This document shows positions 1-64,000 of a stretch of 64,000 nucleotides of DNA, in pieces. A model generated the notes under the pieces. It was not told the DNA's origin. It saw nothing but the letters and a program-made list of their open reading frames with translations, and made no database searches. The DNA lies in contig JAGXSZ010000013.1 of assembly GCA_018333515.1 (NCBI GenBank), positions 1 through 64,000 of the forward strand, written 5' to 3'. Position numbers and translations under genes: made by a program. How positions within the stretch are numbered: position 1 is the stretch's first letter; each line of letters opens with the position of its first letter. Source of the stretch: Actinomycetota bacterium (lineage in GTDB: Bacteria > Actinomycetota > Aquicultoria > Aquicultorales > Aquicultoraceae).

Positions 1-1
1 C

Positions 2-901
2 CCCGGCCTCGAGAACGCCCGCATCATGCGCCCGGGCTATGCGGTCGCCTATGACTTCATCTATCCGGACCAGCTCTATCCGACATTGGAGACCAAAGCG
101 GTCCCGGGGCTTTATGCCGCCGGGCAGATCAACGGTACCTCCGGATATGAAGAGGCCGCGGCCCAGGGGTTGATGGCGGGAATTAACGCCGCTTTAAAAA
201 TACAGGGACGCGCGCCCTTTGTTTTAGACCGTTCCCAGGCCTATATCGGTGTCCTCATCGACGACCTGGTTACCAAGGGGGTGGACGAGCCGTACCGGAT
301 GTTTACCTCGCGCGCCGAGTACCGCCTGCTGCTCCGCTCCGACAACGCGGATATCAGGCTCTCGGGTTTGGCTTTTGAGCTCGGCCTCATCGACGGCGAG
401 CGCCGTCGCCGGACCGAAGAGAAAGAGCGCCTGACGGCGGAGGTGTCGGGCAGCCTGGAGTCGACGATTATCCAGCCCACGGATACCCTCAACGACATGC
501 TGGTCGGGGCGGGAACCACCCCGGTCGACCGCTCGATGTCCGCGGCGGATCTCCTCCGGCGTCCACAAATCACGGTCGCCGACATCGAGGGGTTTGCGCC
601 GCAGCTGAAACGACTTACAGGGGAGGAGCGCCTCGTTGTCGAGGTCGAAGTGAAGTACGAGGGCTATATCCGGCGCCAGATGTCACAGGTCAAGCAGTTT
701 AAGAGGCTGGAAGCGCGCCGTATCCCCGCCGAACTCGATTATACGCACCTCCACGGCCTCTCGATTCAGGCCCGCGAAAAGCTCACGCAGGTGCGGCCGC
801 GCTCGTTGGGCCAAGCGTCGCGCGTCTCCGGGGTGACCCCGGCCGATATCAACGCCCTCCTTGTCCACCTCGAACAAAGAAAAGCACGAAGCCCCATGTA
901 A
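2..901 (+). CDS. mnmG: MnmG (GidA), tRNA uridine-5-carboxymethylaminomethyl modification enzyme, C-terminal part
   Basis: The reading frame is already open at base 2, so the 5' half, including the FAD-binding Rossmann start, lies outside the window. The visible part begins with the conserved PGLENA...MRPGYA stretch. It continues through [17 protein letters not shown] and the [16 protein letters not shown] segment, and ends in the helical GidA-associated domain ([36 protein letters not shown]). MnmG acts with MnmE to modify U34 of several tRNAs. The order mnmG-rsmG-parA-parB is the classic origin-proximal arrangement. The stop codon lies 8 bases before the rsmG start. Confidence 0.97.
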
Positions 902-911
902 AGGAGCCGCC

Positions 912-1643
912 TTGACGACAGAGAAATCGCCGCGCGAGTTGTTGCTGGAGGGTTCGGACGAACTCGGCATCGCCCTCGACCCCGGCAAAGCAGAGGCGCT
1001 ATTGGCATATCTCGGGGAGATTGCGGCGTGGAACGAGCGGTTCAACCTGACCTCGATAACCGACACTCGGGAGATGGTCGTAAAACACCTCCTCGACTCG
1101 ATAGCGCTCCTTTCGCGGTTCGAGCCGGCGCTTGGTTCGAGCCTGGTAGACATCGGCGCCGGAGCCGGATTGCCCGGAATACCGCTCAAGCTGGTCCGCC
1201 CCGACCTCAAGCTGACGTTGCTGGAGTCCTCAGCCAAGAAAAGCTCCTTTCTCGCGCACGTAATCGACCTTTTCGGCCTCGAAGACGCGATGGTCGCGAA
1301 CGAACGAGCCGAGGACTTCGGAAAGCGTATGGAAAATCGCGATATTTTTTCTTACGCCGTATCGAGGGCCGTCGCCGATTTGGCGGTCCTTGTGGAGTAT
1401 GCGCTTCCACTGCTCAGAGTAGGTGGGAGGTTCTTTTGCTACAAGGCCAAGGGCGCACGAGATGAGGTCGAAGGCGTAAAACAGGCCTTGAATTTGCTCG
1501 GCGGTCGCATTGATGAGGTCGCTGAAGTTGTGGTACCATTTCTTAATGCGAAGCGTTATCTTGTCGCTATGACGAAGGTAGCGCCGAGCGGGGAAACATA
1601 CCCGCGCCGAGCGGGCGTACCGGCTAAAAGGCCGATCAGGTAG
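912..1643 (+). CDS. rsmG: RsmG (GidB), 16S rRNA (guanine-N7) methyltransferase
   Basis: A 243-residue SAM-dependent methyltransferase that modifies a guanine in the 530 loop of 16S rRNA. The family signature WNERFNLTSITD precedes the SAM-binding motif VDIGAGAGLPGIPLKLVRP, followed by LLESSAKKSSFL and ASRAVADLAVL. I take the TTG at 912 as start because an AAGGAG ribosome-binding site sits at 901-906. The frame is open upstream to a GTG at 861, but that would overlap mnmG by 41 bases and add a stretch unlike the family. Confidence 0.95.
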   Translation: MTTEKSPRELLLEGSDELGIALDPGKAEALLAYLGEIAAWNERFNLTSITDTREMVVKHLLDSIALLSRFEPALGSSLVDIGAGAGLPGIPLKLVRPDLKLTLLESSAKKSSFLAHVIDLFGLEDAMVANERAEDFGKRMENRDIFSYAVSRAVADLAVLVEYALPLLRVGGRFFCYKAKGARDEVEGVKQALNLLGGRIDEVAEVVVPFLNAKRYLVAMTKVAPSGETYPRRAGVPAKRPIR

Positions 1644-1696
1644 TAAGCGCGGCACCAAAGAACGTTTTATTGAGACACCGTAATAAGCAGGGGACA

Positions 1697-2590
1697 ATGG
1701 CAATAAACCTCTTTTCGCGACGGCTACAGCAGATTGAAGAGGAGATTCGGGGAGAGAAGGCGCCTTTGAGCGACACCCCCCCCAAAATACTCGCGGGCGA
1801 CCGCAGGGGACTAACGTACGCCGTCGTCAACCAAAAAGGCGGCGTCGGCAAGAGCACCACCGCGATAAACCTCAGCGCATACTTGGCCGACGCCGGCCAC
1901 AAGGTTCTGCTGGTAGACTTCGACCCCCAGGGCAACTCGAGCAGCGGCTTGGGCATCGACAAGAAGTCGCTGGAGAGATGTGTCTACGACGCGATAATCG
2001 ACGAGGTGCCGCTGAGAGACATCGTCACCGCGACCTCGATCAAGAACCTGGCGATGGCGCCTTCAACGGTTCAGTTGGCGGGGGCGGAGATAGAGCTGGT
2101 CTCGGCGCTCTCGCGCGAGCAAAAACTAAAGCGGGCCCTATCGGCGGTCAAGGGTCGCTACGATTATATCATCATCGATTGCCCTCCGTCGCTCGGCCTT
2201 TTGACTATCAACGCGCTGACTGCGGCGGATGAGGTCATAATCCCGGTACAATGCGAGTTTTACGCCCTAGAGGGCTTGAGTAAGCTCCTTGAAAGCGTCC
2301 GCTTGGTAAAGACGCATCTAAACCCGGATTTGCAAATCGCCGGCGTCCTTATGACGATGCGGGACATTCGCACGAGACTATCGCAGCAGGTCATCGACGA
2401 GGTCAGGAAGTTCTTCCACGAACTGGTGTTCGAGACGATCATACCTCGAACCGTACGCCTCAGCGAAGCGCCGAGCTTCGGGGTGCCGATAAACCGGTTC
2501 GACGTCGAATCAAAAGGCGCAAAAGCCTATCAACAATTTACAGGGGAAGTGATATCACGTGCAGAAAAGAGGATTAGGCAGGGGTCTTGA
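1697..2590 (+). CDS. parA: ParA/Soj chromosome-partitioning ATPase
   Basis: The deviant Walker A motif KGGVGKSTTAINLSAYLA is followed by the switch I/Walker A' region LLVDFDPQGN and the Walker B stretch YIIIDCPPSLGLL. These are typical of chromosomal ParA/Soj ATPases, which bind DNA nonspecifically and are cycled by ParB. I prefer the ATG at 1697 (297 residues). A TTG at 1670 in the same frame would add nine residues and cannot be excluded, since a GGGG tract sits only three bases before the ATG. About 45 residues precede the ATPase core (FSRRLQQIEEEIRGEK), longer than in B. subtilis Soj. The 3' end overlaps parB by 32 bases. Confidence 0.95.
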   Translation: MAINLFSRRLQQIEEEIRGEKAPLSDTPPKILAGDRRGLTYAVVNQKGGVGKSTTAINLSAYLADAGHKVLLVDFDPQGNSSSGLGIDKKSLERCVYDAIIDEVPLRDIVTATSIKNLAMAPSTVQLAGAEIELVSALSREQKLKRALSAVKGRYDYIIIDCPPSLGLLTINALTAADEVIIPVQCEFYALEGLSKLLESVRLVKTHLNPDLQIAGVLMTMRDIRTRLSQQVIDEVRKFFHELVFETIIPRTVRLSEAPSFGVPINRFDVESKGAKAYQQFTGEVISRAEKRIRQGS

Positions 2591-3449
2591 GTCCCTGATA
2601 CCGGGCCTGACGCAAGACATGGATTTACCCTTGATAATCAGCGGAGACATGTCCGCCGCACTTAAATATGTTCAAGTCACAAAGATAGTGCCCAACCCGA
2701 ACCAGCCGCGCCGCTATTTCGACGAGACCGCGTTTTCCGAACTGGTCTGCTCGGTCAAGGAGCATGGCCTCGTACAGCCGATCGTCGTTCGCCAAACCGG
2801 CTCACTCTTCGAGCTTATCGCGGGTGAGAGGCGCTGGCGTGCGGCAAAAGAAGCGGGGCTCGAGGTGGTGCCGGCTATTATTAAAAACACCTCGGACCGC
2901 GAAGCGCTGGAAATAGCGCTCATAGAAAACGTCCAGCGCGAGAACCTCAACGCGCTGGAGGAGGCGGCGGCATACTACCACCTTATCGAGGATTTCGACC
3001 TCACCCAGGAGCAGGTCGCCCGGAAGGTCGGCAAGAACCGCAGCACGATAGGGAATACCGTTCGCCTGCTCCAACTTCCCGAGCAGGTAAAGGCGCTTGT
3101 CGTCGAGGGAAAACTCTCCGCGGGCCACGCGAGGGCGATCTTGGCGGTAGACGGCGAGGAGTTCCGGTTGCGGTTGGCCGAGCGCGTTCTGCGCGACGCG
3201 CTATCGGTTCGCCAGGTCGAAGCGTTAGCCGCGCTATGGAAGGAAGCACCGCAAAAAGAGGCGGCTCACACGACTCCGCTCCATTACAAACGGGCCGCTA
3301 AAGACCTATCACGGCGGCTATCGGCCAAGGTGAAGATAAAGACCCAGGGCGAAAAGGGAAGACTCGAGATTCACTTCGGAACCGAGGACGAGCTTAGACA
3401 AATCATAGCGCGTCTCTCCGGAGAAGACCTCGAGAGCGTAGTGTTGTAG
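2559..3449 (+). CDS. parB: ParB/Spo0J chromosome-partitioning protein
   Basis: This 296-residue protein starts with the ParA-stimulating KRGLGRGLESLIP peptide. The N-terminal CTPase domain follows (NPNQPRRYFDE, ELIAGERRWRAAKEAG, ALIENVQRENLNALEEA). The helix-turn-helix (LTQEQVARKVGKNRSTIGNTVRLLQLP) recognises parS, and a short C-terminal dimerisation region ends the protein. The GTG start at 2559 lies inside the end of parA, so the two are translationally coupled. ParB spreads from parS near the origin and loads SMC. Confidence 0.96.
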   Translation: MQKRGLGRGLESLIPGLTQDMDLPLIISGDMSAALKYVQVTKIVPNPNQPRRYFDETAFSELVCSVKEHGLVQPIVVRQTGSLFELIAGERRWRAAKEAGLEVVPAIIKNTSDREALEIALIENVQRENLNALEEAAAYYHLIEDFDLTQEQVARKVGKNRSTIGNTVRLLQLPEQVKALVVEGKLSAGHARAILAVDGEEFRLRLAERVLRDALSVRQVEALAALWKEAPQKEAAHTTPLHYKRAAKDLSRRLSAKVKIKTQGEKGRLEIHFGTEDELRQIIARLSGEDLESVVL

Positions 3450-3584
3450 GTTTGACGCAAGAGCCTCGGGGCACAAAGGATGGGTTCCCGAACCTTTGCT
3501 CAACGCTTGGCGGGCGTCCGAGATAATCGATCCGCGCGTCCGGGCAGGCTGCCTGTGGAGACTGCGCCGACGATGACAATAGGT

Positions 3585-3613
3585 TTGGATTGAGACGGCC
3601 AAGCGGTTATAAT
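3585..3613 (+). promoter_or_regulatory. Sigma-A-type promoter before the first ytxH-like gene
   Basis: The -35 hexamer TTGGAT (3585-3590) and a perfect TATAAT -10 (3608-3613) are separated by 17 bases, about 30 bases before the ATG at 3644. The 135 bases between parB and this promoter contain no recognisable gene. Confidence 0.7.
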
Positions 3614-3643
3614 GGAGTAAACGGCCACAAACGGAGGATTCAA

Positions 3644-3946
3644 ATGAAAGTCAAGCGCTTTGGCGTAGCCGAGTTCGGATTAGGCTTGCTCTCGGGCACC
3701 CTGCTGGGGGTGGCGGCGGGTGTTATGATGGCGCCCGGCTCCGGCATTGAGACCAGAGCGCGTCTCTCTCGCCGCGCGAGTGGTCTAATCTACAACGCCG
3801 CGGACTTCTTTGAGCGAGCCAAGAGCGGCATCGACATCGCCGCCCTGCGGCTCGAAAAAGTGGTGGGGTTGCAGGAGCGAAGCCTGCGCAAAAGGCTCAA
3901 CAGCATCAAAGCCCAGCTTGAAGAGTTTCATCTAAATGAAGTATAG
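3644..3946 (+). CDS. YtxH-like small membrane-anchored protein (copy 1)
   Basis: A 100-residue protein with one hydrophobic N-terminal segment (FGLGLLSGTLLGVAAGVMMAP) followed by a charged amphipathic region (ERAKSGIDIAALRLEKV, RKRLNSIKAQLEEFH). This is the layout of YtxH/gas-vesicle-like general stress proteins, whose role is unknown. The ATG at 3644 is preceded by ACGGAGGAT. A D-Ala-D-Ala ligase follows 103 bases downstream. The same gene pair recurs in reverse order at 13.8-15.2 kb. Confidence 0.75.
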   Translation: MKVKRFGVAEFGLGLLSGTLLGVAAGVMMAPGSGIETRARLSRRASGLIYNAADFFERAKSGIDIAALRLEKVVGLQERSLRKRLNSIKAQLEEFHLNEV

Positions 3947-4049
3947 TCATGCCGGTCTTCCGAGGCGGGATACCGGCTCGGAGTGCTTGCGGGGAGCGCG
4001 CCCAAGCGTGGGGCACACCCGGCGGCATAGCTTTGCGGGAAGGTTTGTT

Positions 4050-4985
4050 GTGAAGAAAAGAGTCGCGGTCTTGATGGGCGGCCGTTCCGCTGAGAGAGAC
4101 GTATCGCTCTTGACCGGTGAGCGGATTTACCGGGCGCTGCTCGACAAGGAAGAAGAGGCCTTTAAGGTAGACCTCGACGAGAACGTGGCCGAGGAACTCC
4201 TTCGGCTCAAGCCGGATGTCGTCTTTATCGCTCTGCACGGAAAGTTTGGCGAGGACGGAACGGTCCAGGGGCTCCTGGAAATACTCGGCTTGCCTTACAC
4301 GGGGTCGGGCGTTATGGCCAGCGCCATAGGCATAAACAAAGCGATGTCGAAGAGGCTGTTTCAAGCCGCCGGCGTCGAGACGCCCCCTTACAAATTATTT
4401 TGTGCCCGCGACTATGCCAAAGATAGCGAGGAGGTGCTCGCCGGCTCGCTCCGGACTACCGGCATTCCCTGTGTCGTAAAACCCATCTCCGAAGGTTCCA
4501 CAATCGGCATGAGCCTGGTCAGGCGGGAGGCGGATTTTGTCGAGGCCGTCGAACGCGCTCTGGAGCATGATTCCGAGGTAATGGTCGAGCAGCTCGTCGA
4601 AGGTGTCGAGATAACCGTCGGGGTTCTCGGCAACGACCCGGTCGCGCTGCCGACACTCGAAATCGAGACCGAAACCGACTTCTTTGATTATGAGACAAAG
4701 TATACGGCGGGCTTAAGCAGGCATATCATACCGGCGAGGCTGCCCGAAGACCAGCAGCGGCGTGCCCAAGAAGCGGCGGTGCGCGCGCACAACGCCATAG
4801 GTTGCCGCGGGTTTTCCCGCGTCGACATAATCGTCGACAAAGAAGGAACCCCCCATGTTCTCGAGATAAACACCATCCCCGGCATGACGAGCCTCAGCCT
4901 CTTTCCAGACGCCGCTCGAGCGGCCGGCTATGAATTCCCCGAACTCATCGCTTACCTCATCGAGCAGGCGCTAGAGAAGCCTTAG
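4050..4985 (+). CDS. ddl: D-alanine--D-alanine ligase (copy 1)
   Basis: An ATP-grasp enzyme of 311 residues that joins two D-alanines for peptidoglycan precursors. Seen in order: the N-terminal MGGRSAERDVSLLTG loop, ALHGKFGEDGTVQG, the glycine-serine loop KPISEGSTIGMS, the omega loop FFDYETKYTAG with the Lys-Tyr pair, and the metal-binding EINTIPGMTSLSLFP. All positions characteristic of true D-Ala-D-Ala ligases appear intact. I take the GTG at 4050 as start because homology begins there. The open frame upstream to 3936 overlaps ytxH and does not look like the family. Confidence 0.93.
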   Translation: MKKRVAVLMGGRSAERDVSLLTGERIYRALLDKEEEAFKVDLDENVAEELLRLKPDVVFIALHGKFGEDGTVQGLLEILGLPYTGSGVMASAIGINKAMSKRLFQAAGVETPPYKLFCARDYAKDSEEVLAGSLRTTGIPCVVKPISEGSTIGMSLVRREADFVEAVERALEHDSEVMVEQLVEGVEITVGVLGNDPVALPTLEIETETDFFDYETKYTAGLSRHIIPARLPEDQQRRAQEAAVRAHNAIGCRGFSRVDIIVDKEGTPHVLEINTIPGMTSLSLFPDAARAAGYEFPELIAYLIEQALEKP

Positions 4986-5177
4986 GAGCAGCTTGTCCTT
5001 GAGGAGAAGCTATGGTTCTTGCGCGAGTCGCCAATGTTGATTAGCAATATGTAAAATAGTGTCTGTGGGGTTAGCAAGGAATATAGTACAATAGAGACTC
5101 GACACCCGGCAGGGCGGAGTTCTAATGTATAATTTCTTACGCGTCGCTCGGTTTATGGACGCCAAACGGAGCACCGA

Positions 5178-6053
5178 ATGAAAAAGCTTCTACAAATATT
5201 TTCGAGTACGATGGTGATTCTGGTCGCAGCTCTCTTCGGATCGACGGTTTTGCGGCAGCCGGAATCGATAGGCTGGTTGTTCGAGATCGACCCGGTCTAT
5301 CTTTTTGTAGGCTTTGGCCTGACCGGTGCGGGCGGCCTGGCCGCGTTTGTCAGCTACTTTGAGTACCACGGCATCGGCTCACAGGACGGCATCGTCAGGC
5401 GCGGTCCGCACGAGGACATCGTAGCCATAACCTTCGACGATGGGCCAAACCCCGCCTATACCCCCCAGCTTCTCGACATACTCAAAGAGAAAGGCGTTAA
5501 AGCGACCTTTTTTGTGGTCGGGCTTCATGTCAAAAAATATCCGGACATCGCCCGCCGTATCGTCGCGGAGGGGCACGACATCGGCAACCACACCTACACA
5601 CACAAAGACCTGGTGCCTGCGACGAGGCGCATGGTTCTCGCGCAGACCCACAAGACCGAGCAGGCCATTAAGCGCGTCACCGGCAGAACAACCAAGCTCT
5701 TTCGCCCGCCGCGGGGTATCTATAGCGGCGCCGTGCGGCGCCTTCTCGTCGACGATGAGGGGTATCGCCTCATTCTGTGGTCGGTCAGTAGTATCGATTG
5801 GCGCCAGACAAGCCCCTTGAAGATATTGAGGCGCGTATTGTGCCATACTCGCCCGGGAAGCATCTTGCTCTTTCACGACAGCGGCGCCGTGCTCCGGCGC
5901 GAAGGAGCCAGTCGCCAGAACACGGTAGATGCCCTGCCTATGGTCATCGATGCCCTGCGGGAGAGAGGCTATGAGTTTGTGACGATGACCGAGATGCTTG
6001 AGCGCGGCGCCGAGGCGGAGACGGAACTCGCCGGCATATTGGAGCAAGCATAG
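5178..6053 (+). CDS. Membrane-anchored polysaccharide deacetylase (NodB/CE4 family)
   Basis: Residues 1-60 contain two hydrophobic segments (MVILVAALFGSTV; YLFVGFGLTGAGGLAAFV), so the catalytic domain is probably displayed outside the membrane. The CE4 motifs are present: TFDDGPNPAY (motif 1), HDIGNHTYTHKDL (motif 2, zinc histidines), RPPRGIYS (motif 3), and the C-terminal ILLFHDSG. Such enzymes remove acetyl groups from peptidoglycan or other N-acetylated glycans. Its place after ddl fits cell-envelope work, but the substrate cannot be read from sequence. The region 4986-5177 before it holds an AT-rich stretch and no gene. Confidence 0.9.
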   Translation: MKKLLQIFSSTMVILVAALFGSTVLRQPESIGWLFEIDPVYLFVGFGLTGAGGLAAFVSYFEYHGIGSQDGIVRRGPHEDIVAITFDDGPNPAYTPQLLDILKEKGVKATFFVVGLHVKKYPDIARRIVAEGHDIGNHTYTHKDLVPATRRMVLAQTHKTEQAIKRVTGRTTKLFRPPRGIYSGAVRRLLVDDEGYRLILWSVSSIDWRQTSPLKILRRVLCHTRPGSILLFHDSGAVLRREGASRQNTVDALPMVIDALRERGYEFVTMTEMLERGAEAETELAGILEQA

Positions 6054-6183
6054 AGACGACCGCTGCCTCTTATGGTCGGAACAAGGTTGCGCCGAACCTC
6101 CTTAAACCCCAAGCGCCCGCCTACACCTCATGCGAATAAGTCTCGGCCCGTCAGCCAAAGCGAGTGACTCACGCTAGAATAAA

Positions 6184-6227
6184 AGGTGTACACCTGTTAA
6201 CAATAGATGTACAATATTGTGTATATT
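6184..6227 (+). promoter_or_regulatory. Promoter with two palindromic operator candidates before the winged-helix gene
   Basis: A perfect 12-base palindrome (AGGTGTACACCT, 6184-6195) abuts a -35-like TTAACA (6197-6202). A 10-base palindrome (ACAATATTGT, 6211-6220) lies between it and a TATATT -10 candidate (6222-6227), a 19-base spacing. The downstream gene encodes a winged-helix protein, so autoregulation is a reasonable inference. Confidence 0.5.
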
Positions 6228-6258
6228 ATTAATAAACACAGAGGTGAAGGCGGCCTAG

Positions 6259-6831
6259 ATGCTCGAAACATTAATCCGGTCGAAGGTGATGGCGAAGTTG
6301 TTATCATTCTTTATGGCCGATATCTCATGCGACACCTACCTCCGCGACATCAGCCGTCAGATAGACGAACCGCCTAGCGCTGTCCGCCGCGACTTGGAGC
6401 GTCTCGAAGCGCTCGGTCTTCTAAGGTCTCGAATGGTCGGGAACCACAAGCATTTTAGCGTACGCCGGGAGTTCGCGCTCTTGCCCGAATTAAGAAGTCT
6501 TTATATAAAGACAGAGGGTATGTCGGACTTTCTCAGCGAAGAGCTGCAAGAGCTCCACGGTGTGCAGCTCGCTTTTGTCTATGGCGAGTTCGAGAGCCGT
6601 CCGGAGAAGATGCTGTCCGGGCTCCGTCTGGTAGTCGTAGGCGAGGTCGACGCGGCGCTCCTTGAGCGCAAGTTGGCCTACATAAAAGAGACGCTGGCCC
6701 AATCGATCGAGTGTCGGCAATACGGGGCCCATGAGTTCAAGCGGCTTCTCGAGTCGAAGGACCCATCGCTCGACTCTATTGTCACCGCTGAGACGATAGT
6801 GCTGGTCGCGCCCGAGGAGAGCGACGCGTAG
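6259..6831 (+). CDS. Winged-helix regulator with degenerate nucleotidyltransferase-like domain
   Basis: 190 residues. The first 75 form an ArsR/MarR-like winged helix (LIRSKVMAKLLSFFM, YLRDISRQIDEPPSAVRRDLERLEALGLL, the wing GNHKHFSV). The second half resembles the minimal nucleotidyltransferase fold often fused to such domains, at FVYGEFESRPEKMLSGLRLVVVGEVD. The usual catalytic GS...DxD pattern is not preserved, so it is probably a non-catalytic ligand or dimerisation module. GAGGTGAAGG precedes the ATG. Regulatory targets are unknown. Confidence 0.7.
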   Translation: MLETLIRSKVMAKLLSFFMADISCDTYLRDISRQIDEPPSAVRRDLERLEALGLLRSRMVGNHKHFSVRREFALLPELRSLYIKTEGMSDFLSEELQELHGVQLAFVYGEFESRPEKMLSGLRLVVVGEVDAALLERKLAYIKETLAQSIECRQYGAHEFKRLLESKDPSLDSIVTAETIVLVAPEESDA

Positions 6832-6849
6832 GGCATCGGCTCGGCGCCG

Positions 6850-7773
6850 CTACACGTATTTTCTGCCGATGAGGTAGTGTATGGCCTCGGCCCACCCGGC
6901 TCCCATAGCGTGGTTGGTCACAAAGACGTTGGGATAATTTTTGACCGCGTCGAGGAGGCCGGAATTTTTGGTGATGGCGTTTTTGACGAGGAAAAGCGCG
7001 CCGACTTCGGGCGCCAGCGCGAGATCCGAGGCCGAGTCGCCAATCGCGATAGTGGTCTCTTTGGGAATAGCGCGAAGTTCGCGGTCTTTTCGCACCGCCG
7101 ATGCTTTGCCGCTCGCCGCCGGCAAGAGATGGTACGCATGAATCTCCGGGATATCGGCCCGAAGCCGCTCGCTGCGCCGCCTCACCTCTCCGTTGTCTAT
7201 GATTTTTACGTCCGCAAAGCCCTCGCGGGCCAACAGCTCGTTTGCTTCCTCGGTGTCGATCCGGCCGCGAAAAATGTGCGTGCATTCCCGGTTTTGCGAC
7301 CAGGGTAGATGGTACTCGAGCAGGCCCGCATATGACTCGAGGAGCAATGCCGGTGCGCCGCCTGCCTCTATCGCTTCCCAGACCGTCTTTCCTTCGGTTC
7401 TGAAGTCGCCCGCGTTTAGGACTACCGTCTCGCCCATGCCGTATACCAGCTGGCAACCGAGTTCGGCAATCCAGTTTTGGAAGCCGAGAATGCGCGCGTC
7501 TCCGTGGAGCTGATGCCGGTTGCGCCCCGAGACCAGAACGACATCGATGCGGTGGAGGTGGCACGCGAGAATCGCCTGCGCGGCAGCGGCTGTATACTCG
7601 TGGTCTTCGTTCTTGAAGAGACATCCCCCGGGCCCAAAAAGCGTCCCATCGACATCGCTGTATACGACTTTTACATCCGGCACGATATTGTCGAGAAGCG
7701 CCAGCGGCCACTCCGACAGCTCTTTACCGAGCACGGGGCTCTCTTTAACGCCCAAGAACATATTTACACGCAT
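6850..7773 (-). CDS. HAD-superfamily (Cof/IIB-type) hydrolase
   Basis: A 307-residue phosphatase of the haloacid dehalogenase fold with a type-IIB cap. Motif I is YSDVDGTLFGP with the nucleophilic Asp, motif II VLVSGRNRHQL, motif III centres on the Lys in GKASAVRKD, and motif IV is AIGDSASDLALAPEVG. Relatives act on sugar phosphates such as mannosyl-3-phosphoglycerate or on trehalose/sucrose phosphates. The substrate here is not determinable. It converges with the winged-helix gene, leaving 18 bases between the stops. Confidence 0.85.
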   Translation of the reverse strand: MRVNMFLGVKESPVLGKELSEWPLALLDNIVPDVKVVYSDVDGTLFGPGGCLFKNEDHEYTAAAAQAILACHLHRIDVVLVSGRNRHQLHGDARILGFQNWIAELGCQLVYGMGETVVLNAGDFRTEGKTVWEAIEAGGAPALLLESYAGLLEYHLPWSQNRECTHIFRGRIDTEEANELLAREGFADVKIIDNGEVRRRSERLRADIPEIHAYHLLPAASGKASAVRKDRELRAIPKETTIAIGDSASDLALAPEVGALFLVKNAITKNSGLLDAVKNYPNVFVTNHAMGAGWAEAIHYLIGRKYV

Positions 7774-8503
7774 CCTGTCCGTATCTCGTCTCGCGCGTCT
7801 CGCGCGGCTTACTTTATCTTAGTACCTATTTGTATATTTTAACAGATGAATTAGTCTTCGCGCGCGGCGGGCTTGTCGCTGGGGCCGCCGCCGTCGCTTG
7901 TTTATGCGGTTACGGCCCCCAATCAAAGAACCGACATCCATATTATTCCCTTTTCCGGCAAAAGCTTACGCGCGCCGGTCATGCCCGCAAAGAAGGCTGT
8001 CTAAGGTAGGTATTGCGTCCGCAGACCGACGCAAACCACATCTTCCGGCAGCGAGCGCTGTTTGTATCATAAAGGACTCGGCTCCATTAGGTTCAGGCGT
8101 AATATTATTGTTTTGGCATGCCCGGATTCATTCCGTGGCTAGATGCTGTCCCTCGCATATTGCTACCCGTAGCTATTCAAGCCGCGCTTTTTTCGGCGCC
8201 AAGACTGCTAAAAAAATTGTAACTAATCAGCGAAAATTTTTGAAAAAACTCTTGACAGGATTTTAGCGATGAATTTGCGTTTCCACAAGTACTTGAAGCG
8301 CCCGCCAAACAAGCCGCCCGTGCTTGCTGAAATAGGCTCGCTCGGCGCTAAATTACCGTCGATAATCACGGGAACATACGATTATTTCTAACGCCGCATA
8401 ATGCCATACAAGCACTAAAACCCCCGCCTTAAAAACCTATGAGATAATATAGCCGCAAGCGAAAAACTAGACTCAGAGATTTTGCAACTCATATTTTATC
8501 TCC
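7774..8503. other. Gene-poor stretch before the accessory zone
   Basis: About 730 bases with no ORF I can support. The one longer frame (7898-8266, plus) has a composition typical of a chance ORF. AT content rises towards 8.2-8.5 kb. A TTGACA hexamer occurs at 8252-8257 without a matching -10. Confidence 0.5.
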
Positions 8504-8574
8504 CGTAGCTCAGGGCTTTAGCCCTGATAATCGCGTATGCATGGCCGTTATCAGCCCTAAAGGGCTGAGCTACG
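8504..8574. repeat. Paired REP-like palindromic repeats (BIME-like)
   Basis: Unit 1 (8504-8530) starts CGTAGCTCAGGGCTTTAGCC and forms a hairpin around GGGCTTTAGCCC. Unit 2 (8548-8574) is a near-exact inverted copy around CCCTAAAGGG, 17 bases away. The first 25 bases of unit 1 recur identically at 56585-56609. Inverted pairs of short palindromes are how RAYT-associated REP elements are organised, and a RAYT-like gene lies at 60.7 kb. Confidence 0.8.
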
Positions 8575-8597
8575 TCAATTAAAATCCCTGAGACTGT

Positions 8598-8852
8598 GTG
8601 GAGCTATTGAAGATAGACACAATCGATGTTGATGCCGCTATTGGTAATGTCAAACAGCTTCTCAAAGAGGAGCCTGATTTGTCGCCTGCTTTAAGATCGG
8701 CCCTGGAAGTCCTGCTGCTGCTGCTGATCTCTGTGTTATTAGGCCGCGCCGCGCTAAATAGCAACAACAGCGGCAAACCGCCATCAAGCCCTACAGGCGT
8801 ATACAGGAATATTTTGCAGCACAGTTGCAAATCCCCGCCCAAGAAGTGTTAG
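8598..8852 (+). pseudogene. IS66-family transposase (TnpC) N-terminal fragment
   Basis: The first 64 codons read like the start of an IS66-type transposase: a leucine-rich helical segment (LLKEEPDLSPALRSALEV, LLGRAALNSNNSGKPPSS) ending in the NSxNSxKPPSS signature that precedes the zinc-finger region in this family. After about base 8790 the similarity stops and the frame ends at 8852. The remaining roughly 400 residues, including the DDE core, are absent. It is a remnant joined abruptly to the next feature. Confidence 0.7.
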
Positions 8853-9388
8853 GCGTAGGAATTGCTTACGCTTATACCCATCCTCTTACGACACCATGGG
8901 GAAATACTTTCCAAACCTGCACATTCCAGATGCAGAATACATACGGAGCCACGACCAAGACGCAATTCGCGAGCGCGATATCCCATTGGAATGCCCAATT
9001 GACCAAGGGGTTTTTATATAAAAGCTCCAGCGATACAGCGGAAACCTATCCGTATCAGAATGGGATAAAAACCGTAACGAAGTACAGCTACGGCATGAAT
9101 GGGATCGTAGCAGAGTGTGTCGCTTTTTATCATTCCGCTTATGGATATGTCATAGAAACTGATATTTACACCAATAGCTCTTATCCCTTTGCTAATTCTA
9201 AAATGGCGGGATACTATGATGTCCAAAGCGTCCCAACTCATGAATTAGGGCACGCGTTACGAGTGGGCCATTCTACGGTAAGCTCTGATACGATGTATAC
9301 CGTACTGGTCAATAGCGATTATGCCAGAACCGTGACCGCCGCTGACAGGGATGCTGCTAGAGCTTCAACGGCAAGATGGTTTAATTAG
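8825..9388 (+). CDS. Truncated metzincin-type (matrixin-like) zinc metalloprotease
   Basis: 187 residues from a TTG at 8825; the frame is open from 8762 but offers no earlier start. It carries the complete metzincin zinc motif HELGHALRVGH followed by an SSDTMYT Met-turn. The upstream part (QFASAISHWNAQLTKGF, IVAECVAFY) is like matrixin/M10-type extracellular peptidases. No signal peptide or propeptide is visible, although these are secreted enzymes, and no good ribosome-binding site precedes the TTG. The 5' end was probably lost when it was joined to the IS66 fragment. Base composition is more AT-rich than in neighbours. Confidence 0.65.
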   Translation: MQIPAQEVLGVGIAYAYTHPLTTPWGNTFQTCTFQMQNTYGATTKTQFASAISHWNAQLTKGFLYKSSSDTAETYPYQNGIKTVTKYSYGMNGIVAECVAFYHSAYGYVIETDIYTNSSYPFANSKMAGYYDVQSVPTHELGHALRVGHSTVSSDTMYTVLVNSDYARTVTAADRDAARASTARWFN

Positions 9389-9497
9389 CATAATAAGTGA
9401 TGGAAGGAGGCCGAACTTCGACAGTTAGTAGACAAACGCCGCCCCAAGCAGGGCGTTATCCAGCAAGGATAGAAAGCGGTTAAAATGCGTGTAGTGC

Positions 9498-9653
9498 CTA
9501 CGGGGTTATCTCGTAGAACTTCGGCGGCTCTTTGATCTTCAGAGCGGTAAATATCTCCCGCTGGGCCGGCGTGGTCTCGGTTCGCTGCAGAACTTTACCC
9601 GCAGGGCCGGAAAACTCGCCAAGGAGAGGGATATGAAAAGCCCCAAAAGATTA
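9498..9653 (-). pseudogene. C-terminal remnant of a DDE-type transposase (tentative)
   Basis: On the minus strand a 50-codon frame ends at 9498, and its last residues read VLQRTETTPAQREIFTALK followed by IKEPPKFYEITP. This tail style occurs in large DDE transposases, but I recognise it only loosely and cannot name the IS family. The frame is closed upstream by TAA, so any gene is reduced to its end. The rest of 9389-9738 contains nothing else I recognise. Confidence 0.35.
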
Positions 9654-9738
9654 AGGGACGTTTTTGCGCTAACGTGTTTTCTAACGTGTGATGGTAGAAT
9701 ATGGCGAGCCCGAAGAATCCAAGCTACATCCATTACTA

Positions 9739-10992
9739 TTATTGACGCGGCATCCACCTGATTTTCCAGCGACCGTCTTCGCGCACGCAGCCCCATCTTT
9801 CATCGGTGCCGGTGACAATGTTTCCGTTGACATCGGATTTGAAGCTGACCTCGACTTCGGCGATATCTTTGCTTAGCAGTAAAACAGAGCCGACCTCAAA
9901 GCTCAGCAACGTTTCTTTAGAGTCCTTCATCTCCGCCAGGTAGCTTGCACGCGGCGGCGCTCCGGTGTTTCGCCCGTACATAGCGTACACCTCTTGCCAG
10001 TCTTTGCGCCGACTTGCGCTCAAATAATCCTCCATAATATCGCCCGGCGCATTCCCGGCTTTGTCATAGACGAGATTTGAGATTATCTTCTTGATCTCAC
10101 GCTTAAGCTCTTTTGGTGCAAGGTAGTGCCATTGTCGGCTAAATATATCGGGCCGGACTATTTCTTTACCGCCGCTTGAATAAAGCACAACGCGTATGGT
10201 CGGGCCGGATGGGTAGTTGAACCAAATCCCATATTGTTCTTCTCCGGGGCCGGGCCCCGGCTTGAATCCTTTACGCGCTTGCGCTTTCTCAATAAGCCGA
10301 CATATCTTCGCAATCGACTCCGCGTCGACAACGCTAGCAATAGACCGCCAACCTTCTCTTTCCGTCCAGGGCCCTGCGATTGTGATCGTTTCGATATCGG
10401 TGAAGCGCAGCGCTTCGGGTTCGAGGCCGACGGGGTGAAAGTGATACCTGTCTCTTAAAGAAACGACTCCGGGCATTAAGTGCTCGATTGCTAGAAAAGC
10501 GCCGCGGATTTCGCCTGTGCCGTCGTAAAAGAAATGCGCATGGATTTCGCCCTTGCTTTCTTGAGCGTATTCTTCGAGCCGGTAGGTGAGCTTAGCCACG
10601 AGTCTGTCGAGATGCTCGATCATATCGAGCCCGATCTCTTTCGACGCGTCGTTATGAACTTTCATAAAGTAGTCGTCCGCACTGTCGGGCATATTCTCCC
10701 TGCCGGCAATGAGCCCGGGCTCACCGATGGGATGCAGGTCGTATTCGTCTAACAGTTGCCTTGCCCGGGCATCGGCTTTTGCTCTGTGCTCTTGAGCGAG
10801 CCGCCCATTCTCCCACTCGCGCTCTTTGTCGAGATCGGCTTGCGATTGAGCGGTCGGAGGCGTTTGTGCTTCGCGCACTTCGTCTTTAACGGTGCGAGAG
10901 CATGATACGAATATCAGCATGAACGACAAACAGACAAAAACGATTACAAGAAGAGATCGAACCCGCTTTTGCTTATCGCTTAGCAAAACCAT
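9739..10992 (-). CDS. Lipoprotein with C-terminal NTF2-like domain, function unknown
   Basis: 417 residues. The N-terminus has positive charges, then a hydrophobic stretch LLVIVFVCLSFMLIFVSC ending in a lipobox-like Cys. A charged linker follows (QADLDKEREWENGRLAQEHRAKADAR). The last 110 residues (DYLSASRRKDWQEVYAMYG ... RWGCVREDGRWKIRWM) look like an NTF2/SnoaL-type fold of the kind found at the end of secreted lipoproteins. No catalytic motif is seen in the middle. It is the only apparently intact gene between the fragments of the 8.5-11.9 kb zone. Confidence 0.7.
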   Translation of the reverse strand: MVLLSDKQKRVRSLLVIVFVCLSFMLIFVSCSRTVKDEVREAQTPPTAQSQADLDKEREWENGRLAQEHRAKADARARQLLDEYDLHPIGEPGLIAGRENMPDSADDYFMKVHNDASKEIGLDMIEHLDRLVAKLTYRLEEYAQESKGEIHAHFFYDGTGEIRGAFLAIEHLMPGVVSLRDRYHFHPVGLEPEALRFTDIETITIAGPWTEREGWRSIASVVDAESIAKICRLIEKAQARKGFKPGPGPGEEQYGIWFNYPSGPTIRVVLYSSGGKEIVRPDIFSRQWHYLAPKELKREIKKIISNLVYDKAGNAPGDIMEDYLSASRRKDWQEVYAMYGRNTGAPPRASYLAEMKDSKETLLSFEVGSVLLLSKDIAEVEVSFKSDVNGNIVTGTDERWGCVREDGRWKIRWMPRQ

Positions 10993-11069
10993 CAGCCCCG
11001 TTACCCAATAACGTCACGATAATTCTATGGGCTAATGATAGCAAAGAAAAAGATAGTCGAACAGGTACT

Positions 11070-11459
11070 TTAGTCCAAGGGTATCATGTTCTTATACCAC
11101 AGCACTCTCCGACGAGGCCTATCGCTAATGGGCACCCAAGAAGGCGGGCTAACGGTGTGCGTCAACCCGCGTGCGGAGCGCAGCGGCTCGCTCTTTTCCT
11201 GCACGATCACCTGATTGCCGCCAAGGGCTAACGCGTTGATCTCAATACCACAGGTTTCTTCATCGGTCGCCTCGATGAGATCAAAATGCCTTTCAAGCCA
11301 GCGAACCGTGTCAGGCTGAAAGCTCTTACGAGCAAACAGCGCGACATTCTTGCCCACGATGTTGAATTTGGTATCGAGATGGATCACTCCGCGATGCGCA
11401 AATGAGATGGTTACGACCTCACGCGGGTTGCCCAATTCTGCCATCAAATACCAGACCAA
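11070..11459 (-). pseudogene. C-terminal fragment of an amidinotransferase/arginine-deiminase-type protein
   Basis: The piece reads VTISFAHRGVIHLDTKFNIV, then RWLERHFDLIEATDEET and INALALGGNQVIVQ. The GVIHLDTKFN segment carries the His of the pentein fold (dimethylarginine hydrolase, arginine deiminase and related enzymes). The N-terminal two thirds are absent, with stops a few codons upstream, and the tail after SARGLTHTV no longer resembles the family, so the end is also damaged. It directly abuts the IS66 remnant. Confidence 0.6.
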
Positions 11460-11690
11460 ATACTCTTACTCTCTGCCGGAGTTCCCTCCTTCTCTTCGTT
11501 GATTTTTTCAGCCAGCCATTGCTGCCCCGTGGGTGAGTGTTCGCGCACTTCTACCGGCAGCCATTGGTTTGACTTAAATAAAGGAGCATCCTTATCGGCT
11601 TTATGCTTGCGAAGCCGGTACCATAACCGATCTGCCTTCACATTATTGGCCGCGCACCATTCTTTAACGCTCTCGCCGCTGCCCTTGATA
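11444..11690 (-). pseudogene. IS66 accessory protein TnpA-like remnant
   Basis: The minus-strand frame contains GESVKEWCAANNVKADRLWY then RLRKHKADK and QWLPVEV. These are the hallmarks of the IS66 tnpA helix-turn-helix protein (SVxxWCxxN, YxLRK, WLPVEV). Upstream codons up to 11890 are only a chance extension across the antisense of tRNA-Arg. No tnpB and no tnpC body are present here. The tnpC-type N-terminus at 8.6 kb points the other way, consistent with rearranged IS66 debris. Confidence 0.6.
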
Positions 11691-11807
11691 TTGGGCGATC
11701 CGATTCTCCCTATTCTGCATCGCTGGAATAGAGTGCATGTAGAAGAATGGAGCGTGTGAACAGGTGTTTTACCACCGGTGGTTGTCAGTTTGGCTGTCAA
11801 AACGGGA

Positions 11808-11837
11808 AAATCCACCGATCGTAAGACCGATGGATTT
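11808..11837 (-). terminator. Hairpin downstream of tRNA-Arg(CCU)
   Basis: The 13-base arms 11808-11820 and 11825-11837 pair with G-U wobbles around a GTAA/TTAC loop. On the minus strand the stem ends in GGATTTT. It lies 24 bases after the tRNA 3' end, so it probably ends that transcript. Confidence 0.55.
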
Positions 11838-11860
11838 GTATATTCCCTGCTCGCCTGTTG

Positions 11861-11933
11861 TGCCCCCGGCATGAATCGAACATGCGACACCAGGTTTAGG
11901 AAACCTGTGCTCTATCCCCTGAGCTACGAGGGC
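11861..11933 (-). tRNA. tRNA-Arg(CCU)
   Basis: The minus strand reads GCCCTCGTAGCTCAGGGGAT and onwards. The acceptor stem GCCCTCG/CGGGGGC closes with one G-U, the anticodon stem CAGGT/ACCTG carries the loop TTCCTAA (anticodon CCU), the T-loop is TTCGATT, and the discriminator is A. The CCA end is not encoded. It marks the right border of the decayed accessory zone. Confidence 0.95.
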
Positions 11934-11967
11934 AAAAACTTTTTTTAACGTGATTTTGACATAATTG

Positions 11968-11996
11968 AGTATAGAAGCTCGCCCCCGACACGTCAA
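11968..11996 (-). promoter_or_regulatory. Promoter of tRNA-Arg(CCU)
   Basis: On the minus strand TTGACG (11991-11996) and TATACT (11968-11973) are separated by exactly 17 bases, placing transcription start about 28 bases before the tRNA. Confidence 0.75.
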
Positions 11997-12085
11997 GCAG
12001 CCTTGCGCGACGCGGCTGCTCATAGCGGCTCCAAGCACCCTGCGCCGGGTCGCTCTTTTATTGTGAAGTCTGTCTCAAGAGGTGT

Positions 12086-12114
12086 TTGACTTTGCCGTAA
12101 GGCTCCACTATCAT
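12086..12114 (+). promoter_or_regulatory. Promoter of the T-box operon
   Basis: TTGACT (12086-12091), 17 bases, TATCAT (12109-12114). Transcription would begin near 12121, about 25 bases before stem I of the T-box. It is divergent from the tRNA-Arg promoter. Confidence 0.75.
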
Positions 12115-12144
12115 ATACCACAATATACTCCAAATACAGATGCG

Positions 12145-12410
12145 TAGATGGGAAGAGTACGGTTAAATCACGGGGCAAGAGAGCCGGGTTGCTGGAAGCC
12201 GGTGCCTGGTTTAACACGGAAGGCCATCCCGGAGCAGTCGGGCTGAACACAACAGGCGCGAGCCGGTAAATAGGCCCGACCGGTGGCGACGTTAGAGCCG
12301 GGGTCGCATCAGACCCCTTGAGGTCGAAGCCGTAAGGCAGCGATAAAAATGGGTGGTACCGCGAGCAGATGATAACCTCTCGTCCCGTTGGGATGAGAGG
12401 GTTTTTTTAT
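12145..12410 (+). ncRNA. T-box leader, predicted alanine-specific (specifier GCC)
   Basis: Stem I contains GGAAGAGTAC at 12151-12160, the apical AGAGAGC (12177-12183, within GGGCAAGAGAGCCGG) and GCTGGAAGCCGG. On the 3' side GAAG-GCC-ATCCCGGAGC fits the usual specifier context, giving GCC (alanine) at 12223-12225 followed by the expected purine. The canonical T-box GGGTGGTACCGCG is at 12351-12363, with TGGT available to pair with uncharged tRNA ending ACCA. A terminator follows. Uncharged tRNA-Ala would stabilise the antiterminator and switch on the downstream aminotransferase, ligase and probably ytxH. Confidence 0.9.
12376..12408 (+). terminator. T-box-controlled intrinsic terminator
   Basis: CCTCTCGTCCC (12376-12386) pairs with GGGATGAGAGG (12390-12400) in 11 base pairs with one G-U, followed by a seven-T run. 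It is mutually exclusive with the T-box antiterminator just upstream. Confidence 0.9.
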
Positions 12411-12437
12411 ACAAAGACATGCCGATAAAGGAAAGAT

Positions 12438-13709
12438 ATGACGGAGTTTAGGTTTGACCAGTGGCTCGAACTCTACGCCACTCGAGTAAACAAGATGCGC
12501 TCATCGGAGGTTCGGGAGATGCTCGCGGTCGCCGCGCGCCCGGACGTCATCTCGTTCGGCGGCGGGATGCCGGACACCCGCGTCTTTCCGATGAATCAAA
12601 TCGTCGAGGCGACCCAGCGCGTGATGCTTCGTGAGGGCCACGCCGCCCTGCAGTATGGCTCGTCCGAGGGCCATGTGGGGCTGAGGCGCCATATCGCCGC
12701 CATCATGGGCGAAATCGACACCGGAATCGGCGTCGACGATATCATAATCACCGACGGCGCCCAGCAGGCGCTCGAGTTTATCGCCAAGATATTTATCAGC
12801 CGAGGCGACACTATAATCGTGGAGGCTCCGAGTTATGTCGGGGCGCTCCAGGCATTTATGAGCTACGAACCCGAGGTCGTCGGCATCCCGGTCGACGACT
12901 GCGGCATGCGGACCGACATCTTGGCGGTAGAGCTGGAGAGGCTGCGAAGGGAAGGGCGGCAGCCGAAATTCGTCTACGTCACACCCAACTTCCACAATCC
13001 CGCCGGGGTCACGCTTACCGGTGCGCGCCGGAGGCACATCCTGGAGCTTTCCGAGGAGTACGGCTTCGTGGTCGTCGAGGACGACCCGTATGGAAAAATC
13101 CGTTTTCGCGGGGAAGACGAGATAGCGATGCGGTCGCTGGATGAGCGCGTAATCTATGTCGGAACCTTCTCTAAGATATTCTCTCCGGGCATGCGCCTGG
13201 GATGGGTCGTGGCGCCCAGGGCTATCTTGGAAAAACTGATTTTCGCCAAACAGGCGGCAAATCTTTGCTCAAGCTCATTCTCGCAACACGTGACCGACGA
13301 GTACTTAAGCAGCTTTGACTGGCAGAAGAACATAGACGACCTGGTCGACCTGTACCGGGAACGCTGCGCTACCATGATCGGGGCGCTTGAGGAGTTCTTT
13401 CCCGAGGGCGCCACCTGGACGAAGCCCGACGGAGGGCTCTTTATCTGGGCGACGCTCCCCGAGGGGCTCGACTCGGGCGAACTGCTGGCCGAGTCGATTC
13501 GCGAGGCGAAAGTCGCGTATGTTCCGGGACGCGCTTTCTACGTAGGCGTTCAAAAAAACAGCAGCCTTCGCCTTAACTTCTCGTATTGCCCGTCCGAAAC
13601 GATCGAAGAGGGCATCAAGCGCCTCGGCGCGGTGGCGAAACAACAACTAGCCCTCTACAGGTCGCTCTTTAAGGGTTACTCGCCAGGCAAAGACAAGAAC
13701 AAGAAATAA
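12438..13709 (+). CDS. PLP-dependent aminotransferase (class I/II, LysN/ARO8-like)
   Basis: 423 residues of fold-type I. Visible are ISFGGGMPDTRVFP, LQYGSSEGHVGLRRHIA, the substrate-binding NPAGVTL, VVEDDPYGKIRF and the PLP-lysine region GTFSKIFSPGMRLGW. The C-terminal LRLNFSYC contains the carboxylate-binding Arg. This branch includes 2-aminoadipate, aromatic, alanine and branched-chain aminotransferases. It lacks the N-terminal GntR-type DNA-binding domain of MocR regulators. AAGGAAAG precedes the ATG. Control by a predicted alanine T-box suggests an alanine-forming transaminase, which is inference. Confidence 0.85.
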   Translation: MTEFRFDQWLELYATRVNKMRSSEVREMLAVAARPDVISFGGGMPDTRVFPMNQIVEATQRVMLREGHAALQYGSSEGHVGLRRHIAAIMGEIDTGIGVDDIIITDGAQQALEFIAKIFISRGDTIIVEAPSYVGALQAFMSYEPEVVGIPVDDCGMRTDILAVELERLRREGRQPKFVYVTPNFHNPAGVTLTGARRRHILELSEEYGFVVVEDDPYGKIRFRGEDEIAMRSLDERVIYVGTFSKIFSPGMRLGWVVAPRAILEKLIFAKQAANLCSSSFSQHVTDEYLSSFDWQKNIDDLVDLYRERCATMIGALEEFFPEGATWTKPDGGLFIWATLPEGLDSGELLAESIREAKVAYVPGRAFYVGVQKNSSLRLNFSYCPSETIEEGIKRLGAVAKQQLALYRSLFKGYSPGKDKNKK

Positions 13710-13766
13710 TGTTTGAGATTTGAGGTTTGTATCGGCGGGCACGCCGGGGGATTGGAGGAGGAGTCG

Positions 13767-14711
13767 GTGAACGAGAAGATAGCGGTTCTAATGGGAGGAC
13801 GCTCGCTCGAGCGCGATGTCTCGCTCAAGAGCGGACATCGGGTATACGAGGCGTTGCGGGAGAAGGGCTACGAGGTATTCAAGCTCGATGTCGATGAGAA
13901 TCTCGTTGAGAACCTCAAGCAGAACCCGGTCGATGTCGTCTATATCGCGCTCCACGGAAAGTACGGCGAAGACGGCACGGTCCAGGAACTCCTCGAGATA
14001 ATGGGAATTCCATACACGGGCCCGGGTGTCTATTCGAGCCATGTCGGGTTCGACAAGTCGCTCGCTAAAGAGATATTTTTGCGAAAAGATATCCCCACCC
14101 CGGACTTCTTTACCCTGAGCGCGGGTAGTTTTCGCGAGATGGGGGCCGCGGGCGCCCTCGACGATGTAGTGGCCAAGCTAGGGCTCCCCATCGTCGTAAA
14201 GCCGGCCGGCCAGGGGTCCGCGCTCGGTATTAAAATCGCCCACTCCGTCGAGGAACTGCCGGGCGCGCTCATCGGCGCGCTCAGCTATGACGACAAGGTC
14301 GTCCTCGAGAAATATATCAAGGGAACCGAAGTGAGCGTCAGTGTGCTCGGTGAGGAAAATCCGGAAGCGTTGCCGGTGGTCGAGATAAGCACGAAAAAAG
14401 AGTTCTTCGATTTCGAGTCGATGTATACGATGGGCGACACCGAGTATTTCATACCGGCGCGCCTGCCCGAGGATGTCTTGAAAAAGGTTCAGGATATCGC
14501 GATTCGCGCCCATACCGTGCTCGATTGTCGGGATGTGACGAGAATCGATATCATGGTCGACGGGGACGGCAACCCGTATGTCCTTGAGCTAAACACCAGC
14601 CCCGGCATGACCGAGACGAGTCTCTTGCCGATGTCGGCCGCGGCCAAGGGAATCGACTTTAGCGACCTCGTCGAGATGCTCGTCGAGTTCGTCCTGGCGC
14701 GCAAGCGCTAG
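13767..14711 (+). CDS. D-Ala--D-Ala ligase paralogue with altered active-site positions (copy 2)
   Basis: 314 residues, clearly homologous to the ligase at 4050 (MGGRSLERDVSLKSG, ALHGKYGEDGTVQELLEIMG, ELNTSPGMTETSLLP). Two substrate-site regions differ. The omega loop reads FFDFESMYTMG, with Met in place of the Lys that precedes the specificity Tyr. The glycine-serine loop reads KPAGQGSALGI, with Ala where Ddl enzymes have Ser or Thr. It might still make D-Ala-D-Ala or accept another second substrate. The start is GTG at 13767 behind GGAGGAGGAG. It lies 57 bases after the T-box-controlled aminotransferase. Confidence 0.85.
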   Translation: MNEKIAVLMGGRSLERDVSLKSGHRVYEALREKGYEVFKLDVDENLVENLKQNPVDVVYIALHGKYGEDGTVQELLEIMGIPYTGPGVYSSHVGFDKSLAKEIFLRKDIPTPDFFTLSAGSFREMGAAGALDDVVAKLGLPIVVKPAGQGSALGIKIAHSVEELPGALIGALSYDDKVVLEKYIKGTEVSVSVLGEENPEALPVVEISTKKEFFDFESMYTMGDTEYFIPARLPEDVLKKVQDIAIRAHTVLDCRDVTRIDIMVDGDGNPYVLELNTSPGMTETSLLPMSAAAKGIDFSDLVEMLVEFVLARKR

Positions 14712-14807
14712 TTTCAAGGAAGCCGCAATAGGGTATTATAATCCGCACGAACGGTGCGGGGGTTTGATAAGAGAAGCTCAAGTATGTCTAAAAAGGAGAA
14801 CGGTAGA

Positions 14808-15227
14808 ATGGGTAGATTTTTAACGCTTGTCATAGGCGGTATCGCCGGGGCGATAGGCGGCTTGCTGTTTGCGCCGCGTACCGGCAAAGAGACACGGGAG
14901 CAGATAAAGTCGAAAATCGATGAGACGATGGAAGGCGGTCTTGAGAAATACGGCGAGCAGTCGGGGAAGCTCCTCGAAATGGCTTCCGAGCGCGGCCAGG
15001 TACTTCGCGTCAAAATCGAAGAGGCCAGAGAGCAGATGGTCGGCGGCGTCGACAGTGTAGCCGACAAGGTCCGGGCGAAGATGGGCGCGGAGGCCGAGAA
15101 AGCCGAAGAAGTCGTCGAGGAGAAAGTCGAGGCGGCGAAGGAAGAGGTCGAAGCGGTCGAGCCGGCCGAAACTCCCGAAGCGGGGGCCGAGGAGGCGCAA
15201 CCCGCGGGGGCCGAGAAAGAAAAATAG
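14808..15227 (+). CDS. YtxH-like protein with acidic tail (copy 2)
   Basis: 139 residues from the ATG at 14808, chosen because AAGGAG at 14792-14797 is well placed; the ATG at 14784 is an alternative. The hydrophobic segment FLTLVIGGIAGAIGGLLFAP is followed by RTGKETREQIKSKIDE, the usual YtxH signature. A low-complexity Ala/Glu/Val-rich coiled tail follows (EKAEEVVEEKVEAAKEEVEA). A TATAAT at 14737-14742 without a good -35 may give it its own transcript. The small hairpin CCGCAC/GTGCGG follows that box. Confidence 0.8.
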   Translation: MGRFLTLVIGGIAGAIGGLLFAPRTGKETREQIKSKIDETMEGGLEKYGEQSGKLLEMASERGQVLRVKIEEAREQMVGGVDSVADKVRAKMGAEAEKAEEVVEEKVEAAKEEVEAVEPAETPEAGAEEAQPAGAEKEK

Positions 15228-15277
15228 AAAGCCCTTTTCTTGGGTACAAGCCCGATTGAGGTCAGACCAAGCATTTA

Positions 15278-15314
15278 AACGCAGGGGATTTTTTTCCCTT
15301 GCGTTTTGTTTTTT
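15278..15314 (+). terminator. Intrinsic terminator after the aminotransferase-ligase-ytxH group
   Basis: AACGCAGGGG (15278-15287) pairs with CCCTTGCGTT (15296-15305) around a T-rich loop, followed by TTGTTTTTT. Confidence 0.8.
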
Positions 15315-15350
15315 CGCGACGGCAACCGCTCTGACCTCCTGCGCTCGTGC

Positions 15351-15378
15351 TTGCAGTTGTTCGCGGATCGTCTAGAAT
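15351..15378 (+). promoter_or_regulatory. Candidate promoter for the metallophosphoesterase
   Basis: TTGCAG (15351-15356), 16 bases, TAGAAT (15373-15378), about 30 bases before the ATG at 15410. Confidence 0.5.
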
Positions 15379-15409
15379 TATAAGGACAGGCAAGGCTAAC
15401 GGTGGTTGC

Positions 15410-16849
15410 ATGGTGGAAAAAGTAAAAGCAAGACTCTCATCATGGTGGTTCGCGCTCGCCGCCGCATTGTTGGCGAGCGTTGTCTTCGCGGCGCTCTTCG
15501 GCCAGTCCTCATATGATATCAACGGGTTCAGGTTGGGCTTGAGCGCGTCACCCTCGTATCGGGGCGACACGGAACTCGCGATCCCGCCATTCGGCGAGAT
15601 ATCCGCCCGGACTCATGGTACGCCGCTTAAGCTTAAGGTCGCCTTCGAGCGTATTTACCCGAGCCGGTTAGCCCAGGTCGCAAACGATATAGACAATGGC
15701 GGCGAGCTGGTCGACAGACTCGAGGCCGACGGCCGGAGCGCTTTCAGGCGGTTCGTATTGCGGCTGATCGCGATAGCGGCGCTCGGGGGCGCCCTCGGGG
15801 CCGCGTTAACGCCAAGAAGACGCCTGCTCAAGGCAGGGGCCGGCGCACTCGCCGGCGCTTTCCTTGTCGGCTCGTTGCTGCTGGCGACCTACCGAACCTT
15901 CGACGTTGAAGCCTTTAAGCAGCCGCGCTATAGCGGCGCGTTGACGGCGGCGCCTTGGGCTATCGACGCCATCGCCAAGCAACTCGGCAATATCGCGGCG
16001 TTTCGTCAGGAGATAAAGAGCATCGCTAAGAATATCAACCTCTTTTACTCCAAGGTCGACGCCTGGCAACCGCTTCGGGACGACACCATCAAGGTGCTCC
16101 ATGTCTCGGACCTCCACAACAACCCGGCGGCGGTAGACCTAACCCGGCGTGTCGCCATCGATTTTAAGGCCGACTTCATCATCGATACGGGCGACATCAC
16201 CGACTGGGGCACACCGATCGAGACCAAGCTCATCGAGGGCATCGCGACGTTGCCGGTGCCGTATTATTTTGTCCCCGGAAACCACGACTCTCCGGAGACG
16301 ATAGAATATCTGAAATCGGTAGAGAATGTGACCGTTCTCCAGGGAGCCCCGGTCGAGATAGAAGGAATCCCCGTTCTGGGCGTCCCCGACCCGGCGTCCT
16401 ACGCCTTTGAGGCCCACGTAGCCGGCGAGGATTCGATGACGGCGATGGAGCGGCGAATCGACGAGACTATCGACACGATGACCGTCGAGCCTCAAATACT
16501 GGCGATCCATAACTCCGCGCTCGCCGGCGAGTTCTTTGGCCGGGTACCGGTAGTTTTGAGCGGACATGTCCACAAGGCGCAGCTCAAAGAGAAAGCCGGA
16601 TACGTTATGAGCAACGCCGGGACTACCGGTGGGGCGGGAATTCGGACGTTTCAAAATAGAGAAGGCGTACCGTATACGCTCAACCTCCTACATTTCGACC
16701 GCGCGACAAAACGTCTGGCGGCAATCGACAGCCTTGCCGTGATGGGGGCGGCGCGCGAGTTTCGCCTGGAGCGGTCGCTAATCGAATGGCCGGATGGAGA
16801 TAGCAGGACTTCCGGCGCGAAGGGCGAATTAATCGAGCAGAGAAAATAG
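15410..16849 (+). CDS. Membrane-bound metallophosphoesterase
   Basis: 479 residues from the ATG at 15410; the frame upstream to 15347 overlaps the promoter and is unlikely to be used. A transmembrane helix lies at residues 12-30 (WWFALAAALLASVVFAALF). A second hydrophobic block (FVLRLIAIAALGGALGAAL, then AGALAGAFLVGSLLLATY) follows an extracytoplasmic stretch. The calcineurin-like metal-binding motifs are complete: VSDLHNN, IDTGDITDWG, VPGNHDSPE, IHNSAL and SGHVHKAQ. The bimetal phosphoesterase domain would follow the last helix. Its substrate is unknown. The yihY gene starts 13 bases after the stop. Confidence 0.85.
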   Translation: MVEKVKARLSSWWFALAAALLASVVFAALFGQSSYDINGFRLGLSASPSYRGDTELAIPPFGEISARTHGTPLKLKVAFERIYPSRLAQVANDIDNGGELVDRLEADGRSAFRRFVLRLIAIAALGGALGAALTPRRRLLKAGAGALAGAFLVGSLLLATYRTFDVEAFKQPRYSGALTAAPWAIDAIAKQLGNIAAFRQEIKSIAKNINLFYSKVDAWQPLRDDTIKVLHVSDLHNNPAAVDLTRRVAIDFKADFIIDTGDITDWGTPIETKLIEGIATLPVPYYFVPGNHDSPETIEYLKSVENVTVLQGAPVEIEGIPVLGVPDPASYAFEAHVAGEDSMTAMERRIDETIDTMTVEPQILAIHNSALAGEFFGRVPVVLSGHVHKAQLKEKAGYVMSNAGTTGGAGIRTFQNREGVPYTLNLLHFDRATKRLAAIDSLAVMGAAREFRLERSLIEWPDGDSRTSGAKGELIEQRK

Positions 16850-16862
16850 GGGGGAGGTCGCT

Positions 16863-17735
16863 ATAACTTTCGCGCGAACGCTAATCGGATTCTTACTGGA
16901 AGTCTACACCAAATTCATCGAGCATCGGGGCGCGCTTTTAGCGGGCGGCATCGCCTTTTTCATCTTCTTCTCGCTCTTTCCGATCCTGCTCTTCACCGGG
17001 GTTATCCTCGCTTACGTTCTCGAGAACCAAGCGGTGCGCGCGCAGCTCATGGACTATGTCTTCAATAATTTTCCGGTCTTCGCCGATTTGGCCGGGGGGA
17101 CGATAGAGGAGCTTATCAACAAGCGCTCGAGCGCCGGCGCTATCGCGCTCATCGGTTTTCTTTGGGCGGGGACCAATCTCTTTGGCGGCTTGGCCATCGG
17201 GCTCAACGCGGTCTACGAGGTCGCCGAGACGCGCAACCTTATCTTGCAGCGGCTCATAGCAATTGTCGTTTATCTGATGATAGCCGGGCTTATCATCTTG
17301 TCCTTTGGCGCGACCGCAATCGCCTCGGTCTTTCGAGACGAGGTCTTGCGGATGCTCTTTCCCGACCGGATAATCGCGGTCACGTGGACGATATTCAGCC
17401 TCGGGTTGGGAGCCGTATTCACGATACTCCTCTTTCTCGTCGTCTACAAGATGGTCCCCAACGTCAAGGTCGGGCTCTTGAGCATCTTGCCCGGGACCGT
17501 CGCCGCCGGCCTATGCTGGGAGCTGGCGAAATATGGCTTCGCCGTATACCTAAGCGCGTTCGCGAGCCAGGGGTACGGCCTGATTTACGGCTCGTTCGCG
17601 ACGATCGTTTTGTTGATGTTCTGGCTCTATATCTCGGCGGTCTTGCTCTTGCTCGGCGCGGAGATAAACGTCGCGTTCAAGCGCCGCGCCGCGGGTGGTG
17701 TCAAGAGCTTTGAACCGCGAAAAGGCAGCAAATAG
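16863..17735 (+). CDS. YihY/BrkB-family membrane protein, apparently starting with ATA
   Basis: The family N-terminus (YTKFIEHRGALLAGGIAFFI then FFSLFPILLF) is encoded in an open frame that contains no ATG, GTG or TTG before residue 55. A strong GGGGAGG site (16850-16856) is followed seven bases later by ATA ACT TTC, so ATA at 16863 is the best start, giving 290 residues. The protein has about six transmembrane helices, as usual for this family (once called RNase BN), whose function is unclear. Using the internal GTG at 17034 would delete the first helices. A G-to-A difference in an ATG is the simple alternative explanation. Confidence 0.8.
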   Translation: MTFARTLIGFLLEVYTKFIEHRGALLAGGIAFFIFFSLFPILLFTGVILAYVLENQAVRAQLMDYVFNNFPVFADLAGGTIEELINKRSSAGAIALIGFLWAGTNLFGGLAIGLNAVYEVAETRNLILQRLIAIVVYLMIAGLIILSFGATAIASVFRDEVLRMLFPDRIIAVTWTIFSLGLGAVFTILLFLVVYKMVPNVKVGLLSILPGTVAAGLCWELAKYGFAVYLSAFASQGYGLIYGSFATIVLLMFWLYISAVLLLLGAEINVAFKRRAAGGVKSFEPRKGSK

Positions 17736-18297
17736 GATATCGGACATCTTCAACCCTTATTATTCGTCGGCGCCCTTTTTTTGGCTGGTAGCGGCGATTG
17801 CGACCCCAACTACGGCAGCCTTTCTTCTCAATGCGGCTATTTTGACCGTTTTCTTCAGCGCTTTGCCGCTCTGGGATATTAGACGCCGCATTCGCGGAGG
17901 GCAGGTTCGAGACGTCCATATCAGCAGCCGCGAAGACCGGCTCAAGCCCTTCATCTTCTCGCTCAGTTGCGCGGTCGCGGGATTGGCGGCGCTCTACGTC
18001 GCCGGCGCCCCCGGCATGGTTCTCGCGGTCGCCTGGACGGTAGTAGCCTTGGGGGCGACGATAACGGCGGTGACTGCGGTTTGGAAGATAAGCCTCCATG
18101 CCGCCGGCATCACGTCGATTGCGGCCATGCTCTATTTCATCTTCGGCGCGGCGGCGGCCCCGGCCTTGCTGTTGGTACCGGTCGTGGGCTGGGCGCGCTT
18201 GACGCTCCGCAAGCATACTCCGGCGCAGTTGGCGGCCGGGATTCTCGTCGCAATAGTCGCTACTTCCGGGATTTTTTCGTTCTTCGGGCTGATTTGA
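17695..18297 (+). CDS. PAP2-like polytopic membrane protein
   Basis: 200 residues with about five hydrophobic helices (FFWLVAAIATPTTAAFLLNA, LAALYVAGAPGMVLAVAWTV, TSIAAMLYFIFGAAAAPALL). ISLHAAG and ARLTLRKHTPAQLAAG stand where PAP2 phosphatases have PSGH and SRxxxxxHxxxD. The final His is kept but the pattern is weakened, so catalytic activity is uncertain. Starts at GTG 17695/17698 or TTG 17710 all overlap the end of the yihY gene, implying coupling. Confidence 0.6.
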   Translation: MVSRALNREKAANRISDIFNPYYSSAPFFWLVAAIATPTTAAFLLNAAILTVFFSALPLWDIRRRIRGGQVRDVHISSREDRLKPFIFSLSCAVAGLAALYVAGAPGMVLAVAWTVVALGATITAVTAVWKISLHAAGITSIAAMLYFIFGAAAAPALLLVPVVGWARLTLRKHTPAQLAAGILVAIVATSGIFSFFGLI

Positions 18298-18337
18298 CGG
18301 AGCGGGCCGCGCTCGCTTGCCAAAGTATTGCGGTAGA

Positions 18338-18949
18338 TTAGTAACCCCGGATAGACTCGCCGCGCAGCCTTCTGGATTCCTCGGCCACGATGACTCGCCT
18401 CTCGGTGATGATTTTATCGACCGGCAGGTCGTGGCTCTCTCTTGGGATGTGCGGGACGATTTGGAGTTCGTAGGCGATTGAGAGTCTCGGAATCGCGGCC
18501 CCGACCCGGCTTAAGAAACGGTCGTAGTATCCGCCGCCGTAGCCGATGCGGTTGCCGCATTCGTCGAAGACCATGCCCGGGACGATAACCAAATCGATTT
18601 CCGCGGTAGCACAGTCGCAGGTACACGCGACCACCGGCTCCGGAATGCCGTATTTGCTCACAAAAAGCGTGCTAAGGTCATCTACGCCGCGCGGAACGAG
18701 GCTGTTGTTTTCGGTGTCGGTGATGGGAAGGGCGATTTTTTTGCCGGCCTTAAGGCTCGTTTCCATCATCGCGAGCGTCGGGACTTCGCTGCCGAACGCC
18801 GCGTAGAAAAGTATGTAGGACGAGCGCTCGTACTCGGGCTGCGCGAAGAGGCGCTCTCCGATAAGCGCCGCCCTGTCTTCGCGGTCTTCGGGGCGGAGCG
18901 CGTTTCGTTTATCGCTCGTTCTTTGGCGCAGCGCATGCTTTGGCGACAT
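18338..18949 (-). CDS. 5-formyltetrahydrofolate cyclo-ligase
   Basis: 203 residues. It begins with the basic helix KHALRQRTSDKRNAL and contains YAAFGSEVPT, KKIALPIT and the signature VIVPGMVFDECGNRIGYGGG followed by YYDRFL, which binds the nucleotide and folate. The enzyme converts 5-formyl-THF to 5,10-methenyl-THF. The ATG is preceded by AAAGGAAC. It converges with the PAP2-like gene. Confidence 0.92.
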   Translation of the reverse strand: MSPKHALRQRTSDKRNALRPEDREDRAALIGERLFAQPEYERSSYILFYAAFGSEVPTLAMMETSLKAGKKIALPITDTENNSLVPRGVDDLSTLFVSKYGIPEPVVACTCDCATAEIDLVIVPGMVFDECGNRIGYGGGYYDRFLSRVGAAIPRLSIAYELQIVPHIPRESHDLPVDKIITERRVIVAEESRRLRGESIRGY

Positions 18950-19049
18950 GCAGTTCCTTTCAAAATTCCGCTATTGCGGCGCTTTCTATGTTGAAAGCCC
19001 GGCCCAAAAGCAGTTTAATTAAATAAACACGAGCATAGGAGAGGGTCCC

Positions 19050-19964
19050 GTGATATTCTTTGAGATCATAACGACATTTCGCGACATTACCCTCGACATA
19101 CTCCCTTTAATTATTATATCACTTGTGCTCGCGGCTGTCCTGGCGCAATACTTCTCGCCGCGCTCGCTCGACCGGTTGATTCAAGGCACTCCGTCACGAG
19201 CGGTTTTAGTCTCGAGCTTCTTCGGCGTGTTTCTGCCGGCGACGACGGGTTGTCGAGTGCCGATGGCCGCCATCGCGCGCAAAAGCGGCGCCGCGTGGGC
19301 GCCGGTATTGACCTTTATTGCGGCGGGCTCGGCCGCCGGTGTTTCGACCCTGATTGTCACGTTGCTTCTTGGCTGGCAGTTAGCGGTGCTTCGCATTATA
19401 ATCGCGCTCTTATCGGCGTTGGTACTCTCCCTGGTCGTCACGAAGTTTATCGAGCCGAGATTTGCAACGGCTGCGATGGACTGCGAGGTGGAGCCGCTCT
19501 TCGATAACGACTTCTGCGAGTATTGTTTCGAGGCCGAGGATGATGCCCCGCCGGTGTTGCGGCTGTCCCGGGTCTGGCGGAGCCTGGCGCGCGGCGCGCG
19601 CGTCGTCGTGCCGTGGCTGGCGCTCAGCCTGCTGTTGGCATCTCTAATAGAGGTGGTCGTCTCGGAAGAGACCGTCACGGCGCTGCTCGGCGGACCGCTG
19701 GAAGCGCCTAAAGCCGCGCTTTTAGGGCTGCCCTTTTATTTTGTCTTCGGCGCCGACGTCCCCATAATCTATGTTTTGCTGAAGAAGGGGCTTAGCCTGG
19801 GTGGAGCGGTCGCGTTTATGCTCGCCGCCCCTGTGGTAAACGCGCCGGTCTTCGCGATAGTGGGGAGATGGTTGGGCTACCGCAGAGCCCTCGTATTTCT
19901 GGCGCTGTGCTGGTTGGTAGCGGCGGCGATAGGCATGCTCTTCGGTTACATGGATGCGCGATAA
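19050..19964 (+). CDS. Permease of the YraQ/DUF318 (ArsP-like) family
   Basis: 304 residues with about eight transmembrane helices, beginning ILPLIIISLVLAAVLAQYF. A central acidic cytoplasmic loop (EVEPLFDNDFCEYCFEAEDD) contains two Cys residues. The conserved loop that is PLCSCGVVP in many members reads PATTGCRVPMAAIARKSGA here, so one Cys remains. The second half repeats the hairpin (VVNAPVFAIVGRWLGYRRAL). Members include organoarsenical exporters, but no arsenic gene is nearby and the substrate is open. The GTG start follows GGAGAGGG. Confidence 0.75.
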   Translation: MIFFEIITTFRDITLDILPLIIISLVLAAVLAQYFSPRSLDRLIQGTPSRAVLVSSFFGVFLPATTGCRVPMAAIARKSGAAWAPVLTFIAAGSAAGVSTLIVTLLLGWQLAVLRIIIALLSALVLSLVVTKFIEPRFATAAMDCEVEPLFDNDFCEYCFEAEDDAPPVLRLSRVWRSLARGARVVVPWLALSLLLASLIEVVVSEETVTALLGGPLEAPKAALLGLPFYFVFGADVPIIYVLLKKGLSLGGAVAFMLAAPVVNAPVFAIVGRWLGYRRALVFLALCWLVAAAIGMLFGYMDAR

Positions 19965-20149
19965 GGCCGATAACGGCGATAAGGCCACAAGGGGATGTAG
20001 TGAAGGGCGCTCTTTGCGGCGGTTGCCGTCTGGATTCCGCCCGACAACTCCTGTATCCTCATGTAGTGCGCGGTTTTCTAGCGGCGGCAGTGAGATTTAC
20101 AGATGACGCAATAACGAATATTAGCATGACCCCCGCCGAGGAGGCAGAG

Positions 20150-21457
20150 ATGAAGATAGCGGCTAAGTTGGCCGATTCTCTTTTAGCTATCGCACCCGAT
20201 GAGCGAGTGCACATAATCATAAAATCAAGGCTCTTGGAGAAGGATATCGTCGATGAACTGACGCGAAAGCCCAAGCTGAGCGTGAGGCACATCATCAAGA
20301 TGGTCAATGCGATATCGGTCAGCCTCCCGGCCGGCGACGTAGAAGCGTTCGTCCGCGAGCCGTGGGTCGAGCGCATAGAGGAAGACGAGAAGGTCTACGC
20401 GGTTCTCGACGAATCGTTATCCCTGGTCAAGGTCCCCCAGGTATGGGAGAGCGGCCTCACCGGCAAAGATGTCAAGATAGCGGTCATCGACACCGGAATC
20501 GACATCTCGCACCCGGATTTCAACGGCAGGATTCTGGCGACGCAAGACTTCACACTCGAAGGGTTTCGTGACGGCAATGGGCACGGCAGTCTGGTCGCCG
20601 GCATTGCGGCCGGGAGCGGCTCATATTCGGCCGGTAAGTTTAAAGGAGCGGCCCCCGGCGCTTTGATTCTCGCCGGCAAAGTCCTCGCCGCCGACGGCAG
20701 CGGCAGGATGAGTGATGTGATGGCGGCGGTCGAATGGTCGGTCGACCTCGCCGCTGATATCATCAACCTCTCCCTGGGAACCAGCGGCTCTTCCGACGGC
20801 GGCGACGCGCTCTGTGAGATATGCGACCGGGCCGTCGAGAGCGGCATCGTGGTATGTGTGGCCGCCGGCAACGACGGGCCTAACCGCAGGACCGTAGGGA
20901 GCCCCGCCGCGGCGCGGCGCGTGATAACGGTCGGAGCCGCTACCGCTAACGGGTTGGTGGCCGAGTTTTCATCCCGGGGACCGACCTCCGATGACCGTCT
21001 CAAGCCCGAGATTATCGCGCCGGGCATCGACATTATCTCGGCGAGAGCGAAAGATACGAGAGCCGGTAAACCACTCGACAATTACTATACCTCGGCGACG
21101 GGCACGAGTATGGCCACGCCGCATGTCGCGGGCATAATCGCGCTGCTGTTGGAGGCCGCCGGAGATAGCTCCCCGCAGCTTATCAGAGAAGCGCTATTAA
21201 ATACGGCGACCGACCTGGAATTGGACGATTACGCGCAAGGCGCCGGAATGGTCGACGCGGGCTCGGCCCTGCGCTACGTCCGGACGCATGAAAACCCGCC
21301 GGAGCCGAACGAGCAGGCGCCACCGCGCTCGGCCTCGCTAAGCGCCCTTACGCAGCTCTATGAATCGGTCGTCCACCGGGATCGGGGAGCGCGCCGCCGG
21401 AACTCCAAGCGGTTCGAACTAATGGATGAAGAGGACCGGGAGCGCATCGAGTTCTAG
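20150..21457 (+). CDS. Subtilisin-like serine protease (S8)
   Basis: 435 residues from the ATG at 20150, chosen because GAGGAGG lies at 20138-20144; an ATG at 20126 is less well placed. Residues 20-85 resemble an I9-type propeptide (VNAISVSLPAGDVEAFVREP, WVERIEEDEKVYA). The catalytic triad is visible: AVIDTGID, GNGHGSLVAGIAAG and GTSMATPHVAG, with the oxyanion Asn in VCVAAGNDGP. No clear signal peptide is present, so it may be intracellular or exported unconventionally. The C-terminal 50 residues are charged and low in complexity. Confidence 0.9.
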   Translation: MKIAAKLADSLLAIAPDERVHIIIKSRLLEKDIVDELTRKPKLSVRHIIKMVNAISVSLPAGDVEAFVREPWVERIEEDEKVYAVLDESLSLVKVPQVWESGLTGKDVKIAVIDTGIDISHPDFNGRILATQDFTLEGFRDGNGHGSLVAGIAAGSGSYSAGKFKGAAPGALILAGKVLAADGSGRMSDVMAAVEWSVDLAADIINLSLGTSGSSDGGDALCEICDRAVESGIVVCVAAGNDGPNRRTVGSPAAARRVITVGAATANGLVAEFSSRGPTSDDRLKPEIIAPGIDIISARAKDTRAGKPLDNYYTSATGTSMATPHVAGIIALLLEAAGDSSPQLIREALLNTATDLELDDYAQGAGMVDAGSALRYVRTHENPPEPNEQAPPRSASLSALTQLYESVVHRDRGARRRNSKRFELMDEEDRERIEF

Positions 21458-21558
21458 CCGACGAGGAGGCGCGCCGCCAACGACAGGGCCGGCGATTATT
21501 GTCATGCGCCCCAAGAAGTCGGCTCCAAATACGGAAAAACGAGACAGGCGGGGAATTT

Positions 21559-22542
21559 TTGTCGACTATTATCGAAGTAAACGAACTCGCTAAAGACTAT
21601 AACGGCCACTCGGCGGTCAAAGGTATCTCGTTTGCGGTCGAGCGAGGCGAGATATTCGGATTTCTCGGCCCGAACGGCGCGGGAAAGACGACGACCATCA
21701 ACATGCTCTGCACGCTGCTGCGGCCCACCTCGGGCAGCGCGACCGTCGACGGCTACGACATCATAAAAAACCGCCTCGCCGTCAGGCAATCGATCGGCCT
21801 CGTCTTCCAGGACCCGAGCCTCGATGAGCGGCTCACCGCCCTAGAGAACCTGAAGTTTCACGGCATGATCTACGGAATACGCCGCGCGGAGCGCGCTCGC
21901 CGCATCGAAGAGGTGCTGGAGCTGGTCGAGCTTTCCGATAGGCGCCATGATATGGTTCGCACCTTCTCCGGCGGCATGAAGCGCCGCCTCGAGATTGCGC
22001 GGGGGCTTATGCACCGACCGCGAGTCCTCTTTTTGGACGAGCCGACGCTCGGCCTCGACCCGCAGACCCGCCACCGTATATGGGACTACATCAACCGGCT
22101 GAGGGTCGACGAAGGCCTCACAATTTTCTTGACCACCCACTATATGGACGAGGCGGAGCACTGCGCGCGCATCGCCATAATCGACAACGGCGACCTTATC
22201 GCCATCGATACGCCCGAAAAACTAAAAGAACAGGTAGGAGGCGATGTTGTCGTTCTGGTTACCGATGACAACGCGCGCGCGGCGACCGAGATTCAAGAGA
22301 AGTTCGGCGTCGCGGCCAAAGAGGTCAACGGCGAGCTGTCCTTACAGGTGGACGCGGGTGAGCACTTTATGCCCGCGCTTATCAAGGGCTTGGAGTCCGG
22401 GGTCACATCGATGTCGCTTCGCAAGCCGACGCTCGAAGACGTCTTTCTCAACCTTACCGGACGGAAGATTCGCGAGGAGAAGCTCGCGGGCATGGACCAG
22501 GTTCGGTCCCGGGTGCGCTCAAAGAGGAGGCGACAGCGATGA
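21559..22542 (+). CDS. ABC transporter ATP-binding protein (DrrA-like)
   Basis: 327 residues. Walker A GPNGAGKTTTINML, Q-loop LVFQDPSLDERLT, signature FSGGMKRRLEIARGLMHRP, Walker B VLFLDEPTLGLD and the H-loop TTHYMDEAEH are all present. The C-terminal extension ending SLRKPTLEDVFLNLTGR is typical of DrrA/daunorubicin-resistance-type exporters. The TTG at 21559 fits the start of homology and follows a purine-rich AGGCGGGGA. It overlaps the permease gene by four bases (ATGA). Confidence 0.92.
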   Translation: MSTIIEVNELAKDYNGHSAVKGISFAVERGEIFGFLGPNGAGKTTTINMLCTLLRPTSGSATVDGYDIIKNRLAVRQSIGLVFQDPSLDERLTALENLKFHGMIYGIRRAERARRIEEVLELVELSDRRHDMVRTFSGGMKRRLEIARGLMHRPRVLFLDEPTLGLDPQTRHRIWDYINRLRVDEGLTIFLTTHYMDEAEHCARIAIIDNGDLIAIDTPEKLKEQVGGDVVVLVTDDNARAATEIQEKFGVAAKEVNGELSLQVDAGEHFMPALIKGLESGVTSMSLRKPTLEDVFLNLTGRKIREEKLAGMDQVRSRVRSKRRRQR

Positions 22543-23297
22543 ACGCCGCTCTTATGGGTATTTACACCTTATGGCTCCGCGATATCACCCGGTTTGTCCG
22601 GGACAAGCCCCGGATAATAAGTTCGAGCGTACAGCCCCTGCTCTGGCTTTTCGTGCTGGGGATGGGGCTCTCGACCGCGTTTGCGCGCGGCGGCGGCGAC
22701 AACGACTACATGCGCTTTATCTATCCGGGCATCATCTCGATGTCGGTCTTGTTCACATCGATATTCTCGGCGGTCTCCATAATCTGGGACCGCGAGTTCG
22801 GTTTCTTGAAGGAGGTCCTCGTCGCGCCGATACCGCGCTGGTCGGTGGTGATAGGAAGGGCGCTTGGCGGAAGCACCGTCGCGGTATTGCAAGGTACCAT
22901 CATCCTTCTCGTCGCGCCGCTCGTCGGTGTGAGCTTTACCCTTATCCAACTGGCGCTCTCGTTTCTTATAATGTTTATGATAGCTTTCGCTATGACGTCA
23001 TTCGGCATCTTGATAGCGGCGCGCATCCATACGCACGAGGGATTTCAGGTGGTCGTCAACTTTATCCTGCTCCCGATGTTCTTCCTGTCGGGGGCGATGT
23101 TCCCGGTCAACGAAGGTCTGCCCGCGTGGATGCGGGCGCTTGTCTGCGTCAACCCGCTCAGTTACGGCGTCGACGCGTTACGCCAGACCCTCGTTGGGAT
23201 AAAGATTAATTCAATCTGGCTCGATTTGTCGGTAGTCGCGGCGTTCGGTATCCTCGCGTTGACGTCGGCGGTCTGGTATTTTGAAAAACACGAGTAA
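22539..23297 (+). CDS. ABC-2 type transporter permease
   Basis: 252 residues and six predicted helices, with the family's conserved features: QPLLWLFVLGMGLS, a cytoplasmic FLKEVLVAPIPRWSVVIGRA coupling segment, and FILLPMFFLSGAMFPV followed by NPLSYGVDALRQ. Together with the preceding ATPase it forms a two-gene exporter of lipids, drugs or polysaccharide. The substrate is unknown. Confidence 0.9.
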   Translation: MNAALMGIYTLWLRDITRFVRDKPRIISSSVQPLLWLFVLGMGLSTAFARGGGDNDYMRFIYPGIISMSVLFTSIFSAVSIIWDREFGFLKEVLVAPIPRWSVVIGRALGGSTVAVLQGTIILLVAPLVGVSFTLIQLALSFLIMFMIAFAMTSFGILIAARIHTHEGFQVVVNFILLPMFFLSGAMFPVNEGLPAWMRALVCVNPLSYGVDALRQTLVGIKINSIWLDLSVVAAFGILALTSAVWYFEKHE

Positions 23298-23316
23298 GTA
23301 CCGGCGCTTTTCTGCC

Positions 23317-23342
23317 TCGCCGCCGCCGGCCGGCGGCGGCGA
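23317..23342. repeat. Perfect 26-base GC palindrome after the ABC exporter
   Basis: The left half is TCGCCGCCGCCGG and the right half is its exact reverse complement, with no spacer. It lies 20 bases past the permease stop and lacks a T-tract, so it could form a cruciform, an RNA 3'-end hairpin, or bind a protein. Confidence 0.6.
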
Positions 23343-23504
23343 TACCGTTCTAATATACCGCCCTAATAATTAGCGCTCGGACCGTTGACGAGAGGGCCGC
23401 GCAGGACTATCATTCATCTAGTAATTCTTAAGTGGCGAGCCGATAAAACAGGATAGATTGTAAGGCAATGGCCGGCATTGCGGCTCGCCGGTTGGAGGTC
23501 AGGT

Positions 23505-24191
23505 ATGTATATCGTTATTGGCGGTTGCGGCCGGGTCGGCGCCCAGCTCGCGACAATGCTCTCGGACGACGGCCACAATGTCGTCGTCATCGACTCCGAC
23601 GGAGGGTCTTTTCGGCGTCTCGGTACGACCTTTAACGGCCTGACCATTGTCGGCAACGGCTTCGACGAGCGGGTTCTAGAGAAGGCCGGCATACAAAACG
23701 CCGATGTCTTCATCGCCGTCACCAACCTCGACAATACGAATATCATGGCGGGCCAAGTCGCCAAGAAGCTCTATGGCGTCAAGAAGGTCATCTCCAGGGT
23801 CTACTATCCGGACCGCGAGAAGACCTACCACAAGCTGGGGCTGGAGACGGTCTGCGGCACCACGCTAGTCGCGCGCAAAATCCGCGATTTCATAATCGGG
23901 CGCGAGTTTGTCTCGGAGGTAAGCCTCGATTTCAATACGCAGCTCGTAGAGATTAAAGCATCAGCGACACTCGCAGGCAAGAAGGTCGGCGATGTCGAAT
24001 TAGCCAATGAGTTTAGACCGGTCGTAATCGTGCGGGACGACGTGAGCATGATTGTGACGAATGAAACCAAAATCGCCGCGGGCGATGTGGTTATCGCCGC
24101 GGTCAGCGCCGGCGCGGTCTCGAAAGTATCGCGCTATTACGGGGTCGAAGTGCGCTCGACCAGCGCGGCCGGGCTCTCCTGTCCAATTTAG
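23505..24191 (+). CDS. trkA: TrkA-type NAD-binding K+ uptake regulator (first copy)
   Basis: 228 residues: one Rossmann RCK-N domain (MYIVIGGCGRVGAQLA, VVVIDSDGGSFRRL, NADVFIAVTNLDNTNIMAG) and an RCK-C domain (FNTQLVEIKASATLAGKKVG, PVVIVRDD, IAAGDVVIAAV). TrkA rings gate TrkH by NAD(H)/ATP binding. GGAGGTC precedes the ATG; the upstream frame to 23478 is not needed. A second, diverged copy follows 18 bases later. Two separate half-size subunits replace the fused double TrkA of enterobacteria. Confidence 0.92.
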   Translation: MYIVIGGCGRVGAQLATMLSDDGHNVVVIDSDGGSFRRLGTTFNGLTIVGNGFDERVLEKAGIQNADVFIAVTNLDNTNIMAGQVAKKLYGVKKVISRVYYPDREKTYHKLGLETVCGTTLVARKIRDFIIGREFVSEVSLDFNTQLVEIKASATLAGKKVGDVELANEFRPVVIVRDDVSMIVTNETKIAAGDVVIAAVSAGAVSKVSRYYGVEVRSTSAAGLSCPI

Positions 24192-24209
24192 CGCAAAAGG
24201 GTCAAAGGT

Positions 24210-24872
24210 ATGTATATTATTATTGGCGGCGGCGGAAAAGTCGGCTCCGGGCTCGCGCGTAAGCTCGGCAAGAAAGGCCACGCGGTGGTCGTGCTGGAGA
24301 AAAATCGGGAGAAGTGCGCGCGCATAGCCGAAGACAACGAGGATGTCTTAGTCGTCAACGGGGATGCGTGCGATGTCCGCTACCTCGAGGAGGCCGGCGC
24401 GGACCGCGCGGATGTGCTTGCCGCGGTCACCGGTGACGACGACGACAATCTGGTCATGTGCCAACTCGCCTCGGAGGGCTTTAATATCGCCAAGACGGTC
24501 GCGAGGGTAAACGACCCGAGAAATGAACGCATCTTCCACGCGCTCGGCATCAACGCTCTATCGAGCACGACGATTATTACAAAACTTATCGAGGAAGAGG
24601 CCACGCTCGGCGACATCATAACATTGCAGGCGCTCAAGAAGGGAAACCTCGTTCTTGTTGAGATGGACCTGCCGAGCGACGTCCCGATCGACGGGAAGAA
24701 GGTCATGGACATCAAGCTTCCGAAAGAGATAGTCTTGGTCTCGATTATCAGGGGCGATGACGTGATCATCCCGCGCGGCAACACCACCATTCAGGCGGGG
24801 GATTCCGTAATAGCGTTGACGACGCCGGACAGAGAGCAGGCGCTGCGAGACATCTTGACCGGAAAGAGGTAG
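24210..24872 (+). CDS. trkA: TrkA-type NAD-binding K+ uptake regulator (second copy)
   Basis: 220 residues, also RCK-N (MYIIIGGGGKVGSGLARKLG, VVVLEKNREKCARIAE, VLAAVTGDDDDNLVMCQLA) followed by RCK-C (LVLVEMDLPSDVPIDGKKV, IRGDDVIIPRGNTTIQAGD). The glycine motif GGGGKVG is intact, so it should bind NAD. Sequence differs widely from its neighbour, suggesting a hetero-oligomeric gating ring. Confidence 0.92.
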   Translation: MYIIIGGGGKVGSGLARKLGKKGHAVVVLEKNREKCARIAEDNEDVLVVNGDACDVRYLEEAGADRADVLAAVTGDDDDNLVMCQLASEGFNIAKTVARVNDPRNERIFHALGINALSSTTIITKLIEEEATLGDIITLQALKKGNLVLVEMDLPSDVPIDGKKVMDIKLPKEIVLVSIIRGDDVIIPRGNTTIQAGDSVIALTTPDREQALRDILTGKR

Positions 24873-24876
24873 GCGC

Positions 24877-25008
24877 GTGGCCGACAAGAAAGCGCTAAGC
24901 AAGCGAGTCCTAGAGTTCGCCGCGGGTATGGCAACCGAGTTGCTCTACACCGTCTTTCTCGCAGCGGTCGCATTTCTCATAAGCGTCTTCGCGGCGGGGT
25001 GGTTCTAA
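24877..25008 (+). CDS. 43-residue single-pass membrane protein inside the trk operon
   Basis: The GTG at 24877 follows AGAGGTAGG. The product begins MADKKALSKRVLEFAAGM and then has one helix, LLYTVFLAAVAFLISVFAAG, ending WF. Its TAA (25006-25008) is immediately followed by the GTG of trkH, an arrangement that implies translational coupling. I recognise no family. A short positively charged N-terminus plus one helix is the shape of small accessory subunits of transporters, so a role with TrkH is a plausible inference. Confidence 0.65.
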   Translation: MADKKALSKRVLEFAAGMATELLYTVFLAAVAFLISVFAAGWF

Positions 25009-26511
25009 GTGCTTTTCAAGCCCAGGTTGGTCGATTTCAAGATAATAGGTTTCTACTCGGGGAAGCTCACAATCGGCATCGGCTTATTGATGCTTTTACC
25101 CATGGCTCTATCGCTCTCTTTACGCGAGTGGAGCCCGGCGCTCGACTTTGTCTTAGGGGTGAGCGCATCGCTGATTCTCGGATATGTTCTTCTCTTGTCG
25201 TGTCGCACAAACCGGGAGATGAGCTGGGTTCACGGCGTGGTCGTTGTGCCGATAGCTTGGCTCGTCGCCATGGTGCTAGGTGCGATACCGCTTTACCTAA
25301 GCGGGCACTTCGTCTCGTTTCTTGACGCTATGTTCGATACGATGAGCGGTTTAGCGACGACCGGTTTAGCCCTCGTACAAGACCTCGACCACCTTTCGTA
25401 CGGGCATAATTTCTGGCGACACCTCACGATGTTTATCGGCGGGCAGGGGATAGTCGTCATCACTATCACGCTGATGACCGGCGGAGCATCCGGCCTCTAC
25501 GGCATGTATGTCGGCGAAGCTCGCGAGGAGAAGATACTGCCGAACCTAATCCAGACCGCGCGCTTTATCTGGCTCGTGAGCCTGGTCTATCTCTGCGTCG
25601 GCAGCGCCTTGTTGTGGTTGGTCGGCTGGCAGATCGGCATGTCGCCCGCGCGGGCGCTCTTTCATGGCGTAACCAATTTCATGGCGGCCTTTGACACGGG
25701 CGGCTTTTCTCCCCAGTCGCAGAGCATTCTCTACTATCACAGTTTCGCCTACGAGTTCGCCCTAATTCCGCTCATGATAGCGGGCGCACTAAATTTCTCG
25801 CTCCACTTCGTGCTCTTCTCTGGAGAGCGACGCGAGCTTTTCAGAAACACGGAGACACGCATGCTGGCGGCGACAATAGCGCTTACTTTCCTGATTACGG
25901 CGGTAGGTTTGGCGCAAATCGGGGCTTATGTTGATAGCATGGCCATATTTAGAAGGGGATTTTTCCAAGTAATATCCGCCCACACCGGCACAGGGTTTAT
26001 GACCGTCTACGGCCCCCAGTTCTCAGGCTTGTGGGGCACGCTTGCGATCGTCGGTGTTACGTTTGCGATGGGCCTCGGTGCGAGTGCCGGCTCGACCGCG
26101 GGCGGCATCAAGTCACTAAGGGTCAGGCTCATCCTCAAGGCTTTCGTCCTTGAGACAAAGTCGCTCATACTGCCGCGCTCGGCGGTTTTGGTCGAGACAT
26201 ACCACCACCTGAAGAAGAACATAGTCAACGAGCGACTGCTGCTCAACGCGTTTCTCGTCGGGCTCGCCTACATATTTACGTATATCGCCGGCGCCGTCGC
26301 CGGCGTCTTCTTCGGCTACCCGTTCCAGGAGGCGCTCTTTGAGTCGGTTTCGGCGGCGGCGAATGTGGGCTTAACGGCGGGCATCACCCTGCCAAGCATG
26401 CCCGACGCCCTAAAGGTCGTGTATATGATTCAGATGTGGGCCGGGCGCCTCGAATTTCTGTCGGTCATGGCGCTCGTCGGTTTTATCATATCGGCGGTGA
26501 AGGGGAAATGA
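25009..26511 (+). CDS. trkH: TrkH-type potassium uptake channel subunit
   Basis: 500 residues with four repeated TM-pore-TM units. Selectivity-filter loops can be seen at DTMSGLATTGLALVQ, MAAFDTGGFSPQS, SAHTGTGFMTVYG and SVSAAANVGLTAGITLP. The conserved GQGIVVITITLM and AGSTAGGIKSLR (with the RCK-interacting Lys/Arg) are present. The start is GTG at 25009, abutting the small gene upstream. Its TGA overlaps the ATG of the next gene. Confidence 0.94.
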   Translation: MLFKPRLVDFKIIGFYSGKLTIGIGLLMLLPMALSLSLREWSPALDFVLGVSASLILGYVLLLSCRTNREMSWVHGVVVVPIAWLVAMVLGAIPLYLSGHFVSFLDAMFDTMSGLATTGLALVQDLDHLSYGHNFWRHLTMFIGGQGIVVITITLMTGGASGLYGMYVGEAREEKILPNLIQTARFIWLVSLVYLCVGSALLWLVGWQIGMSPARALFHGVTNFMAAFDTGGFSPQSQSILYYHSFAYEFALIPLMIAGALNFSLHFVLFSGERRELFRNTETRMLAATIALTFLITAVGLAQIGAYVDSMAIFRRGFFQVISAHTGTGFMTVYGPQFSGLWGTLAIVGVTFAMGLGASAGSTAGGIKSLRVRLILKAFVLETKSLILPRSAVLVETYHHLKKNIVNERLLLNAFLVGLAYIFTYIAGAVAGVFFGYPFQEALFESVSAAANVGLTAGITLPSMPDALKVVYMIQMWAGRLEFLSVMALVGFIISAVKGK

Positions 26512-27008
26512 TGCGAAAAACCACCGTTTTGTTGGTCGCGCTGATTGCGCTGCTTGCCCCCGCGGCCACCGCGCTCGCGGCGGTGTCGAGCACCGAACTC
26601 ATCGAGAACTCAAGAGCCTATGACGGCACGGTCATCGAGTTTCAGGGGGAGGCTATCGGCGATGTCATGGTGCGCGGGGAGTCCGGTTGGGTCAACCTGC
26701 ACGATGGCGACAATGCTATCGGAATCTGGGCGCCCGCGAGCGAGTTGCGTAAGATCAAGACCGCCGGCGACTACAATAGCATCGGCGACCGGGTGCTCGT
26801 CGAAGGCAGGTTTTACATGGCCTGCCCCACGCACGACGGAGAATTCGACATTCATGCCGAAAGGTTAACGGTCGTCGAAGCGGGCGCGCGCGTGACCCAC
26901 CCGGTGGAGCCGGGGAAGTTAATCGCGGCGGCCGTCTTGGCGCCCGTCGCCTTGGCGCTCTTTCTCTTCGAGCGCTACCGCCGGAGGCATAACGTGGGTG
27001 GTTCTTAA
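26508..27008 (+). CDS. Exported OB-fold protein coupled to trkH
   Basis: About 166 residues. A signal sequence MRKTTVLLVALIALLAPAATALA is followed by a beta-rich domain (AYDGTVIEFQGEAIGDVMV, GWVNLHDGDNAIGIWAP, YNSIGDRVLVEGRFYMACP) of OB-fold character. A C-terminal helix LIAAAVLAPVALALFLF and basic tail would anchor it to the membrane. Starts at 26508 or 26511 overlap the trkH stop behind AAGGGGAA. OB folds on the outer face may bind oligosaccharide or ligand, but function is unknown. Confidence 0.7.
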   Translation: MMRKTTVLLVALIALLAPAATALAAVSSTELIENSRAYDGTVIEFQGEAIGDVMVRGESGWVNLHDGDNAIGIWAPASELRKIKTAGDYNSIGDRVLVEGRFYMACPTHDGEFDIHAERLTVVEAGARVTHPVEPGKLIAAAVLAPVALALFLFERYRRRHNVGGS

Positions 27009-27037
27009 CAGCCCTGTATTTACCTGTATTTATCGTG

Positions 27038-27043
27038 TATAAT
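27038..27043 (+). promoter_or_regulatory. -10 box of tRNA-Gly promoter
   Basis: A perfect TATAAT lies 31 bases before the tRNA. The matching -35 is weak (TGTATT at 27015-27020, 17-base spacing). Confidence 0.45.
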
Positions 27044-27073
27044 TATGTCGCGGCGCTGGAAGCAATAGCGTTT

Positions 27074-27146
27074 GCGGGCATAGCTCAGTCGGTAGAGCAT
27101 CAGCTTCCCAAGCTGAGGGTCGCGAGTTCGAGTCTCGTTGCCCGCT
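27074..27146 (+). tRNA. tRNA-Gly(CCC)
   Basis: The acceptor GCGGGCA/TGCCCGC closes perfectly. The anticodon arm TCAGC-TTCCCAA-GCTGA gives CCC, the T-arm contains TTCGAGT, and the discriminator is U as usual for glycine. CCA is not encoded. Confidence 0.95.
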
Positions 27147-27325
27147 CAGAGAAGGATGGTTTTGCGGCGATCCATCCATGGTTTCTTGTGCGATAAGCAG
27201 ATCTAACGAAAAGAAATTCGCGCGCCGCGGAGGACGGCCGTTCGTAGGCCTACGGAAAACGGGCATTGCGCAGGAAGATACGATAAGGGCTACCGGGGCT
27301 ACCGGGGATACGGGGAGGAGTGTCG

Positions 27326-27631
27326 ATGTCGAAACAATCCAGGGGGCGCGAGGATGAGTATATTGCGAGGCTGGAGTTTGAAAGACTTAAGAAAGTAGAC
27401 GAGGAAAAGCAGAAGGGTCTAGCCGAAGAAGAAAGAAATAGGCTGAAAGAACTCCACTACATGTGCTGCCCAAAATGTGGGATGCACCTGATCGAGATCG
27501 ACTATAAAGACATAAAGATAGACAAGTGCTCTGAGTGCGAGGGCATATGGATGGACGCGGGAGAGCTTGAGGCCGTATCTCGGCTGGATAAGACTGTTGT
27601 CGATAAATTCTTTGGCGTATTTAAGAAGTAA
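27326..27631 (+). CDS. TFIIB-type zinc-ribbon protein
   Basis: 101 residues. An N-terminal charged helix (ARLEFERLKKVDEEKQKGLA) is followed by one zinc ribbon, CCPKCGMHLIEIDYKDIKID then KCSECEGIWMDAGELEAVSR. The CPxCG...CxxCxGIWxDxGELE pattern matches small zf-TFIIB proteins found in many bacteria, whose role is unknown. GGGGAGGAG lies just upstream of the ATG at 27326; the GTG at 27320 is an alternative. Nothing notable was seen at 27147-27311. Confidence 0.8.
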   Translation: MSKQSRGREDEYIARLEFERLKKVDEEKQKGLAEEERNRLKELHYMCCPKCGMHLIEIDYKDIKIDKCSECEGIWMDAGELEAVSRLDKTVVDKFFGVFKK

Positions 27632-27728
27632 CTTAAAAGCCCGTAATAATTAATCAAGCATGACATTTTAAGGTGAGTGCATGATTTGACGGCAGGCATT
27701 GCTTCTAGAAAAGCTAAATATCGTTCGT

Positions 27729-27768
27729 AAAAGCTAAAGACAATCTAAGGTTTGATTCTTTAGCTTTT
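27729..27768. terminator. Hairpin terminator after the zinc-ribbon gene
   Basis: AAAAGCTAAAGA (27729-27740) pairs exactly with TCTTTAGCTTTT (27757-27768). The A-rich and T-rich arm ends let it act in either direction. Confidence 0.7.
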
Positions 27769-27793
27769 CTTATGGTTATTATTAGGGGGTATC

Positions 27794-30445
27794 ATGGACT
27801 GGCATATCAAAGAAGTCGATGAAGCTATTGCTGAGTTAAAGACTTCGCTGCGGGGGCTATCTTCGGAGGAGGCCGCCGAGCGACTAGTCGAGTTCGGACG
27901 CAATGAATTGCGGGGAAAGAAGAAGAGAAAACCGATCACGATGGTTTTTGACCAATTCAAAGACTTCTTGATAGTCACCTTGTTTTTCGCCGCGGCTATA
28001 GCGGGCATCGTGGGAAAGCCCACCGATGCCTTGGCGATATTGGCGATAGTGATACTCAATGCCGCCATCGGCTTCGTCCAGGAATATAAGGCGGAAAAGG
28101 CGATCGAGGCCCTAATGTTAATGGCCGCACCGACAGCGACTGTTTTGCGGGACGGCGCGCCGAGGAGTATCGCGGCCTCCGAGTTGGTCCCCGGTGATGT
28201 GGTGATTCTCGAGGCCGGACGGATTGTCCCGGCCGATATGCGGCTCATAGAGGCGGCGAGTCTCAAAGCTGAAGAGGCGGCGCTTACCGGGGAATCGATT
28301 CCCGTGGAAAAACAGACCGGCGCCAAGGCGGATGTCGAGTTGCCGCTCGGAGACAGAACAAACATGGTCTACAGCGGAACCGCTATCTCCTACGGCAGAG
28401 GCGCGGGCGTGGTCGCGGCTACGGGCATGGGCACCGAACTCGGTAAGATTGCGCACCTGCTGCAGGAAGAGAAAGATGTAAGGACGCCGCTTCAACATCG
28501 TTTGACGATATTCAGCAAGAAACTCGCCCTGGCGATTTTGGCGATAGTAACAGTAGTCTTCTTGTTCGGGTTGCTCCGCGGTGAGGACGTAGTCCTGTTG
28601 TTTTTGACATCGGTAAGCCTTGCCGTAGCCGCGATACCGGAAGCTTTGCCCGCCGTTATAACCATCTCACTGGCCTTGGGGGCGAGCAAGATGGTCAAAC
28701 AAAACGCCCTCGTAAGAAAGCTCCCGGCGGTCGAGACGCTCGGTTCCGTCTCATATATCTGCTCCGATAAGACCGGAACCCTCACCTTAAACCAGATGAC
28801 CGTCGAGGAGATCTATGTCGACGGGGAACTCATTATGGGTGACGCGTTTCCTGAAATATCGATAAGTTTAGGATCCCGGGCCGGGCGGCTAGCGGAACGG
28901 AATCAACCGCGAACCAGCCTGCTTACGGCTATAGCTTTAAGCAACGATGCTTCCCTCGACAAAGAAGGCGGAGTAATCGGAGACCCCACCGAGGCCGCCC
29001 TATACGTGGTCGCTAAAAACATCGGTTTCGACAAAGAGGAACTCTCCAAAGAGTTTCCCAGGGTCGCCGAGATACCCTTCGATTCTGAGAGAAAGCTCAT
29101 GACGACCTTTCATCGCCGGCCCGATGGGAAGCTGATATCTTTTACGAAAGGAGCCATCGAGTCTATAACCGGTAGGGCGAGTACTATTATCTCCGCCGAG
29201 GGGACAAGAGAGCTGGATGTCGCGGAGATTAACGCGGTAAACGACAGGATGGCCGCGGATGGGTTAAGAGTCATTGCGGTCGCGGTTAGAGAGTGGGCCG
29301 GCTTGCCGGACAACTTGTCGCCGGAGAAAATTGAAGCGGAACTGACGGTCGTAGGTCTGGTCGGGTTGATGGACCCGCCGCGCGAGGAGGCGAGAGAGGC
29401 CGTTTCCGTATGCAAGGAAGCGGGAATCGCGACGGTCATGATAACCGGGGACCATCCCATAACGGCTTTGGCGATTGCGAGGCGCATCGGGATAACCGAT
29501 GAAGACGGCGTCATAACGGGAAAAGAACTCGATGGGTTTACTCTCGAGGAGTTCGAAAAGCGCGTGGAGCATATACGGGTTTATTCGAGAGTGGCGCCCG
29601 AGCAGAAACTTAAGATAGTCAGGGCATTGCAGGATAAGAATCAATTCGTTGCAATGACGGGAGACGGCGTAAATGACGCACCGGCGCTGCGCAGAGCAAA
29701 TATCGGGGTCGCGATGGGCATCACGGGTACGGATGTCGCAAAAGAAGCGTCGGACATGATACTTCTCAACGACAATTTCGCGACTATCGTCAGCGCCGTA
29801 AAAGAAGGCAGGCGCATTTACGACAACATTCTGAAGTTTATCAAATACTCGTTAACCTCGAACGCGGGGACCATATGGGTCATATTTCTTGCTCCCTTTT
29901 TTGGTCTGCCGCTCCCGTTATTGCCGATACAGATACTCTGGATGAATCTTCTCTGCGATAGCTTGCCGGGCCTTGCGCTCACCTCCGAGCCCGCGGACAA
30001 GAATACCATGAGGAGACCGCCGAGACCGCATGGTGAAGGTGTTTTCGCTCACGGCAGAGGCGGCTTTGTGTTGCGGGTCGGCCTTATTGTGGGCATAACG
30101 GCCCTGGCTTTACAGGCGTATGCTTACAGTGCGGGCATGGCCTGGCAGACGATGTTGTTTACATCTCTCGTGCTCGGCAGGATGGCCGTTGCGATGGCGG
30201 TGCGATCCGAGCGTGATTCGCTATTTCAAATAGGCGTTTTTAGCAACAAACCGCTCATAGGCGCCATTCTTCTGACCTTCGCTCTACAGATGGCCGCAGT
30301 CTATGCGCCGTTCTTGAATCCGATATTTAAGACCGTGCCTCTAAGTTTAGTCGAGCTTGCGGTTGCTTTTTCAATATCGGCTGTTGCGCTGGTCGTGGTC
30401 GAGGCGGAGAAGCTTTACAGAAAGAGGTCGGTTGTTACTTCTTAA
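27794..30445 (+). CDS. P-type cation-transporting ATPase (P2-type, Ca2+-like)
   Basis: 883 residues. An N-terminal cation-ATPase domain is followed by the actuator loop (LTGESIPVEKQ), M4 ion-binding motif AAIPEALPAVITI, phosphorylation site CSDKTGTLTLNQM, nucleotide-binding KGAIE, and the hinge TGDGVNDAPALRRANIGVAM. The PEALP motif and overall length match PacL/SERCA-type pumps, so calcium export is likely but other cations are possible. Its 3' end overlaps the convergent motB gene by 11 bases. A hairpin at 27729-27768 separates it from upstream transcription. Confidence 0.9.
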   Translation: MDWHIKEVDEAIAELKTSLRGLSSEEAAERLVEFGRNELRGKKKRKPITMVFDQFKDFLIVTLFFAAAIAGIVGKPTDALAILAIVILNAAIGFVQEYKAEKAIEALMLMAAPTATVLRDGAPRSIAASELVPGDVVILEAGRIVPADMRLIEAASLKAEEAALTGESIPVEKQTGAKADVELPLGDRTNMVYSGTAISYGRGAGVVAATGMGTELGKIAHLLQEEKDVRTPLQHRLTIFSKKLALAILAIVTVVFLFGLLRGEDVVLLFLTSVSLAVAAIPEALPAVITISLALGASKMVKQNALVRKLPAVETLGSVSYICSDKTGTLTLNQMTVEEIYVDGELIMGDAFPEISISLGSRAGRLAERNQPRTSLLTAIALSNDASLDKEGGVIGDPTEAALYVVAKNIGFDKEELSKEFPRVAEIPFDSERKLMTTFHRRPDGKLISFTKGAIESITGRASTIISAEGTRELDVAEINAVNDRMAADGLRVIAVAVREWAGLPDNLSPEKIEAELTVVGLVGLMDPPREEAREAVSVCKEAGIATVMITGDHPITALAIARRIGITDEDGVITGKELDGFTLEEFEKRVEHIRVYSRVAPEQKLKIVRALQDKNQFVAMTGDGVNDAPALRRANIGVAMGITGTDVAKEASDMILLNDNFATIVSAVKEGRRIYDNILKFIKYSLTSNAGTIWVIFLAPFFGLPLPLLPIQILWMNLLCDSLPGLALTSEPADKNTMRRPPRPHGEGVFAHGRGGFVLRVGLIVGITALALQAYAYSAGMAWQTMLFTSLVLGRMAVAMAVRSERDSLFQIGVFSNKPLIGAILLTFALQMAAVYAPFLNPIFKTVPLSLVELAVAFSISAVALVVVEAEKLYRKRSVVTS

Positions 30446-31304
30446 CTTTGGGTAAGGTCTCTTCGACTTTTACTACGCCTTTGTCGCCGGCAATAGGTTC
30501 GCCTTTAGCGATGGAATCTCGCAGGACGATGATGTCGACGCGGCGATTCTTCGCTCTCCCGGCCACCGTGCCGTTCTCGGCGATTGTGCGATGCTCGCCA
30601 TAGCCCGCGGCTGAAAGGCGATCGCTTGCTTCAGGGTGTTTTTCTATCCAGTACATAATGACGTTGGTAGCGCGGTCGGTAGAGAGCTGCCAGTTGGAGG
30701 GATAGCGCTCATTGCGAATGGGTACGTTGTCGGTGTGGCCCTCGACCTTTATGTGTTTCTCCGAATGGAGAAGAATGGTTGCGATGGCATCGAGTAGCTC
30801 CTTCGCTTTCGGCGACAGGTCGGCCTTGCCGCTTTCGAAGAGGACGTTATCGGAGAGATTTATGACGAGCCCTCGGCCATCGGTAGTGGTCGAGAGATTC
30901 CCCACAATATTATTCGCTTCGGTATACTCTTTGATGCGCTTCATCATATAGGTGAGTTCGCGGTGCTCCTTGGCCTCCTTCATATCGACGAGCGCCGCCT
31001 CTTTCGGTGCCGGAGCGTTCTTATTATTATCGGCCGCCTTTTTCGACTTCGAGTCGGTTTCCCCAGTTTGCTGTCCGCCCAGGCCGGGAGCGATGCCCTG
31101 CCCGCTACTCGCCGTGCCGAGCGCGACCTCAAGCGACTTCGCCATCTTCGAGTATTTGGCGGCGTCGACGTTGGACATCGCATACATTATGACAAAGAAA
31201 GCGAGAAGCAGGGTGATAAGATCCGCGTAGGTGATAAGCCAGCGCTCCATACCGCCCTCATGGCCGCCCTCTTCTTCAAAACGGGATCGTCCCATAGATG
31301 TCAA
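30435..31304 (-). CDS. motB: MotB flagellar stator protein
   Basis: 289 residues. The N-terminal helix carries the proton-binding Asp in WLITYADLITLLLAFFVIMY. A long linker rich in Lys, Gly and Ser follows. The C-terminal OmpA/MotB peptidoglycan-binding domain contains VLFESGKADLSPKAKELLDA, VEGHTDNVPIR, NWQLSTDRATNV and GRAKNRRVDI. An Asp plus this tail favours a proton-type stator, though ion use cannot be fixed by eye. It overlaps motA by four bases. Confidence 0.95.
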   Translation of the reverse strand: MTSMGRSRFEEEGGHEGGMERWLITYADLITLLLAFFVIMYAMSNVDAAKYSKMAKSLEVALGTASSGQGIAPGLGGQQTGETDSKSKKAADNNKNAPAPKEAALVDMKEAKEHRELTYMMKRIKEYTEANNIVGNLSTTTDGRGLVINLSDNVLFESGKADLSPKAKELLDAIATILLHSEKHIKVEGHTDNVPIRNERYPSNWQLSTDRATNVIMYWIEKHPEASDRLSAAGYGEHRTIAENGTVAGRAKNRRVDIIVLRDSIAKGEPIAGDKGVVKVEETLPKVKK

Positions 31305-32098
31305 CCCTCAACTGCCGATAGCTGCGCGTCCGCTTCGGCTTTAATGTTTCTGACCTCCGGCGAGAGAAACGATTTTAGTCGATCCTCGATGATGCGGGGA
31401 CTCTCGCCCGATTGGATGGCGAGGACCCCCTCGATGATGATCTCGCGCGCAATCGCCTCTTGTTTGCTGCGCACCTTAAGCTTCGCGCCAATCGGAATAT
31501 AGATGACGTTCGCTGAAAAAACGCCGTATAGGGTTGCGATAAAGGCGACCGCGATAGCCGAACCCAGGTTTCCGGTGTCGGACAGTTTTCCGAGTACGTG
31601 GACGAGGCCCATAACCGTTCCGATAATACCCATCGTCGGCGCGAACGCACCGGCCGTGTCGAAGAACTTGGCGCCGGTCTGGTGTCTCTCGCGCATAAAC
31701 TCCACCTCGGTTTCGAGGATCGATTTGGTCACCTCGTAGTCGGTGCCATCTATGACCAGCGAGATTCCCTGTTTGAGAAAGTCGTTGTCGAGATTTTCGA
31801 CTACGCTCTCGAGCTTTAGGATTCCCTCGCGTCTCGCCATGTCGGCGAGGCCGACGATGGTTCGAATCGTCTTGAGCGCGTCGGCTTGCTTTTCTTGAAA
31901 TGCGACCTTAAACCAATTCGGAAGATTCTTGACGTCATTCATCGAGAAGCAGATTATGGTCGCGCCGAGCGTTCCTCCGAAGACGATGACGGCGGCGGGT
32001 AGATTGAGAAGCGCCGATAGTTTGCCGCCCTCGAGCACGTTACCACCGAGCAAGGCCGCCATGGCGATGACTATACCGATGACCGTTGCTAAATCCAT
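31301..32098 (-). CDS. motA: MotA flagellar stator protein
   Basis: 265 residues with four transmembrane helices: ATVIGIVIAMAALLGG, LLNLPAAVIVFGGTLGATI, then FDTAGAFAPTMGIIGTVMGL and AIAVAFIATLYGVFSANVIY. The conserved Pro pair region (PTMGIIGTVMGLVHVL) is present, as is the large cytoplasmic loop (KTIRTIVGLADMARREGI). No other flagellar gene lies in the window. A sigma-28-like promoter precedes it. Confidence 0.95.
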   Translation of the reverse strand: MDLATVIGIVIAMAALLGGNVLEGGKLSALLNLPAAVIVFGGTLGATIICFSMNDVKNLPNWFKVAFQEKQADALKTIRTIVGLADMARREGILKLESVVENLDNDFLKQGISLVIDGTDYEVTKSILETEVEFMRERHQTGAKFFDTAGAFAPTMGIIGTVMGLVHVLGKLSDTGNLGSAIAVAFIATLYGVFSANVIYIPIGAKLKVRSKQEAIAREIIIEGVLAIQSGESPRIIEDRLKSFLSPEVRNIKAEADAQLSAVEG

Positions 32099-32158
32099 AA
32101 ATTTCCTCTTCGAATATGTTTGGAGCAGGATATATTCAATAGACTCGTCACTAACGAT

Positions 32159-32185
32159 TTATCGGCAAAGGGTTCGAGGCTCTTA
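32159..32185 (-). promoter_or_regulatory. Sigma-28 (FliA/SigD)-type promoter of motAB
   Basis: On the minus strand a perfect GCCGATAA -10 (32159-32166) is preceded after 11 bases by TAAGAGCC (32178-32185), against the consensus TAAAGTTT. The -10 lies 61 bases before the motA ATG. Confidence 0.65.
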
Positions 32186-32292
32186 AGGTTAAAGTGGCGC
32201 AAAAATCACTCCGAAAATCATCCCTGGGCAGGATGTGTCCAGCGCGCCGCCTGCTATTATTGGGATAGATTATAAGATTGGGACTGAGGTCG

Positions 32293-32433
32293 ATGTTTGA
32301 GCGGGTAAATCTGGGGTATTTATCGGAATTTTACGGCTATTTGATGCTTGCGGCCATAGTCGCACAGTGGATAGTAGTGCCTGTCGGCGCGGCGCTCTAT
32401 GTCTACATCATTACCAGGAGAGCGCGGTGGTAG
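32293..32433 (+). CDS. Possible 46-residue membrane protein between motA and pknB
   Basis: The ATG at 32293 follows GAGGT. The product MFERVNLGYLSEFYGYLM leads into one hydrophobic helix (LAAIVAQWIVVPVGAALYVY) and ends with a basic tail RRARW. It is divergent from motA and convergent with the PASTA kinase gene, 14 bases away. No family is recognised, and the coding nature rests on the start region and composition only. Confidence 0.4.
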   Translation: MFERVNLGYLSEFYGYLMLAAIVAQWIVVPVGAALYVYIITRRARW

Positions 32434-32447
32434 CGGGGAAACGCGGG

Positions 32448-34349
32448 CTACTCTCCGGAATCGCCGACGACGATGAGGACTAAGGTTCCTTTTCTTCGTT
32501 GCTCGCCCCCGCTCGGGTCCTGGCTTATGACGCGGTTGTCCTTATCGGCCGATACTCCACTTAGGATTTGCGGATCGATATTGAAGCCTTTCTCCGCCAG
32601 GATAGCCTTGGCCTCGTCCTCGAGTTTGTCGAGCACATCTGGGACGGCTATAAGTTCGGGACCCTTGCTAACGTAGATCGTAACAACCGATTCCTTCTTC
32701 ACCAGGCTTCCGGCGATAGGGACGGTGCGTATTACGGCTCCTTTGTCTATCGTTTCATGGAACGCCTCCGAAGTCTTAACCGTAAGCCCGTCGCCCGCGA
32801 GAAGGCTCTCGGCATCAGCCGAGGTCTTTCCTTCGACATCTTGTATTTGAACCGAATCCCGGCCCTTGCTTATTATGAGGTTTACCTCGGTGTCGGCCGG
32901 AACCTCTTCGTCCATCTCGGGCTCGGTTCGGATGACCTTGTCCTGGTCGAATTCGTCGCTGAACTCGTATTTGCTGTCGCCGAGCGCCAGTCCCGCCTTG
33001 ATTAGTTTGTTTGTGGCGACCGCCGAGGTCTCGCCGGTCACATCGGGGACGGTTACCAGGTCGCGGCCCATGCTCACGGTTACCGCCACCTCTTTGCCTT
33101 CTTCCAGCTTCTCGCCCGCGCCGGGCTGTTGGCTCATGACGATCCCCGGTTCGATCGTATTGCTAAACGCCTCGCTGACCTCGCCAAGCTTTAGGCCTTT
33201 GGCGCTGAGCATGGCCGCTGCTTCGGCTTCGGTCTTTTCGGTGAGGTCGGGGACGGTTATCATCTCGGGGCCGCCTACGATACCGGAGCTTACCAGGAAC
33301 CAACCGCCGGCCGCGCTTGCCGTTAAAACGAGCATGACCGCGATGATAATCGCCGGCCAGTTAGGTTTTGTTTTAGCCGGCGCCGGGATAGGCCTGGGCG
33401 CCTGGCGCTGCGTCGCCGCGTCGTTGCGCGATGTTTGAAGCGGCGCCATAACCAGCGTCTCCTGCTCGTCCGGCGGGATGGCGACAATGGGCATGCCTTC
33501 CATCAAGCGCATGATGTCGTTTCGCATCTCGGCGGCGCTCTGGTATCTGCTCTCCGGGTTCTTGGCCATCGCCTTCAGGATTATCGTCTGAAGCGCCGGC
33601 GTCACCTCGGGGTTGATTTCAGTGGGCCGCACCGGGGACTCATGGACGTGCTTGAGGGCTATCGCGACCGGGTTTTCGCCGTCGAACGGTATGCGCCCGG
33701 TGACCATCTCGTAGAGGACGACGCCGGCTGAATAGATATCCGAGGTGACCCCGACCTCATGGCCCCGCGCTTGTTCCGGCGAGAGGTAGTGCGCGGTCCC
33801 TAGAATCGTGCCGGTCTGTGTCATAGTCGAGACACCCGCGCGCGCGATACCGAAGTCGGTCACTTTAACCTCATCGTCCTTTGTGATGATGATGTTGTGC
33901 GGCTTGATGTCCCGGTGGATGATGTCGTTGCGGTGGGCGAAGCTGAGCGCCGATAGAACCTTTTTGGTTATCTCCATCGCCTCACGAAGCCCCACTACTC
34001 CTTTTGACCGGATGTGTTGCTTGAGGCTCTCGCCCTCGAGGAGTTCCATCACTATGAAGTAAGTGCTGTTTTGGCTGCCCCAGTCGTAGATGCTGACTAT
34101 ATTGGGGTGGTTCAAGTTGGCGGCGGCTTGCGCTTCGCGCCTGAAGCGTGTGACGAAATCCTCGTCTTCGGCAAAATGGCGGTGGAGTACCTTAATCGCC
34201 ACAGGTCTCTCAAGGACAGAGTCCATGGCTTTGTACACATCGGCCATGCCGCCCGAGCCTATTTTGGCGATTATTTGATAGCGGTCGTTGAAGACTTGCT
34301 GTTCCATCTGTTGATTTAGGACTCCCATATTTCTAACAAATTTCGTCAT
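32448..34349 (-). CDS. pknB: PknB-like Ser/Thr protein kinase with four PASTA domains
   Basis: 633 residues. Kinase domain with IGSGGMADVYKAMD, VAIKVLH, IIHRDIKPHNIII, DFGIARAG and GTAHYLSPEQARG. A Pro-rich juxtamembrane region precedes a helix at about residue 335 (AIIIAVMLVLTASAAGGWFL). Four extracellular PASTA repeats of about 68 residues follow (VPDLTEKTEAEA, VPDVTGETSAVA, IQDVEGKTSADA, VPDVLDKLEDEA). Such kinases sense muropeptides or lipid II and control wall growth. Starts at 34349, 34328 or 34307 are all possible. It is last in the cell-wall cluster. Confidence 0.95.
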   Translation of the reverse strand: MTKFVRNMGVLNQQMEQQVFNDRYQIIAKIGSGGMADVYKAMDSVLERPVAIKVLHRHFAEDEDFVTRFRREAQAAANLNHPNIVSIYDWGSQNSTYFIVMELLEGESLKQHIRSKGVVGLREAMEITKKVLSALSFAHRNDIIHRDIKPHNIIITKDDEVKVTDFGIARAGVSTMTQTGTILGTAHYLSPEQARGHEVGVTSDIYSAGVVLYEMVTGRIPFDGENPVAIALKHVHESPVRPTEINPEVTPALQTIILKAMAKNPESRYQSAAEMRNDIMRLMEGMPIVAIPPDEQETLVMAPLQTSRNDAATQRQAPRPIPAPAKTKPNWPAIIIAVMLVLTASAAGGWFLVSSGIVGGPEMITVPDLTEKTEAEAAAMLSAKGLKLGEVSEAFSNTIEPGIVMSQQPGAGEKLEEGKEVAVTVSMGRDLVTVPDVTGETSAVATNKLIKAGLALGDSKYEFSDEFDQDKVIRTEPEMDEEVPADTEVNLIISKGRDSVQIQDVEGKTSADAESLLAGDGLTVKTSEAFHETIDKGAVIRTVPIAGSLVKKESVVTIYVSKGPELIAVPDVLDKLEDEAKAILAEKGFNIDPQILSGVSADKDNRVISQDPSGGEQRRKGTLVLIVVGDSGE

Positions 34350-34475
34350 CTGCTTCGATTATCCTGCAACTAAGTCTAAATTCTTGCATACTATGCCGAG
34401 CTTTGAAAGGTCCTGGAAATCGCTTGCCCGTTGTACAAGTTACTATCAGGGTTCAAGTTTTTAATCATACCAGAC

Positions 34476-35885
34476 TTAGTCGTTTTTTCCTATCCAAGTT
34501 TTCATTACTTCTTTGGCGATGGGCGCCGCCACCTTGCCGCCGGTACCGGCGTTTTCCACTATGACCGCGACGACTATCGCCGGGTCATCGGCGGGCGCGA
34601 AGCCGACAAACCAGGCGTGAGGCGCTCCCTTGCCGACCTCGGCGGTGCCTGTTTTTCCCGCGACCCGGACCCCGTCGATGCGCGCGGCCCCACCCGTTCC
34701 CTCATCGACGACTTTCTCCATCATCGCCGCAAGCGCCCCGGCGGTCTCTTCCGAGACGGGCCTTAGCCGGGTGCGCGGTTTTCGTTCGAAGACCACGGTG
34801 CCGTCGTGTTCGGCGGCGTGAGCGACCAGGTAGGGCTGCCTTATCTCCCCCCGGTTGGCAACCGCGGCGCCGACCAGCGCCATTGTCAGCGGGCTGGCCT
34901 CGATTCTTCCCTGGCCTACCGCCATCCATGCGACCTCTAGCGGGTCCATATCTTTCGCGGCGGGCAGCTTGCTCTTTGACGTCGGCAAATCGAACGGGGT
35001 GTCGCGATTGAAGCCGAACCGCTCCGATACCTCGACGAGTTTATCGCCGCCGAGGTCGACGCCGACCTGCGCGAAGACCGTATTTATCGACTTGGCGAAG
35101 GCGGTTTCAAAGGAGACCTCGCCGAAGGACGTCCCTTCGTAGTTGGTCACTTTACCTCCGTGGACCGCTAGCTGAGCCGGGGCCTCGAAGGTGGTCGAGG
35201 GCGATATCCGGCCTTGCTCGAGGGCCGCCGCCCCGGAGACTATCTTGAACGAAGAGCCGGGGACGAAACGGCCCTGCGTCACGCGGTTTACAAGGACGCC
35301 CTCTTCGCTGCCGCTCAGGGCTTTCCAGTCGGTGTCGATTGTGTTGGGGTCGTAAGAGGGTTGGCTGACGAGCGCCAGGACCGCTCCGGTGCGGGGGTCG
35401 AGCGCGACGACCGCCCCTTTTCTCGCGCCGAGCGCTTTGGCGGCGGCGCGAGAAAGGCGCATATTTATCGTAAGGGTAAGCGTGTTCCCCGGCACATCTT
35501 TGCCGAGCAGGCGTTTCAGATAGTCATCGAGCGACGATACTTTGCTCTTCCCGGAGAGATAATCGTTGTAGGTAAGCTCGAGGCCCGCCCGCCCGTATTT
35601 AGTCGAGTAGAAACCGGTTATAGGTGCTGTCAGCGCCCTCTCGGGGTAGCCGCGGCTATAGCCGGCGCCGTCCGCATGGCTTCTCGCCAGGACCACATTG
35701 TCGGCGCTGATGATGTCGCCCCGCTCGATTCGCCGCTCGGTGAGGAGCGGACGGACGTTTTCGGGTTTCGCGGTGAGCTTTTGCGCGCCCAGGAACTGGA
35801 GGTAGGTAAGGTTTAAGACGAGAATCAGGGAGGCGGCGGTAAAAGCCGCGCCGAGCCTGCCGATGCGTTTATTCACCGCGCTCAC
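34476..35885 (-). CDS. pbpA: Class B penicillin-binding protein (PbpA/FtsI-like transpeptidase)
   Basis: 469 residues. One N-terminal helix (FTAASLILVLNLTYLQFL) is followed by a short dimerisation domain (ERRIERGDIISADNVVLA). The transpeptidase domain has SxxK in PGSSFKIVSG, SxN in KSINTVF and KTG in VAGKTGTAEV. It cross-links peptidoglycan with the SEDS protein encoded just upstream. Its start overlaps the ftsW/rodA gene by 17 bases. Confidence 0.95.
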   Translation of the reverse strand: MSAVNKRIGRLGAAFTAASLILVLNLTYLQFLGAQKLTAKPENVRPLLTERRIERGDIISADNVVLARSHADGAGYSRGYPERALTAPITGFYSTKYGRAGLELTYNDYLSGKSKVSSLDDYLKRLLGKDVPGNTLTLTINMRLSRAAAKALGARKGAVVALDPRTGAVLALVSQPSYDPNTIDTDWKALSGSEEGVLVNRVTQGRFVPGSSFKIVSGAAALEQGRISPSTTFEAPAQLAVHGGKVTNYEGTSFGEVSFETAFAKSINTVFAQVGVDLGGDKLVEVSERFGFNRDTPFDLPTSKSKLPAAKDMDPLEVAWMAVGQGRIEASPLTMALVGAAVANRGEIRQPYLVAHAAEHDGTVVFERKPRTRLRPVSEETAGALAAMMEKVVDEGTGGAARIDGVRVAGKTGTAEVGKGAPHAWFVGFAPADDPAIVVAVIVENAGTGGKVAAPIAKEVMKTWIGKND

Positions 35886-37176
35886 CTCGCTTTGCCGAGA
35901 TCGTCAGAAGCAGCGCGAGCAGGATAAAGTTGATCAAGATGGAGCTGCCGCCGTAGCTCATGTACGGCAAGGTCACCCCGGTGAGCGGTATCAGTTTTGT
36001 CGTCCCGCCGAGTATGACGAACGTTTGCAGCGCAAAGACCGAGGTAAGCCCGGCGGCTACCAATTTGCCGAACTCGTCGTCGGCGGTTAGTGCGATTTTC
36101 AAGCCCCGCGAGATAAACAGGAGGTAGGCGAGGATGACCGCGACGCTGCCGAGCAAGCCGAGTTCTTCGGCGATGGCCGAGAATATGAAATCGGTATGTA
36201 CGGCCGGGATAAGGTTCGGATTTCCCAGGCCCAGGCCGGTTCCCGCCAGACCCCCGCTCGATATCGCGAATATCGACTGGATTATCTGATAGCCCCGGCC
36301 GGAGGGGTCGAGCCAGGGGTCGAGCCATATATCGAAGCGCACTTGGACATGGGAGAAGGCGAAGTAGCAGGCGGCAGCCCCGGCGATGAAGAGGCTTGTC
36401 CCGAGGACAACGTAGAACGGCCGCCCGGTCGCCACGTATAGCATCGCCAGGAACAAGCCGAAAAAGAGGAGTGATGTCCCCAGGTCTCTCTCTAAAACCA
36501 GGATGACTAGGGAGACGGCCCACATGATGAGGAGCGGGCCGAGGTGTTTCAGCTCGGGCAGCCAGATTCCGAAGGCCTGCTTTGTCGATATCGAAAGAAG
36601 TCGGCGTTTTTCCTCGAGGTATGATGCGAGGAACAAGACGAAACAGAGCTTGGCTATCTCGGCCGGTTGAAAGGAGACCGGCCCGAGGTCTATCCAGAGG
36701 CGCGCTCCGCCCCGTTCGACTCCGAGGAAGACCGGCGCGAACAATAAGATGACGCCGGCGATGGCCCAGGTGTATTTATAGTCCTTGAATTTCTGGTAAC
36801 GGCGCGCCGTAAGCATCGCCCCAACGAGCGCTATCGCCCCAACGAGCAGCCATACGGCCTGCGCGGCCGCTAATTCGGGCTTGAGACGCCAAATCATCAC
36901 CAGCCCAAGACCGGTGATGAACGCGACGAGTGGAACGAGAGTGGGCTCCGCTGTTGAGACAAACAAGCGGTTCGCTATATGTATGGCGATGAAGACGGCG
37001 GCGAGAAACCCGGTAAAGCGCAGCGCGGTCGCGATCGGCCGGCCGGTGTTGAGCGCGGTCAAGACAAAGCCGGTCGCGATTACCAGCATTGCGAAGAATA
37101 TTAGGAGTAACTCACGGTTTCGGTTCGTGCCGCTCATAACTCGAATCGCGCGCCGCCTTTGGGTTTGTTTGGACAT
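35869..37176 (-). CDS. rodA: SEDS-family peptidoglycan glycosyltransferase (FtsW/RodA)
   Basis: 435 residues with about ten transmembrane helices. Typical SEDS positions include FQPAEIAKLCFVLFLASYLE, LLIMWAVSLVILVLERDLGT, GRGYQIIQSIFAISSGGLAG then TGLGLGNP, and the C-terminal LTGVTLPYMSYGGSSILINF. The Asp of ERDLGTSLLFF is the conserved catalytic residue. Position next to pbpA and pstP matches actinobacterial rodA. The start could also be the ATG at 37137. Confidence 0.94.
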   Translation of the reverse strand: MSKQTQRRRAIRVMSGTNRNRELLLIFFAMLVIATGFVLTALNTGRPIATALRFTGFLAAVFIAIHIANRLFVSTAEPTLVPLVAFITGLGLVMIWRLKPELAAAQAVWLLVGAIALVGAMLTARRYQKFKDYKYTWAIAGVILLFAPVFLGVERGGARLWIDLGPVSFQPAEIAKLCFVLFLASYLEEKRRLLSISTKQAFGIWLPELKHLGPLLIMWAVSLVILVLERDLGTSLLFFGLFLAMLYVATGRPFYVVLGTSLFIAGAAACYFAFSHVQVRFDIWLDPWLDPSGRGYQIIQSIFAISSGGLAGTGLGLGNPNLIPAVHTDFIFSAIAEELGLLGSVAVILAYLLFISRGLKIALTADDEFGKLVAAGLTSVFALQTFVILGGTTKLIPLTGVTLPYMSYGGSSILINFILLALLLTISAKRGERGE

Positions 37177-37186
37177 TAAGGGGCGC

Positions 37187-37930
37187 TCAACCGCGCCACA
37201 GGCGGTTTATGCTCCCGGGTGAGTTCTTGCTGTTTTCGAACATTATAACGGTGATGTTGTCGTTTCCGCCCTTGTCGTTAGCCCAGGCGACCAGCTCTCG
37301 GCACGCTTCCTCCAGGCCTTTTTTGTCTCGGAGGACTTCGGCTATTTCCTCGTCGCTGAGCATCGTGTTTAAGCCGTCGGTGCAGAGCAAAAATTTATCG
37401 CCCGGCAGCATTTCCTCCACGATGATGTCGACCTTTATATCGTTATCGCCGCCGACCGCCCTCGTGATGACGCTGCGCTGCGGATGAATCTCGGCTTCCT
37501 CGGGTTTGAGGTGCCCGCTCTCGACCATCTGCGCGACGAGCGAGTGGTCTCTGGTGAGCTGCATGAGCTTGCCGTCTCGCATACGGTAGAGCCGGCTGTC
37601 TCCGACGTGTCCGATATAGAGCTTGCCGCTCTTGGGGACTGCGACCGTGAGCGTCGTGCCCATGCCGCGTCTGTCCAGGTCGCGGACGGCTTTATCGTGT
37701 ACCGTTTTATTGGCGCGTTTTACCGCTTCTTCGAGCAGCTCCTCCAGGGTGTCTTCCGCGCGCTTGCTCAAGGCGAACGCCAGTGCTTCGAGCGCCATAG
37801 AGCTGGCGACCTCGCCGGCGCGGTGGCCGCCCATGCCGTCCGCGACCGCAAAGAGCGCGCCGTCCGCGATATATGCGTCCTCGTTCAGACTTCTTTTTTT
37901 GCCGACATCGGTCAATGCTGTATATTTCAT
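37187..37930 (-). CDS. pstP: PP2C-type protein phosphatase (PstP-like)
   Basis: 247 residues from the ATG at 37930. Metal-binding motifs: TDVGKKRSLNEDAY, FAVADGMGGHRAGEVAS, MGTTLTVAV, IGHVGDSRLYRM, LTRDHSLV, LCTDGLNTM, KGGNDNITVIMF. It is the cytoplasmic catalytic domain only; the transmembrane and extracellular tail of mycobacterial PstP is missing. It would reverse phosphorylation by the two kinases of the cluster. A TTG at 37954 gives a slightly longer alternative. Confidence 0.94.
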   Translation of the reverse strand: MKYTALTDVGKKRSLNEDAYIADGALFAVADGMGGHRAGEVASSMALEALAFALSKRAEDTLEELLEEAVKRANKTVHDKAVRDLDRRGMGTTLTVAVPKSGKLYIGHVGDSRLYRMRDGKLMQLTRDHSLVAQMVESGHLKPEEAEIHPQRSVITRAVGGDNDIKVDIIVEEMLPGDKFLLCTDGLNTMLSDEEIAEVLRDKKGLEEACRELVAWANDKGGNDNITVIMFENSKNSPGSINRLWRG

Positions 37931-38099
37931 AGTATTTAAGAATGCGTCTTCCAAATTGTGTCCGACTCAACTCTCTCAAGACAAAGAATACAAGAGTCAG
38001 GGTCGAGAATCCAGACGGCGAGTGATATAATCGATGCTCCGCGCGGAGCGGCGTAGCTTTCAATCCATAACGGGGCAAATCTCTTGGTCTTTAGGGTTG

Positions 38100-38516
38100 T
38101 CATTGGGCAAACCTAAAGGTGGTCTCTCCTATCTTAAACCGGCTGTTGTCGACGAGATTGACCGGCTTATCGATAAGCTCGCCCTCGATGGTCGTACCAT
38201 TGGTGCTGTTCAGGTCTTCCAGCCAGTAAGCGGAATCCGCGCGATAGACCCTCGCGTGGTGCGCCGAGGCGAACGTATCGTCTAAAATAATGTCGCAATC
38301 GGGTGCGCGTCCGATGAGCACCTGTTCGATGACGGGCACCGAATCGATATCCCCCGCCGCGATTCCTTCTTCGATTACGATACGCGGCGGCTCGTCGCTT
38401 CCGGCCAGGCGCGCGCTTCCCAGGTCGCGCGAGATGGCCCTTACCGCGAAGAACAAAAAGAGGTATATCGCGACCAGCAGGGCTATTTGCAGCGCCAGTG
38501 TGACCTCGTTAAACAC
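38100..38516 (-). CDS. fhaB: FhaB-like membrane-anchored FHA-domain protein
   Basis: 138 residues. An N-terminal helix (VTLALQIALLVAIYLFLFFA) is followed by a linker and a C-terminal forkhead-associated domain with IGRAPDCDIILDD, ASAHHARVYR and LNSTNGTTIEG. These are the phosphothreonine-binding Arg, Ser-His and Asn residues. In actinobacteria FhaB (FipA) connects kinase signalling to the division and elongation machinery. The gene lies one base after fhaA. Confidence 0.9.
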   Translation of the reverse strand: MFNEVTLALQIALLVAIYLFLFFAVRAISRDLGSARLAGSDEPPRIVIEEGIAAGDIDSVPVIEQVLIGRAPDCDIILDDTFASAHHARVYRADSAYWLEDLNSTNGTTIEGELIDKPVNLVDNSRFKIGETTFRFAQ

Positions 38517-38517
38517 G

Positions 38518-39240
38518 CTATTCTCTCCTAAAGTGGAGCTTGGTCTTGCCGACGACGACGACGTCGCCCTCTTTCAGGGAGTGTTCCTCGACCTTGGCGC
38601 CGTTTACAAAGGTGCCGTTGGTACTGCCGAGGTCTTGCAGGACATACCCTGTGCCGAGGTGCTCTATTCGCGCATGGTGTCGCGATACGTTGGCGTCGGC
38701 GACTACGATGTCGTTGTCGGGCGCCCGGCCCACCCCTATCTTTCGCCCCGTTAGCAAGGTCTTAGTAGACCCTCCTCGCCCGGTGCGAACCAAGAATGCC
38801 TGCTTGGTCGAGGTGCGTGCCGTAGGCTTCATTATAGTCGTGCCGTCCGGCGCCTCGACAACGACCGAATCCCTGCTCTCCAGGCTGCTCTCTATCGAAA
38901 ACTCGCCGAGCGATAACTTTGTCCGCCTCTTCAATTCGATGAAGGGGTGCCCGACGAGTTCATAACCCGCTTTTTTCGCGTGCGCCGTGAGAAAGCTTTG
39001 CAGCTCGGAGACGAGAGTCTTCGCGAACGGGCGCAGTTTCTCCAAGTCCTCGGCGCCGACGAATATGGTGTAGTGGTTGGGCACATACACCTTCTTAACG
39101 CTTATGGTCCGGTTCGCGTCCATCTCCCGGGATAACTTTTTAGCCAGCTCCACCGGCTGGACACCCGATTTGAATTGCCTGGTAAAAAAGCCCTCAAACA
39201 GTGACTCGAGCCGTTGCTCAAGCTCTCTCAACAAGCTCAC
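38518..39240 (-). CDS. fhaA: FhaA-like protein (DUF3662 plus FHA domain)
   Basis: 240 residues. The N-terminal DUF3662 domain contains SLFEGFFTRQFKSGVQPVEL then AKKLSREMDANRTISV, and VPNHYTIFV. A linker precedes the FHA domain IGVGRAPDNDIVVADANVSR then HHARI and LGSTNGTFVNG. In M. tuberculosis the FHA domain of FhaA binds a phosphorylated lipid-II flippase pseudokinase. No such partner is seen here. Confidence 0.93.
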   Translation of the reverse strand: MSLLRELEQRLESLFEGFFTRQFKSGVQPVELAKKLSREMDANRTISVKKVYVPNHYTIFVGAEDLEKLRPFAKTLVSELQSFLTAHAKKAGYELVGHPFIELKRRTKLSLGEFSIESSLESRDSVVVEAPDGTTIMKPTARTSTKQAFLVRTGRGGSTKTLLTGRKIGVGRAPDNDIVVADANVSRHHARIEHLGTGYVLQDLGSTNGTFVNGAKVEEHSLKEGDVVVVGKTKLHFRRE

Positions 39241-39271
39241 TAGTCGCCTCCCTTATACCCTAAGCGGCTTG

Positions 39272-41011
39272 CTAGTCCGCGCTCTCGATTAGACGCTCGT
39301 ATTCTTTCGGCGGCCTTATGATAGGCAGCAGTAGGAGTATTATAAGTGAAAAAGAAAGGTCTTGCATTAGCGCGCTCATGTCCATGTTATCGCTCTCGAG
39401 ATTCGCGAACGCTCCCTGATAACCGAGGACCAGGACGACAAAACCTGACAACACGGCGCTTAGCCAGCGCCCTTTTCGCTTGACAAACGAGGTCGTCGCC
39501 GCGACTATAGCCCAGAGGATCGGCTGGAGCAGCAAGAACGGGTTTTCGATGAACGGGCCGCTTATAAGTTGCGCGACATAGATAGGATTGGTCTCGCCCT
39601 CAAGCATCGACCAGAGATCGTAGCTCTGTACCAGCAGCGGGGCGGTGGTGTCGGCCGCGAAGATGTTGACCAACTCGAAGACAAGGCACCCCAGTCCGGC
39701 GATGAAAGCCGCCGTGACCGGGCCGGCAAGCAGGCCGACCGCGACCGGGAAGACCAAGGGTATCCGCAGGAACCCGAAGACGGCCCCGGCGGCGGGCCAC
39801 ACCGAGAGCGCCGGCCGCCACCGCGAAATAGTCGCCCAATAAGGAACCGCCAGGGCGAGCGCGACGATGAAAACGCCGGTCGAGTGCTTCGCGGCCGTCA
39901 AAGCAAGGAGCACCAAGGTGAGGCCGACCGTATGGCCGGGGAGGAGGAGCACCATTAAAAATATAGTCGCCGCCCCGAACAACGTGAGGCTTCTGGGAAC
40001 GCCGAACCAGCTGTGGAGTATCGGGAAGAACGGCGCCGCGAGGAGCATCGCTATCGCGGTCCGTGCCGCGGGTTCACCGTGTTCCTCGAAGAAGCGCCAC
40101 AGACTCCCGCGCCAACCGGCCAACTCGTACTCGGCACGGCCTTCGGCGCGCCGTCCGTACCGCTCCATCATTAGGGCGAGCGTCTTTTCCGGGAGCGCGG
40201 TGCCTCCGAGCATACCCTCCAGGCTCGCGCGAAATTCGAACGCGCTCGCGTACCGCTCTTCCGGGTTTTTCTCCAGCGCTCGCATCACGACCGCGTCGGT
40301 CGGCGCGTCGAGGAGCGCGTTGACGGCGCTCGGCGGCGGCGGGTCGAATTTTTGCACCAGGCTTAGGGTCTCGTTAGCGCTCTCTCCGCTAAAGGGGATG
40401 GCGTCGGTGAGCATTTCGTATAGGAGTGTGCCGAGCGAGAAGATGTCGCTTCGCTCGTCGACGATATCCCCGCGCGCCTGCTCGGGCGACATATAGCTAA
40501 AAGTGCCGATGATATCGCCGCTCGTTATCGTCGATGCGCCTTTGATGGCGGCGATTCCGAAGTCCATGACCTTGAGCCGTCCATCGTTTAAGACCATGAC
40601 GTTCTCGGGCTTGATGTCACGGTGGATGATGCCGTGTTCGTGGGCCGCCGTGAGCGCCCGGCAGATTTGACCCGCGACCACCAGTGCCTCCTCGACCGGG
40701 AGCGGGGCGAGCCGCGCGAGGATTTTCGAGAGCGGAACCCCTTCGATCAGTTCCATAATGAGATAATAGTCGTCCCCGTCTTTCTCGAATTCGTGGAGGG
40801 TGACGATATTTGGATGGTTGAGGAGCGCGACCGTTCGCGCTTCGCGAATGACGCGCTCGGCCGAGCGGCGGTCGACGTGGATTTGTTTGATGGCGACGAC
40901 CCGCTCCATGCGCGTATCGAAAGCCTCGTAGACGTCGGAGAACCCGCCGCCGCCCAGCTTGGACGTTATTTTATAACGGTTGAGGAGTAGTTGATCCGTT
41001 CTTACGTACAT
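39272..41011 (-). CDS. Second Ser/Thr kinase with a polytopic membrane domain
   Basis: 579 residues. Kinase domain (1-280): LGGGGFSDVYEAFD, VAIKQIHVD, HGIIHRDIKPENVMVLNDGR, DFGIAAIKG, GTFSYMSPEQARGD. After a linker come seven or eight helices (AIAMLLAAPFFPILHSWFG, GLTLVLLALTAAKHSTGVF, FPVAVGLLAGPVTAAFIAGL, SLIILLLLPII) with no PASTA or other extracellular domain. It occupies the head of the cluster upstream of fhaA, where M. tuberculosis has no kinase. The membrane part is of unknown type and may be a sensor or a transporter-like scaffold. Confidence 0.9.
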   Translation of the reverse strand: MYVRTDQLLLNRYKITSKLGGGGFSDVYEAFDTRMERVVAIKQIHVDRRSAERVIREARTVALLNHPNIVTLHEFEKDGDDYYLIMELIEGVPLSKILARLAPLPVEEALVVAGQICRALTAAHEHGIIHRDIKPENVMVLNDGRLKVMDFGIAAIKGASTITSGDIIGTFSYMSPEQARGDIVDERSDIFSLGTLLYEMLTDAIPFSGESANETLSLVQKFDPPPPSAVNALLDAPTDAVVMRALEKNPEERYASAFEFRASLEGMLGGTALPEKTLALMMERYGRRAEGRAEYELAGWRGSLWRFFEEHGEPAARTAIAMLLAAPFFPILHSWFGVPRSLTLFGAATIFLMVLLLPGHTVGLTLVLLALTAAKHSTGVFIVALALAVPYWATISRWRPALSVWPAAGAVFGFLRIPLVFPVAVGLLAGPVTAAFIAGLGCLVFELVNIFAADTTAPLLVQSYDLWSMLEGETNPIYVAQLISGPFIENPFLLLQPILWAIVAATTSFVKRKGRWLSAVLSGFVVLVLGYQGAFANLESDNMDMSALMQDLSFSLIILLLLPIIRPPKEYERLIESAD

Positions 41012-41160
41012 CTAAAGCTACTTCGACGAGCCGGACGCTTTCTCCTTGATTATATTGCGCGGCGGGTAAAAATGATATAATCTATGATGCGATTGGATAG
41101 TGTCCGGACGCGAACGGATTTTGCGGACGCGCAAAGTTAGTCAATGTGTGCGAGATTTTT

Positions 41161-41247
41161 GCGAGAATGGCGGAATTGGCAGACGCGCTAGGTTCAGGGT
41201 CTAGTGTCCGTAAGGATATGGGGGTTCAAGTCCCCCTTCTCGCACCA
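41161..41247 (+). tRNA. tRNA-Leu(CAG)
   Basis: The acceptor GCGAGAA/TTCTCGC closes with discriminator A and an encoded CCA (41245-41247). The anticodon arm CTAGG-TTCAGGG-TCTAG gives CAG. The long variable arm TGTCCGTAAGGATA is of the class II type. A TATAAT at 41076-41081 could belong to its promoter. Confidence 0.95.
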
Positions 41248-41248
41248 A

Positions 41249-41275
41249 AAAAGCCACCTCTTTCGGGTGGCTTTT
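41249..41275 (+). terminator. Terminator after tRNA-Leu
   Basis: AAAAGCCACC pairs with GGTGGCTTTT around CTCTTTCG. It lies between tRNA-Leu and the convergent larC and can serve both. Confidence 0.85.
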
Positions 41276-41282
41276 AGCGCTT

Positions 41283-42473
41283 CTAGTGCGCGTCGTCGAT
41301 TTGGCGACGCGCCGCCTCCCGCGCCGCCGCGAAGACCTCTTTGAGCGGAACCGCGTGTGTTTGGGCCGCCGCGCGGCAATCATCGAACTCCGGCGCGATC
41401 GAGGTGATACGCCCCTCGTGCCGGCCGATTTTGACACAGAGGCACCCGAACGCCGTGTCTACTTCGAGCATCTCTCGCTCGACGACGACGCGCGCGTGTT
41501 TGCTTATTCGAACGCCGAGCGTCCCCGTTTCGGAGATGATGGTGTCGATGGCCGCTTGTTCAAGATGGGCGGGGACCAGCGCCGAGAGCATCACGGCGGG
41601 GCGGTTTTTCTTCATCTGAATCGGCGTAAACCAGAGATCGAGCACGCCCAGCTCAAAGAGCGCCTCCATCGTGTAGCCGAGAACCTCACCGGAGGTATCG
41701 TCGATGTTGGTCTCGATGAGCGTGACCGTCTCATCGCGCTCCACGGCGACCTCCCCGACGATGACGCGGAGCACGTTCGGGATTTCGAGGTCGCGCCCGC
41801 CCGCCCCGTAGCCGGTCTTTTCAGGGCGCATGACCGGTATCCCCGCTGTAAAGGTAGCGTAGTGCGCCAGGATGGCGGCCCCCGTCGGCGTCGCAAGTTC
41901 GGCGTGGATATGCGTGCCGTAGACGGGGATGCCTGAGAGAATCTCGAGGGTCGCCGGCGCGGGTACCGGCAAGACCCCGTGGGCGGTCGCAACGGTGCCG
42001 GTTCCCGTGGCGATGGGCGAGGCGTAGACTTTCTCGACGCCGAGGTATTCGAGACCCGTGACGGCGGCGATGACGTCGATTATCGCGTCGGTCGCGCCGA
42101 CCTCGTGGAAGTGGACCTCGCCGAGGGGGACGCCGTGGACTTTCGCCTCGGCTTCGGCTATCCGCGTAAAAATAGCGAGTACGTCGAGCTTGGCGGCCTC
42201 CGGCAACCCGCTTGCCTCTATTAAGTCGCGCACTTCATTGAGGGTGCGCGCCGCCTCCGGCGCCGCTGTCGAGACATCGAACTTGGTCGCGCCGATATGG
42301 TTTTTCCGCGTGCGCCCGGCGCCAACCTCGTAACCGCCGATGCCCACCTTCGCGAGTCGCTCTTCCAAAATCGCCAGGGGCAGGCCCAGGTCCAGGAGCG
42401 CGCCGGCTATCATATCGCCGCTTACGCCCGCGAAACAGTCAAAATACGCGACCTTCAACTCTGTCGCCTCCAT
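41283..42473 (-). CDS. larC: LarC, nickel-pincer nucleotide cofactor biosynthesis protein
   Basis: 396 residues in one uninterrupted frame. The family signature YFDCFAGVSGDMIAGALLDL opens the protein, followed by EVHFHEVGATDAIIDVIAA, VLPVPAPATLEIL, ELATPTGAAIL and ETNIDDTSGEVLGYTMEALF. LarC is the CTP-dependent nickel insertase that completes the NPN cofactor of lactate racemase and related enzymes. In some lactobacilli it is split into larC1/larC2 by a frameshift; here it is not. LarA, LarB and LarE are not in the window. GGAGACGG precedes the ATG. Confidence 0.92.
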   Translation of the reverse strand: MEATELKVAYFDCFAGVSGDMIAGALLDLGLPLAILEERLAKVGIGGYEVGAGRTRKNHIGATKFDVSTAAPEAARTLNEVRDLIEASGLPEAAKLDVLAIFTRIAEAEAKVHGVPLGEVHFHEVGATDAIIDVIAAVTGLEYLGVEKVYASPIATGTGTVATAHGVLPVPAPATLEILSGIPVYGTHIHAELATPTGAAILAHYATFTAGIPVMRPEKTGYGAGGRDLEIPNVLRVIVGEVAVERDETVTLIETNIDDTSGEVLGYTMEALFELGVLDLWFTPIQMKKNRPAVMLSALVPAHLEQAAIDTIISETGTLGVRISKHARVVVEREMLEVDTAFGCLCVKIGRHEGRITSIAPEFDDCRAAAQTHAVPLKEVFAAAREAARRQIDDAH

Positions 42474-42554
42474 CCGTCTCCATATCCGTGGTTTTCCTCA
42501 ATATTATCGCCGTCCTTTACAATCTATCCTAATGCAAAGGTTAGGCCGCTGCTG

Positions 42555-42560
42555 TATAAT
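42555..42560 (+). promoter_or_regulatory. -10 box of the DUF4446-pheA-serS promoter
   Basis: A perfect TATAAT, 47 bases before the ATG at 42607; no convincing -35 at normal spacing. Confidence 0.45.
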
Positions 42561-42606
42561 CTGTGATAATTATGGCGGATATTTCTTCTCATGCGAAGGG
42601 GCAGCA

Positions 42607-43101
42607 ATGAATGGAGCAACGGTTGAAATTATTGTAGCACTACTCGGAGCCGGCTGGGCAATCCTAGCGATATGGCTAATCGCAGTGTCGGTGCGCCTAA
42701 AGCGGCTGGGCAAAGAGCGGAAGGTGTTGGCGAAAGCCGGCGAGAACGGCGACTTTGTCGCCGCCGTCAGCAAGAGCCTCAGCGAATTAGCAGTGCTCGG
42801 CGCCGGTCTCGTCGAGATAAAAGAGAGCCTCTCGAAGCTCGAGTTCGACCTGCGCACGACGGTGCGCCACGTCGGTGTCGTCCGCTTCGACGCTTTCGAC
42901 GATGTCGGCGGCAAGCTCAGTTTTGCCGTGGCGCTTTTAAACGGGCACGGCGACGGGGTTGTGCTAAGCACGATAAACGGGCGTCAGGAGAGCCGCAGCT
43001 ACGCCAAATTTATCAAGAACGGCGACTCGAGCTACAGCCTCTCATCCGAGGAGCGCGAGGCGATAGCCGAGGCGCGCTCGGGCGACTTAGTCAAAGCTTA
43101 A
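42607..43101 (+). CDS. DUF4446 membrane-associated protein
   Basis: 164 residues. One N-terminal helix (VEIIVALLGAGWAILAIWLI) is followed by a coiled segment (RLKRLGKERKVLAKA). The conserved DUF4446 core contains VRHVGVVRFDAFDDVGGKLS, FAVALLNGHGDGVVLSTING and YAKFIKNGDSSYSLSSEE. The domain is widespread in Gram-positive genomes, often near parB or serS, with unknown function. AAGGGG precedes the ATG; the open frame extending back to 42340 is not coding. Confidence 0.85.
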   Translation: MNGATVEIIVALLGAGWAILAIWLIAVSVRLKRLGKERKVLAKAGENGDFVAAVSKSLSELAVLGAGLVEIKESLSKLEFDLRTTVRHVGVVRFDAFDDVGGKLSFAVALLNGHGDGVVLSTINGRQESRSYAKFIKNGDSSYSLSSEEREAIAEARSGDLVKA

Positions 43102-43127
43102 GCTGAAACCGGAAAGGAAGAGCGGAC

Positions 43128-43982
43128 TTGTCTGAGACCCGGAACACGAAGATAGGGTTTCTCGGCCCACGCGGGACGTATACCGAGGAAGCCCTGCAAA
43201 AGTTATTGAAAATAGACGACCATAACCTCGTGCCGTACGGCGCCGAGGCCGATGTCCTTCGCGCGATCGAGCGGGGAGAGGTAGCCAAAGGGATGGTCCC
43301 GATCGAGAACTCCATCGAGGGCTCGGTCAACGCCACGCTCGATGTGCTCGCGTTCGACGTCAACCTCTTCATCGAGCGTGAGATAGTCATACCGATAAAC
43401 CATAACTTGGTGGCACGGCCCGGGGTGAAGATGGAGGATATACGGACCGTGATATCGCACCCGCAGGCGCTCGCGCAGTGCCGAGACTACCTTGCCGAAA
43501 AATTACCCCAAGCCAAGACCGAGTTTGCGAGCAGTACCGCCGGGGCGGTGAAGTTGATATCCGAGCAGAACGGGGCGCTGGCGGCGATAGGCCCGAAACT
43601 CGCGGCCGAGATGTACGGGCTCGACGTCCTCGACGAGGGCATCGCCGACTTCGAGGAGAACCAGACCCGCTTTGTCCTGGTAGGCAAGGATCCCGCGCCG
43701 CGCACGGGGAACGACAAGACCTCCATCGTCTGTTTTATCTTCGAAGACCGGCCCGGGAGCCTCCTGCAGATACTCCAGGAGTTCGCGTTTCGCTATGTCA
43801 ACCTGACGAAAATCCAGTCGAGACCGACGCGCAAAGCGCTCGGCGACTACTGTTTCTTCATAGACATGCTCGGCCACGTCGAAGACGAGGTCATCGAGTC
43901 GGCTCTGAAATGCTTGAAATGTAAGATCAGAAACATAAAGGTCTTAGGGTCGTACCCGGTAGCGGACGTTGTGGGAGGATAA
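43128..43982 (+). CDS. pheA: Prephenate dehydratase
   Basis: 284 residues, the penultimate step of phenylalanine synthesis (prephenate to phenylpyruvate). The catalytic domain has GFLGPRGTYTEEAL, VPIENSIEGSVNATLD, ASSTAGAVKL and the catalytic NQTRFVLVG. A C-terminal ACT domain follows (TSIVCFIFEDRPGSLLQILQ, NLTKIQSRPTRKALGDYCFF), with QSRP where ESRP is usual, so feedback inhibition by Phe is likely. No chorismate mutase domain is fused. TTG start; the stop TAA overlaps the serS ATG region by zero bases. Confidence 0.94.
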   Translation: MSETRNTKIGFLGPRGTYTEEALQKLLKIDDHNLVPYGAEADVLRAIERGEVAKGMVPIENSIEGSVNATLDVLAFDVNLFIEREIVIPINHNLVARPGVKMEDIRTVISHPQALAQCRDYLAEKLPQAKTEFASSTAGAVKLISEQNGALAAIGPKLAAEMYGLDVLDEGIADFEENQTRFVLVGKDPAPRTGNDKTSIVCFIFEDRPGSLLQILQEFAFRYVNLTKIQSRPTRKALGDYCFFIDMLGHVEDEVIESALKCLKCKIRNIKVLGSYPVADVVGG

Positions 43983-45266
43983 ATGCTTGATTTAAGATGG
44001 GTTCGCGATAACCTAGACGTCGTTCAGGAAGCGCTCGAAAAACGCGCGGCCAAAGTAGACCTTTCGCGCTTCAAGGAACTCGATTCGGAGCGGCGCACCC
44101 TCATTGTCAAAGTTGAGCATTTGAAGAACGAGCGAAACATTGTCTCCGGCGAGATAGCCAAGCTTAAAAAAGCCGGCGCGCCGGCGGACGATAAAATAGA
44201 GGCGATGCGCGCGCTCGGAGACGACATAAAAGAGCTTGATGAGCGGCTCGCCGATATCGAAGACGAGCTGGGACGGCTGATGATGGATATCCCGAATATT
44301 CCGCATGAGTCGGTACCCGTCGGCGAAGATGAGACCTGCAATCCCGAGATAAGGACCTGGGGAGAGCGGCCGAAATTCGACTTCGAGCCCAAGCCCCACT
44401 GGGATTTAGGGCTCGACCTCGGGGTGCTCGATTTTGAGCGGGCGGCTAAGATTACGCGGGCCCGTTTCGTGCTCTATTGGGATTTGGCGGCCCGGCTCGA
44501 GCGAGCGCTCTTGAATTTGATGCTCGATTTGCATACCGGCACGCACGGCTACACCGAAGTCTTTCCGCCGATACTCGTCAACGACACCAGCCTTACCGGC
44601 ACCGGGCAGCTGCCCAAGTTCGCCGACGACCTCTATAAGATAGAGAACGAAAACCTCTATCTTATACCTACGGCGGAGGTGCCGGTCACCAATATCCACC
44701 GCGACGAGATATTCGCCGGGGACGATTTGCCGCGCCGTTACTGCGCGTATACGCCTTGTTTCAGAAGCGAGGCCGGCGCGTACGGGAAAGACACCCGCGG
44801 CCTTATAAGACACCACCAGTTCAACAAGGTCGAGCTGGTAAAGTTCGTCCGCCCGGAGACGAGCTACGATGAACTCGAGAAGTTGACCGCCAACGCCGAA
44901 GCGGTTCTGCGGGCGCTCGATATTCACTACCGCGTCATCTCGCTCTGCACCGGCGACATCGGGTTTTCCGCGGCTAAGACCTACGACATCGAGGTCTGGC
45001 TGCCCGGCTTCGGCGGCTACAAGGAGATATCGTCCTGCAGCAATTTCGAGGATTTCCAGGCCAGGCGCGCCAATATCCGCTTCCGCGAAAACCCGAAAGC
45101 GAAACCGCAGTTTGTGCACACGCTAAACGGAAGCGGGCTGGCGATAGGCAGGACGGTCGCGGCGGTCTTCGAGAATTACCAGCAAGCCGACGGCACGATT
45201 CTTATCCCCGAGGCGCTCAAGCCCTACATGGGCGGCGCGGAGCGTATCGAGGCGAAGAAGTTCTAG
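43983..45266 (+). CDS. serS: Seryl-tRNA synthetase
   Basis: 427 residues. The N-terminal two-helix coiled coil ([38 protein letters not shown]) binds the long arm of tRNA-Ser. The class II motifs are present: motif 2 [20 protein letters not shown] then RHHQF, the serine-site [28 protein letters not shown], and motif 3 [20 protein letters not shown]. It starts directly after pheA and is followed by two tRNA-Ser genes. Confidence 0.96.
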
Positions 45267-45288
45267 GCAAGCGAGTCTGCCGGTCTCG

Positions 45289-45317
45289 TTGTTCGAGCGG
45301 GTAGGATGTGGTACACT
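45289..45317 (+). promoter_or_regulatory. Promoter of tRNA-Ser(UGA)
   Basis: TTGTTC (45289-45294), 17 bases, TACACT (45312-45317). Confidence 0.6.
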
Positions 45318-45362
45318 ACGCAATGGAAAAATTGCAAGGCGCAAGCCGCGCATGCCATACAG

Positions 45363-45451
45363 GGAGAGGTGGCGGAGTCCGGTTGAACGCGGCGGTCTTG
45401 AAAACCGTTAGAGGCGTGAGTCTCTCGGGGGTTCGAATCCCTCCCTCTCCG
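45363..45451 (+). tRNA. tRNA-Ser(UGA)
   Basis: Acceptor GGAGAGG/CCTCTCC, anticodon loop TCTTGAAAA centred on TGA, long variable arm, T-loop TTCGAAT and discriminator G. CCA is not encoded. It starts 97 bases after serS. Confidence 0.95.
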
Positions 45452-45452
45452 C

Positions 45453-45485
45453 AGAGAAAGCCACCTACTTGAGGCGGCTTTCTCT
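45453..45485 (+). terminator. Terminator after tRNA-Ser(UGA)
   Basis: AGAGAAAGCCACC pairs with GGCGGCTTTCTCT (one mismatch) around a seven-base loop. Confidence 0.75.
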
Positions 45486-45567
45486 CTGATTTTTCGTCCT
45501 CGATCTGTCGGGACGAGCTGATTGTCATGACCTGCCCGAATATAGCGAATAGAGATGTTATCTCGGG

Positions 45568-45596
45568 TGGACAAAGTCTATCGCCTGCGGTATAGT
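45568..45596 (+). promoter_or_regulatory. Promoter of tRNA-Ser(GCU)
   Basis: TGGACA (45568-45573), 17 bases, TATAGT (45591-45596), 32 bases before the tRNA. Confidence 0.65.
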
Positions 45597-45627
45597 AAGT
45601 ATCTGATTTTATCGCGCATAGCGGCCT

Positions 45628-45721
45628 GGAGAGATGGCCGAGTCGGTCGAAGGCGCTCGCCTGCTAAGCGAGTAGGGGGTTTAAAACTCCCTCGAGGGTT
45701 CGAATCCCTCTCTCTCCGCCA
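45628..45721 (+). tRNA. tRNA-Ser(GCU)
   Basis: Acceptor GGAGAGA/TCTCTCC, anticodon arm CTCGC-CTGCTAA-GCGAG giving GCT, an extended variable arm, discriminator G and encoded CCA (45719-45721). Confidence 0.95.
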
Positions 45722-45749
45722 TAATATTTTCTGGTCTAACGACTAGAAT

Positions 45750-45823
45750 GTGCCCGTAGCTCAGCTGGATAGAGTGTCTGACTACGAATCAGAAGGTCGG
45801 GGGTTCGAATCCCTCCGGGCACG
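45750..45823 (+). tRNA. tRNA-Arg(ACG)
   Basis: Acceptor GTGCCCG/CGGGCAC, anticodon arm CTGAC-TACGAAT-CAG with anticodon ACG, T-loop TTCGAAT. A34 is normally deaminated to inosine by TadA, whose gene lies at 49.0 kb. It borders the AT-richer islet that follows. Confidence 0.95.
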
Positions 45824-46142
45824 CAAGATGCTAACAGGGGAAACTTAGAAACATCGGTCGATAAGAGCGGTATTTTTGTCTTATCTGCACTTGTTTTGCA
45901 CTTACGATCATTGATTTTGTGTTCTTTTATAACCTTTTTGGGGGTTGCCTGATAATGCTTCATGATTTATGATATATATAACAGAACAAATGTTTGCTAT
46001 AATGAAAAGCACTCTCCGCCCCTGCAATCAAGCAGCATCTAGCATCTGCCGATGCTTCAGTAGCACCTGGTTCTTGTTTAACGTGTTGGCCACAGGGTAT
46101 ATTGAAGATGCTGAGTGTTTGGGCTAATAAAGGATGATTTAA
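45824..46142. other. Leader region of the Panacea gene
   Basis: 319 bases, AT-rich, without a supported ORF. An extended -10 promoter element TGCTATAAT lies at 45995-46003, leaving a leader of about 130 bases before the ATG at 46143. No known RNA element is recognised in it. Confidence 0.45.
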
Positions 46143-46745
46143 ATGGCATCGTGCACAATTAGGTTTAGATACGATGTTGAGAAGTTCGTAAACGTGGTTG
46201 CCTATCTTGCCATCAATAATGTTCCCAATTTAGATAAGTTAAAAGTCTCAAAATTAATGTATTTTGTAGACAAGCTTCATCTGCAAAGATATGGCCGCCC
46301 GGTGTCTGGGGATAGCTATAATGCTCTTCCTTACGGCCCAATTCCTTCAGTTTCGCTTGATATTATGGATGAGGCGGTTGCTGATGAGTTATCGTATTTT
46401 GGTATCACAAATACTAATGTTGAACTCTTTATGAACTACTTAGAGGTCATAGACAGAAGCGAGAAGTATCCAAAGTTTAGAGCAAAGAGACAACCCGAGT
46501 TAGACATTTTCTCGGACTCTGACATTGAGATACTTGATGAGGTTATTAAAACATATGGTCAGCTCACCGGGCTTGATTTGGTAAATCTAACTCACAAAGA
46601 GCCGGCATGGACGAAGACCCAGGGAAACGCACTTATTGATTTTAGACTCTTCCTCGAAGGCTTAGATGACGAAGAAAAAGAATCGATCATAGAGTTGCTT
46701 GAACACGATCAAGAGGATAGAGAAATTTTTGAATTAAGCCGATGA
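46143..46745 (+). CDS. Panacea (SocA/DUF4065)-domain antitoxin-like protein
   Basis: 200 residues, GC content much lower than the surrounding core. The domain signature is clear: YDVEKFVNVVAYLAIN, KLKVSKLMYFVDKLHLQRYG, VSGDSYNALPYGPIPSVSLD and LVNLTHKEPAW. Panacea domains are hyperpromiscuous antitoxin modules that neutralise diverse toxins (PanAT systems). AAAGGATG precedes the ATG. The stop overlaps the ATG of a short downstream ORF, as in a toxin-antitoxin operon, but that partner is broken. Confidence 0.85.
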   Translation: MASCTIRFRYDVEKFVNVVAYLAINNVPNLDKLKVSKLMYFVDKLHLQRYGRPVSGDSYNALPYGPIPSVSLDIMDEAVADELSYFGITNTNVELFMNYLEVIDRSEKYPKFRAKRQPELDIFSDSDIEILDEVIKTYGQLTGLDLVNLTHKEPAWTKTQGNALIDFRLFLEGLDDEEKESIIELLEHDQEDREIFELSR

Positions 46746-46912
46746 TCGATTTTCCTTCTGAGTTCACTGACAAGATCTTTAATGAGAGACTTGCCCGCGG
46801 CACAGTTATTCTCACAAAAATACCCCTACATGATGGTTCAGAGGATTATAAGAGGTTAATCGTCGTCAGTTTAGATTGTAGTAACCCTACTACTCCATCA
46901 CACGTTTTATGA
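46742..46912 (+). pseudogene. Truncated toxin candidate downstream of the Panacea gene
   Basis: A 56-codon ORF overlaps the panacea stop (ATGA). It reads MIDFPSEFTDKIFNERLARG then TVILTKIPLHDGSEDYKRLI and VVSLDCSNP. RGTVILTKIPL...KRLIVVS resembles the opening strands of PemK/MazF-type endoribonucleases (RGDIxLxxFP...KRPxLVVS), which are around twice as long. The last eight codons and the stop come from the inserted MITE-like element, so the toxin was probably cut off by the insertion. The family assignment is tentative. Confidence 0.55.
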
Positions 46913-47022
46913 GTTGTCATTCTGAGTGAAACGAAGAATCTCTAAAGCTTGAGATTCTTCGGTCGTTTTCAACTCCCTCAGAATGACGGATACTAGTCGA
47001 TGTATGTGTGATGGAGTACTAG
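46887..47022. mobile_element. MITE-like palindromic element inserted in the toxin gene
   Basis: Terminal inverted repeats of 17 bases with one mismatch (46887-46903, CTACTACTCCATCACAC, and 47006-47022). Inside are nested arms GTCATTCTGAG/CTCAGAATGAC (46916-46926, 46977-46987) and GAAGAATCTC/GAGATTCTTC around AAAGCTT, so the whole element can fold into one long hairpin. The inner GTCATTCTGAG...GAAGAATCTC sequence is of a type I recall as dispersed in many unrelated bacterial genomes. No transposase is encoded. Confidence 0.75.
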
Positions 47023-47054
47023 TTTTGTGACGTTTGTGCGTAAATGTCACAAAA
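47023..47054. repeat. Inverted repeat next to the MITE-like element
   Basis: TTTTGTGAC (47023-47031) and GTCACAAAA (47046-47054) form a perfect 9-base stem with a 14-base loop, directly abutting the element, between the two damaged TA modules. Confidence 0.55.
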
Positions 47055-47116
47055 TGTTGCAAAGCAAAAGGTGATAAAACTTTTAACCAGGACTTATGGT
47101 AAAGCTTCAATCGATT

Positions 47117-47506
47117 TCATGCGCTCTGCTTCGCGCTATGCGCTTTGTACTCCTCCAAATCTTTTAACCGCCATATTCTTCCTGAGGCCAGCGCGGCTAC
47201 CGGTTTAGGGAAGTCCTCTTTGCCGACGTAATCCCTGATAAAGTTCGGTTTTTTGACGCCAAAAAGCTTAGCCGCTTCGGCGACTCCGACCAAAGAGTCC
47301 AGGCCAATATCTTCGATGCTTGCGCCAAGCGTTTTTGAAGCCTGCCATATTTCGATACCGACCAGCCTGCCCTCGCTATCCACATCTAAATAGAGGTTGT
47401 CCGCAAGCTTCTTGGTTTCTGCCGCTATGCCCGCTAGTTCCTTGTTCTCTCGAAACAAGATATATAGCTGGTCGTTGTCCTTGTCCGCCTGTATTGTTAT
47501 ATTCAT
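47117..47506 (-). CDS. DUF2283 protein fused to a helix-turn-helix domain (antitoxin-like)
   Basis: 129 residues. Residues 1-65 are a DUF2283 domain (QADKDNDQLYILFRENKELA, LYLDVDSEGRLVGIEIWQAS). Residues 72-125 form an AlpA/MerR-type helix-turn-helix (LVGVAEAAKLFGVKKPNFIR, GRIWRLKDLEEYKA). DUF2283 genes usually sit beside DUF4258-type toxin-like genes, and remnants of one lie just upstream. The DNA-binding tail would suit an autoregulating antitoxin. Confidence 0.75.
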   Translation of the reverse strand: MNITIQADKDNDQLYILFRENKELAGIAAETKKLADNLYLDVDSEGRLVGIEIWQASKTLGASIEDIGLDSLVGVAEAAKLFGVKKPNFIRDYVGKEDFPKPVAALASGRIWRLKDLEEYKAHSAKQSA

Positions 47507-47537
47507 TTGGCGCCCCTCATCTTATTCCCACATCGCA

Positions 47538-47651
47538 TTAATGACCTCTATCGATTCTTATTCTTGCCCTTGCTTGCAGACAAGAGAAGCGTTTTAGAAT
47601 ATCCCGCATTTTCATCCGCATAATCGCGTAATCGGTAAAGCTAATTTTCAA
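47538..47651 (-). pseudogene. Degraded DUF4258-like toxin gene
   Basis: A TTG at 47651 behind GGAGG (47658-47662 complement) opens a 37-codon frame beginning LKISFTDYAIMRMKMRDI, like the start of DUF4258 proteins (KIxFTxHAxxRMxxRxI). It then loses similarity and stops. A short tail, EVINAMWE, of the kind that ends such proteins, is found in another frame at about 47524-47550. The central part of the gene appears deleted, while promoter, RBS and the downstream antitoxin gene are kept. Confidence 0.55.
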
Positions 47652-47673
47652 GCGGCGCCTCCATACAAAGGCA

Positions 47674-47707
47674 TTATTATGATAACGCTGTTATCATAAT
47701 AAATCAA
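47674..47707 (-). promoter_or_regulatory. Promoter overlapped by a perfect operator-like palindrome
   Basis: On the minus strand TTGATT (47702-47707), 17 bases, TATCAT (47679-47684). The 13-base arms TTATTATGATAAC (47674-47686) and their complement (47690-47702) cover the -10 and spacer. This is the layout expected for repression by the downstream HTH antitoxin. Confidence 0.65.
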
Positions 47708-48164
47708 GTGTTGTTGCGGTCTGTATTTGGCGGATAAGGCAAAATCACAAACAGCCCTGAACACGGCTAATGGTGCGATTATACAGACTGTTATGCTTTA
47801 AGACAAGAGCACAAATAAGATAGGAAAAAACAGGCATAAAAGGTACTGCGACATACCGTGCCTGGTAGCGGATATGTCGCAGTCGCATGGGATAAAATGT
47901 ATGAAGGATATTATAAAGCCTGCGCCTATTGGCCATTATCCTTGACATGCGAGGACGAATTAATAAAAACCCGGCGAGCGTGCTCATCTTCTTGCCAGTG
48001 GTAGAATTTTCGCGGTAAACGGTAAGTGTTGAACCCGCATGACAAATGGATGCCTGGGGCACCCTGTGGCAAATCTCGCTAAAGCTCGCTTACCTCTTCG
48101 ACGATAACTAGATAAACCGGAACCCTATTGGCAGCTCTACACATCGAAGGGACATACTTTTTTT
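47708..48164. other. Non-coding stretch with an inverted repeat
   Basis: About 460 bases with no credible gene. An 11-base inverted repeat ACTGCGACATA / TATGTCGCAGT (47845-47855, 47873-47883) with a 17-base loop is the only structure noted. The minus-strand frame over it has no recognisable content. Confidence 0.4.
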
Positions 48165-48944
48165 ATGTGCGACAGAACCTCGCTAGCTAGATTAATCGAA
48201 TCGGTTCGCGCACTGGCTGCGGGCGACTACCGGAACCGGATTCAAATCGATAAGGCCGGTGAGCTGAGTGCGCTCGCTGTTGAAGTCAACAAGCTCGCCG
48301 AAGCTCACCAGATGGCACACGAGACGATACGCGCCCTCAACCACCAGCTCAAACGGACAAACTTCGACGCGATAATGGCGCTCACCGAAGCCCTGAGCGC
48401 TAAAGACCCCTATACGCGCAGTCATTCGGAGCGCGTCTCGATATACTCGCTGTTGCTTTCGGAAAGCCTGGGACTGAAGGACGAGGAGATCGATGGCGTC
48501 CATGTCGGTGCATATCTGCATGATGTCGGCAAAATCGGCATACCCGAGACAATCCTCAACAAACAGGGGAAGCTTTCGGCGGATGAGTATAGGCAGATTA
48601 TGGAGCACTCAAATATATCCGGGCAGATCGTCTCGCAAATTCCGAATCTGACGCATATCGCGCAGATGGTCCGCTATCACCACGAGCGCTATGACGGCAA
48701 CGGTTATCCTGACGGCCTAAGGTCGGATAAGATACCACTCGGTTCACGAATCCTCTCCATCGCCGACGCTTTCGACGCGATGACCTCAGCCCGCCCATAC
48801 CGACCGGTTTATGAGCCGAAAGAGGCGCTAATCGAGCTAAAGAGCTGCAGCGGGACCCAGTTCGACCCGGTTCTTTGCGAGGCTTTTGTCGACGCCTATG
48901 CGCGTAACTTCGGTGAGTATCTCCCGTATGCGCGCGTGTCGTAA
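48165..48944 (+). CDS. HD-GYP domain phosphodiesterase
   Basis: 259 residues. Residues 8-60 look like a HAMP segment and linking coil (LARLIESVRALAAGDYRNRI, ELSALAVEVNKLAEAH), but no transmembrane helix precedes it. The HD-GYP domain follows: SHSERVSIYS, VGAYLHDVGKIGIPETIL, HHERYDGNGYPDGL, SIADAFDAMTSARPYRP. All metal ligands and the GYP motif are intact, so c-di-GMP (or cyclic GMP-AMP) hydrolysis is expected. The soluble HAMP-only front suggests loss of a membrane sensor. Confidence 0.9.
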   Translation: MCDRTSLARLIESVRALAAGDYRNRIQIDKAGELSALAVEVNKLAEAHQMAHETIRALNHQLKRTNFDAIMALTEALSAKDPYTRSHSERVSIYSLLLSESLGLKDEEIDGVHVGAYLHDVGKIGIPETILNKQGKLSADEYRQIMEHSNISGQIVSQIPNLTHIAQMVRYHHERYDGNGYPDGLRSDKIPLGSRILSIADAFDAMTSARPYRPVYEPKEALIELKSCSGTQFDPVLCEAFVDAYARNFGEYLPYARVS

Positions 48945-49046
48945 GCTAACGTAACAACCGTAACAACGTCCCCTGCACATGTTCTTCAGTCAAAATCCTG
49001 CTAGAATACTCTTGTGGTCTATTTCTTATTTTCGAGGTTTGTTTAA

Positions 49047-49541
49047 GTGGTCGAATACGAGGCCGAAGATGCCGACATCACATATATGAGAATTGCGATA
49101 GCCGAGGGGGCGCGGGCGGCGGAGGCCGACGAGGTACCGGTCGGCGCGGTCGTGGTCTGCGACGGAACGGTCGTGGCGAGCGCGCGAAACGAGCGCGAAG
49201 GACGTGCCTCGGCGCTCGCGCACGCGGAGATTCTCGCTATAGAGGCGGCCTCGAAGAAACTCGGCCGTTGGCGCTTGAGCGATTGCACCATCTATGTGAC
49301 GAAAGAGCCGTGCCCGATGTGCGCCGGCGCAATATTCCAGGCGCGGATGGCGCGTCTCGTCTACGGCCCGTCAGACCCCAAAAGCGGTGCGGCGGGAACG
49401 CTCTTCAACATAGTCGAAGACGAGCGTCTCAACTGGCGGCTTCCGGTCACCAGGGGTATCTTGGAGGAAGAAAACATCAAGTTGCTTCAGGATTTTTTTA
49501 GAGAGAGGCGGCAGCGACCGGTTGGCGGCGCCGACGATTAG
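49047..49541 (+). CDS. tadA: tRNA-specific adenosine deaminase TadA
   Basis: 164 residues. Zinc-dependent deaminase motifs are complete: LAHAEILAIEAA (HAE, with the proton-shuttling Glu) and KEPCPMCAGAIFQAR (PCxxC). GAAGTLFNIVEDERLNWRLP is the tRNA-contacting segment. It converts A34 to inosine in tRNA-Arg(ACG), which is encoded at 45.75 kb. GTG start. An extended -10 TGCTAGAAT lies at 48999-49007. Confidence 0.94.
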   Translation: MVEYEAEDADITYMRIAIAEGARAAEADEVPVGAVVVCDGTVVASARNEREGRASALAHAEILAIEAASKKLGRWRLSDCTIYVTKEPCPMCAGAIFQARMARLVYGPSDPKSGAAGTLFNIVEDERLNWRLPVTRGILEEENIKLLQDFFRERRQRPVGGADD

Positions 49542-49744
49542 CCTAGTAGCCTGCCCTAGTTGCAGAGTCAGCCGGCATAAAAGTCGCCGCCGCTATCGAA
49601 GGAACCGCGACTATTTCGGGAGAAGGACAGCGCTGACAGACGTTGTTTTTGGGGGTATTAATTGATAATATTAGAAGGCGCTTTGGGCGTGCCCTAAAAG
49701 ACAGAGCCAAACGGGGTGCTTTAGGGCGGCAAGAACCGAATATT

Positions 49745-49833
49745 GGAGGAGTCGCATAGTCCGGCCGAGTGCGGCGGTCTCGAAAACCGTTAGGCCCGCA
49801 AGGGCCTCGAGGGTTCGAATCCCTCCTCCTCCG
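49745..49833 (+). tRNA. tRNA-Ser(CGA)
   Basis: Acceptor GGAGGAG/CTCCTCC, anticodon loop with CGA (GCGGT-CTCGAAA-ACCGT), long variable arm GCCCGCAAGGGC, discriminator G, CCA not encoded. Confidence 0.95.
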
Positions 49834-49836
49834 CAG

Positions 49837-49862
49837 AAAAAGCTCCCCGAGGAGCTTTTTCT
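49837..49862 (+). terminator. Terminator after tRNA-Ser(CGA)
   Basis: AAAAAGCTCC pairs exactly with GGAGCTTTTT around CCGA, followed by more T. Confidence 0.85.
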
Positions 49863-49972
49863 AATTTTCTTGCTTCTCGCTTAAGTGAGGCTCGACGCAG
49901 ATTTGGTCAAAAAGATGAAAATTAGGCGCCTGCGTGTTAAAATGCTAATGCTTGAAATTTAATATAGGTTTC

Positions 49973-50062
49973 GGAGGAGTCGCATAGTTCGGCCTAGTGC
50001 GCGCGACTGGAAATCGCGTTGGCGTTAATAGCGCCTCGAGGGTTCGAATCCCTCCTCCTCCG
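49973..50062 (+). tRNA. tRNA-Ser(GGA)
   Basis: Acceptor GGAGGAG/CTCCTCC, anticodon arm CGCGA-CTGGAAA-TCGCG with GGA, long variable arm, discriminator G. An extended -10 TGTTAAAAT lies at 49935-49943. The SRP RNA starts one base after it. Confidence 0.95.
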
Positions 50063-50063
50063 C

Positions 50064-50336
50064 ATGACCGTGCTAGGTGGGGAGGTAGCGGTGCCCTGTA
50101 TCCGCAATCCGCTATAGCGGGGCTGAATTCCTGCTCCAGGCTCCCCGGTTGTGAGGTCGGTTGTTGCGCAAGTGGTGTTGAGGGCTGGGTCCCGCGCAAC
50201 GGAAACTCGTGAACCCCGTCAGGTCCGGGAGGAAGCAGCGGTAAGCGATATTTTCCGTGTGCCGCGGGGAAGCCTGGCCGGAGCCGGCTACGCGGCAACG
50301 CTTGGGGCCGGATGTCAAAAGCAGGTGCACGGTCAT
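50064..50336 (+). ncRNA. ffs: Signal recognition particle RNA, long bacterial type with Alu domain
   Basis: The ends ATGACCGTGC and GCACGGTCAT pair perfectly and define a 273-base RNA. The 5' Alu domain reads GGGGAGGTAGCGGTGCCCTG and GCAATCCGCTATAGC as in Bacillus-type SRP RNA. The conserved domain IV is GTGAACCCCGTCAGGTCCGG followed by GAGGAAGCAGCGG, with GGGAGGAAGC where GGAAGGAAGC is more common. It binds Ffh and targets nascent membrane proteins. Confidence 0.95.
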
Positions 50337-50353
50337 CTTGTTTCAAGCATTGA

Positions 50354-50382
50354 GAAAGGCGCTCAATAGGGCGCTTTTTTCT
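50354..50382 (+). terminator. Terminator after SRP RNA
   Basis: AAAGGCGC pairs with GCGCTTTT (one G-U), followed by TT. Confidence 0.7.
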
Positions 50383-50527
50383 ATTCATGCCCGCGAATTT
50401 CTCGGCATGCGAAACCTCGATTCCGGCCTCGTCGGGCGTTGCCGACAGCGGCAGCTTCTTTGACTTGACCGGTCAAATCTGCTACGTTTTGTTTAATCAT
50501 TTAAGCGGCTACGACCGGAGGCTTACC

Positions 50528-52258
50528 TTGTCTTACGTTTCACTCTATCGGAAATGGCGGCCTCAGACCTTCGACGAGATAGCAGGTCAATCCCACATAA
50601 CTCAAACGCTTCAGAACGCGATCGATAAAGGGCGCATCTCGCACGCGTACCTCTTTTGCGGACCGCGCGGAACCGGAAAGACGACGACCGCCCGCGCGTT
50701 GGCGAAGGCCATAAATTGCGTCGAGGGGCCTACATCGAACTCGTGTAATAAGTGCGAATCGTGCCGGTCGATTGATGACGGCAGCTCCATCGACGTGCTC
50801 GAACTCGACGCCGCCTCTAACCGCCGGGTCGAGGAGATACGCGACCTCCTCGAGAAGATCCCATACAGCGCGAGCGGCGGAAACAAAAAGGTCTATATAA
50901 TCGACGAGGTCCACATGCTGACCACCGAGTCGTTCAACACGCTCTTGAAGACGCTCGAAGAGCCGCCGGAGCATGTCATCTTCGTGCTGGCCACGACCGA
51001 GCCGCACAAGGTAATCCCGACGATACTCTCGCGGTGCCAGCGGTTCGACTTTAGACGAATTTCCCCGCCCGACATCGAGGCGCGGCTCGCGCACGTAGCC
51101 GAGGCCGAAGGGATCCCGATAGAGACGGCCGCCCTGTCGCTAATCTCGCACCATGCCCAAGGGGCGCTTCGTGACGCGCTAGGCGCACTAGAGCAGCTCG
51201 GCTCCTATACTAACGAAAAGATAACCAGCGCCGATGTTATCGCGCTGCTCGGGCTGACCGATAGTGAACTTCTCTTCGATTTCACCGACTTACTGGGCAA
51301 GGATGACCTTGCCGGAGGCCTTCTCTTCATAGACGAGCTGGTCGCCAAAGGAGTCGATTTGCGCCGGTTTATCCAAGACCTTCTCGGGCATTTGCGCAAC
51401 GTCTTTCTAAGGCAGAGCGTCCGGGATATGCGGCAGGCCGGCGTTCCCGACGACCTTAAAGAGCGGCTTTCGGCTCAAGCTGCCCAAATCGAGCCGCGGA
51501 CACTCACCTTTTACATACAGACACTCAATGATATCTACGGACAATCGAGATGGTCCACCGACCTGCGCCTTCTATTTGAAATAGCCCTGTTTAAGCTCGC
51601 CAAGAGCGAGACGGACGCCTCTTTCGAAGGGATACTCCGCCGCCTGGAGCGCCTCGAGAGTGCGGCGCTCAACGGTGCTCTGTCGGCGGCGCAGGCGGCG
51701 CCGGCAAGCACGCCGAAGAGACCGGCACGAGCAAGCACGCCGAAGAATAGGGATGAAGCGGCGCCGACGGTACCGGTCGCGCCGGTCGCGCCGGCACCGA
51801 CGCGGAAGACGGAGGCGGGCACACCGGCGCCGCCGGCGGCAGGCGGCGGTGACTTCGACATCGAGTCGGTTCGCCGGGCGTGGCCGCAGGTTCTCAAATT
51901 CGTCAAGGAGAAGAAACCGTCGCGCTACAACTTTTTCGCCGCCGGAAAACCGGTGCGACTCGAGGACGGCGTGCTGGTTCTCGCGCTCAAGAAAAGCGAC
52001 AAAGAGTTTGTCGAGACGCCGGAGAACATCCAGCTATTGCGCAATACCCTTAAACTGGTGGCCGGTTATGACATCCCGATTCAATGCGAACTCGCCAACG
52101 GCGCGCCCAAGACCGTCGCGGTCACCGAGGGCGATGGGGCAGCGGACGATATGCTCGCGCCGGATGATTACATAAAATTGGTTCAGGATACGTTTGGTGC
52201 TAAGATAGTCGAAGATATTTCCGTCAAAGAGACAGAGAGTCAGGGGGAACAATCGTGA
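50528..52258 (+). CDS. dnaX: DNA polymerase III subunit gamma/tau
   Basis: 576 residues from the TTG at 50528, chosen because GGAGG lies six bases upstream and homology starts at YVSLYRKWRPQTFDEIAGQ. Clamp-loader AAA+ features: GPRGTGKTTTARALAKAINC, zinc-binding CNKCESCRS, IIDEVHML, LLKTLEEPPEHVIF and SRCQRFDFRR. A Pro/Ala/Thr-rich linker (residues 400-450) leads to a tau-like domain (VRRAWPQVLKFVKEKKPSRY). No obvious slippery run for frameshifting was seen. It sits upstream of ebfC and recR, the usual order. Confidence 0.95.
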   Translation: MSYVSLYRKWRPQTFDEIAGQSHITQTLQNAIDKGRISHAYLFCGPRGTGKTTTARALAKAINCVEGPTSNSCNKCESCRSIDDGSSIDVLELDAASNRRVEEIRDLLEKIPYSASGGNKKVYIIDEVHMLTTESFNTLLKTLEEPPEHVIFVLATTEPHKVIPTILSRCQRFDFRRISPPDIEARLAHVAEAEGIPIETAALSLISHHAQGALRDALGALEQLGSYTNEKITSADVIALLGLTDSELLFDFTDLLGKDDLAGGLLFIDELVAKGVDLRRFIQDLLGHLRNVFLRQSVRDMRQAGVPDDLKERLSAQAAQIEPRTLTFYIQTLNDIYGQSRWSTDLRLLFEIALFKLAKSETDASFEGILRRLERLESAALNGALSAAQAAPASTPKRPARASTPKNRDEAAPTVPVAPVAPAPTRKTEAGTPAPPAAGGGDFDIESVRRAWPQVLKFVKEKKPSRYNFFAAGKPVRLEDGVLVLALKKSDKEFVETPENIQLLRNTLKLVAGYDIPIQCELANGAPKTVAVTEGDGAADDMLAPDDYIKLVQDTFGAKIVEDISVKETESQGEQS

Positions 52259-52587
52259 AGGGCCAGTACGGAAACATGATGAAACAAGTACAGAAGATGC
52301 AGGCCGATATGGCGCGTGTCGAGCAAGAGCTAAACGAAACCAACATCGAGGCAAGCGCAGGCGGCGGGGCCGTCAAGGCGGTCGTCACCGGCAAGCAGCA
52401 AATCGTTGAGATAAAAATAGACCCGTCGGTAGTCGACCCGGAAGACGTCGAAATACTCGAGGATATGGTGGTAGCCGCCGTAAGCGAAGCGCTCCGTCAA
52501 TCACAGGAACTCGCGCAGAGCAAACTCGCGGCGGTGACCGGGCCGCTCGCCGGAGGTCTGGGCGGCCTGGGTCTACCCGGCTTCTAG
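52255..52587 (+). CDS. ebfC: YbaB/EbfC nucleoid-associated protein
   Basis: 110 residues. The family core is plain: QMKKVQ-like helices (MMKQVQKMQADMARVEQELN), ASAGGGAVKAVVTGKQQIVE, IKIDPSVVDPEDVEILEDMV then VAAVSEAL. A Gly-rich tail ends it. The GTG start overlaps the dnaX stop (GTGA). It binds DNA as a dimer. Confidence 0.93.
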   Translation: MKGQYGNMMKQVQKMQADMARVEQELNETNIEASAGGGAVKAVVTGKQQIVEIKIDPSVVDPEDVEILEDMVVAAVSEALRQSQELAQSKLAAVTGPLAGGLGGLGLPGF

Positions 52588-52656
52588 CCCCACATATTTT
52601 ATTACCAAATCAGGTATAATCAAGGGCAGCGCGAGTGTCGCGCACGCGCATTTTCC

Positions 52657-52689
52657 AGCTTTCGGCTGTAATGCAAACAGCCGAAAGCT
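52657..52689. repeat. Hairpin between ebfC and recR
   Basis: AGCTTTCGGCTGT (52657-52669) and its exact complement (52677-52689) enclose a seven-base loop 26 bases before the recR ATG. A TATAAT at 52615-52620 lies upstream. No T-tract follows on the plus strand, so it is not a standard terminator; a leader structure of a recR transcript is possible. Confidence 0.6.
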
Positions 52690-52715
52690 AAAAGAAAGCA
52701 AGGTGGATTTTAAAT

Positions 52716-53315
52716 ATGGCATATTATGCCGGTCCGGTTGCGATGCTCATCGATGAATTCGCAAAGCTTCCGGGTATAGGCCCGAAGACCGCGCAAAGGC
52801 TCACCTTTCATATTCTCAAGTCGCCGCCGGCGGACGCCAAGAAGCTGGCCAGGGCGATAGATGAGGTCAAGGATAAGATAAGCTTTTGTGAGGAGTGTTT
52901 TAATGTAACCGACCAGGTTCGCTGTGAATTCTGCCGCGACGCCAATCGCGACCAGGAGGCGATCTGTGTCATCGAGGAACCGAGAGATATAGTGGCCCTG
53001 GAGAAGACCGGGGAGTTCAGGGGTCTTTATCATGTGTTGCAAGGCGCTATCTCTCCGATAGACGGTATCGGCCCGGATGATATTCGGGTGCGCGAGTTGC
53101 TCAAGCGACTCGGGGGAAAAGAGATAAAAGAAGTAGTAATCGCCACCAATCCCAACATCGAAGGCGAAGCCACAGCCATGTACCTCGCTCGACTCATCAA
53201 ACCATTGGGTATTACCGTTACCCGCATCGCGAGCGGCTTGCCGGTCGGCGGCGACCTCGAGTACGCTGATGAGGTTACCTTGGGCCGGGCTCTTGAAGGT
53301 AGACGCGAAATGTAG
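52716..53315 (+). CDS. recR: Recombination mediator RecR
   Basis: 199 residues. HhH motif ([20 protein letters not shown]), four-Cys zinc finger ([17 protein letters not shown]), Toprim domain ([40 protein letters not shown]) and Walker-B-like tail ([20 protein letters not shown]). It works with RecF/RecO to load RecA at gaps. Confidence 0.96.
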
Positions 53316-53421
53316 TTTACTTCAAATGGGAGAAATTTCCAGCTATGTCTCTAGCCGGAACACGCGACCCAAGGTATAAAGTGTTACTATTTCGGTTACT
53401 TACCGTGTGTATAGCATCAAT

Positions 53422-53451
53422 TGTGACAAACATGTAACAAACATGTTGACA
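53422..53451 (+). promoter_or_regulatory. Direct-repeat operator candidate over the por promoter -35
   Basis: TGTGACAAACA and TGTAACAAACA lie head-to-tail with an 11-base period, and a third TGT starts TGTTGACA, which includes the -35. One-helical-turn spacing suggests tandem binding by a regulator. Confidence 0.5.
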
Positions 53452-53475
53452 GGCTGACGTGTCGACCATTAGAAT
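53446..53475 (+). promoter_or_regulatory. Promoter of the por operon
   Basis: Consensus TTGACA (53446-53451), 18 bases, TAGAAT (53470-53475), about 90 bases before the first gene. Confidence 0.7.
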
Positions 53476-53562
53476 TCTTCTAATTGCCTTATAAGCAACC
53501 GTTCCGCTTTGTAAGCGATAGAGGAACACATTTGACAAGTCTCAAATTTTTCGGAGGTGACA

Positions 53563-54141
53563 ATGGCAGAGGTAAAACTTACTGAGATTCGCTGGCACGC
53601 GCGCGGCGGCCAAGGCGCCGTTACGGCGGCAAAGCTTCTGGCTGAGACCGCGCTCTCGCAGGGCCGGTATTTTCAGGCGTTTCCGGAGTACGGCCCGGAG
53701 AGGATGGGCGCTCCGATTCAAGCGTTCACGAGAATCAGCAGCGAACCGATCCATATTCGCAGCAGTATCGCGAACCCGGAGATCGTTGTCGTGCTCGACC
53801 CCACGCTATTAAAGGCGGTCGATGTTACGTCGGGCATGCACACAGACGGCGTCTTAATCGTCAATACCGATGATGAGCCGAAAGCGATTCGCAAAGCGAT
53901 GGGCCTCAAAGGTCGCACGATATTTACGGTCAATGCGACTAGAATCGCGCAGGAGACGATAGGGCGGCCGATTCCGAACACGCCTATGATGGGCGCGCTC
54001 GTCCGGGCGACCGACATGATGCCGATAGAAAACCTCACCGACTATGTCCGCAAATCCTTCGGCAAGAAATTTTCCGACGAGATTATCGAGGGCAACGTGC
54101 GCGCGGTCGAGCGTGCTTATGCGGAGGTGAAAGCGGAGTGA
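53563..54141 (+). CDS. porC: 2-oxoacid:ferredoxin oxidoreductase, gamma subunit
   Basis: 192 residues from the ATG at 53563 behind GGAGGTGACA. Typical of the gamma subunit are RWHARGGQGAVTAAKLLAET, FPEYGPERMGAPIQAFTRIS and NTPMMGALVRATDM. The gene order gamma, delta, alpha, beta is that of pyruvate:ferredoxin oxidoreductases of anaerobes and archaea. The complex decarboxylates a 2-oxoacid to acyl-CoA with reduction of ferredoxin, or the reverse. Pyruvate is the likeliest substrate but 2-oxoisovalerate is possible. Confidence 0.92.
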   Translation: MAEVKLTEIRWHARGGQGAVTAAKLLAETALSQGRYFQAFPEYGPERMGAPIQAFTRISSEPIHIRSSIANPEIVVVLDPTLLKAVDVTSGMHTDGVLIVNTDDEPKAIRKAMGLKGRTIFTVNATRIAQETIGRPIPNTPMMGALVRATDMMPIENLTDYVRKSFGKKFSDEIIEGNVRAVERAYAEVKAE

Positions 54142-54446
54142 AATGGAATATAAAAGACGCCGAGCACTGGGGTTGGAAGAAATATCCCGAGGGCGCACTC
54201 ATTCTTGAGGGCGGCAACGCCGCGTATTATAAGACCGGCGGCTGGCGCACCGACAAGCCCGCGTGGGATGAGGAGAAATGTACCCAGTGCTTGATTTGCT
54301 GGATAAGCTGCCCCGACTCATCGATTATCGTAAAAGACGAGAAGTGGGATAGCTTCGATTACGACCACTGCAAGGGATGCGGCATCTGCGCGAAAGTTTG
54401 CCCGGCCGACGCTATCTCTATGCATCCCGAAGGAGGCGAGGAATAA
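54138..54446 (+). CDS. porD: 2-oxoacid:ferredoxin oxidoreductase, delta (ferredoxin) subunit
   Basis: 102 residues with two [4Fe-4S] motifs, CTQCLICWISCPDSS and CKGCGICAKVCPADA. They carry electrons from the catalytic subunits to soluble ferredoxin. The GTG start overlaps porC by four bases, and the stop shares a base with the porA ATG (TAATG). Confidence 0.94.
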   Translation: MKWNIKDAEHWGWKKYPEGALILEGGNAAYYKTGGWRTDKPAWDEEKCTQCLICWISCPDSSIIVKDEKWDSFDYDHCKGCGICAKVCPADAISMHPEGGEE

Positions 54447-55651
54447 TGGCAAAGACGGCTACTAAGCAAAAAATTGTTGCGATGACCGGTAACGCGGGCT
54501 GCGCGTTCGCGATGAAACAGATAAACCCGGATGTCGTCGCGGCGTATCCGATTACACCGCAGACGACGATTGTCGAGGAGTTCGCGAACTACGTGGCCAA
54601 TGGCGTTGTGGATACCGAATATGTCAATGTCGAGTCGGAGCATAGCGCGATGAGCGCCTGTATCGGCGCTTCCGCCGCCGGGGCTCGAGTTATGACCAGC
54701 ACCTCGTCCCAGGGCCTCGCGCTCATGTGGGAAGAGCTTTCTATTGCGTCGGCGCTCAGGTTGCCGATTGTCATGCAGACCGTAAACCGGGCGCTCTCCG
54801 GCCCGATAAACATCCACTGCGACCACTCGGACTCGATGGGCGCGCGTGATATGGGTTGGATACATCTCTTCGCCGAGACGGCGCAAGAGGCCTACGATAA
54901 CACGATTATGGCCATCAAAATAGCCGAGCACAAGAATGTGCGGTTGCCGGTTATGTCGATGCACGACGGTTTTATTACCAGCCATGCGATAGACCGTTTC
55001 GAGGTTTTGGACGATGCCGACGTAAAGAAGTTTGTCGGCGATTACAAACCGAAGCACTCGCTTCTATATGATCCGAACGAGCCCGTGACCTTTGGCCCGT
55101 TCGCGATGCCGGCCTTCTACTACGAGCAGAGAAAACAACTGCGTGTCGCGCTCGACGGCTCAAAAGATATCGTCATGAAGGTCACCGACGACTTCGCGAA
55201 ACTATCCGGCAGGCAATATGGCCTCTTCGAAGAGTACAGGCTAGACGATGCCGACGTCGCCGTCGTGGTTCTCGGCTCGACCGCCGGAACCGCCCGCTAT
55301 ACCATCGACGCGATGCGCGCGCAGGGCGTCAAGGTCGGCATGCTTAAGCTGCGGGTCTTCAGGCCGTTCCCGGCGGCGGAGCTTGCGGAGGCGCTCGGAA
55401 AGATCAAAGCGGTCGGCGTTATGGACCGCTCCGATACGGCGGGTTCGCTCGGCGGGCCGGTCTACACAGAGATAAAAGCGGCGCTCTACAACAGCAAGCT
55501 GCGACCGGCTATTCAGGGATACGTCTACGGTCTAGGCGGCAGGGATACCGGACCGGATCAAATCGAGACGGTCGTAAATGACCTTGTCAAAGTAGTCAAG
55601 GGCGAAGAATCGCCGCGTGAGGCCGTTACATTACTTGGAGTAAAGGAGTAG
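54446..55651 (+). CDS. porA: 2-oxoacid:ferredoxin oxidoreductase, alpha subunit
   Basis: 401 residues from the ATG at 54446. The TPP-pyrimidine-binding domain contains NAGCAFAMKQINPDVVAAYP then ITPQTTIVEEFA, VESEHSAMSACIGASAAGAR and TSSQGLALMWEELSIASALR. Domain II carries VVLGSTAGTARYTID and LRVFRPFPAAELAEAL. The frame extends back to 54377 inside porD but does not look like the family. Confidence 0.94.
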   Translation: MAKTATKQKIVAMTGNAGCAFAMKQINPDVVAAYPITPQTTIVEEFANYVANGVVDTEYVNVESEHSAMSACIGASAAGARVMTSTSSQGLALMWEELSIASALRLPIVMQTVNRALSGPINIHCDHSDSMGARDMGWIHLFAETAQEAYDNTIMAIKIAEHKNVRLPVMSMHDGFITSHAIDRFEVLDDADVKKFVGDYKPKHSLLYDPNEPVTFGPFAMPAFYYEQRKQLRVALDGSKDIVMKVTDDFAKLSGRQYGLFEEYRLDDADVAVVVLGSTAGTARYTIDAMRAQGVKVGMLKLRVFRPFPAAELAEALGKIKAVGVMDRSDTAGSLGGPVYTEIKAALYNSKLRPAIQGYVYGLGGRDTGPDQIETVVNDLVKVVKGEESPREAVTLLGVKE

Positions 55652-55658
55652 GAGGCAG

Positions 55659-56582
55659 ATGGCAACGATTAAAGAGCTTAGCAGGAAACCCGAGCTTCTA
55701 ACCGGCGGCCACAGGCTGTGCGCCGGTTGCGGTGCCTCTGTCGCGGTTCGCCAGGTGTTGCTTGGTGCGAATGACCAAGTTATCGGCGGTATAGCAACGG
55801 GTTGCTTGGAGGTCTCGACAACGCCGTACCCGTTTTCGGCGTGGAAGATACCATTTATCCATAATGCGTTTGAGAACGCCGCGGCCACTATCAGCGGCGT
55901 CGAGTCGGCGTACAACGCGCTCAAGCGCAAGGGCAAGATCGAAAAAGAGATGAAGTTCGTCGCGTTCGGCGGCGACGGCGGCACCTACGACATCGGCTTG
56001 CAGTCGCTCTCCGGGGCGATGGAGCGCGGCCATAATATGGTCTATGTCTGCTATGATAACGGTGCGTACATGAACACCGGTATCCAGCGGTCGAGTTCGA
56101 CCCCGTTCGGCGCGTCGACGACGACCTCGCCGGCGGGCAAAGTTCGCCCGGGCAAGCCGCAACAGAGAAAAGACTTGGCGCAGATCATGGCGGCGCACAA
56201 CATCCCGTATGTCGCGCAGGCCTCGATAAGCCATTGGAAAGACCTCGTCAAGAAGGCCGAGAAAGCATTTTCAGTCGAAGGCCCGGCGTTCTTGAATATT
56301 ATGGCGCCGTGCCCGCGCGGCTGGAGGACACCGAACGAAATCACCATCGAGATTGCGAAAATATCGGTGCAGACCGGTTATTGGCCGCTCTACGAGGTCG
56401 AAGACGGCGAGTGGAAGCTCAACTTCAAGCCGAAGGCGCTCAAACCCATCACCGACTTCTTGAAACCGCAAGGGCGTTTTCGCCACCTCTTCAAGCCGGG
56501 CAACGAGCACCTGCTTGAGACGTTCCAGGTCGAGATAGACAAGAACTGGAGCCGGCTTAAGAAACGCTGCGGCGTGGAGTAA
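55659..56582 (+). CDS. porB: 2-oxoacid:ferredoxin oxidoreductase, beta subunit
   Basis: 307 residues. It begins with a Cys pair (LCAGCGASVAVRQVL) for the proximal [4Fe-4S] cluster. The TPP-diphosphate motif is AFGGDGGTYDIGLQSLSGAM, followed by CYDNGAYMNTGIQRSSSTPF. A further conserved Cys lies in MAPCPRGW. This is the standard catalytic beta subunit. Confidence 0.95.
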   Translation: MATIKELSRKPELLTGGHRLCAGCGASVAVRQVLLGANDQVIGGIATGCLEVSTTPYPFSAWKIPFIHNAFENAAATISGVESAYNALKRKGKIEKEMKFVAFGGDGGTYDIGLQSLSGAMERGHNMVYVCYDNGAYMNTGIQRSSSTPFGASTTTSPAGKVRPGKPQQRKDLAQIMAAHNIPYVAQASISHWKDLVKKAEKAFSVEGPAFLNIMAPCPRGWRTPNEITIEIAKISVQTGYWPLYEVEDGEWKLNFKPKALKPITDFLKPQGRFRHLFKPGNEHLLETFQVEIDKNWSRLKKRCGVE

Positions 56583-56584
56583 TT

Positions 56585-56609
56585 CGTAGCTCAGGGCTTT
56601 AGCCCTGAT
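56585..56609 (+). repeat. Single REP-like palindrome, identical to the copy at 8.5 kb
   Basis: All 25 bases match 8504-8528, beginning CGTAGCTCAGGGC and centred on GGGCTTTAGCCC. It lies two bases after the porB stop, a usual place for REP elements. Confidence 0.8.
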
Positions 56610-56635
56610 TTTAGAAGGAGTATAATAGAAGCCGA

Positions 56636-56666
56636 ATTAGAGGCCGAGTTTGACTCGGCCTCTAAT
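56636..56666. repeat. Strong hairpin after the por operon
   Basis: A 14-base stem, ATTAGAGGCCGAGT (56636-56649) with its exact complement (56653-56666) and a TTG loop. No T-tract; probably a transcript end stabiliser or a second repeat type. Confidence 0.6.
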
Positions 56667-56767
56667 GATATGGGTAGAATTAAAAGTCACGGAAAAGTCA
56701 TGGTTGCGCAATACGCCGACCCTTAAAGCGTAGTCGTCCGATTTATCGGGCGAAAGAGGTGTCTTTG

Positions 56768-57151
56768 ATGATGCGGCCCGACATACCCTTTGCGGAATAT
56801 GAAAAACAGACCACGCGCGACGTCTTCATCGTCATTGAGCCGATTGCTCTCAAAATCGAGGAGGGCGCTATCGAAGATGCCCGCGGTATGCTGGCGCGCC
56901 TGTCCGGTTGGTTTCTGGATAAGATTGAAGCAGGAGAACTAGAGCCTTGGAAGGCACGGAATGCTTACTTCCTACTCAGCGTCTATCTTACTCATAACTA
57001 TTCTGGGGACATATTGGGCGGGGAGGCGCACGAGCTTATCCATGAGGGTACGCTTCTTCATGAGTACGGCCTGGATTTCGGCCCGGATACCAAATACATG
57101 CGTGAGCTGGCCGGCAGGCTTGCGCTCGAGGATGACGAGGCCGAAGCTTAA
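56768..57151 (+). CDS. Conserved-looking small helical protein, function unknown
   Basis: 127 residues from the ATG at 56768, with AAAGAGGTG a few bases upstream. It is acidic and helical (IALKIEEGAIEDARGMLARL, LEPWKARNAYFLLSVYLTHN, YMRELAGRLALEDDEAEA) and has no signal peptide, Cys pair or catalytic motif. I do not recognise the family. The end overlaps the convergent zinc-ribbon gene by four bases. Confidence 0.6.
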   Translation: MMRPDIPFAEYEKQTTRDVFIVIEPIALKIEEGAIEDARGMLARLSGWFLDKIEAGELEPWKARNAYFLLSVYLTHNYSGDILGGEAHELIHEGTLLHEYGLDFGPDTKYMRELAGRLALEDDEAEA

Positions 57152-57591
57152 TCCGGCTTAGTTTTGGACTTCGGGTCGCTCTTCTTTTTAAACGGGATGA
57201 CGTTGGTGCGCTTTTTCGGTATAGGCTTTGGCACATAGTTACGCGGCGGCCCATAGCCGGTGAGGTTGTTGGGTTGCCGGGGTTCTCGCCTGTCTGGACG
57301 GTGGTTATGGTAGGCTCGTTTCGCCCGCCGGTTTTTGAGCACGGTATAGAGAAGCGCCCCGAGCAAACCTACGATAATTATCCAATAAATGCCCGTTACT
57401 ACGAAAACCGAGCGCGTCATCAGGATAATGGCCGCCAATGCGACCAGGATGAGCGGGTTCCTATACTTGGCAACGCGCATGCTGAGCGGCGGACCTGTTC
57501 GCAGTGGTCCGTTAGTCGGCCGCGCCTCGCAGTTCGCGCACCTGTATGCGCCTTTTTCAAATCTGGTTCCACATTTTGGACAGTATGACAT
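57148..57591 (-). CDS. Zinc-ribbon membrane protein, function unknown
   Basis: 147 residues from the ATG at 57591. An N-terminal zinc ribbon (YCPKCGTRFEKGAYRCANCE) is followed by two adjacent helices (NPLILVALAAIILMTRSVFV, IYWIIIVGLLGALLYTVL). The tail is basic, rich in Pro and Asn (KPIPKKRTNVIPFKKK). This layout is common among uncharacterised zinc-ribbon membrane proteins. Confidence 0.65.
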   Translation of the reverse strand: MSYCPKCGTRFEKGAYRCANCEARPTNGPLRTGPPLSMRVAKYRNPLILVALAAIILMTRSVFVVTGIYWIIIVGLLGALLYTVLKNRRAKRAYHNHRPDRREPRQPNNLTGYGPPRNYVPKPIPKKRTNVIPFKKKSDPKSKTKPD

Positions 57592-57693
57592 ATTCACTAA
57601 TTATAAAGGCAAAGCCGATTTTTTGAAAGATGGGTTTGGCCGCCTATTTTCCTGACGACTCAAATTTTGTCCGCCCGCAAGTGCTCAGCCGAG

Positions 57694-57722
57694 TTGCTAC
57701 AAGCAGTCTTGCCTGCTAAAAT
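57694..57722 (+). promoter_or_regulatory. Promoter of lysC-asd
   Basis: TTGCTA (57694-57699), 17 bases, TAAAAT (57717-57722), 30 bases before the GTG start. Confidence 0.6.
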
Positions 57723-57752
57723 AAAGATTTGTAACAGAATGGGGGTAGGATT

Positions 57753-58991
57753 GTGGGAATTATCGTGCAGAAATTCGGCGGGAGTTCCGTCGCCGATGTC
57801 GAAAAAATCAAAAATGTCGCTAAAAGGGTCGTCGCGACCAAGCAGGCCGGGAGTTCTGTTGTGGTCGTAGTATCGGCGCTTGGTGATACCACCGACGAGC
57901 TCGTCGAGTTGGCGCGGCAGATTTCCGTAAAACCGCCCGAGCGTGAGATGGACATGCTACTCGCCACCGGCGAGCAGCAATCGGTCGCGCTCTTGGCGAT
58001 GGCCATATATGAACTAGGCCACGAGGCGATATCGTTCACTGGCTACCAGGTCGGCATCGTAACCGACGACAGCCACACCAAAGCGCGAATCGTCGATGTC
58101 AAGTCGGAGCGTATCATGGACGCGCTCGAGAGCGGCAAGATATGTATCGTCGCCGGTTTCCAGGGTGTGACCATCGACAACGATATAACCACGCTGGGCC
58201 GGGGCGGCTCGGATACGACGGCCGTAGCGTTGGCCGCGGGCCTCAACGCCGACAAGTGCGAGATATATACCGACGTCGAAGGGGTCTTTACAGCGGACCC
58301 GAGGATTGTGCCGGAGGCATCGCTGGTGTCCGAGATAACCTACGAGGAGATGCTCGAGATGGCGTCGAGCGGCGCCAAGGTTCTCCAGCTTCGTTCGGTC
58401 GAGTACGCGCGCAATCACAACGTCGTTATGCAGGTCAGGTCGAGTTTTGCCGATAGTGCGGGAACGGTTGTCAAGGAGGAAGATGAGGGGATGGAGAGAC
58501 CTATAATCAGCGGCGTAACCCACAATACCAGCGAGGGAAAGATAACCATCTACGGCGTGCCGGACAGGCCGGGCATCGCGGCTAAGGTCTTCAAACCGCT
58601 GGCGGCGGCCAACATCAACGTCGATATGATAGTGCAGAACGTGAGCCACAAGGGCCACACAGATATCTCCTTCACTCTCGACCTCGACGACGTGCCGAGG
58701 GCGCAATCGATAATCGAAGATTTGGTGCGCGAGTTCGGCGCACAAGGACACGACCTCGACAAGGATATAGCCAAGGTATCCATCGTCGGTGCCGGCATGA
58801 AGAGCCACCCCGGTGTGGCCGCCGAGATGTTCGATGTCCTGGCGGAGAATAGTATCAACATCCAGATGATAAGCACCTCGCCGATTAGGATATCCTGCGT
58901 CATCGACGAGGGTAATATAGCGACAGCGGTCCGCGCGCTCCATGAGCACTTCCAACTCAGCGAGGAGGCGGTCACCGATGAAGCTCTTTAA
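57753..58991 (+). CDS. lysC: Aspartate kinase
   Basis: 412 residues. Kinase domain: [52 protein letters not shown] then [12 protein letters not shown]. Two C-terminal ACT domains ([40 protein letters not shown]) imply feedback control by lysine or threonine. It starts the Asp-derived pathway to Lys, Thr and Met and to diaminopimelate for peptidoglycan. GTG start behind GGGGGTAGG. It overlaps asd by 14 bases. Confidence 0.95.
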
Positions 58992-59982
58992 TGTCGCCGT
59001 TGCCGGGGCGACCGGCGCGGTAGGCGAGGAGATGCTCCAGGTCTTGGAGGCGCGCGATTTTCCTGTCGCCGACTTAAAGCTTCTGGCCTCGGGTCGCTCG
59101 GCGGGCAAAAAACTTCGATACAAAGGCGAGGAGTTGGCCGTCGAGGAGTTGGCTAAGGACTCTTTTAAGGGTATAGACATCGCGCTCTTTTCAGCGGGCG
59201 GCTCGATTAGCAAAGAGTTCGCGCCGGCCGCGGTCGAGGCGGGCGCGGTCGTGGTCGACAACTCCAGCGCGTTCCGCATGGACGCAGATGTGCCGCTGGT
59301 GGTGCCCGAGGTCAACCCGGCCGATGTGAGGAAACACAACGGCATTATCGCCAACCCGAACTGCACGACCATCATCATGCTGGTGGCGCTGAAACCGCTC
59401 TACGACTACAGCCGCATCAAGCGCGTGGTCGTCTCGAGCTATCAGTCGGCGTCGGGCGCCGGGGCTAAAGGCATGAGTGAGCTTATCGACCAGATGCGGG
59501 CGTTTGCGGCCGGCAAGGAACTCCATGTCGAGCACTTCGCCTATCAGCTTCTATTCAATCTCATACCGCACATCGATGCCTTTCAGGAAAACGGGTATAC
59601 CAAGGAAGAGATGAAGATGGTCCATGAGACCCGCAAAATAATGGGTGATATGGATATCGCGGTCTCGCCGACCTGCGTGCGCGTCCCTGTGCTCAGGGCG
59701 CATTCGGAGGCGATAAACATCGAGACCGAGAAGAAGATAACCCCCGAGAAGGCGCGCGAGCTTTTCGCGGCCGCACCGGGTTTAACCGTCATAGACGACC
59801 CGGCGAACAAAGCGTACCCGATGCCGCTCTTCGCGGCGGGCCAAGACGACTGCTTCGTCGGGCGCATCCGCGAGGACCTCTCGCTCGAGAACGGCTTGAA
59901 CTTCTGGGTCGTCGGCGACCAGATAAGGAAGGGCGCCGCGCTCAACGCGGTGCAAATCGCCGAAGAACTTATAAGGGGATGA
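58978..59982 (+). CDS. asd: Aspartate-semialdehyde dehydrogenase
   Basis: 334 residues from the ATG at 58978. NADP-binding [20 protein letters not shown], catalytic Cys in [27 protein letters not shown], and the substrate-site Arg and His in [14 protein letters not shown]. It reduces aspartyl phosphate made by the preceding kinase. The coupling of the two genes is typical. Confidence 0.95.
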
Positions 59983-59989
59983 TGTTATA

Positions 59990-60535
59990 GTGGACAACAA
60001 TATTCCGTCGATTGAAGAGGTCTCGAAATTTCACGGGCACGTCTGTCCCGGCTTGGCGCTCGGCTACCGGGCGTCCGAGGTCGCGCTGGAGTGGCTCAAG
60101 CACCACCGCGCCGAGGACGAGGAGATAATCGCCATCGTCGAGAACCGCGCCTGCGGTATCGACGCGCTCCAGTATATGCTGGGGACGACCGCCGGCAAGG
60201 GTAACTTCTTCATCAGCGATTACGGCAAACATGTCTACACCATCGCCAACCGTGCGACCGGCAAAGCGCTTCGTATCGCGGTTAAGCCGAAGGGGCGCTG
60301 GGCGAAAGAGGGCGAGAGCCGCGAGGAGACCCTCAAGCGCCTCCTTGAGATGCCGGCCGATGAGCTCTTCGAGACCCGCGAGGTCGAAATCGAGCTGCCG
60401 GGCAAAGCCGAGGTTCTCCAATCGGTCGTCTGCGAGGATTGCGGTGAAGCCGCCATGGAGACTAAAATTCGTCACTACCACGCCCGCCGGCTCTGCATCC
60501 CCTGCTTTGAAGCGGAGAGCGGTTTGGAGGCGTAG
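59990..60535 (+). CDS. FmdE-family protein with C-terminal zinc finger
   Basis: 181 residues. The FmdE domain begins with KFHGHVCPGLALGYRASEVA and includes IVENRACGIDALQYMLGTTA then GKGN. The C-terminus carries a TraR/DksA-like four-Cys finger (VCEDCGEAAME, RRLCIPC). The name comes from a subunit linked to formylmethanofuran dehydrogenase, but stand-alone bacterial copies have other, often molybdenum- or metal-related roles. No such gene is nearby. GTG start eight bases after asd. Confidence 0.8.
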   Translation: MDNNIPSIEEVSKFHGHVCPGLALGYRASEVALEWLKHHRAEDEEIIAIVENRACGIDALQYMLGTTAGKGNFFISDYGKHVYTIANRATGKALRIAVKPKGRWAKEGESREETLKRLLEMPADELFETREVEIELPGKAEVLQSVVCEDCGEAAMETKIRHYHARRLCIPCFEAESGLEA

Positions 60536-60673
60536 GTTTTTTTGCCGAGCGGCATGCCTTGGCGTCACTTAATCATGCGAGAAACCGGCAGGACGATACT
60601 ATTTGTTAAAAAGTTTAAAAACTTGCGCGGATAGTATTGTGGGTCGCCAACGAATACTCTATTGTAGTATGTT

Positions 60674-61147
60674 ATGGACAGCAGAGAGCATATCGCCATC
60701 GGTACTTATGGTCTTTTAGACAACGTACATCCGTTGCCGGTTACCTATCACATCATTCTCTCAACAGTCGAAGACGACTTCTTTACGACCCACGGGAAAT
60801 GCAACAACCTCGCCTACCTGATATTCGAGACGACCGCGCTCCACGGTTACAGCCTCTTCGCGTTTTGCATACTCCCCGGCCAGGTGCATATACTGTGCAG
60901 ACCCGGCAATTTGCTCGTCGGCCATTTCGTTAACCTCTTGAGGTTTCGCTACGAGCATGTCATGGCCAAACTTGGTTTTGGCAAATGTGTCTGGCAAAGA
61001 CCGTTCGACGAGTACCGGCTCCATGCCGAAGAGGTGATAGAAAAAGCCATGTATATTTTTGACGCGCCGGTCGAGAAAGGGCTTTGCGAAAGCGCCGTCG
61101 CATACCCGTTTTCGTTTGTGCTGGGAGGCAAGGACTATCTCCCTTGA
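60674..61147 (+). CDS. RAYT/IS200-like Y1 transposase with altered HUH motif
   Basis: 157 residues. The Y1_Tnp fold is recognisable from VTYHIILSTVEDDFFTTHG, AFCILPGQVHILCRP and VWQRPFDEYRL, then MYIFDAPVEKGL followed by YPFSF (compare YIxxNPVxAGL...YPWSS). The usual PNHVH of the HUH nuclease reads PGQVH, so the first metal-binding His is Gln. The candidate nucleophilic Tyr (MYIF) remains. No terminal inverted repeats are evident, which fits a single-copy RAYT rather than an IS. REP-like palindromes occur at 8.5 and 56.6 kb. Confidence 0.75.
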   Translation: MDSREHIAIGTYGLLDNVHPLPVTYHIILSTVEDDFFTTHGKCNNLAYLIFETTALHGYSLFAFCILPGQVHILCRPGNLLVGHFVNLLRFRYEHVMAKLGFGKCVWQRPFDEYRLHAEEVIEKAMYIFDAPVEKGLCESAVAYPFSFVLGGKDYLP

Positions 61148-61173
61148 CGCAGCGAAACAGTCAGACCCTATTA

Positions 61174-61323
61174 CTACACATCCGGCCGCTGCGCGCGCGC
61201 AACCGGGCCGCTCTTTAGCTTGTAGGCCGGGCCGACGCGTACCTCGGCGGTCGCGCCGGGCATCGACTCGCCGATACGCGCCGCCACCTCATGGGAGATG
61301 TCGTGCCTGCGTTCAGTGCCCAT
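61174..61323 (-). CDS. Possible 49-residue basic protein
   Basis: An AAGGAGG site (61335-61341 complement) lies 11 bases before an ATG on the minus strand. The product begins MGTERRHDISHEVAARIG and continues ATAEVRVGPAYKLKSGPVAR. Codon use is GC-rich like the core. No family is recognised, and the spacing to the RBS is a little long. Confidence 0.45.
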   Translation of the reverse strand: MGTERRHDISHEVAARIGESMPGATAEVRVGPAYKLKSGPVARAQRPDV

Positions 61324-61379
61324 ATCCTATGTCGCCTCCTTGCCTGATTCTATTTATCCCCGATATGGCTCCATCTTTA

Positions 61380-61422
61380 TTGACTTAATGCAGTAACATG
61401 TGTTACAGTTGCATCATATGAT
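61380..61422 (+). promoter_or_regulatory. Promoter and dyad operators at chrB
   Basis: TTGACT (61380-61385), 18 bases, TACAGT (61404-61409). A dyad GTAACA-TG-TGTTAC (61393-61406) covers the spacer and -10, and the palindrome ATCATATGAT (61413-61422) covers the ATG at 61418. Transcription would start within a few bases of the ATG, so the message is probably leaderless. Confidence 0.5.
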
Positions 61423-62410
61423 ACACGATATGTTTCTCGAAGGTGAGGGCTGGCTATTGCTTTTTTATAGCACGCCTTCAAAACCTGTGAACCTCAGAGT
61501 CAGGGCATGGAGGAAGCTCGCAAAGGTGGGGGCGGTGCAGCTTAAAGGCACCGTCTATATACTCCCATACAATGAGGAGCACTACGAGTTCTTCCAATGG
61601 CTGGTCTCTGAGATTGTTTCCCTGGGGGGCGAGGGAGCCTTCGCCCGTGTCGAAGCGATCGAGAACATGGAAGAGCGCGATATAGTCGATCTCTTCAACC
61701 GCCAACGAGAAGAGGAGTACGGCCAAATCGAAAAAGGAATCGACGAACTCGAAAGAAGGGCAAACAGCATAAGACAGGGGAGTGAGAACCCGGGCATTAA
61801 GGCGCTGTTGGAGAAGGTGAACAAGTACCTAAGAGAGTTCGATGAGGTAAAAAGGAAAGATTTCTTTGCGTCGAATGCCGGGATTCGCCTAGAAAAAAGA
61901 TTAAAAGTCATCGAGGACCTGATCAAAGGCTTGTCGGGAATCGATTCGAAGAGGTCCGTCCCCGCCGTGGTAGTAAAACGCTTGGAAGAGTATCAAGGTA
62001 AGAGATGGGTTACGCGAAAAAGGCCTTTTGTGGATAGGATGGCGTCCGCATGGCTTATTAGAAAATTTATAGATGAGAAGGCGACCTTTGATTTTATAGA
62101 TGAAGAGGAGTTAAAAGCGCTGGGAAAAGACGTCGTCGCTTTCGACGCAATGGGTGCGGAATTCACCCATCAAATGGATATGTGCACATTCGAGGTGCTT
62201 ATTAAGTCGTTCAGACTTAAATCGAAAGCCCTTAAAAATATAGCCGAGATCGTCCACGAACTCGATATCAAGGACGACCGGCACAAAAAACCCGAAGCTA
62301 AAGGGGTTGAGGAGATCCTGATAGGGATAAGAAAAACCGCAAAAGACGACCGGCAAGCCCTTGAGCAAGGGATGGTAGTATTCGAGATGCTCTACGCATC
62401 TATGGCGTGA
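61418..62410 (+). CDS. chrB: ChrB-family chromate-response protein
   Basis: 330 residues from the ATG at 61418 (a GTG at 61400 or ATG at 61430 are possible). The N-terminal half has the ChrB_N pattern (WLLLFYSTPSKPVNLRVRAW then RKLAKVGAVQLKGTVYILPY) and a long coiled helix. The C-terminal half is the ChrB_C domain (WVTRKRPFVDRMASAWLIRK then FIDEKATFDFI, FDAMGAEFTHQMDMCTFEVL). Described ChrB proteins sense chromate and control the chr genes, though a redox role has also been suggested. No SD sequence precedes it. Confidence 0.88.
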   Translation: MIHDMFLEGEGWLLLFYSTPSKPVNLRVRAWRKLAKVGAVQLKGTVYILPYNEEHYEFFQWLVSEIVSLGGEGAFARVEAIENMEERDIVDLFNRQREEEYGQIEKGIDELERRANSIRQGSENPGIKALLEKVNKYLREFDEVKRKDFFASNAGIRLEKRLKVIEDLIKGLSGIDSKRSVPAVVVKRLEEYQGKRWVTRKRPFVDRMASAWLIRKFIDEKATFDFIDEEELKALGKDVVAFDAMGAEFTHQMDMCTFEVLIKSFRLKSKALKNIAEIVHELDIKDDRHKKPEAKGVEEILIGIRKTAKDDRQALEQGMVVFEMLYASMA

Positions 62411-62428
62411 TTGAAAAAGGAGGAGATT

Positions 62429-63277
62429 ATGCCGACTGTTGATAAGCATTTTAAACTGAGTGCGGAAAGGACCGGCAAAGAGTATCGCGATATCCATGAG
62501 TGGATCGATCTAGATCCTGAACACAAGGCCGAGCGTCATGACATTACGAAGATATACGAGCATGGAAGGGCGATTGAGGAGATGTATGGCAAGGAGGCGC
62601 TGGAGGAGTATATCGGGCATATCCGTGATGATATTCGCGCTAAATTCGCGCACATCCTGAGGGGTCTTGATGAGACGATCGAAGATGCGCTAACCTCGTT
62701 CGGCATCAAAGCGGCGCAAAGAACGGGTTATAAAATTCAGGATTCGGATTTAGCGCTACTCAAGGAGGCGGGCGTCTCGGATGATGACATACGACATTGC
62801 AGCGAGGTCGCGAAAAAGGCCTTAGAGATCGCCGAAAGGATTGCCGGCAAGACAGGCATAAGGATCGATATGGAGCTTGTTGGACGAGGCGCCTTATTTC
62901 ATGACCTTGGCAAGTCAAAGACCCATGCTCTCGAGCACGGCGCGATCGGCGCCGGACTCGGAGAGAGTTTTGATCTCCCCAAAGCGATCACCGATATCAT
63001 GGAGAAGCATATAAGGGGCGGGCTTACCGAGGAGGAGGCGCGTGAACTCGGCTTGCCGGAAAAAGACTATTCTCTTAAAACCCTGGAGGAAAAAGTAGTG
63101 ATCTATGCCGACAGACTGGTAGACATAATCACCGATCCCGATGGGATCGTAACCGACGAACTAGAAGCGGAAGCGCGATTTGAAGAGATACTTAGAGGCT
63201 ATCCTAAATACGGCAAGAACGATAAGACCCTCAGCCGGTACGTGGGCTATCACAACGAGCTGCAGAGGCTTATGTAA
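62429..63277 (+). CDS. HD-domain protein following chrB
   Basis: 282 residues from the ATG at 62429 behind AAAAGGAGGAG. Residues 1-85 form a small domain (KHFKLSAERTGKEYRDIHEW, DPEHKAERHDITKIYEHG, YIGHIRDDI) like the DUF6915-type helices. Residues 125-285 are an HD phosphohydrolase (HCSEVAKKALEIAERIAG, GRGALFHDLGKSKTHALEHG, IMEKHI, YADRLVDII) of the archaeal/bacterial TIGR00295-like group, with the His, HD and Asp ligands intact. Substrate unknown. Confidence 0.75.
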   Translation: MPTVDKHFKLSAERTGKEYRDIHEWIDLDPEHKAERHDITKIYEHGRAIEEMYGKEALEEYIGHIRDDIRAKFAHILRGLDETIEDALTSFGIKAAQRTGYKIQDSDLALLKEAGVSDDDIRHCSEVAKKALEIAERIAGKTGIRIDMELVGRGALFHDLGKSKTHALEHGAIGAGLGESFDLPKAITDIMEKHIRGGLTEEEARELGLPEKDYSLKTLEEKVVIYADRLVDIITDPDGIVTDELEAEARFEEILRGYPKYGKNDKTLSRYVGYHNELQRLM

Positions 63278-63280
63278 CCG

Positions 63281-64000
63281 ATGCGACCCACACCCTTCGT
63301 AGTGCTATGCAGCGCAGGATTCTTTGCCATATTCAGCTCTACAATATCGAAGAGTCCTGTGCTGCCGCTTTTCGCATCGTATCTCGGTGCGGACCCGGCC
63401 GGTGTGGGGATGGTCGCCGCCGTATCCGCGTTCACGGGCATCTTCGTCGGCATACCCGCCGGCATGCTCTCAGATAGGGTGGGTCGCCGGCGAATGTTGA
63501 TCTTTGCCGCCCTCGTCTTCTCAACCGCCCCGTTTCTCTACCTTCTCGTGACGCAGCTCTGGCAGCTAGCCCTTATCCGCCTGTATCATGGCGTTGCAAC
63601 CGCCGTATTCATACCGGTTGCAATGGCGCTTGTAGTAGATCTCTTCCATAAGGAGAGGGGCGAGAAAATCGGGTGGTTCTCAGCATCGACCCTTATCGGC
63701 AGGTTTATGGCGCCGATAGTCGGGGGCGCCGTCATCGGCATGTTGGCGTTGAATCCGGGTATCGGTTACCGAGTTGTTTATCTGGTATGCGGAATAGCCG
63801 GCGTGCTTGCTTTGTTGCTCGTTTTCAGTATACCCGACCAGGCTAAAGCTAAGGGGGATGAGCAGCGGTGGGCGGAAAAACTAAGCTCGCTTATGTTTAT
63901 AGCGCTGACCAATAAGGGAATTCTAATTACAAGCATCGTTGAGGCGGCAATGCTCTTCGCGTATGGAACCTTTGAGACATTTCTGCCGCTCTATTCGATA
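63281..64000 (+). CDS. Major facilitator superfamily transporter, N-terminal part (runs off the window)
   Basis: The ATG at 63281 lies three bases after the HD-protein stop, and the frame is open to the end of the window (240 residues). Six or seven helices are present. The MFS motif A GMLSDRVGRRRMLIFAALVF sits between helices 2 and 3, and helix 4 follows (QLALIRLYHGVATAVFIPVA). Position after chrB suggests export of an oxyanion or a related toxicant, but the substrate cannot be read from this half. Confidence 0.85.
   Translation, partial: MRPTPFVVLCSAGFFAIFSSTISKSPVLPLFASYLGADPAGVGMVAAVSAFTGIFVGIPAGMLSDRVGRRRMLIFAALVFSTAPFLYLLVTQLWQLALIRLYHGVATAVFIPVAMALVVDLFHKERGEKIGWFSASTLIGRFMAPIVGGAVIGMLALNPGIGYRVVYLVCGIAGVLALLLVFSIPDQAKAKGDEQRWAEKLSSLMFIALTNKGILITSIVEAAMLFAYGTFETFLPLYSI

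Follow-up and report, generated by a model that had tools for sequence, protein, structure and literature searches.

An open reading frame (ORF) at positions 24877 to 25008 of the window (the whole 64,000-nucleotide stretch of DNA that was analyzed) was found to be a real, coding gene. The product of this gene is, in our judgement, probably a genuine membrane protein that serves a large clade of TrkH proteins, to which it presumably binds, as a dedicated accessory subunit. As the small gene is tied to trkH across two phyla, it is very probably an unrecognized part of that potassium uptake system. The genes and signals concerned are as follows.

23505 to 24191, forward strand: trkA1, half-length TrkA of 228 residues with TrkA_N and TrkA_C domains; ATG start within a longer listed ORF.
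24210 to 24872, forward strand: trkA2, half-length TrkA of 220 residues with TrkA_N and TrkA_C domains (Pfam, NCBIfam).
24863 to 24872, forward strand: ribosome binding site of the small gene (aaagaggtag), sharing bases with the final codons and the stop of trkA2.
24877 to 25008, forward strand: small gene, 43-residue single-pass membrane protein with a G-x3-E motif at residues 17 to 21.
25009 to 26511, forward strand: trkH, 500-residue TrkH-type potassium channel (PF02386), beginning on the base after the small-gene stop.

The small ORF begins with GTG, spans 43 codons and ends with a TAA whose last base touches the GTG of trkH at 25009, the two genes sharing a frame. Its ribosome binding site is of the AGAGGTAG type, laid out as aaagaggtag-gcgc-GTG at the end of trkA2, and GAGGTAG was present just 5' of the small-gene start codon in all seven own-family loci inspected. 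The encoded protein has a basic N-terminus (MADKKALSKR) and, by hydropathy, a single hydrophobic segment. The ORF had been pointed out in a preliminary description on the basis of its ribosome binding site, basic N-terminus, one helix and a stop touching the trkH start, all of which were confirmed in the sequence. The trkA-trkH neighborhood given there was likewise correct, but the single standard trkA was not: the gene upstream is trkA2, the latter of a half-length pair. Both trkA genes encode TrkA_N and TrkA_C domains, and together they take the place of one tandem protein. The trkH of the window was the sole TrkH found by search of its genome.

The small protein matched no family at E <= 1 in either Pfam-A or NCBIfam. 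A KdpF homologue was ruled out on the same basis (no KdpF family match at E <= 1 in these two libraries); the small gene is not in a kdpABC operon and not next to KdpA, its neighbors being trkA1, trkA2 and trkH, and a KdpB-type ATPase is absent from the operon. A profile search of the PDB with the small family revealed no related chain. The best match, photosystem II protein H (9k7v_H), was rejected as a relative, being a single match at chance level (E 0.99).

Occurrence of the small gene was examined in 36 genomes of the class, 27 of which have trkH. With the 43-residue query alone, matches at E <= 1 were detected in 14 of the 36, the best ones beside trkH. When the trkH loci themselves were read, a small ORF with the motif and one hydrophobic helix was found upstream of trkH in 27 of 28 readable loci, the motif being G-x3-E in the class and G-x3-A in genome G010. 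Two loci (L043 and L045) whose contigs bear only the C-terminal part of trkH were left out of this count, and small-ORF start codons were chosen by the analyst where several were possible. The sole exception was L047, the downstream member of a tandem pair of trkH genes in G002; this trkH is 61% identical to that of the window, lies directly after the first trkH and is without a small ORF of its own. Four genomes of the same family with no TrkH match (G004, G005, G007 and G008) had no small-protein match either. Two further arrangements were observed. In G027 and G028 (loci L027 and L028) an N-terminal trkH fragment, perhaps a decayed duplicate, is located between the small ORF and the full trkH. 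In G035 (L037 and L048) two pairs of small ORF and trkH stand in tandem, with the second trkH matching in two pieces. Among named members of the class, Candidatus Geothermocultor (L156) and Candidatus Subteraquimicrobium (L159) are placed by NCBI in Candidatus Aquicultoria, Actinomycetota.

Searches blind to location were then compared with the position of trkH, and overall the relatives in which the small gene was found directly upstream of trkH number well over a hundred and come from two phyla. A profile of 27 rows (A1) was run on 296 Actinomycetota genomes, and 61 matches were listed at E <= 0.1. By this approach, 35 of the 36 matches at E <= 1e-5 had a same-strand trkH match immediately downstream, the adjoining trkH match being a fragment in G003, G027 and G028. 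The 36th, in G167, stops 205 bases short of a contig end, and the trkH of this genome is truncated at the end of another contig. Among the 25 weaker matches, five were beside trkH (G248, G128 twice, G177 and G121) and 20 were not.

A second profile of 62 rows (A7) was run on 193 genomes from the phylum to which G306 belongs; G306 is the genome that carries locus L133 (an Omnitrophota record). At E <= 0.001, 46 of 47 matches were directly upstream of trkH, and the 47th (G482) was 102 bases from a contig end. Since A7 was built partly from Omnitrophota loci, the number of these matches is not independent of the profile; their location is. When counted from trkH in the same 193 genomes, an adjacent small-protein match was detected for 46 of 61 trkH matches at E <= 1e-170 and for none of the 24 TrkH matches that were more remote or only fragments. 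Among 55 genomes from the phylum of L138, which is a Saganbacteria record, none gave a match at E <= 0.001 in a search run without a positive control.

A scan based on a TrkH alignment provided 80 named loci, mostly of Omnitrophota. Of these, 78 were readable (L117 and L140 have too little upstream DNA), and L080, L081, L156 and L159 are repeats of class loci. The G-x3-E form was present in 73 of the readable loci, a form without the glutamate (E-less) in two (L081 and L158) and no small ORF in three (L133, L138 and L148), where trkA runs straight up to trkH. An ORF of about 35 to 60 residues ending near or overlapping the trkH start was thus detected in 75 of the 78, as in 27 of the 28 class loci. 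The small-ORF stop commonly overlaps the trkH start (ATGA) or abuts it; gaps of 121 and 106 bases separate the two genes in L144 and L147.

To the above loci were added 60 further Actinomycetota trkH loci, among which an iterated profile revealed additional E-less relatives of the small protein. A profile-free assay was also performed, in which a locus was scored positive if an ORF of 30 to 75 codons with a hydrophobic stretch ended between -60 and +25 of the trkH start. Positive results were obtained for 109 of 111 loci of the Glu group and 10 of 11 loci E-less by profile (both groups chosen by profile and not independent in this assay), for 24 of 39 loci in the independent group without a profile hit, and for all three loci with partial trkH, compared to 507 of 14062 control positions (3.6%). 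The 24 include L047, where the scored ORF belongs to the 3' end of the trkH before it, L206, which is doubtful, and L145, which carries G-x3-E.

TrkH proteins of the same clade lacking a small ORF were found at L133, L138, L148, L180 and in a six-member group around L182; thus, the small protein is not indispensable for every TrkH. In nine genomes with a trkH lacking an adjacent profile match, no copy was detected elsewhere at E <= 0.1. In a FastTree phylogeny of 161 TrkH proteins, the loci without a small ORF were scattered among loci having one, some of the deep supports being low. This pattern suits a small gene that is ancestral in the TrkH clade and was lost several times, and its loss in some TrkH lineages suggests a protein that tunes or stabilizes the channel and does not form the pore.

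Selection on the small gene was measured over 36 central codons in 33 non-overlapping pairs of loci with trkH proteins 70 to 99.5% identical. Summed over all pairs, 479.2 of 853.0 synonymous sites (0.56) and 573.8 of 2708.0 nonsynonymous sites (0.21) differed, giving a pN/pS of 0.38. The window compared to G002 differed at 19.0 of 28.3 synonymous and 17.0 of 79.7 nonsynonymous sites. The L027/L028 pair, in which the trkH fragment separates the small ORF from trkH, went the opposite way (no synonymous and six nonsynonymous differences). The L170/L173 pair appears mis-anchored (pN 0.66) and was kept in the sum, where it counts against the result. The small protein is therefore under purifying selection at the amino-acid level. 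The two sequence checks proposed in the preliminary description, for a small gene conserved beside trkH in related genomes and for purifying selection, were both positive; the frame is conserved and selected, the reverse of the findings named there as grounds for abandoning the gene. A chance ORF was ruled out by conservation, purifying selection and position.

In an alignment of 120 members, gathered by profile, the motif glycine (G17 in the window protein) was present in 120 of 120 and the glutamate four residues on (E21) in 110 of 120. Tyr, Ile/Leu, Ala and Ile follow the glutamate at a spacing that places them on one face of a helix, and column conservation along the helix was found to peak at 100 degrees per residue (permutation P 0.017). 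In 109 of 120 members, the N side carried the greater positive charge. The basic N side and the periodic conservation point to an N-in, C-out topology, by the positive-inside rule, with one packing face. Conservation of one face is what is expected of a helix with a fixed protein partner; a lone membrane anchor needs none.

Structure prediction and coevolution were examined for signs of this partner. In AlphaFold job 1, the small protein, its stop read as Gln, a short spacer and TrkH were modeled as one chain (75 rows, 19 fused and 56 of TrkH only), with a mean pLDDT of 84.8 and values of 73, 74, 65 and 59 for blocks of the small helix. In job 2, a first TrkH, a 117-residue spacer and the next small protein were joined (66 rows), with a mean pLDDT of 70.8 and 64 to 75 for the small-helix blocks. 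The small helix was modeled with no more than moderate confidence in either job. Both jobs are fusions read through natural stop codons, and the tandem fusion of job 1 fits badly with the topology proposed above. The TrkH part of the job 1 model, from relative L105, took the TrkH fold with confidence, aligning to 6v4k at Z 41.8 (rmsd 2.4, 450 residues) and to KdpA chains at Z about 20, and when the model was submitted to VIA-align the TrkH part was aligned and the small helix gave no noteworthy row.

Mutual information between the small protein and TrkH over 120 pairs reached a maximum z of 6.9, within the range of the null (mean 5.8, maximum 7.6; average-product correction, 40 re-pairings, with four contigs duplicating class loci left out beforehand). 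Position 19 of TrkH was occupied by Lys or Arg in 112 of 117 proteins of the Glu group, in 25 of 30 from the Glu-less group and in 8 of 16 that lack a small ORF. That TrkH Lys/Arg19 forms a salt bridge with Glu21 is a guess, since the K/R19 pattern is confounded by descent and five TrkH proteins of the Glu group are without K/R19.

Linkage and co-occurrence give good support to the small protein as a putative subunit or regulator of TrkH. Its spread is far wider than could be seen in the preliminary description, where the gene was taken to encode a small single-pass protein that had been overlooked in the TrkH/TrkA system. From sequence we infer its topology, its binding to TrkH, the site of contact and the effect on transport. 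Translational coupling would provide the small protein just before TrkH is made. It would insert with one helix spanning the membrane and the basic N-terminus on the cytoplasmic side, and its conserved face (Gly17, Glu21 and the residues +3, +7, +11 and +14 from Glu) may pack on the membrane domain of TrkH. Once docked, it could act as a permanent helper that stabilizes assembly or tunes gating of the TrkH-TrkA complex. A bolder version, which we regard as doubtful and put forward tentatively, is that the large TrkH clade (Actinomycetota including Candidatus Aquicultoria, Omnitrophota and a few other lineages) forms a two-part membrane channel in which an obligate single-helix subunit with a membrane-embedded Glu contacts TrkH and alters gating or ion selectivity; the TrkH-TrkA of Vibrio and E. 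coli would then be without this clade's ancestral part.

Other explanations of the same data were weighed. The small protein may be a regulator and not a structural subunit, binding TrkH (or recruiting TrkA or an AAA protease) in a condition-dependent manner and altering activity or turnover. Linkage to trkH fits this explanation equally, as do the single conserved acidic residue in the helix and the absence of the protein from some TrkH lineages; by contrast, the fixed one-to-one position in the operon, with overlapping or abutting translation, suggests a constant stoichiometry, and no separate regulation was seen (two promoter-like matches in 23200 to 27200 compared to a shuffle mean of 1.9). 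We consider this rather unlikely. It is improbable that the protein serves other products of the operon instead of TrkH, chiefly as a membrane anchor for the half-length TrkAs: although the gene sits between trkA2 and trkH and its basic tail would be on the cytoplasmic side, the most conserved residues are in the membrane helix and not in that tail, TrkA is bound to TrkH directly and with no helper in the known Vibrio complexes (4j9u and 6v4j-l), and same-clade trkH genes without the small gene occur in G147, G163 and others.

Touching or overlapping stop and start codons in most loci are also what a leader ORF would produce, its translation re-starting ribosomes on trkH and its peptide being inert. 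A pure coupling ORF needs no conserved residues, so that purifying selection, the invariant Gly, the near-invariant Glu and a helix face conserved across two phyla speak against this explanation, which we find very improbable. There is hardly any likelihood that the gene encodes an unrelated membrane protein riding in the trk operon or a small toxin. Many single-helix small proteins are without a known partner, but location-blind matches were beside trkH in 46 of 47 and 35 of 36 cases, and no Pfam or NCBIfam match was found. An accessory subunit of TrkH is the preferred explanation.

Trk ranks among the principal potassium uptake systems of bacteria, and its structures have been read as TrkH and TrkA only. 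CydX and AcrZ are tiny single helices bound to large membrane proteins and easily missed by annotation, and KdpF is about 29 residues long. The best reading is that the small protein works like KdpF yet is unrelated to it by sequence. Like KdpF, it is single-pass, a few dozen residues long and encoded just upstream of a gene of the potassium transporter superfamily (KdpA for KdpF, TrkH here). The likeness is in way of working only, a small single helix beside an SKT-superfamily channel gene, with physical binding putative here. It differs from KdpF in being longer (43 residues) and in its basic N-terminus, G-x3-E motif and partner. It would similarly work like CydX and AcrZ as a small single-helix subunit, with a different partner and a sequence relation judged by the family libraries only. 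Compared to TrkH-TrkA of Vibrio parahaemolyticus (3pjz, 4j9u and 6v4j-l), the predicted TrkH fold and TrkA-type regulators are the same, and Vibrio TrkH proteins are the closest solved structures to the window TrkH by sequence. By contrast, TrkA is split into two half-length genes here and no PDB chain related to the small family was found by the profile search.

No description of a small protein linked to TrkH was found in the literature searched, which included PMC10903887 and PMC6255902 and had subscription journals mostly outside its scope. We rate the small protein as an addition to the small single-pass transporter subunits, of which none had been described for TrkH in that literature. 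If the assignment is correct, the channel purified from model species is incomplete for a whole clade, TrkH joins KdpA, with its KdpF, as an SKT-family channel that has a small single-pass partner, and one helix with one Glu and one Gly offers a simple handle on gating. The family libraries overlook this member of the operon although two phyla have retained it.

Directly 3' of trkH is an ORF on the forward strand (26514 to 27008) for 164 residues with leading and C-terminal hydrophobic segments, which had no match in Pfam and none above cut-off in NCBIfam. A tRNA-Gly (ccc) gene is located just downstream of the trk operon at 27074 to 27147 on the forward strand.
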